A DNA stretch of 64,000 nt, from positions 21,344,438-21,408,437 of the forward strand of contig NC_054888.1 in the NCBI RefSeq assembly GCF_018320785.1. Direction: 5' to 3'. The notes beneath the pieces are model-generated. The model worked only from the letters and a program-made list of their open reading frames with translations, was not told the DNA's origin and did no database searches. Position 1 is the stretch's first letter; the number at the start of each line of letters is the position of its first letter. The position numbers and the translations under genes were made by a program. The stretch comes from Cheilinus undulatus (taxonomy: Eukaryota; Chordata; Actinopteri; Labriformes; Labridae). Positions 1 through 64,000 of the stretch are shown piece after piece.

Positions 1-131
1 AGTTTTACACCACTTTCTGTAAGATTAATGACATTCTGGTCTTTGAGGGTTCACTTTCATAGCCCAAACAAGTTTGATTTTTTAAATCATATCCTGATTT
101 AATGTTTTATGTTGTTTTGCTCTCTTTACAG

Positions 132-14750
<14,619 letters not shown>

Positions 14751-14791
14751 AAAAAAAACGAGACTCTCGTTTTGAAGACAGAAATGAAGAT

Positions 14792-14864
14792 AATAAAGAC
14801 TGAATTATAAGTGAACATTTTATTTTTGGCTCTATTCCTGTGAAGATGTACCTGCTGCAATAAA
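14792..14864 (+). other. ptk2b polyadenylation signals
   Basis: Two AATAAA hexamers at 14792-14797 and 14859-14864 lie 42 and 109 bases after the ptk2b stop codon. Either could direct 3' end formation; which one is used cannot be told from sequence. Confidence 0.7.
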
Positions 14865-16150
14865 AGAAGCCATAATATATTTGTACTTGTCTGAGGAAAC
14901 TGAACAGTCAAACTACAACAAAAAAATAAAAACAATTAAATTTACTTATCCCTTTTATCCTTTTAAGGTCTTTTTATTGTTGAATATTGTGACACTCTGC
15001 ACATTTTTTCTGGTATGAAACAGTCGAGTATAGTCGTCTATAAAACCTTAAGAAATCCTCTGAAATCATCCATGAAAAATCAGTTAGGTGGGAAGATAAA
15101 TGGACAACACACATGTTAATTATTGAACTCAGGTGTTTCAATCAGACCTGTCACAGGCTGTTGTGAGTTCTGGGTTTGAAGAATTTTGAGACTGGAGAAG
15201 AATAATTTGGGGAAACCATTTGAAGCATTTGCTGTGTTGAGCTATTTCAATTTTTTGTTTGATTTTTTTTCATTGCAAACAGCTGAAAGTCGTTAAATTT
15301 ATAGGAGAGGTTTGGGATGAAGGGGCCCTGCCTTCCATCCAGTCCAACATCTGCAATACTGAAGGTGCTGAACCGATCCTCCAGTCAATCTCATGGTTCA
15401 TTCTACCCTCACTTGAGAGCAAGGCCCTGAGATACTTGAATTCCTTTGCTTGAGCCAGAGACAGCCTCCCCACCCAGAGGAAGCAATCCAATTTTGACTC
15501 AGCGTATGCACATTACCTTCAGGCAGTGCAAATGTACCATCATGGTATAACTGTCACCACACCCCTGCTGATTAACATTTTTCACGCTGTGTGACTCGTG
15601 TTTAAACACCTCTGCAGCTCATGCCCTAACCTGGATCACAGCATTGACGACATTTCTCTATTCATGCTCATTCTGTTTAGCGATTACTTTGATCTGTTGC
15701 GAAATTTGAGCAGTACCAAAGAAAAGAAGAAGCCAAGCAAGACAAATCTTATTTGGCATTAAAATAGGAGAATGTGCAGAATAATTCATGCACACTACAC
15801 ATGTAATCCCAAAGATTTCTTTCTACAACTGATTGTAAATTCCCCAGAAATTTTAGCAACTCTGCCTGAAAGAAATTCAACTCAAAACCACAGGAAGTCC
15901 CAGTGAAGGCAATAAAATGTGTTCTTCACATGCAACACATTACAGCTTTAAGTCAGAGCTTCTCTGACGGTCTGTGCAGACGTCCAAAACTGGTTCTACC
16001 AGAGGGAGGAGTTTAAACACTGTTATGTAACCTCAGAAAATGTGTTGCATCTATTCAAGCTTTCTTTATAGTTGCCAAAGTGTGCCAGATCTAGATGAGG
16101 ACGTGTTGTTGAGAAATCTTCCCGTTGTGTAACTTTCCCCCATTGTCTTC
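14865..16150. other. Intergenic spacer, no gene seen
   Basis: Spacer between ptk2b and the nucleoside hydrolase promoter. I saw no coding exon, RNA gene or clear repeat boundary. The short open frames on both strands around 15260-15490 have no splice context and no protein I recognise. Confidence 0.5.
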
Positions 16151-16155
16151 TGTTG

Positions 16156-16213
16156 TATAAAGAGACGAGCAGACAGGCATCAGACTGAGCTTGCAGTTGC
16201 AGCCTTTTCAAAG
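16156..16213 (+). promoter_or_regulatory. TATA box and 5' UTR exon of the nucleoside hydrolase gene
   Basis: TATAAA at 16156-16161 lies about 25-30 bases upstream of a plausible start near 16186. A good donor (AAAG followed by GTAAGT) sits at 16213/16214. The matching acceptor directly precedes the start ATG at 16974, giving a first intron of about 760 bases. Transcription start is inferred. Confidence 0.55.
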
Positions 16214-16973
16214 GTAAGTTCACTCCGTAACCCTATCAACACAGTCTGTAGCTTCTTTTCATGTAAGGATTGATTGATTTATGAATGTGTGAGGAATTTG
16301 AGATATGTAGGGACAAATGTCTTGTCTTTAATGAGGGCACCGTGTTAAAACTATGAAGCTCGTCCCAACATTTTGTCAGGATTTTAATATGTTTGGAGCC
16401 TAGCATTGATTCCTTGGTTCCTCCAGACCTTCTTTACTGCAAAAACTCTTATTAAACACAGTGCCTGTTTTGGGAGTATTTGGGCTGCAGCTTTTGCACT
16501 TTTGCATGGCATGAGATAAGATATATTTTTTATTTTTTATTTTAATATATTTTCCCACTTTGATATACTGACATTGTTTGAAAAGATGTGGCATTTGTCA
16601 GAATGCATGAAACATTTTTGGGTTTTCCTTAGTTTGTGGTGCGTCATTTGTTAATTTCATTCCCCTCCCCTCCCCTAAGCCTAACCTTTAGAGTTTGGGT
16701 GCCTAACCCTAACCTTCTTTGGGTGTTCCTTAGTTTGTGGGGCGTTATTTTTATTTTCCTCCTCCCCCCCCCCCCCAGCCTGGTATCCAAGTGACTGCAT
16801 TTTTTGGCCAGGCAAACAGATTTTTTACACCATCAGTCACCCCCTAGTCCATTTTAAGGAGAGCAGGTTACAGATTCAGGGAGAAATTTGATCCATGCTC
16901 CTATGTAATTAAAGACAAAAAGATGACACACTCACATCTTGTTGATATAATCTTCTTCTTTCCTCCTGATAAG

Positions 16974-26325
<9,352 letters not shown>

Positions 26326-26329
26326 GGAT

Positions 26330-28135
26330 GAGGTCAAAGTCACTGCAAAGCATAAACAAACAGGGTCAAACCACTTCTTTACAAAATCTTAAATCCTTTT
26401 CTTATTCTGTTTTCTTGTAGGTTGATAGGCAAAGAAATACTTGGCCTGTAATTGAGGAATGGCACAAGCTTTGTAATAAATCATCCATCTAGTCAGGATA
26501 CATGGATAGAGGACATTTTTAAAGGACCACTGCATGCTTCTTAGCCAAAAAATCTGCTTACACCTAAATTTTTAACCTAATGCTTTTAATAAAAAAGGGC
26601 TTGGCATCACTTTTTGTGCATTTTAACAGAACTTTGCCTTAATGTGCACTTGATTCTTGGGTAATAAACATGATCTTTCTAATCAGCGTTTCTCTTTTAA
26701 TAATTTCATCAACACAAACCATGCGAGACTTAAACACAAAAAACTGCTGTTTTGGGGTTTATTAATTTACTGTTCTATGCTCATACGACTCAGTAACTGC
26801 TCTAGGGCTCAAAACGCCTTGAACAGGTCCATCTACACCGTTAAAAAGTAAAGTCTCCAAAACAACAGGAAAATTGTAAAATAGTCCCTTGAGCCTTGTT
26901 CCACATTAATTTTGTATTTTGGGAATGTTTTTAGATAGTAAATTAATTCTGAAACATTGTTAAACAGCAGCAAAACAGCCAGTAGAAGCCAAAATGAAAA
27001 GGAAGAAATCTCAGAGGATAGAATAAAAAATGTTTAAGTTATTCGGACTTCCAAAAAATCCAAACAACCAATAAATATTGCATGATATGAAACAAAATTT
27101 TACCCTCTAATATGGTTTTGAAAGGTTGTATAATGATTCCAGATACAACGATGACATTTTCTAACATTTACTTGATGGTTTAGGATTAACAGTATAAACA
27201 GAAGATGTTAATTGTTGTATTTTCATGGCTGGACTCCCACTCCCACTATCTGCAGTCCTTAATATACATGTACAGATGAGGACAAAATTATAAGCCCCCC
27301 CATGACAATTACAGTTTCTCCTAAGTATTACCCAAATCCTCTTAAACACAGCAAGGAATTTTTAACACGGCTTTTCAAAACATCCTAGTTTTGTTATGAT
27401 GCCTACATTATTTTACTTTGCACATAGAAACAAAATATTTCACAAAAACTACCAGGGTCTAAATTATAAGCCCCCTAATGCTAGTAGTCAGTTGTGTCTC
27501 CTGTTTGCTGGATAACAGCCTGCAAGTCGTCTGTTGTAATATTAGTGTATAATATTTTTATAACTACCATATGAAAAGCACAATTTTGGCACTTAGCAGC
27601 TTAAGAGTCAGTATTTGACATTGCACCATGGTTTTTTCATCAAAAAACACACAAAAAAATGGCATTTAAAGGGTTAAACTCTGTTAAATAAGTTGTTGGT
27701 GAAAAAGATCCACTCAATGGAAGCAGAATGAAATATAAATGTATTATATTTTTTATAACAACCGTATGAAAAGTGCATTTTTTGCACTGAGCAGCTAAAA
27801 CAAGCGCTAAGGGTCAAAAAGTAGACATTTTCATAGAGGAGCTAATAGTTTTGTAAATGCTAAATTCAGCAGGTTATGAGAAAACAACTAACTTTCTTTT
27901 CTGCATATAACTTCAGAAACTTCTGGGGGAAATTTAAAAGCTGGAACAAAATATTAATTTGGGAAATATTTAACAACTCAGAGATGTTTAGCCATTGGAG
28001 TTGACCGTTAGCGCTGCAGTTATAGCAGCGGCTAACCAGAGTAGCCTTCATAGAGTAAGTTAACTAGCTTAAATACTCACAATTTTAAAGCAGCTAATGC
28101 AGCAGTAACAACTCACGTTAAAAACAATATTCCCA
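26330..28135. other. Intergenic spacer with diffuse repeats, no gene seen
   Basis: AT-rich. It contains two related stretches around 27540-27640 and 27740-27800 (ATTTTTTATAAC and TATGAAAAG words). Similar sequence occurs near 25590-25980. I found no coding exon with splice support. Confidence 0.45.
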
Positions 28136-28177
28136 GTAATGAGAGGAGACGAAGTGAATAGGTCCTTATCGATCAGC

Positions 28178-28420
28178 GCAGCACCTGAAGGCGACTATCT
28201 GCCTCATCACTGCCGAGCTCGGTGAGATGTCCGTTCACATCCGCCATCTTTAAATAAGCCGTAGAGACGCACCTTCTGTTACGTGAACCTTTCTGCGCCC
28301 GCTCATTTTGCCTCTTGAATATTCCTTCAGCATTCAGTTTCTACGTCTTGTATCCGCTTTTCTCTGCTATTTTCTTCTCTTTCTTATCTTTTCTTTCTTC
28401 CAGGAAATCAAAATAACGGG
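28178..28420 (-). promoter_or_regulatory. GC-richer island with YY1-type ATG, possible orphan promoter/first exon
   Basis: On the minus strand, AAGATGGCGG (YY1 consensus and a good start context) at about 28243-28252 opens a frame MADVNGHLTELGSDEADSRL that continues to a possible donor near 28187. Upstream (28260-28420) the composition is more GC-rich than the surrounding spacer, like a promoter. I could not find a following exon on the minus strand before the hydrolase gene. It may be a live short transcript, a relic, or a captured promoter. Confidence 0.35.
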
Positions 28421-28548
28421 ACTCATCTTCGCGGATTGATACAATTGTTGTTAGTTAGTTCCTTCTTCACCTGCTTAATCTAGAGGGATAGCAGTTTGAT
28501 AATTTAGGATTGGGGCTAAATCCTGAAATATTCAAAAAAATATAATTG

Positions 28549-28570
28549 TTATACATATATATATATATAA

Positions 28571-28622
<52 letters not shown>
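28549..28622. repeat. (AT)n microsatellite
   Basis: Nearly pure alternating AT/TA, with one short interruption at about 28568-28574. Confidence 0.9.
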
Positions 28623-28626
<4 letters not shown>

Positions 28627-29153
28627 TCCCAAAAAAAAGTTGGGGCTCTGCATAAAATGTAAATAAAAACAGAATACATTGATTTGCAAATCTCATAAAA
28701 CCACATTTTATCGACTGTAGAACATGAACAACATATCAGATGTTGAAACTGAGACATTAAACAGTTTCATGAAAAATACTGGCTTATTTTGAATTTGACT
28801 GCAGCAAAACATCTCAATAAAGTCGGGCAAAGAAACCCAGGACTGTTGAGCTGCTAGAATCCAACATCGGACAAGAATGGGACAGCATTCCTCTCCCAAA
28901 TCTCCAGCACGTAGTCCCCTCACCTCCCAGACATTTACAGACTGTTGCTTGAAGAAGAAAGGATGCTACACAATGACTAACATCGCCCTGTCCCAACTTT
29001 TTTGAGATGTGTTCCTGCCATTGTAATTGAAATGAGATAAAATGTCTCAGTTTCAACATCTGTCGTTTCTGTTCTATCATGGATGAAATCATTGCATTCT
29101 GTTTTTATTTGCATGTTGCACAGCATCCCAACTTTTTTGGAATTGGGGTTGTA
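28622..29153. mobile_element. MITE of the 'AAAAAAGTTGGGAC' fish family, copy 2
   Basis: Left end AAAAAAAAGTTGGGG then ACAGAATACATTGATTTGCA; right end CATCCCAACTTTTTTGGAAT. The ends are inverted copies. An inner inverted pair (TGTTGAAACTGAGACATT near 28740 and AATGTCTCAGTTTCAACA near 29041) makes it strongly foldable. It abuts the AT microsatellite. Confidence 0.8.
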
Positions 29154-29989
29154 ATTTGGTTATTTTAAATTTTTTTTTTTTTTTTTTTTGCCCTGGAAAA
29201 CAATCAGCTGTGTATATCAAATATGCTGTTTAAGATCTAATGCAAGTAACATCTTATTTTAAGTTATTTTTTTAGAGAGTTTATCTTTTATTTCAGATTT
29301 TTTCCCTACATCTGAAAATATTACGGGTCTGTACTGCAAGTTAATCCTTCATATACTGCAAGAAATCAGTGCATTGTGGGAAAAGTTTTAACTAGTTTCT
29401 GCACTTTAAAATAGCACAGTGATGTGTAGCAACAGCACCACCATCAGGCTTGAACATGACACTACAACACAAATACTGCCTGCTATTAAAACTTTACAAT
29501 CAAGCAATTACATCTCTCCAAGGCATTTTAAGTTAGTAAAACCTTTTTATTGAAAGTGCTCTGGAATGTACACTTTAAGAAAAAAGAAAAGGAAAAATAA
29601 AGTTTGCATCCCAAGTCCTCCACTTTCTTTTTTCTCCTCAATAAACAGGATTAGATAGATTTTTTCAGTCTTTTTTAATGAAAACAAATTCTTCTCTTCA
29701 GAAACAACCCTTGTTGTTTATATTACAACTTACCAGAAATCTATTTACAAATCATACAAAAAGAACAACAATAAAAGTCCTCAGATTCATGTTCCTAGCC
29801 CAAACACATCATAGTTCACTGAATTTCAGAGCTCAACAAAAGAGCCAAACGGGAAATCAAAGGAGTCCGCCTCGGTCTGCCCAAAGTTGAGAATCCAAGC
29901 CCGAGTGTGACTTAAAGATGGAAATCAATCTTCATCACCTAAAACATCTTGATTCAGCTTGAAGCCTCTTAATGTCCAACGTTCAAGTC
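29154..29989 (-). other. unc50 3' flank / 3' UTR
   Basis: Sequence after the unc50 stop on the minus strand. It contains a poly-T run near 29170-29190 and no other gene. The extent of the untranslated region cannot be fixed from sequence alone. Confidence 0.4.
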
Positions 29990-32980
29990 CTACTGGACTC
30001 TGTACTTGTAAAACCAGCAGAGACCTTTGGTGAAGTTCCAGCCCAGAGAGACAGAGAGGATGTAGATTAGACCGAGGAGAGCGAATGGGTACAGCAGCAC
30101 CACCGTGTTGTTCAGGAAGGGAAGAGCTGAAATACAAGACAGATTAATCAGGCATGTTTATATTTATCTTAAGTTAAAATGTCTACGGCGGTGCATTAAT
30201 GCTCCTAACCCTAACCCTTTTAGTACTTCTTTATGTGCAGTTTAACTACCAGCAGTTTCGCCCTTTGTTTATTCTTTCCTGGATTCCTGTGAAAAAGTTA
30301 ACATGAAAACTACAGATTTTTCAAAGTAATGCTGTAGAAATTATTATTACTCTGCTCCTCTTTTAATAAAGAAATGCTGTCCAGGTCTGATCAAACTGCA
30401 GCTACAGCTGCTTCTCTTCTCCCGTCGTCATTGTTTACGGGCTTGCAGTTGCTTCAACTCCCGCCTCTTTCTCCTCAAATGACGCTGATTGATCCGGTTA
30501 TTTCTGACTGAAGCTATCCCAGCAATATTTACAAGCAGAGAGAAAGACTGCTCTCATACTTGACAGATGCGAGGAAGCCAGTGTAAATGTTTAAAGCTAC
30601 ATTTTATGCTAAATCTATCATGTGTTTGAATGAAATGCTCAGAATTTACCCCAGAGTAACGCTTAATCCTTATGATTTCCATGTTTTTGTGTGAAAACAC
30701 ACTATGTATCAGTGAAATTCTAATGTATTTCTGCTCCTCAGCTGTTATTGCTGCTTGTCTTAACTGTGCAAGAATGAAGTCCACAGCTGGAGTAGTTTCA
30801 GAAGTTGTTTATTTATTGTGTCCTATGTAGTCCACTGTGGACAACTCTCTGTATAAGGTATAGGGAGTGGGGAATGAGAGTGTGATTTCAGACTCAATCC
30901 ATGTCTTTATTAGAATGCAGACAGTTCTTATCTAATGCCCGTGTTATTAAAAACAAATTTCTTATTATGAATCAACTTTGCTTTACTTATAAAAATTAAA
31001 ACTACCTTCTTTCAGGTGTTATTTAGATTTAAACAGGACTTACCATTGTACCCTAAGAATGTGATGTAGAGGTAATAACCGATGGCGATCAACCACAAAG
31101 TGTTGCCGATAAAATATCCCAGGAACCAGTCCGAGTTTATCACCACGATGTCTGAAACACACAAAGAAAAAGGTGTCTAAGTTACAGGAGGTGGGTGTTA
31201 TCCAGGTAGAATACAAAGCCATCTTTGATATATGTTTAAACATTTCTATGTCAACAAAGGCGGCACAAAGGATTAACTCAGTTTATATCTCTTTACAGAT
31301 ATTTAGGGCAAGTTTGAGATCCATCGCTGTCCTTCTGTTTATTTACTAATTTTGGTTTGCATATCTAAAGCTATATATGGTTTTAATCCTATGAAGATTA
31401 AAAAAAGATTTAATTCTAGATTCTTTAAACAACATCACATGCTACAGGTGTTGTTTTTGTCTATAACCAGGAAGAACAGCTTCAATTTACCAGGGCATAC
31501 AACTGGAAGCCAACACCATCTAACCAAATACCCTATAATTATCTCTTGATTTATTAAGAATACAAATACATGAAATAATATATTAATGAGATGAAAATAA
31601 ATATATTAAACAAAGTGAAACTGTTTCCAGGCAGACTTTTCTGCAAATTAAACCCCACCAAAGATCTTCAATAGTGTGATTCAGATAAAGTAATATCATT
31701 CACATTGATTGTTTTTAATAATTTTTTTCACCTCTGGTTATTTATTTGTTTTTTAAGGACTTTTATGTCGGCTAGTATGATGATAATGATGATAATATAA
31801 CAGCTACACAGGCAGGGTTTACTCACGGTTGATGAAGAAAAGCTGCAGGAAATGCAGGATGACTAGAAGAGGGTAGAAAGCGTTGAGGTGAACATCGAAC
31901 GCGTAGCCCCACTCCACGTCAAAATTTCTGCTTGGGTGTTTCAGCAGATATTTGTTACTGATGACCCTGAAACAAACAACAGGCAGAAATAATCACATAC
32001 AGTTAAAAATGTATGAAAAAGCTTAAATTTACAGGACAATGTTGTTACAAGCCTATTTTTGATGTGATTCTATTGTATCCATATTCATTTAGGTATCATA
32101 GCAACGAAAACAGGCGTCCTTTGTGCCCAAAAGTGGGAAATTTCTCAATCTTAATTCCAAAATTTTGCAGGGAAACTCTTGCACATAGTCTAAATTGCAC
32201 AAAATGTTGGCAATGTTTATTTCACATGATTTAGACATTGTGCAGGAAGAATTATCTTGCATTTTTGATGGATTTATTCCTCACCCGTGCAACTGTTTCC
32301 GTTTTCTAAAAGCATTTACACTTCTGGATCATTAAAATGATAAAAACCTGTTTCTTTATTTAAACTTGTGGATCACAAAAGGTTGCAAGGTTTCAAAAAA
32401 TCTGGCAACCCTAACAAGAGAAGATCAATTTATTATTTTTCACTTTGGTTTCATAGGCAAACTTCCTTCTTACCACATAAGGGTTGATATGAGCAGACCG
32501 ACGCCTATACAATCAACAAAGACGACCCACAGCAGCAGCTTCAAAGTCTCCAAAACCCCCATGTCCAAAACAAGACCAAAGCCTACTGTCGACACTGCAA
32601 AAGAATACAGAAAGGGCTCAGATATCAGTGAATAAAAACTAAAAAACTTGATGAAAGTGACACAAACCATGTCATCAATTTGTTCTGCTTAAAGTGTCAG
32701 AGACGCTCGTACCACAGAGCCAGATGCTGAGCAGGACCAGAAAAGCCGGGTCGTCTCTGGCCCACTGGTCCTTGGTCTGTTTCCTGTAGTGAAAGTTCCT
32801 GTACACTCTCTGCGGTGACGTGAAAAGGTACAGCATCTGCCACAGAGCGAATTCGAAGTCCATCTGCCTGAAGTGGAGCAGCCGGCGCAGGTACTTGTAG
32901 CGTTTCGCACCCGCCGTGTGACGAGCTGCGTCCCTAGAACCGAGGGAGCCGTTGGTGTGAGGCGAGGTTGTCGGCAACAT
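29990..32980 (-). CDS. unc50: UNC-50 family Golgi/ER membrane protein (complete)
   Basis: Multi-pass membrane protein of the UNC-50/GMH1 family. It acts in the early secretory pathway; the worm homologue is needed for nicotinic receptor trafficking and yeast Gmh1 works with Arf exchange factors. Coding exons on the minus strand: 32980-32713, 32594-32474, 31966-31827, 31151-31044 and 30126-29990. All join in phase to 257 residues (human about 259). Landmarks: the conserved N-terminal block AARHTAGAKRYKYLRR and RQMDFEFALWQM, then QRVYRNFHYRKQTKDQWARD, five hydrophobic segments, and the C-terminus KGLCWFYKYRVQ. The start ATG follows an acceptor CCCCAG by four bases. A 5' UTR exon is likely at 33794 and above. 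Confidence 0.95.
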
Positions 32981-33793
32981 GGTGCTGGGGATCAGAAACA
33001 AGGATTGAAAGAGGACAAGAAAGGAATGCATTAAAGATGAGGAGGTTCAAGTGATGAAGATACACCAATGAAGCATGATAACAGCATTCTGTGCAACAGT
33101 GTGGGGTTGTAAATAACAATACTTGACAGACTTACTCTCCATGCACTATTTTGTGGCTCTGATAGGAAGAAAACCAAATTAAGGATTCCTTCTCCAATCT
33201 GCATTTTAACTGACCACCCAACTTCAGATGAGTGAAAGAAATTGGATGGATGGCAGGGTGTAAGAAAGGATGAACAGATGGATGGATAATAATATAAACA
33301 GGATGCTATTAAACTGATACACTATTCCAGGTCTACTAACATAACCTGAAACCAGTCTGATGAGTTACTAAAACAACACTGATCACACACACTTCTCCAC
33401 TCTAATCTCTATAAGTTACCTTTTGAATTTGATCAACTCAAAATATTTCTACATTTTACTGCAGAAAAAAACATTTGCATATAATGACAGCAGAAAAGAG
33501 GATTAGCTATTTACAGCAGCAGTTTCATGGATCAAATTGATTCATATATAACACAGTTTAACGTGATATGTACCGCAAAACAGCGATTCAGCACACAGCA
33601 ACACTGATAAGTGTAATTTTCTTATGCATTGACGATGATGTTTGTTAACCGTCATAGTTAGCTTGTTGCTAACTAGTTCAGTAAGATGAGAAGGCCTAGC
33701 CTAGGCTATTTCTGATAAATGTGGCGTAAACACGACAGAGACTATTGTTTATGAACTGTATATTGATGAGTAATAATTACGAAAAATATTCAC

Positions 33794-33960
33794 CTGTTCT
33801 GCTGTACTCCTTTAAAGGAGAAAGCACCGACTCTCGTTTGTTTCTGTAGCTTTTCGTCGGTGCTTCCTGAACTGTCGCGAAAGTGAACACGTAGTTACTT
33901 CCGGTAACCGCGAGTGTATCATGGGAAATGTAGTCAGAGTATGACGAAGCCGTGCTAAAG
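33794..33960 (-). promoter_or_regulatory. unc50 5' UTR exon and promoter
   Basis: A minus-strand donor (CAG followed by GTGAAT) at 33794/33793 closes a probable non-coding first exon. Just upstream lie an ETS-type core (ACTTCCGG, about 33896-33903) and a word close to the ZNF143 site (reverse of GGGAAATGTAGT, about 33923-33934). There is no TATA box. This fits a housekeeping promoter. Confidence 0.5.
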
Positions 33961-34750
33961 AAAGAAAGAAAGATTTAAACTGAATAAACTATATTTTGTA
34001 TCTTTTAAAAGCTCAGTCTTATTCTGAAATCAAGTATCACACTGGGTTTATTCATTCATTTATTCACCTTTGTATGTATATGTCTGTCTTCTTTAATAAA
34101 TGTATCAACTTATTTGTTTTGTATTTTTTAATTTTTCATGATATTTTTATTATCAGAATTTTACTTTTCAATTGAAATCCAAAGTATTTACCCAGATTAT
34201 TTATGTATGATTTTATTTTATCATGGATAACATAGAAATCTTTTTTTTCCCTTCTACTTATTTTATCCTTCATTTTCTTTATTTCTTATTTTCTTTATTT
34301 TTTACTTTTAAAAATATTATTTATCATTTATTACTCTCTTTTTCAAAAAAATGTGTTTATTCTTTTTAAAATGATCTTAGAATATTTTTTATTTTTATCC
34401 TTCTTGTCGTATTCATATGACAAAATACAATACAAGATGATACAGGGCAACACATATATTGTTTAATTCATTATAGTTTAGGCTTTTTTCCATGTCTATT
34501 AAAAGGGTTTTTTTTCCATTCAAGCACTGTGTTTATTTTCATTATTTTATTTTATTTTAATAAAATAAATAGTGCAATATATATATATATATACTATTAT
34601 AATAACATATTATTATTATAAAAAATATAATGAAAATCAACAAATAGCATTTTTTATTTCATTATTATTATATTTATTATTATTCATCTATTATTATTTT
34701 CTTATTTTTATTTTATTTATGATTTAATGAATTGTAATTTTTTTATTGTC
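33961..34750. other. AT-rich spacer between the divergent unc50 and ndufs1 promoters
   Basis: Very AT-rich, with runs of TTATTATTA and an (AT)n stretch at about 34577-34592. No gene or defined element seen. Confidence 0.5.
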
Positions 34751-34751
34751 T

Positions 34752-34923
34752 ACATTCCAATACTGTAGGTGGCGGTAATGCACCTGCACGCTGAATACAA
34801 CCTGCAATAAAGACAAGAGAAGAAGAAAGACACCGGGCTAGTTCCGCTCACTGCGTAATAGCAATCTGACTGGAGTAACTCTAATCACCGCTGTTCTGGT
34901 CAAGAAGGCCAAATAGCGAAAAG
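34752..34923 (+). promoter_or_regulatory. ndufs1 5' UTR exon with a short dispersed repeat at its start
   Basis: A donor (AAAAG followed by GTAAGA) at 34923/34924 closes a probable untranslated first exon; the acceptor is at 37998. The segment 34755-34832 (CTGTAGGTGGCGGTAATGCA, then an AAGAAGAAG tail) looks like a short repeat scattered through fish genomes. It would lie at or just before the transcription start, so the ndufs1 start region may derive from it. The exact start is unknown. Confidence 0.45.
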
Positions 34924-36299
34924 GTAAGAACCAGAATCATATTATGCATCCATACCTGCTTGAATCTACACGTTTCTGCAGTGTCAGACTGTCTAAAAAT
35001 GAAGTCTTTGACCTTCTTACCCGGGTTAACCTGCTCACAGCTCAGCGCTGTCCGTGTCCTTGAGTAGTACTCTGAGCTAACTCTGTTAGCATGAGAGCAA
35101 GGAGTCAACACTGTTGGCGTTGGGCTGTTTACATCTCTGTAATGCTTAAAACCCATGTCTTATCAATGTAATGTTGACCTTAAGTATCTTAGAACCCCCT
35201 GGAAAAATCATATCTTTTTGTATTATTGTGTATTTGAAGTAATTTGCTTCGTTTTTGATTTAAGATTGTTGTTGACAGTTGCAGCCGAAAGCAAGTTAGC
35301 ACCAATGTTAACTGTTGTTGCTGAGGTTTAAACATGTGCAGCGTGTTTTAAATGTATGTAACAGATGTACAGAAACCTATTCATTTAACAGAATGAGCTT
35401 TCTTTCATCAATGATCGGGAAATTTAAGGGATTTTATATTAACAGCAACGTCTTATGGAGAGAAATCCCCAAGAAAATGCACATTATTTGATATTTTGGA
35501 CATCTAAATTTATTTTATTTTAAATCAAGAACTAAAAGGAAAGAAAAGGGAGCATTGTGGTATGGTTTTTCCTATTAAATATGACTGTTCAAAGTTGGCA
35601 ATCTAGTTTTGTATTAATGACATTAGTGTAAGCAGTGGTAGACGAGTGCATGGAGAGGTGGACTTAGCTGACCTCAAACAGGGAAAGTGTGGGGTCATAG
35701 CAGCAGGTAATCAATAAAATAAAACCACAGGAATGCTACACACAACATATTCACACCCACAAATAGACAGAATTAAATGCATATAGACATTTTCAAACAT
35801 AGTGAATGTAAACTAGGTAGGCAAAACTAGGGTAAAAACGCTCAAGTTTTGGTGTTCGGGAAATTACACTGGCATATTCATCATGCATTGCCATTATTAC
35901 TGAAGCACAATAATAATACGGGCCAGATTCTTTTAGATTGTTTTAAAGAGAAAACAACAAAAGCTGTTTAGACTGTAGATAAATATTTGCAGCATTGGTT
36001 CATATATCTTGCATGACATTCATTAAACCAGCATAGCATGATTTTACAGTACTTTATAATTTATTGTTGAGCAAAAGGCCTTAAAAAATAAATATAAATA
36101 TGATACAAATATAAAATCCCCATAATTCAGAAGATGACTATCTAAAATACAGTCATTTGCTCCACTGTTTCCAAATATATGAAAAATACCTTGTCATGTC
36201 ACTTAATGTGGGCTTACTTGGCGTCATTATGATTTTATTTTTTTTATCAACATTAATACAGTTTTTAAAACACCTAGGACATTGCTAGGAACAAAGTAC

Positions 36300-37142
36300 G
36301 GATGCATGATATTATCAGTATGGTATCGGTTTCAGCAGGTACAGAAAGTTTCTGCCAATGTTTACGACCTATTTACAGATCTGCTGTGGCTGTATGAACA
36401 AGGAAGATAGTGAAATTTTAAGCTGGACTAACAGTCTGTTGTCAGCTGAAGTCTTTTTCTTTATTCATCATCATTCCTTACACCAGGGGTGTCCAAACTT
36501 TTTATCCACTGAGGACCACATACAAAAAATCTGAAAGATGGTGGGACCACTTTCAAACACTTCTCCTTTATATCAAAGTTAGTCAATCCACTGCAATTTG
36601 GGTAAAGATTTTAAGTCACGAAAAGATGCACGTAAATAAAATGCCATGTCAAAATGTTTGTTTACAGAATTAGCAAGGTAGGTAATTCATAACATCTTAA
36701 CAAACTTTTTTTTGTGTGTTTTCTTATTGACAGAAGAGTATAGTTTTGTGTTAGCATCCCGGACGAGCCCCCAAGGTGATTAAAAAAAAAAAAAAATTAT
36801 ATATATATATATATATTTTCTCATCCATCAAATATAAAGTCAAGCATGAACGTCATGTTGTAATGAGGGGTATTTTTCATTTAGGTTTTAGAGTTTGCTG
36901 CAGGCCTATTAAAGATAGACAAAGGGCCACATTTGGCACCTGGGCCATAGTTTGGACACCCCTGCCTTAAAGTGTGTTTAAAGGGCTTGAACCTATTCAT
37001 CCTTGAACTTTGAGTTGTGTGTTTTGAGGACTGAAGTTTCAGGTCTGAACTACATTTAAATGTTGGTATCGGTATTGGCTAAAAAATTTTGTAAATATTA
37101 ACACAATGGATATCAGCAAAAACCAAATATTTTGCATCCCAA
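36300..37142. mobile_element. Degenerate hAT-type element with a second element nested inside
   Basis: The outer ends GGATGCATGATATTATCAGT and AAATATTTTGCATCCC resemble, in inverted form, the TAGGGATGCAC ends of the elements at 42263 and 51414. Inside it, 36484-36964 has its own inverted ends (CAGGGGTGTCCAAAC and GTTTGGACACCCCTG), with 6 of 8 flanking bases shared (CCTTACAC, CCTTAAAG). Both appear non-coding. They lie in ndufs1 intron 1. Confidence 0.65.
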
Positions 37143-38002
37143 TAATAAACCTTTGACTTGAACTCATCCTAATACAAATGTGATCAACAGCGGTGTACAA
37201 AGACTTTATATTTAAAATATTTAGAAAGGAAAACAAATTTGACTAAACACTAAAAATCAAACAGTCATCTGATATCTGCTTTTCAGAGATGGTTAAGTGG
37301 GTAACTCTGGCACAACTTAAACAACTTCCACGGTGCATGGAGGGTGAAGAAGGTCTTGAAGAGAACAGAAATCTCCAGCAACACTTGTAGTTTAGAGAAC
37401 AGTTTTATTAGACCAACACATTTCGGCATGTAGCCTTCATCAGGGTCATCTCAGAGGTCATTTCAGGGATGGTCTCACCTGATCACTTGAGGGTTTTCTT
37501 CCTTAATGATAAACATTGAGCTCTAATAGAATCACCCCTTTGACTTCAGTTGTTCAACAGAGTTTATTGTTAAAAATGGGGTTGCAGGGATGCATCAGCT
37601 GATATCTGCCCTGTTGGCAATCATCAGAAGTCACCTGTTGGAAAAACTCAGGTTTGATTAGGGGAAAATGTTGGCGTAGTGGGCGTCTAACATGTAAAGA
37701 AGTACAAAAAAACAGTCTCTAATTTAAAGGTAGAAGAGATTAGTGGGTGCAAAAATCAGCGGATTTGCAGGAGAACATCTTCTGACTGCAGCTGTGAGTC
37801 TGATAGCAATGGCTACAACAAACATATTGAATTCTGTTTTTGATCAGTGTACATCCACGAAAAGTTGTTGTTTTTGACAGGCTTAACTTGTTATTAATGA
37901 GTTGGCATAGTGGGAGTAAAACTCCAAAAAAATGCTAGAAAATATTAATGAAAATTTGAGAAAAGTTAGCTCACGTGATTGTCTGCCTTCTCTCACAGCG
38001 TC

Positions 38003-43585
<5,583 letters not shown>

Positions 43586-43879
43586 AAACTCTACGACACT
43601 GACATAAACGATAACGACTCGTCTCTGCCATAACAACACGAACACGTCTGAACTCAGCGCTGCTCCTTATTTAAAGTCGTCCTCCATGCTTAATGTAAAT
43701 CGTTTTCACTCCTGCAGCTGGAACGATGTTTGTTGAATAAAAGTGAGAAATGTATGAATATGAATAAATCTTAATGTCTGTACTCCTGAACCAGCGTTCG
43801 TCTTTATTCACTGAAGCTTGGTTGGGTTTTTGCCTTTCTTCCTTGCCTCATAGTAGTGTTTAACCACTTACCTTATAGC

Positions 43880-44270
43880 AGTGGCGGCTGGTGCATTTTT
43901 CTTCGGGGGGTCTACAACAAAACCCCAATTTCATATGTATGTAAGGTATATCAAAAGATGTTACTACACTGTGAGTGAAGTCATATTAATGTGCCCTTTT
44001 TACCTCCGCCAAAGAGGTTATGTGATCGGCAGGGTTTGTTCGTTTGTTAGCAACATAACTCAAAAAGTTGTGGATGGATTTTCATGAAATTTTTAGGAAA
44101 TGGCATAAGGAAGAACTGATTGGATTTTGGGAGCGATCTGGATCATCGTCTGGATTCAGGAATTTTTTTAAGGATTCTTTACTATTGGGAGATAGGGCTA
44201 ATGGCAGAGGTCAGCGCTCTGCGAGTGCTTTTCTAGTTTACATCTGCACATGTTTGGTTGGCGAATAAAT
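43880..44270. repeat. Dispersed repeat sequence downstream of ndufs1
   Basis: Starts with GTGGCGGCTGGTGCATTTTT and continues through CCTCCGCCAAAGAGGTTATG and GGATGGATTTTCATGAAATT. These phrases recur widely in fish and invertebrate genomes in my memory; the boundaries and class are not clear from one copy. Confidence 0.45.
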
Positions 44271-44293
44271 GGTATATAATATATAATTTGATA

Positions 44294-45259
44294 TACACTA
44301 TATTGCCAAAAGTATTTGCTCACCTGACTTGACTCGCATATGAACTTAAGTGACATCCCATTCTTAATCCATAGGGTTTAATATTACATTGGTCCACCCT
44401 TTGCAGCTATAACAGCTTCAACTCTTCTGGGAAGGCTTTCCACAAGGTTTAGGAGTGTGTTCATGGGAATTTTTCACCATTCTTCCAGAAGTGCATTTGT
44501 GAGGTCACACACTGATGTTGGACCAGAAGGCCTGGCTCTCAGTCTCCGCTCTAATTCATCCTAAAGGTGTTCTATGGGGTTGAGGTCAGGACTCTGTGCA
44601 GGCCAGTCAAGTTCATCCACACCAAACTCTCTCATCCATGTCTTTATGGACCTTGCTTTGTGCACTGGTGCACAGTCATGTTGGAACAGGAAGGGGCCAT
44701 CCCCAAACTGGTCCCACAAAGTTGGGAGCATGGAGTTGTCCAAAATCTCTCGGTGTGCTGAAGCATTCAGAGTTCCTTTCACTGGAACTAAGGGGCCAAG
44801 CCCAGCTCCTGAAAAACAACCCCACACCACAATCCCCCCTCCACCAAACTTTACACTTGGCACAATGCAGTCAGACAAGTACCGTTCTCCTGACAACCGC
44901 CAAACCCAGACTGGTCCATCAGATTGCCAGATGGAGAATTTGTCACTCCAGAGAAGGCGTCTCCACTGCTCTAGAGTCCAGTGGCGGCGTGCTTTACACC
45001 ACTGCATCCGTTGCTTTCCATCACACTTAGTGATGTATGGCTTGGATGCAGCTGCTCGGCCATGGAAACCCATTCCATGAAGCTCTCTACGCACTGTTCT
45101 TGCGAGCGAGGAAATTTCACGACTGGACTTGTTGCACAGGTGGCATCCTATCACAGTAACACGCTGGAATTCACTGAGCTCCTGAGAGCGAGCCATTCTT
45201 TCACAAATGTTTGTAGAAACAGTCTGCATGCCTAGGTGCTTGATTTTATAGATGAACAT
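44294..45259 (-). mobile_element. Tc1-type transposon, one end lost, internally deleted
   Basis: On the minus strand a 232-residue frame (44561-45259) reads through Tc1 transposase: [20 protein letters not shown], then [36 protein letters not shown] and [15 protein letters not shown]. The helix-turn-helix region before RTVRRELHG is joined out of order, so the N-terminal domain is deleted. A frame stop cuts the C-terminus. The 3' terminal repeat is present near 44294 (TACACTATATTGCCAAAAG). The other terminus is missing. Non-functional. Confidence 0.85.
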
Positions 45260-45459
45260 GTGCAGTGCAGACAGGGCTGCCCGTAACGGGGGATAAAGGG
45301 GAGAGCTTACTGGGGGTCAGCAAAACCATGGTCCATTGTAAAGTTAAGCTGTGGTATCCATATTTTATATTTAACCTGAATAATTACCACTTTTATCAAA
45401 GACAAAATATCTTTTTTAGATATCCTTTTCTTTAAAACACAATTAAAATGGGTTAATAA

Positions 45460-45965
45460 TGGCAAAAAATGGTGGATAAGGTGGTGAAATTGGATCATAA
45501 AATTAGCAGAAATTGGTTAGATATGTAAAAAAATAACAGTGGTAAAAAAATCACCCAAAAAAGGCAAAAAATGGGTTAAAGTGGCAAATATGGGCATATA
45601 AAGTGGTAAAAGAGGATTGAAAGTGGCTAAAATGGCTTTAAAGTGGTAAAACAAATAGGTGGAAATTTGGTGAAATAGGATGAAAAAATGCTATAAACTG
45701 GCATAGAAGGGTTTACTGAGGTAGAAATTTGCTGAAATGGGTTAAACTGGCAAAAAAAAGTCATATCAAATAGTGAAATGTGGTTAAAAAGGGTATAAAA
45801 AGTGGTAAAGAGGGGTTAATAGTGGCAATAATGTGTCAGCAGAGGCAACAACAGGCAGAAAGTGGAAAGAACTGGTTTAAAATGGACAAAAATGGGGTAT
45901 GAGTAACAAAAATGTGCCAAAATTGTTCAGAAAAAGGGTTAAAATTTGGCAAAATTGGTTTTAAG
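45460..45965. repeat. Degenerate tandem array, TGGCAAAAATGGGTTAAAG type (left copy)
   Basis: Irregular repetition of words such as AGTGGCAAAAATGG, GGGTTAAAGTGG and AAAGTGGTAAAA, with a spacing of roughly 15-35 bases. No coding potential. A similar array lies on the other side of the coiled-coil gene (54890-55500). Confidence 0.65.
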
Positions 45966-46924
45966 TGGAAACAGTGTGATTTAAAAAAATATTCTTAGTT
46001 TCTTTAAAGCATCTGGAGACCCCTCTCAGTGTCACTGCTGTAGAGATTTTCGTATTCAACAGAACCAATCTCCTACCGTAATAAGACCAAAAATTTTGAA
46101 TCGTTTCAGATTTAGTGTGTGGCCAGCTCCCTTAAAGGTAGAATATCCGACATTTTACACTTAAATGTAGTAAAAATCAAACATATGCCATGTAAATGTT
46201 TTTCTGAGTACAGTATCAACACACTGAATTAAAACTTGGGTACCCTGTAGTTTTGTTTATATGGGATGTTTATAACTGTCCGGACCGGAATGGGGCGGTA
46301 ACCCTCTCCTCCTAGATGCGCCCCCAGGGGGCAGCAGGTAAATGTTTCACCTAGACAGCTGAGAGGAGGGTAAATGGCCGACTGGAGGCCTGCCACCGGC
46401 TTCCCCTCCACCTAAAAAGCCTCGACATTTGTCTTGGAAACCCTCTGACAAAGCGAGAGGAAAAACTAGAGTAAATATCGGATTTGCTTTTCCCTAACAA
46501 GCTCTGGCATGACTCAGAACTGGCTTTGCTTCTTCCTGGATGCTTAAGTAGGCTACATCTTTTCATTCACTGTGCGCATTGTCTCAACATTTGTCCAGTG
46601 TTGCTTTATTGACACAGCACTATTCTCATGGTTGGACATTTAAGCTGAGTGTGACAGCGCTGATGTTTTCATGTTTAATTGATGCTACAACATAACCGGC
46701 CAGGATAAGAAGAGCTGGTGCAGCTGAAAAAAGATATCAGCAGTAACGGTCGCCTTGAACGTTACATATAAACTTGTATATGATGGCTGTGTGGGATCAA
46801 CAGAAGCTAAAGCGGCGGCTGTGTGTCAAAAACTCCTCTTTGTTTACATTTTCAAGGCTCTGCTCTCCTACGACACCCAGTGGGGAAAAAAAATCGCAGT
46901 CTACCGTTAACTACGTGACCGCAT

Positions 46925-47199
46925 CACGTGACTACATTTTTAGGGAAAGTCCCTCTCTACATCAAAGGGGTAAAAAAACCGCTTTGTGACGTCACAGAGC
47001 AGCACATTTCTGTTCCTAAGGTTTTAGTGATGATCCATGCACCCTAAATTCTGAACACCATAGTAACCAGTGTCAGTTAGGAGTCAGTTCATTTGACTGA
47101 ACAGAAAAACAGAACAGAAAAGGTGAATTTAGTAAGGGAAGAAACATTCTCTCTTACAATCAACGATTAGTTCATTCATTATTTCTGTTGAAATTACAG
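46925..47199 (+). promoter_or_regulatory. Candidate promoter and mini-intron of the coiled-coil gene
   Basis: An E-box CACGTG at 46925-46930 and a full palindromic CRE TGACGTCA at 46987-46994 lie about 220-280 bases before the start codon. A donor (AAAAG followed by GTGAAT, 47122/47123) and an acceptor (AAATTACAG, ending 47199) would remove a 77-base intron, a typical size for fish introns. The second exon would begin 8 bases before the ATG. Transcription is inferred only. Confidence 0.4.
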
Positions 47200-47207
47200 C
47201 TGTAAAA

Positions 47208-50200
47208 ATGACACAAATTGGGTTTGACAAACTCTGCTATAAAATATACAACCAGGCGTCCTTTCCCGGACCACCGTCGCCTGAGGAAAAAGCCAATCCT
47301 CAGAGTCTTCGGATGTTTATCCGTAACGCTCGCGAGGAATTGGGAAAATGCCGACTGACAGAGAAGTGGGCCGTGTATACCGCAGTAGTGAACGGCCATG
47401 TTAGATGGGAGGAGTTCCTTACGGCTGAATTGGGGAAAGAAAGGGCAGAGAAGGCCCAACTTAGAACCCAAATTCAAGATTTTGAAACGGAGCTTAACGT
47501 AAAGAGCACGAGGAACCTGGAATTAGAGCAGAATTTGGCTGAACTAAGAGATGAGCTGCAGAGTCTCAAAGGGACTCTCAATGTGGAGAGTCCAGAAGTG
47601 CTCGCTGAGGCTGCCGACGCTGATAAAATAGCGTTAGAGGGCATTCAGCGTCAGGGTGATGAGCTTGAACCTCTGAGAGGTAAAGAAACAACCCTAAACG
47701 AAAGAGGCACGCAAACTGAAAGATTAGAAGAGGATAATCTGGCTTTAAATGAGGACAATAAAGGAACCCTGGAGGACAGAGACGCCTATATTGAACGATT
47801 AGAACGAGAAAACAGGTTTCAAACTCACCAAACTCAGCATCAAAATGATGAGCTTGAATCTTTAATCGGTACCCTAAAAGAAAAAGACGCACAAATTCAA
47901 AGACTAGAGGAGGATAACTTAGCTTTAAATAATATAAATAATGTTCTCCTAGAAGAAGAAAAACAATACAACATCGAACGATCGAATGAAGAAAAGCTAG
48001 CTCTAATCGAAGAAAATACGCATCAGAATGACGAGCTTGAATCTTTAAAAGGTATCCTAAACGAAAAAGAGGCACACATTAAAACACTAGAAGAGGATAA
48101 CTTATTTTTAAGTGATGAAAATAACATACTCCTGGAAGAAAAAGACATCTTCAAACAATTGGCAGAAGAAAAGCTAGCATTGATTGAAGAAAATAAGCAT
48201 CAGAATGATGAGCTTGAATCTTTAATCGGTACCCTAAACGAAAAAGATGCACAAATTAAAACACTGGAAGAGGTTTACTTAATTTTAAATGATGAAATTA
48301 GGAGAGCCCTGGAAGAAAGAGACACCATCAAACGATTGGAAGAAGAAACAAGAGCTTTAATGGGCGAAACAATAGCTTTAATGGACAAAATTCATCGTCA
48401 CAATGATGAATTTGAATCTGTAAGAGGTAAAGAGACAACCCTAAATGAAAGAGGCACCCAAACCGAAAGCTCAGAAGAGGATAAATTGGCCTTACATGAT
48501 GAAATTAGGAGAACTCTGGAAGACAGAGACACTTACATTCAACGTTTAGAAGCAGAAAACGTAGCCTTAATCGAAGAAAATAATCATCAGAATGATGAGT
48601 GTGAATCTTTAATCGATACCTTAGACGAACGTGACGCACAAATTCAAAGACTAGAAGAGGAAAACTTGGCTCTAAATGATGAAAATAAGAGAACCCTGGA
48701 AGAAAGTGACGTCAACATCCAACGATTGGAAAAAGAAATAATGGCTTTAATCGAAGGAAATAAGCGTCAGAAGGATGAGCGTGAATCTTTAATCGGTACC
48801 TTAGACGAACGTGACGCACAAATTCAAAAACTAAAAGAGGACAACTTAGCTTTAAATGATGAAATTAGGAGGACCGTGGAAGACAGAGAGTGTTACATTG
48901 AACGATTAGAAGAAGACAAAATAGCTTCAAAAGTAGAAATTAAGCGTCAGAATGATCAGCTTAAGTCTTTAAAAGGTACCCTAAACGAAAGAGACGCTCA
49001 AATGAAAAGACTAGAAGAGGAAAACTTGGCTCTAAATGATGAAAATAAGAGAACCCTGGAAGAAAGTGACGTCAACATCCAACGATTGGAAAAAGAAATA
49101 ATGGCTTTAATCGAAGGAAATAAGCATCAGAAGGATGAGCGTGAATCTTTAATCGGTACCTTAGACGAACGTGACGCACAAATTCAAAGACTAAAAGAGG
49201 ACAACTTAGCTTTAAAAGATGAAATTAGGGGGATCGTGGAAGCCAGAGTGTGTTACATTGAACAATTAGAAGAAGACAAAATAGCTTTAATGGACGAAAT
49301 TAAGTGTCAGAATGAAAAAATATGGAGAACTCTGGAAGAAAAAGAAGCTTACACTGAACGATTGGAAGAAGAAAAGATGGCTTCAAATGACAAAATTAAG
49401 CGTCAGAACGATGAGCTTAAATCTTTAAAAGGTACCCTAAACGAAAGAGACGCTCAAATTGGAAGACTAGAAGAGGAAAACTTGGCTCTAAATGATGAAA
49501 ATAAGAGAACCCTGGAAGAAAGTGACGTCAACATCCAACGATTGGAAAAAGAAATATTTGGTTTAATGGATGAAATGAAGCGTCAGAATGATGAACTTGA
49601 ATCTGTAAGAGGTAAAGAGATTACCCTAAATGAAAGAGGCACCCAAACTGAAAGCTCAGAAGAAGATAAATTGGCCTTACATGATGAAATTAGGAGAACT
49701 CTGGAAGAAAAAGACGTCAAAATTGAACGATTGGAGAAAGAAAAACTAGCTTTAATGGTCGAAATGAAGCGTCAGGATGATAAAACATGGAAAACCCTGG
49801 AAGAAAGAAAATTTTACATTTCACGATTACAAGAAGAAATACTAGCACATGAAGAAATTAAGCTTCAAAAAGGTGAATTTGAGTTATTAAGAGTTAAAAG
49901 GACAATCCTTAACGAAAGAGACGCACAAATTAAAAGATTAGAAGAGGATAAATTGGCTTTAAATAAGGAAATTTGTCTAACCCTGGAGGAAAGAGACGTT
50001 TACATTGAACGTTTAGAACGAGAAAAAATGTTTCTGGTCCACCAAAGTCAGCGTCGAAATGATGAGCTTGAATTTTTAAGAGGTACTCAAAATGAAAAAG
50101 ATGCGCAAATGAAAAGACCAAAAGAGGATATATTGACCTTAGTTGATGACATTAGGAGAACCCTGGAAGAAAGAGATGTTTACATTGAACAATTAGGAGA

Positions 50201-51416
50201 AAAAACATTTCTAATCCACCAAACTCCGTGTCAACATGATGAGGTTGAATCTTTAAGAGGTACCCTAAATGAAAGAGATGCGCAAATTAAAAGATTAGAA
50301 GAGGAGAAATTGGATTTAAATGAGGAAATACGGAGAGTCCTGGAAGAAAGAGATGTTTACATTGAACAATTAAAACAAAAAATAGCTTCAGTGGAAGAAA
50401 TTCAGCATCAGAATGATGGGCTTGAATCTGTGAAAGGTAAAGAGACAACCCAAAATGAAAGAGGTACCCAAACTAAAAGATCAGAAGACGCGCACATGGT
50501 AACTTTAAAAGTAAAAATGAGTCTACCTCTTGAGGCACTGAGAATCCTGACGAATGACGGGACAACCCCAAGTACCTCCATGGGCTGTCTAGAAGAGGGT
50601 ACATTAGCCGTGGGTGAGGAAAATCAGTGCATCCACGACAACCTCAACACACAGGTGGAGCCGAGGGAGGAGCAGGAATCGGCTGGCAACGCAGGTTCAG
50701 CAGAGGAAACTCAGATGTCAGAGGATCATCTTGAAGAGACGGTTCCTGAATCTGACTGGACAACCCCAAGTACCTCCATGGGCTGTCTAGAAGAGGGAAC
50801 ACTAGCCGTGGATGAGGAAAATCAGTGCATCCATGACAACCTCAACACACAGGTGGAGCCGAGGCAGGAGCAGGAATCGGCTGGCACAGCAAGTTCAGCA
50901 GAGGAAACTCAGATGGCCGAGGAGAGGGAAAGACTGATGTCAGAGGATCATCTTGAGGAGACAGTTCCTGAATCTGACTGGACAACCCCAAGTACCTCCA
51001 TGGGCTGTCTAGAAGAGGGAACACTAGCCGTGGATGAGGAAAATCAGTGCATCCATGACAACCTCAACACACAGGTGGAGCCGAGGCAGGAGCAGGAATC
51101 GGCTGACACAGCAGGTTCAGCAGAGGAAACTCAGATGGCTGAGGAGAGGGAAAGACTGATGTCAGAGGATCATCTTGAGGAGGCGGTCCCTGAATCCCAG
51201 CAGCTGCAGAGTCCTGCAGCAGAAGTTCAGAAACCAGGTGTCTGGAGGCGCATTGGCAGAGGACTAGCCAAAGTTGGGTGCTGGGCTGGTGTTGCTGCTG
51301 TTGGTGCTTTCGTTTATGCGAATGCAATGTACACTGCACCTCCTGAATGCCCTGTGATGCACTGCTATGGTGGACCATTTGAGCCCTACTTGACCTTATG
51401 CTATAACCCCCAGTAG
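47208..51416 (+). CDS. Long coiled-coil protein with C-terminal hydrophobic anchor, family not recognised
   Basis: A single open frame of 1402 residues without introns; the start has A at -3 (TAAAAATGA). Residues 1-75 look globular (FDKLCYKIYNQASFPG, RMFIRNAREELGKCRL, WAVYTAVVNGHVRWEEFL). Residues 76 to about 1090 are continuous heptad-like, charged coiled coil made of about 60-residue modules (LNERDAQI.RLEEDNLALNDE type). Residues 1119-1327 hold three acidic repeats of 66-74 residues (TTPSTSMGCLEEGTLAV). Near the C-terminus is one hydrophobic, glycine/alanine-rich segment (about 1356-1375), preceded by basic WRRIGRGLAK and followed by a short cysteine-containing tail. This layout resembles tail-anchored tethers such as some golgins, but no homologue is named. 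The stop codon is the first three bases of a hAT element. It could be a lineage-specific gene or the relic of one. Confidence 0.75.
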   Translation: MTQIGFDKLCYKIYNQASFPGPPSPEEKANPQSLRMFIRNAREELGKCRLTEKWAVYTAVVNGHVRWEEFLTAELGKERAEKAQLRTQIQDFETELNVKSTRNLELEQNLAELRDELQSLKGTLNVESPEVLAEAADADKIALEGIQRQGDELEPLRGKETTLNERGTQTERLEEDNLALNEDNKGTLEDRDAYIERLERENRFQTHQTQHQNDELESLIGTLKEKDAQIQRLEEDNLALNNINNVLLEEEKQYNIERSNEEKLALIEENTHQNDELESLKGILNEKEAHIKTLEEDNLFLSDENNILLEEKDIFKQLAEEKLALIEENKHQNDELESLIGTLNEKDAQIKTLEEVYLILNDEIRRALEERDTIKRLEEETRALMGETIALMDKIHRHNDEFESVRGKETTLNERGTQTESSEEDKLALHDEIRRTLEDRDTYIQRLEAENVALIEENNHQNDECESLIDTLDERDAQIQRLEEENLALNDENKRTLEESDVNIQRLEKEIMALIEGNKRQKDERESLIGTLDERDAQIQKLKEDNLALNDEIRRTVEDRECYIERLEEDKIASKVEIKRQNDQLKSLKGTLNERDAQMKRLEEENLALNDENKRTLEESDVNIQRLEKEIMALIEGNKHQKDERESLIGTLDERDAQIQRLKEDNLALKDEIRGIVEARVCYIEQLEEDKIALMDEIKCQNEKIWRTLEEKEAYTERLEEEKMASNDKIKRQNDELKSLKGTLNERDAQIGRLEEENLALNDENKRTLEESDVNIQRLEKEIFGLMDEMKRQNDELESVRGKEITLNERGTQTESSEEDKLALHDEIRRTLEEKDVKIERLEKEKLALMVEMKRQDDKTWKTLEERKFYISRLQEEILAHEEIKLQKGEFELLRVKRTILNERDAQIKRLEEDKLALNKEICLTLEERDVYIERLEREKMFLVHQSQRRNDELEFLRGTQNEKDAQMKRPKEDILTLVDDIRRTLEERDVYIEQLGEKTFLIHQTPCQHDEVESLRGTLNERDAQIKRLEEEKLDLNEEIRRVLEERDVYIEQLKQKIASVEEIQHQNDGLESVKGKETTQNERGTQTKRSEDAHMVTLKVKMSLPLEALRILTNDGTTPSTSMGCLEEGTLAVGEENQCIHDNLNTQVEPREEQESAGNAGSAEETQMSEDHLEETVPESDWTTPSTSMGCLEEGTLAVDEENQCIHDNLNTQVEPRQEQESAGTASSAEETQMAEERERLMSEDHLEETVPESDWTTPSTSMGCLEEGTLAVDEENQCIHDNLNTQVEPRQEQESADTAGSAEETQMAEERERLMSEDHLEEAVPESQQLQSPAAEVQKPGVWRRIGRGLAKVGCWAGVAAVGAFVYANAMYTAPPECPVMHCYGGPFEPYLTLCYNPQ
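48601..49240 (+). repeat. In-frame 180 bp tandem modules in the coiled-coil gene
   Basis: The word GACGCACAAATT or its near-identical form starts at 48633, 48813, 48993 and 49173, exactly 180 bases apart. The block 48661-48720 is identical to 49021-49080, 360 bases away, and the match continues with few changes to about 48880/49240. A third copy of part of the block begins near 49480. This implies recent duplication of 60-residue and 120-residue units. Confidence 0.9.
50562..51195 (+). repeat. Triplicated C-terminal units in the coiled-coil gene
   Basis: Three near-identical copies begin at 50562, 50760 and 50982 (periods of 198 and 222 bases). The first unit lacks the eight-residue insert AEERERLM. 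Each contains GGGCTGTCTAGAAGAGGG and ends before GATCATCTTGA..CCTGAATC. The frame is kept throughout. Confidence 0.9.
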
Positions 51417-52474
51417 GGATGCACGATATTATCGGTAGTATATCAGTATCGGCCGATAATAGCTTTAAAAAGTTAATTATGGGTATTGGCAGATAGTAAA
51501 ATTTATGCCGATGTGTATGGCCGATAATATGACGTCATAATTAAGCAAATGCGATGATGCCGGACTTGCGCAAACAACAACAATAAACAACATGTCAGCT
51601 GTGTGGGAGAAGTCTGAGGTGTGGGAACAAGACAGCAAAGTAGCTGTTTGCATCGCTTGTAAAGTACATCAGATGCGTGGAGAAGCTCGAGGACATGCCT
51701 TTAACACCACCAGTTTAATTTTGCATCTAAAAAAAATGCAACCTGATGACTACAAGGACTATAAAGAATGGCAAAACTTCGTGCCAGGGAGAACTCGGCA
51801 GCAGCCTCTACTTAAGTCATTCAACAAAGCTAAAAAATACAGCAGTGACCACTCAAAGATAAGGAGCTGAACAGGAAAATCATTGAATTTATAGCTCTTG
51901 ATAATCAGCCTTTCAGCGTGGTAGAATATACCGGCTTGTGATGCATTTAAAGCCCCGCTACGTTATACCTAGCAGGTGCTAATAGCCTTACCTGAACTGC
52001 AAAACTTCGTTTCCAGTCACATAGAGAAGCTCCTCGTTAAACCTAAACATATTAGCTTCACCACGGATATATAGCTATTTCTTTTTTGCACTGTGGAGCT
52101 CAGAGTAAGCAGGTTATTTTGCTGCTGCTTATTACTCTCAAAAATGCAGATGACTTTGGCGGTACTGTTATAAATACATGTAAGCATGTTATACACATGT
52201 AACCCAAAGACATTACTGTAAGTTTGTCATTAGTGTATGGCTGTATTTGGAAAAAACAAACAAACAATATATCCTTCAGTTCTGATAAAAATCAAATGTT
52301 TTGTCAGTTTGTACAAAAATAGACTACCAATATTTTAAAAAAAATGTAGTCCATGATAGAATTGGTGTTTATAACAGTGGAAAAAAATGTAATTAAATAT
52401 CGGTATCGGCCAAAATTTGTTTCAAAATATCGGCATATCGGACACCGGCAAAAATTCAATATCGTGCATCCCTA
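51414..52474. mobile_element. hAT transposon with decayed ZBED-type transposase
   Basis: The ends TAGGGATGCACGATATT and ATATCGTGCATCCCTA are inverted. Flanks are ACCCCCAG (51406-51413) and ACCCCAAG (52475-52482), an 8 bp duplication with one difference. A frame at 51592-51870 looks like a BED zinc-finger domain (CIAC, then a histidine-containing LHLKKMQ). Downstream, in shifted frames, HISFTTDI (about 52050-52075) is typical of hAT transposase. Stops and shifts make it non-functional. It is inserted at the stop of the 47208 gene. Confidence 0.9.
51592..51870 (+). pseudogene. BED-finger remnant of hAT transposase
   Basis: A 92-residue frame with the order SEVWEQDSKVAVCIACK, then NTTSLILHLKK, as in BED finger domains of hAT transposases (CxxC followed by a helix with histidine). 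It ends in a premature stop. The rest of the catalytic domain continues only as broken pieces. Confidence 0.65.
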
Positions 52475-53080
52475 ACCCCAAGGCATAGTTGTAATGTGGA
52501 AGCATTATATTATGTGGGACGTGGGTTAAATTAACACCTGGCTTTAAAAATAAATAAATAAATAAATGAATAAAAATAAAAAATAGAATCAGGGTCCATT
52601 TGTTTATAATCATCCAGAATATTTCTTTTTACAATTATCATTCATGACTCTCAGCAGTAACATGCTTTTTAGACATCATGTTATATACATGTAATACCTC
52701 TTCTGTTTATGTACTTTATTTTAACAAAAACAATGATCCATTGTCATTTTTTATTTATCTAATGTTTAAAAATATCATGTGGTGCAATTGTCTGACGATT
52801 ACTTCTGCTTTTGAAACTACTTTGAAATGTGCCTAATTTTATCCAGATTTTATTTTCTGCCCCATCTGGCATTTTTTTCCAAAGTGTTTTGGAATACCGT
52901 AAAACTTTGTCCACTTTATGAAATGTCATGTGGAGCGACCATCAAGAACTCCGCCTATTGTGGCTTTGTTGTTAAGTTCCATTCCAAGACAGGAAATTGC
53001 ATCATCCACTAGTTTGCCAGGGACCTTTTTAATGGCTAGTATGGCAGGGTCACTTTTGACTGTCATGTAGTATGACCTTA

Positions 53081-53362
53081 TGCTGCGTTCGAATGTACTC
53101 GGAACTTGGATAAATCCGACTTCCGAATCGAAAAAGTGCAATAGAACGGCCCTTGAGCTTGGGACTCCGACTCGGGATTTCGGGTAGGATCCAAGCAGCC
53201 CAAGTCAGTCGGAATGACGTAGCAAAATGGCGTCCCACACCGTGGGTCAGCTTACTGCGGCTGGCCATGTTTTCCGAGCTTACGCAATGAAACGCATTTA
53301 CCTCGGAAGTCGGAATTTCCGACCCGGATCTTTCCAAGTTCCGAGTACAACGGAACGCAGCA
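53081..53362. mobile_element. PIF/Harbinger-type MITE (282 bp)
   Basis: Ends TGCTGCGTTCGAATGTACTC and the inverse of GAGTACAACGGAACGCAGCA differ at only a couple of positions. TTA flanks both sides (53078-53080, 53363-53365), as for PIF/Harbinger insertion. A second inner inverted pair is present (CCGACTTCCGA and TCGGAAGTCGG). No coding capacity. Confidence 0.85.
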
Positions 53363-53804
53363 TTAAACAAAATGGAAATAAGGTCATCTCTTAAAAGAAT
53401 ACATTTTCACAGTAAATTTCCAAGTGACCTTTTAGGGAAAACTAGCTAGTTTTGTTAGCTGGCTAATCCTGCGCTAGCAAATTTTAGTTTAGACTGAAAA
53501 TATCATCTGGTGCAACTGAGTATCATGTGGTGCCACCACTGCTATTTGTACTCCATGATTTAAAAAAAAAACGCCCTAAATAAGCAATTATGTGCTTTTA
53601 TTTTGTACTAATATTTCATATGGATTCAGTCCTTTGTTTTTGTATTACTATGAGTATGTTTTTACTCAGTTTGAGTCTTTTTTATTCACTGAAAACTAAT
53701 AACTTTGGGAGAGATCATTCTATGCTCTGCAAAGTTTTATGGCAACACAACAGTATCACACTAACACACCCACATGAAAACAGCTCATCATGGCGCCCTC
53801 TACT

Positions 53805-54290
53805 GCCAACAGGAAGTGACGCAAATGGGTGATTTCTGCATTTTTCTTTGTGTGTTGACCCTATTATGCAGGGATTTTGACCCCAACTCCTCAATATCTG
53901 TCCCAACATTGACATTTTTCAGTAACAAATGCCCCAGTGGCCATGGCGACCATTTTGATCCTTCGCCATTAGACAGGAAGTGGGTCATTTCTGTATTATT
54001 CTTACTGTGTTGAACCTATCAGGCTTTGATTTTGACCTCAGCTTCTCCATAGCTGTCCCAACATTGAAATGCTTCAGTAACAGATGCCCCACAGGCCATG
54101 GTGGCCATTTTGATCCTTTGCCTCAGACAGGAAGTGGGTCATTTCTGTATTCCTCTTACTGTGTTGAACCTATGATTTTCACCTGAACTCCTTCATATCT
54201 GTCCCAAAATCAACATGTTTCATTACCGGATGCCTTAGTGGCCATGGCGGCCATTTTGATCCTTCTCCATGAGACAGGAAGTGTGTGTAA
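53805..54290. repeat. Degenerate minisatellite, about 150-160 bp unit
   Basis: The word CAGGAAGTG recurs near 53810, 53974, 54128 and 54274. Between copies the order is kept: GGGTCATTTCTGTATT, TGTGTTGAACC, CTGTCCCAACATTGA, GGCCATGGCGGCCATTTTGA. About three copies, each 10-20% diverged. Nothing coding. Confidence 0.75.
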
Positions 54291-54889
54291 CTCTCAAATT
54301 AAACATCCGACTGCCTTTAAATTTCACATAATGATCAGGGTATGTATCTCTACAAATTTCAATGTTAATGTCATGGTTTTGCTGTAGCGCCCCCTATTGT
54401 AACATGCAGTTAGCACTTCCAAAATAAAAATCCCAATCATTTTTTAAATTTTACATGATAAATGGTCCTTCCACCATCACTTCTAAAGATCTATATCCAC
54501 CTCTGACATACTGACACTGACTGTTGAGGGGCAGTACTTCTTCAAAGTGCACTGTGCAGATTTTTTGTAATGTAAGGATGCTTAAAGAAGTATTGTAAAT
54601 GGGCAGTAAATGGGACAGTGACAAATATGGTCAAAATGACGCCATTAGGTGGACAGTCCTACAAATCATAAATTTTAAGGTCAAAACAGTTTTGGCTTAT
54701 AATGGTGTTTAACATTTTTAAAATTGAGCAGCTCTTTTAAGTTTTAGATCCTGAAAAAAAATTAAATAAAGAAAGAAAACTTAGAATCCATTGGGTCTCT
54801 GCTTTTGTTGAAAATGAATATAAACGTAAAGTTTAACAGTTCCTATCTATTTACGTCACTCGTTGCCACGGTTACATCAAAACCAGAAA

Positions 54890-55500
54890 GAGGGTTAAAA
54901 ATGACAGAAACCTTCAAAAAATGGCAAAAATAGGGTAAAGGTGTCATAAAGCAGCAAATATGAGTTAGAACTGGCAAGAAAAAAATGGTGTAAATTGGTT
55001 AAATGTGGCAAAAAAATGGAGTAAAAGTGCCGAAAAGACTTTGTAAAAAATATGCATAAGATGGCAATAAGGGGAAATAAAATCAAAAGGTGGTGAAGTG
55101 GGTTAAAACTGACAGGACCTGACAAAAATTGGTTAAAGATGTCCGAAAGCACCAAATATAGGTTTAAACCAAAAAAAGTGACAAAAATTAGCAATAAAGG
55201 AGCAGACATAGGCAAAAAGCAGCAAAATTTGATTAAAAGTGCCAAAAATGGGGCAAAAATTTCCAATATCTTCAAACATGGGTCAAAAGCGGCAAAAATT
55301 GATTAAAAAAATGGCAACAGTGGCAAAAATTGTATATAAATGCCAAAACGAAGAGGCGAAACACTGGCCAAAAAGTGGAAAAAAGGCCAAATGACTAACA
55401 CTGGCTTATAGAAATGGCAAAAATGCAGTGAACCTACATTAAAAGGGTGAAAAGCAGCAAGAGGGTTAAAAGTGGCAAAGACAAAACAAATTTACAAAGA
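54890..55500. repeat. Degenerate tandem array, TGGCAAAAATGGG type (right copy)
   Basis: Irregular repetition of AAAATGGCAAAAAT, GGGTTAAAAGTGGC and GGCAAAAATTG words. It is the same motif class as 45460-45965 on the other side of the coiled-coil gene. Confidence 0.65.
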
Positions 55501-55764
55501 TAACAAATGAAGAATTTCATGTTTAAAACATCAACTTTCTGTAAAAGAAACTTTAACACTACATGTAAAAAAAATCAAAAAGGAAAAATATATTTTCAAG
55601 TTCATAAAGTCACATTTTTGAGGAAAAATATATTTTCCAGCTAAAACATCCAAAATTTTGAAAGCAAAAATTAATGTCTAAATAGTTGTAAATGTAGAAG
55701 ATAAAAACAGTTTCAAGTTAAATAGAAAAAAAATGAGTTGTTAGATTTGAATATTTTTAATTTA

Positions 55765-55945
55765 TGAGTGCAGGTGGTATAGTGGTTTTAGGTGTCCACC
55801 ATGTACGCAGTCAGCCCAGTTTCAAACCTGGCCTGTTGCTCTTTCCCGCACGTCTCTCCCCAGCTCTCTCATCCTTGTTTCTGATTCTGTCCACTGCCCG
55901 TGTGTCAAAAAAGGAATAAAAAGCCCAAAAAGAATAATTAAAAAA
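55765..55945 (+). mobile_element. tRNA-derived SINE
   Basis: A polymerase III box A-like stretch (TGGTATAGTGGTTTTAGG) and a box B-like stretch (GTTTCAAACCTGG) are spaced as in a tRNA. They are followed by a pyrimidine-rich body and an A-rich tail (AAAAAGCCCAAAAAGAATAA). Box B departs from consensus, so it is probably not transcribed. Confidence 0.65.
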
Positions 55946-57040
55946 AAAAAAAAGTAATTTCTGAGAAAAAAAAAAGAGTCTTTCTGGTTAAAAATGTCCT
56001 AAATTTAAGGAAAAACAAACATATTTCAACTTTTAAAAGTCATACATCTAGGAGGAGAAAAAACAGAAAAGTTTAGTGTTTAAAACATCATAAAATTTTG
56101 TTAAAATAATCTCAAAATTTTCAAGTTTAAAAAATAAAATTTTCTGAGGAAAAAAGTAAAGAAGAAAGTTGTTAGTTAAAATTTGCAAGAAAAGAAAAAT
56201 CAAGTTTCAAACATAAATTTATTACAAAAAAACTTGTAATTCTACAAGAACAACATATATAATTTGGGGGATTATAAAGTCAAAACTAGACAACTGGGTG
56301 AAAGAAAATCAAGCTTTTTCTGCTTGCCCACTGCAGTTGCAGGAATCAAGTCATCCTTTTTAAATGGAACAAGGAAATACTTGTTTTAGCCCATCATCAT
56401 CACATTATCATCTGGACCCCTCAGTAAACTGCATCAATCTAACCGTTTTTTTTTTTTTTTAATGTTTCTTGTGTATGTATGACTTGAAATAATCAAACAT
56501 GTAAAATATACAACTTTTTTTTTTTTCAACTTAAAATTTAAATAAAACTTAAAATATTTTTTTTCATTTTATCAAATTTTTCGCCAAATCTGAGGTGTGT
56601 GCCAATTTTGGTGAGTTTTTGAGCGTGTTTAGGGGGTCAAATTAAGGTTTAAAGAGGCATGGGAATATTAAGAAGAAAGAAATGGACCAGATACAACAGG
56701 GTCCTTGGCTGAAAGTATGGAGGACTGAGAGTGCCAAAATGAAATATATAATTCATATATATAATTCAGTCCTGTCAGAACACGTTGACGCTGGAATTTC
56801 GGACCCTGAACATGTGGCTAGCAAAGCAGAGGGATTTATTGAAGTTCTTGGGAGTTATTTCCGCTCTGTCTGACCAAGATATTGACCGAAGAGTGTTCAC
56901 CAAGTGTTGATTAACAGGTTTATTTGTCAGCGCAGTAGCAGATGTTGTATTGTTTCGTACACATACGTGTTTTGTCGAGTTTTTCAGCCACTTCAGGTGT
57001 CGTCATTGCTTTGTACGTAAACTACGCCTCTGTCATTAAC

Positions 57041-57112
57041 TGGTCCACTAGCTCAGTGCTAGGATAGACGTCTGTCACTCGGGAGATTAGGGTTCACATC
57101 CCCCCAGTGTCA
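57041..57112 (+). repeat. tRNA-like sequence (SINE head or tRNA relic)
   Basis: TAGCTCAGTGCTAGGATAGA (box A type) and GGGTTCACATCC (box B type) are spaced as in a tRNA. The stems are imperfect, so a functional tRNA is unlikely. Confidence 0.45.
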
Positions 57113-57271
57113 CAATTAATGATGTCTGTATGGTTTCTTTTATTTTTTTAATGATTTTATGGAATAAAAAACGATATGAACCTCTCTCTGTGTCCTAACA
57201 AGAACAATCACAAACCATTGCTTTGATCTGCAGGGCTGCCAGACAAGGGGATTCCCCACCTAACAAACACT

Positions 57272-57298
57272 CACACACACACACACACACACACACAA
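57272..57298. repeat. (CA)n microsatellite
   Basis: About 13 CA dinucleotides without interruption, inside the fold-back element. Confidence 0.9.
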
Positions 57299-57699
57299 AC
57301 ATGGTAGCAATCTAAGTTTGCGAACACTCTTCGGTCAATATCTTGGTCAGGGAGAGTGGAAATAACTCCAAGATCTTCAATAAATCCCTCTGCTTTGCTA
57401 GCCACATGTTCAGGGTCTGAAATTCCAGTGTCAACATTCCCTGACGGGACTAAAATATCTGTTATTAACTTACGGGAAAGCTCATGCAGGTCCTCAGTGA
57501 TAGCTACCATGTTTGTGTGTTAGTTTGTTTGGTGGGAAACGCCCCCATGTGGCAATCCTGCAGACCAAACCAATGGTTTGTGACTGTTCAGTTTTAGTCC
57601 CGCCCACTGAGTTTGATGGGAGAGGATGACAGATAAAATTAATTCATGATGCACTGCTGGAGCAGGAACCATGAATTAATTAGATAGCTATCACCAATT

Positions 57700-58026
57700 T
57701 AAATTAATTCATGACACATTTAATTAATTCATGACAAATTTAATTAATTCACGACACATTTAATTAATTAATGGTACATTTAATTAATTAATGACATATT
57801 TAATTAATCCATGGTACATTTAATTATTCATGGCACTTTTAATTACTTAATGACACATTCAATGAATTAATGGTACATTTAATTAATTAATGACATATTC
57901 AATTACTTAATGGTACATTCAATGAATTAATGGTACATTTAATTAATTAATGACATATTCAATTACTTAATGGTACATTTAATTAATTAATGGCACATTT
58001 AATTAATTAATGGCACATTTAATTAA
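57700..58026. repeat. AT-rich minisatellite, about 20 bp unit
   Basis: Repeats of AATTAATTAATGACACATTT with small variants (GGTACATTT, GACATATTC, GGCACATTT), about 16 copies. It lies in the right part of the fold-back element. Confidence 0.9.
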
Positions 58027-58204
58027 TCAATGAATTATATATTTCATTTTGGCACTCTCAGTCCTCCATAGCTCAGTGGCAGACCTTTAAAGAACAACAC
58101 AAAGTCATTACGAGTCTTTCAAACCAGTGTGTATGTGTGCTCTGAGCAGATCCAGACCGGGATACTGGTGTAGAGGCGGTTCTTTTAGACAAATATCTCC
58201 TGTC

Positions 58205-58327
58205 ATATAAGGATCCTAGAGAGAGAGAGAGAGCGAGCAGAAACAGACACTAGAGAGAGGAGACAGTCACACCTCTTCATTCTGCGTCTGCTCAGTGTCC
58301 GGGGTTAAACTCTGTCTCCATGTGAAG
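58205..58327 (+). promoter_or_regulatory. Candidate promoter and 5' UTR exon of the RERG-like gene
   Basis: A TATA-like TATAAGG near 58206 is followed by a GA-rich stretch. A donor (GTGAAG followed by GTCAGT) lies at 58327/58328. The acceptor at 58463 precedes the coding exon by 27 bases of leader. The start site is inferred. Confidence 0.45.
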
Positions 58328-58490
58328 GTCAGTATCACTGCAAACTTTAATAAATAACTTAAACTTGATTTCAGATGATTGTTTTGCAAGGCTTACGGAC
58401 ATCTAGCTCTGCTTTTACTCCTTTATGGTGCATTAATTTTTGTGCTTTGGTTTTTCTCTGCAGGATCTCAAAGTGGACTGGAGCAGAGAA

Positions 58491-61400
58491 ATGGTTCCAG
58501 TTAAACTCCTCATACTGGGAGCTCACAACACGGGAAAAACAGGTACGTTACTGACTGCAGACACAAACATCATCACATGTAGAGGGGAGTTCAGGGTTAT
58601 GTAAGAGATGCATAAGGTGGACCTGCTGTCACAGGATCCTCACGTGAAGATGAGGAGTTAAGGGTTAAGTTTAGGGTGAAGTTTTGGTCACGCTTTAAGA
58701 GGATTTGCTAAATATGGAAACCTTACTGTGCTCTGAAGTTGACCCCTTTTGTTCGGCAATAAAGAGTAAGTGTTCCCAGCATGCCTTCTAAACTCAAATT
58801 AATTGGTCAAAATGCGGCACATCTCTCTGTAACCATTCCAGAACCTTCAAAGAAAAACACAACTCCAAAGATTGATTTTGAACAGTTATATATTCATATA
58901 TGTTTTGCTACAGCTTCACTCAATCTCATGGGAATTTGTCTCATTTTAGAGATCCGTCTCTTTTGACACAGCTTAGTGAAAAAAGACGGTCTTTTGAATC
59001 CCAAACGCCTCTTAATCTGGTACCAGCTTTGTAAATGTGGATTACATAACAACAAAAAACAAAGAAAGCAAACTGTCTCTCCAAGCTCCTGTTATTCATA
59101 GAAAAGAACCAGTTCGTTTATGGACAACACATCACAACTCAGAATTTATTTTCTTAAATTGGGGGTATTATGACTTTTTTCAAGGCTTTACACCATCTCT
59201 CTGATACCCACGTAATAGCTTTACATGGTTTACAGCTCAAAAAACTCCTTATGTTTCTCACACTGGTGCTCCACAGACCTGCTTTCCTCCGATTGGCCGA
59301 TTTTCCAGAGGATGGCCGGTGGCAGGACTCAATGTTTTGTGTCCGCCCCCTCCAAAATAGCTATGTTTACGTACTTGTAAACTTTGAATGAACCGATATA
59401 CATGATATATACATCTGTATGTGTTAGACCTGGAGTCTGACCCTGATAGTTTGGAGAGAGAGGGGGAAGAAAACCAGCAGCAGTAAAAGGTAAAGCAGGA
59501 CATATATGTTTGGTGAGTGTTTAATTACTGTGTTGCTAAATGGCTAAAAGGCCTTGTGGGGTCTGTCTGTTCAGCTTTGCTGGCAGCACGGATGAACCAG
59601 TCAAGAGATCCTATTGCGATGACCTCATCAGTTCGCTCCATCGAAATCTCGTCTCGGGAAGATCTCGGAGAGATTCCCAATGAACCGTTTTCACGAGTTT
59701 ACACTCTAATTCCAAGATTACTGCCACATACGTTTATCTTGCGGTTTGAAAATTTACATACGTGAAGTATGGACACCCAACATTGTGACTTTATATTTAT
59801 GTTTTAAAAATTGGAAAAGTATAATACCCCCTCTTTAAGAGTATATCAGAGTTTCCAATAAAAGCAAGCCTAGAATCATTTGGAAAGGAAAAGATGAGGA
59901 TGAAAACCATTATTGATGCATCCTTTATGAGTCCAGTGAGCTCTCAAACTGCAGGCACAAATGTCAAACAAGCATGGCTCTCCATTTAAACACAGAGAAG
60001 GAGAGAGGCACAATTTTAACATGTTTAGATCACACACAGAGGTGTAACTACCTTCAGTATGTACAGTATGTAAGACTGTGCCTGCTCACTGTTTGGGTCT
60101 GCTTTGTGTCTGCAGCTCTGTGTGTTCGTTTCATAACCAAGCGCTTCATCGGGGAATACGACCATAAAAAGGGTAAAATATCCACAACCGTAAACATTGC
60201 TGACATGGAATAAAAAGCTGTAAAGAGCACGTCTCATTAGCATCTCTCACTGACAGGATAAAAACATTTAATACATGTGTTTTCTCACAGAGATGACTTA
60301 CAGGTGCAGCCGTTTGGTGGATCAGGAAGCTGTGGAGCTGGAGATTCTGGACATAGCTTCTAAGGTAAATTTACACCTCCTTTTGCTAGTTTTATTGAAT
60401 TATTTACAGTAGGTGGCACATTAGCAAAACATATAATACACATTTAGATATGTAGAGGAGCAGACCCTAATCAAGTGAGATTTGATGCCAATTAGAAGTT
60501 TCATATTAAAGTTACAGTGACTTACAGTGAAATTGAGATGAAGCTTGTAGACTTCCTGTTGGGATTTTTTAGCATGGGTCCAAGAGGTTTTTTTTGTAGG
60601 TTGTATGATGACCAAAAATGATAAGCCTAGGCTGAATGGTGTGCGGGGGCTGAATATTCAAAGGGAAATTTTTAAAAATCAGGGGCAGAAATGTTCAACT
60701 GCCACAAGGGGGTGCTGTCATATAGTAATGATATTGATGCATACATGTATTCAGAATCAATGTGTGATCATCCCTGTTAAGTTTGGTGATGATTGACATA
60801 AGCACTAAAAAGCTATATGGCATTATTGGTGAAATTGCACTGCAAAAAATGTTCAAAAATAGTAGTTGAAGTTTGGGCTCCTGTCATGGCCCTACCCTAT
60901 GGTGAAAACTCACAGTTTGCACAGTTTAAAATCTTTAGGTTGTCTAGTATGAGTGAAAAAAATTGTGGAGACAGTTGGATGAAATCCCTTGGAGTAGTTC
61001 ATTGAAATATAAATCTCATGAATCGCACAAATACCTCAAAATTTGACCTTTAGTTGTTTATAGTGCGCTTCCTGTACATTTTAGAGGATGGCCCCAAGAG
61101 ACTTTTTTTTTCGTTTAATCATGATGCATATGTGTATCAATTTTCATGCCCGTATCTTTTACCCAGTCCCCTATCTCACATTTGCTTGATGGACTTTCAC
61201 GATTCTACCAAAGTACAAACATTTCCACTGTGGAACAAATTTCTGCAAAGTTTGGTGAGTGTTTGGGTCCTAGCCGACCCTACCAAAATGTCAAACTTTG
61301 TAAATACAAGTGCATCCATGTTACGTCAAATAGGAGATCACATGTCAAACTTTTCTTCTGTTAGCATGTTTTTCCTGTGAGGTTTTAAGTATTTTTATTA

Positions 61401-62348
61401 AACATGGTGTTATTTTCCTGCAGGAGAGCTCTGTGTCGTCTCTGGAGTCGTCGATCCGCTGGGCAGACGGTTTCCTGCTGCTTTACTCCATCACACAACG
61501 CCTCAGCTTCATGGAGGTCCCTCGACTCAAGAAACTCATCGAGCAAACCAAACAGAGCCTGGGTAAAGAGATCGCTCACTCAATAGTGGAGAAAATACTA
61601 AAATAAGACCCACTGACATCAGATTTGCAATTCAATAATGATTTAAAGACACGTCTTGAGAGTTAAAAAGTCTCTCTGGGTAGCTCTTGACCAGAGATCA
61701 GAGTCACAAGCTTTCTGTTCCTTGATTGCATTTTTGCAGAAAAAACATTTTTGATAATTTAAAGCTGTTTACTTTGGTATAGTGGATTCAAAAGTCTGAA
61801 ACCGTGCTTAGGATTATACCCAACATGCAGCTTAACCTGTGGTGTGATTTTAACTGAAACAGTGCATGTGTTGCAGCAGACATGTTCTCCATACTTCGTC
61901 CTTTTTTTTAATAACATGGACTCAAAACTCGGCCTGCTGTAGTAGCATTCCCCTGCTTTATAGTCTCAATAATTTATGGTTTGTTTTTGTGTGTGTAACG
62001 TCTGTGTCTCAGTTGTTCCCACAGTGCTGGTCGCCAATAAATCTGACCTGGAGATCGGCAGGCAGGTGACGACAGAAGAAGGACAGAGATTGGCCAAAGA
62101 TTTAAGGTCTGATTTCATCTCTGTTTGCAGTTTGATACTTTTTCAATGTCAGGTGTTATTTAAGAGGATACATAAACTTAGTGTGTAGTGTTCAGATTAG
62201 AAACAAGGCTTCATCATCTGCATATTGAAGTGTAGATAAAAAAAAAAAAACATCTGCTCCGTCTGTGTTTGCCCAGGTGTGGTTTCAGAGAGCTGTCGGT
62301 AGCAGAAACTGTTCTAGCTGTGGAAACCGCCGTGTTTCAGCTCATCAG
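58491..62348 (+). CDS. rergl: Ras-like small GTPase, RERG/RERGL type (3' end missing)
   Basis: Small GTP-binding protein of the Ras superfamily, RERG branch. Coding exons 58491-58542, 60116-60172, 60291-60364, 61424-61562, 62013-62106 and 62277-62348 join in phase to about 162 residues; the donor after 62348 (AG, GTTTGT) implies a last exon of about 40 residues that I could not find. Motifs: P-loop G10-AHNT-GKT17; FITKRFIGEYD as in RERG and RERGL; the switch II segment is DIASK (57-61) instead of DTAGQ, so the catalytic glutamine is Lys61; WADGFLLLYSIT; guanine-binding NKSD 116-119; late SVAE. RERGL also departs from consensus at switch II, and SVAETVLAVE fits RERGL more than RERG. The protein probably has little or no intrinsic GTP hydrolysis. 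Intron 1 contains a MITE. Confidence 0.82.
59161..59831. mobile_element. MITE-like element in the RERG-like gene's first coding intron
   Basis: The left end GGGGGTATTATGACTTTTTT and the reverse complement of the right end (GGGGGTATTATACTTTTCC) agree over about 18 bases. No clear target duplication. No coding frame of known type. Confidence 0.6.
60530..61330. repeat. Degenerate direct repeat, about 500 bp unit
   Basis: CTTCCTGTTGGGATTTTTTA near 60556 and CTTCCTGTACATTTTAGAGG near 61069 each lead into CCAAGAG.(C)TTTTTTTT and a stretch on weather-like variable tails. They look like two diverged copies of one fish repeat; similar phrases (AGGAAGTG, GGGGGTGCTG) recur in the 53.8-54.4 kb array. 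Confidence 0.45.
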
Positions 62349-62739
62349 GTTTGTGTTTTTATTTTTGCTCTGACCTCACATGGCAGCAGCCTGTGCATTT
62401 AGGCATGTCGACATGGGAAGATGGTGAGCTAATGTTTAAAGTGAGCATCGGAATGGGGAATAAACATGATTCATTCATGGTTGTTGGTTGTCCCACTTAA
62501 ATCTGTTATCACTATCAGAAAGTGTTTTTAGGAGAAGCTCTACTTTAACCGCTATAATTACTATAATCAGTCCTCTCCATTTCATTATCATCTTGGCTGC
62601 TGTTACACTGTTCAGTTGCCATCAAACGTTGTAAAAACTGTTAATTCTTCACACACTGTTTCCTCTTTACTGCCATTACAGCAATATGAAAGAAAATACA
62701 TTTAAGATTGATACATGGACAGGAAAGGAAATTTATCTC

Positions 62740-64000
62740 TTTCTACATCTCCCTCTTCTATTTCTCTGCATCTCTCTCTACCTTTTCTACATCTCTCACT
62801 ACTTTTTCTAACTCTCTCACTACTTTTTCTACATGTCTCACTACTTTTTCTAAATCTCTCTCTTTGTTTCTACATCTCTCTCTACTTTTTCTACATCTTT
62901 CTCTACTTTTCTACAGCTCTAACTACTTTTTCTACATCTCACTCTACTTTTTCTAAATCTCTCACTACTTTTTCTACATCTCACTCTTCTTTTTTCTATA
63001 TCTCTCATTTCTTTTTCTATATCTCTCTCTATTTTTCTACATCTCTTACTATTTTTCTAAAGCTCTCTCTACTTTTTCTACTTCTCACTACTTTTTCTGC
63101 ACCCCCTCTACTTTTTCTACACCTCTCTCTACTTTTCTTCATCTCTCTGTACTTTTTCTACATCTCACTCTACTTTTTCTGCATCTCTCTCTACTTTTTT
63201 TACATCTCACTACTTTTCCTTCATCTCTCTCTACTTTTTCTATATCTCACTCTACTTTTTCTATATCTCTCGCTTCTTTTTCTACATCTCTTTCTACTTT
63301 TTCTGCATCTCTCTTTACTTTTCTTCATCTCACTCTACTTTTTCTAAATCTCTCACTACTTTTTCTACATCTCACTCTTCTTTTTTCTATATCTCTCACT
63401 TCTTTTTCTATATCTCTCTCTATTTTTCTACATCTCTTACTATTTTTCTAAAGCTCTCTCTACTTTTTCTACTTCTCACTACTTTTTCTGCACCCCCTCT
63501 ACTTTTTCTACACCTCTCTCTACTTTTCTTCATCTCTCTGTACTTTTTCTACATCTCACTCTACTTTTTCTGCATCTCTCTCTACTTTTTTTACATCTCA
63601 CTACTTTTCCTTCATCTCTCTCTACTTTTTCTATACCTCTACTTTTTCTACATCTCACTCTACTTTTTCTATAACTCTCGCTTCTTTTTCTACATCTCTT
63701 TCTACTTTTTCTGCATCTCTCTTTACTTTTCTTCATCTCTCTCTACTTTTCTGCATCTCTCTTACTACTTTTTCTACATCTCACTCTACTTTTTCTACAT
63801 CTCCCACTACTTTTTCTACATCTCTCACTACTTTTTCTATATCTCACTCTACTTTTTCTATATATCTCACTTCTTTTTTTACATCTCTACTTTTTCTTCA
63901 TCTCTCTTTACTTTTCTACATCTCTCTACTTTTCTACAACTCTCTCTACTTTTTCTACATCTCACTCTACTTTTTCTGCATCTGTCTCCACTTTTCTTCA
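62740..64000. repeat. Pyrimidine-rich satellite-like array
   Basis: Continuous repetition of CTACTTTTTCTACATCTCTCT and variants (unit about 18-22 bases) to the window's end. A higher-order copy is visible: 62940-63330 and 63331 onward match for nearly 391 bases. The reading frames through it (for example 210 residues at 62715) are translations of the repeat and not genes. Confidence 0.9.

What the first reader, a model, noticed from the sequence alone, without database searches (positions are those of the whole stretch)
51406..52482. A hAT transposon terminus supplies the stop codon of the 1402-residue gene
The TAG that ends the frame (51414-51416) is the first three bases of the element's TAGGG end. 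The duplicated flanks show the ancestral sequence: without the insertion the frame would run on through CCC, AAG or CAG, GCA and then hit TAG, so the protein lost only about one residue. The insertion is thus nearly neutral for the protein but replaces its 3' UTR with transposon sequence. Seen directly: TSD, TIR and frame. Inferred: that the gene is expressed.
Basis: seen in the sequence. Interest (0 to 1): 0.72.

Follow-up and report, generated by a model that had tools for sequence, protein, structure and literature searches.

The report
Jumping gene provides a stop codon
A non-autonomous DNA transposon landed one codon before the end of a long repetitive reading frame, so its first three letters now serve as the stop signal, which on paper costs the protein one amino acid and puts transposon sequence right behind it; this is a neat but ordinary insertion.

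Summary
A 1061-bp element (51414-52474) has perfect 17-bp terminal inverted repeats and a 7-of-8 target-site duplication; its first bases, TAG, are the stop codon of the 1402-codon frame 47208-51416. A shorter relative at 42263-42697 with an 8-of-8 duplication fixes the boundary at this TAG. Joined flanks read NP(Q/K)A-stop, 1403 residues: one alanine lost. The element is best read as a non-autonomous Ac-type hAT; transposase similarity is only faint. Replacement of the 3' UTR is not shown: the element holds one AATAAA (51582), about what this window's AATAAA density predicts (1.5 per 1061 bp), and the old downstream sequence with six AATAAA (52549-52580) remains. Empty site, expression, 3' ends and fixation could not be tested: no fish genome or transcripts were in reach, and the own-genome search did not complete. 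In either orientation, one of three codon registers gives an immediate stop, so the stop itself is unremarkable; only the site, one codon before the end, is lucky, and tolerance would select it. Related known cases: Ac in maize Zm4CL1, hAT-10 in Xenopus dm-W. Interest is low.

The parts
47208..51416 (+). 1402-codon open frame, repetitive coiled-coil-like protein with a hydrophobic stretch near the C-terminus; stop TAG from the element
51406..51413 (.). left target-site duplication ACCCCCAG
51414..51416 (+). TAG: first three bases of the element and stop codon of the frame
51414..51430 (+). left terminal inverted repeat, 17 bp
51414..52474 (+). non-autonomous hAT-type element, 1061 bp
51541..51867 (+). 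open stretch of 109 codons; from its M18 a faint BED zinc-finger similarity below the curated cut-off
51582..51587 (+). AATAAA inside the element, followed by GTGTGGG twice (51601-51607, 51619-51625): candidate poly(A) signal, no more than the window's density predicts
52392..52397 (+). ATTAAA inside the element, a second weaker candidate poly(A) signal
52458..52474 (-). right terminal inverted repeat, 17 bp
52475..52482 (.). right target-site duplication ACCCCAAG
52486..52488 (+). TAG that would have ended the frame before the insertion
52549..52580 (+). six AATAAA, some overlapping; candidate original poly(A) region
42263..42697 (-). shorter relative of the element, TIR TAGGGATGCACAATATT, 8 of 8 TSD ATAAAAAT

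Best explanation
A non-autonomous Ac-type hAT transposon inserted by ordinary cut-and-paste transposition into the last sense codons of a long repetitive gene. The 8-bp duplication left the codons before the junction intact, and the TAGGG end happened to lie in the reading frame, so translation now stops at the first triplet of the transposon, one codon earlier than before. The insertion was tolerated because it removes one residue. The mRNA probably either ends at a signal inside the element (AATAAA with 168 element bases before it) or runs through the element to the old poly(A) region. Shown: TSD, TIR, frame, joined-flank reading. Inferred: tolerance, expression, where the mRNA ends.
For: TIR 17 of 17 and TSD 7 of 8; relative in the same window with the same terminal TAGGG and 8 of 8 TSD, ends 81 of 109 and 66 of 86 aligned positions alike; joined flanks stay in frame and hit a stop after one codon; the frame is 1402 codons, far above shuffles, with codon-position base bias (GC 0.56, 0.31, 0.37 at positions 1, 2, 3) and dN below dS between its three C-terminal repeats (0.029/0.143, 0.051/0.172, 0.030/0.090). 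Ac/Ds ends are C/TAGGGATGAAA with 8-bp TSD (PMC3260210, passages).
Against: One TSD mismatch. Transposase similarity is weak: zf-BED E 0.028 (14.9 bits, cut-off 20.6) for one 66-residue piece, E 0.46 for the 109-residue stretch that holds it, nothing for two further pieces. Signs of coding selection are modest: in 35 overlapping, non-independent self-matches, gap lengths were multiples of three in 111 of 264, and mismatches fell 1313, 1331, 1738 on codon positions 1, 2, 3; the C-terminal repeats differ at only 9 to 14 bases per pair. No confirmed relative of the gene and no empty site was found.
Confidence: 0.85

Rival explanations
1. The transposon was co-opted: it provides both the stop codon and the working poly(A) site, giving the gene a short all-transposon 3' UTR with new regulation.
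For: AATAAA at 51582 followed by GTGTGGG 14-20 and 32-38 nt after the hexamer.
Against: The window has 89 AATAAA on the + strand, 1.5 per 1061 bp, so one in the element is no more than expected; the old signals remain at 52549-52580; no transcript data.
Confidence: 0.15
2. The open frame is a decaying or unexpressed gene, so where it stops has no consequence and the insertion is simply neutral.
For: No confirmed protein relative in the searched collections beyond coiled-coil-type matches; no expression evidence.
Against: 1402 codons open against at most 193 in shuffles; codon-position bias; dN below dS in C-terminal repeats.
Confidence: 0.2
3. The real coding end lies elsewhere, for example a splice donor before 51414 joins another exon, and the TAG is not the used stop.
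For: Gene structure was not established; a plausible 3' splice site (TTCTGTTGAAATTACAG, 47183-47199) lies just before the ATG, so an intron upstream is possible (by eye).
Against: No match to the two strict donor patterns searched on the + strand of 46501-52600, which would miss weaker donors; joined flanks give a stop after one codon.
Confidence: 0.08

Closest known systems
Ac/Ds elements of maize (hAT superfamily)
   Same: C/TAGGGATG start of the TIR, 8-bp TSD, internally deleted non-autonomous forms (PMC3260210, passages); a 658-bp Ac insertion in exon 1 of maize Zm4CL1 caused a premature stop (PMC6456989, passages)
   Different: TIR is 17 bp with another inner sequence; the insertion here sits one codon before the end and is nearly harmless on paper, whereas the truncated Zm4CL1 proteins had no enzyme activity. 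The passages seen do not say that the Zm4CL1 stop lies in the TIR
dm-W exon 4 of Xenopus, derived from hAT-10
   Same: hAT DNA forms the coding end of a vertebrate gene including its stop (PMC9250109, passages)
   Different: There the transposon DNA encodes 71 residues with tested function, and the stop arose by a later substitution inside element-derived DNA; here it adds no residue, the stop came with the TIR itself, and no function is shown
MITE-like internally deleted hAT copies (e.g. BuT2 derivatives)
   Same: short, TIR and 8-bp TSD kept, outer ends conserved between copies (PMC3942097, passages)
   Different: only two copies seen here (in one 64-kb window), different length

Membership tests
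hAT superfamily DNA transposon | 8-bp target-site duplication | tested here: met
   7 of 8 here, 8 of 8 in the relative at 42263-42697
hAT superfamily DNA transposon | short TIRs, 10-25 bp | tested here: met
   17 of 17 bp; definition from PMC3942097 (passages)
hAT superfamily DNA transposon | Ac-type terminal sequence C/TAGGGATG | tested here: met
   TAGGGATG at both ends of both copies, and nowhere else in the window; PMC3260210 (passages)
hAT superfamily DNA transposon | hAT transposase homology | tested here: inconclusive
   zf-BED below cut-off; two other pieces gave none; solved structures gave only unrelated chains at E 0.77-0.98
hAT superfamily DNA transposon | subterminal repeats | tested here: inconclusive
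   TATCGG six and CCGATA two times in the element, all within its outer 115 bp, of 12 and 16 on the + strand of the whole window; no shuffle control
autonomous hAT element | 2.5-5 kb with intact transposase gene | tested here: not met
   1061 bp; longest sense stretch lying inside the element 109 codons
transposon-derived functional gene end (as dm-W) | transcript and function of the transposon part shown | not testable with these tools
   no transcript data on hand; own-genome search not answered

The most novel reading that the evidence does not exclude
The hAT terminus has been kept as the gene's stop together with the AATAAA inside the element (51582), so that one insertion replaced stop codon, 3' UTR and poly(A) site in a single step while sparing the protein.
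Probability: 0.12. Interest if true: 0.35.

Novelty: new member of a known kind. Interest (0 to 1): 0.22.

Why it matters
If the gene is expressed, it is a clean natural example of how the fixed TAG at Ac-type hAT ends lets an insertion end a reading frame with no added residues, and of which insertions selection lets through. It would be a useful test case for UTR replacement, not a new mechanism.

Tried and rejected
Chance inverted repeat: rejected by the window scan. Shifted element boundary that would take the TAG out of the element: rejected by the relative copy, whose 8 of 8 TSD ends exactly before TAGGG. A relative of the gene's C-terminus in viral contigs: 9 stretches matched a pattern and one passed tblastn (L001, 23 residues, 57%). 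On reading, the matched 69 bases give a hydrophobic stretch, and the only frame of 40 or more codons listed there lies on the other strand; taken as chance. Other searches for relatives gave none: TIR in viral contigs 0, whole protein in viral contigs none, N-terminal 151 residues in genome contigs none confirmed of 117 stretches, the 109-residue transposase stretch in plasmids none at E 1e-5. The Pfam XLF_CC match of the gene passes its curated cut-off (32.9 against 27 bits) but its best stretch covers 28 residues of a coiled-coil model and it is taken as a look-alike; 11 further Pfam matches of the N-terminal part are all below their cut-offs, and two PDB matches at E 0.26 and 0.8 are taken as chance. 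Rfam: no match in the window at gathering score. The RNA fold of the element pairs its two ends, as an inverted repeat must; it has no shuffle control and nothing was built on it.

Literature: 15 of 64 papers listed; 5 of 5; 10 of 10; none; none; 4 of 4; 10 of 14 listed, all unrelated by title; 12 of 39 listed. Passages were seen of PMC9250109, PMC3260210, PMC3942097, PMC6456989 and PMC9341512; no whole text was read.

That internal pieces such as NRKIIEFIALDNQPFSVVE look like hAT transposase is recalled from general knowledge; no call supports it.

Full report
What is there. The frame 47208-51416 on the + strand is open for 1402 codons and ends with TAG at 51414-51416. That TAG is also the start of TAGGGATGCACGATATT, which recurs as a perfect reverse complement at 52458-52474. 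The flanking octamers are ACCCCCAG (51406-51413) and ACCCCAAG (52475-52482), alike at 7 of 8 positions. The element between them is 1061 bp.

Is the boundary right? The window holds one more copy of the family, 42263-42697, in the opposite orientation when the matching ends are paired. Its TIR is TAGGGATGCACAATATT at both ends, and its flanks are ATAAAAAT on both sides, 8 of 8. Its ends match this element at 81 of 109 and 66 of 86 aligned positions. In both copies the first element base is the T of TAGGG, so the stop codon is element sequence and not target sequence. In a scan of the whole window, 186 perfect 17-bp inverted pairs within 3 kb were found. Four had flanks alike at 7 or more of 8 positions: two in an AT run and these two elements.

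The empty site. Joined flanks read TAT AAC CCC CAG GCA TAG (left TSD copy kept) or ... AAG GCA TAG (right copy kept), 1403 sense codons. Thus on paper the insertion cost one alanine. The last residue but one cannot be settled, since the TSD copies differ in that codon.

Is it a gene? 1402 open codons against at most 193 in 200 mononucleotide shuffles of the window; GC at codon positions 0.56, 0.31, 0.37. The body is built of repeats with periods near 180 bp (177-189; 276 and 360 were also reported) and the C-terminal part of three repeats of about 200-220 bp. Between the three C-terminal repeats dN/dS pairs are 0.029/0.143, 0.051/0.172 and 0.030/0.090 on 66, 65 and 73 codons, with only 10, 14 and 9 base changes. 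In 35 overlapping, non-independent self-matches of the whole frame, 18917 of 19680 aligned bases stay in codon register and mismatches fall 1313, 1331, 1738 on positions 1, 2, 3; gap lengths are multiples of three in 111 of 264, which is not strong. The most hydrophobic 19-residue stretch is 1353-1371 (mean Kyte-Doolittle value 1.55). One Pfam model passes its cut-off, the coiled-coil model XLF_CC, which I take as a look-alike; no confirmed relative was found elsewhere. It is probably a real, fast-evolving gene (inference); expression is unknown.

The element. At 51541-51867 it has a 109-codon open stretch in the same direction as the gene, with a faint BED zinc-finger match for a 66-residue piece of it (E 0.028, 14.9 bits, cut-off 20.6; E 0.46 for the whole stretch). 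No longer sense frame lies inside the element. With 8-bp TSD, 17-bp TIR and an Ac-type TAGGGATG end (PMC3260210, passages seen; PMC3942097, passages seen) it is best filed as a non-autonomous hAT; the transposase test is inconclusive.

How special is the stop? Because both ends of the element begin TAG, every insertion in one of the three codon registers stops translation at once, in either orientation; in the other registers 6 to 27 further codons would be read, the junction codon included. So an immediate stop is a one-in-three outcome. What is lucky is only that the site lies one codon before the end, and that is what tolerance of the insertion would select.

The 3' UTR. The element does not delete the old downstream sequence. 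It carries one AATAAA at 51582, followed by GTGTGGG at 51601 and 51619, and one ATTAAA at 52392; the old region carries six AATAAA at 52549-52580. As a yardstick, the window's + strand holds 89 AATAAA, 1.5 per 1061 bp, so the one in the element is no sign of selection. Which signal is used cannot be told from DNA. 'Replaces its 3' UTR' is therefore one of two possibilities.

Known background. An Ac insertion in exon 1 of maize Zm4CL1 gave a premature stop (PMC6456989, passages). The last exon of Xenopus dm-W derives from hAT-10, its stop made by a later substitution (PMC9250109, passages). [quoted passage not shown] The present case is a new example of this kind. I did not find this very insertion in print in the searches named under Tried and rejected, but those searches could not have found the gene by name.

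Limits. The collections offered hold no fish genomes by their descriptions, and the own-genome search did not complete in seven tries, so neither empty site nor copy number was tested.

Noticed in passing
42263-42697: Second, 435-bp copy of the same hAT family with 8 of 8 TSD ATAAAAAT; only its two ends matched the first copy by blastn.
   Followed up: yes
47208-51413: Large open frame made of repeats near 180 bp and three C-terminal repeats about 91-94% alike, with a hydrophobic stretch near the end; no confirmed relative found.
   Followed up: partly
47183-47199: Good-looking 3' splice site just before the ATG of the long frame (by eye), suggesting an upstream non-coding exon.
   Followed up: no
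44561-45259: 232-codon frame on the - strand that reads like a Tc1-type transposase (recalled, not searched).
   Followed up: no
20620-21348: 242-codon frame that reads like a LINE reverse transcriptase (recalled, not searched).
   Followed up: no
62715-63347: 210-codon frame of simple repeats rich in S, L and F, probably a satellite and not a gene.
   Followed up: no
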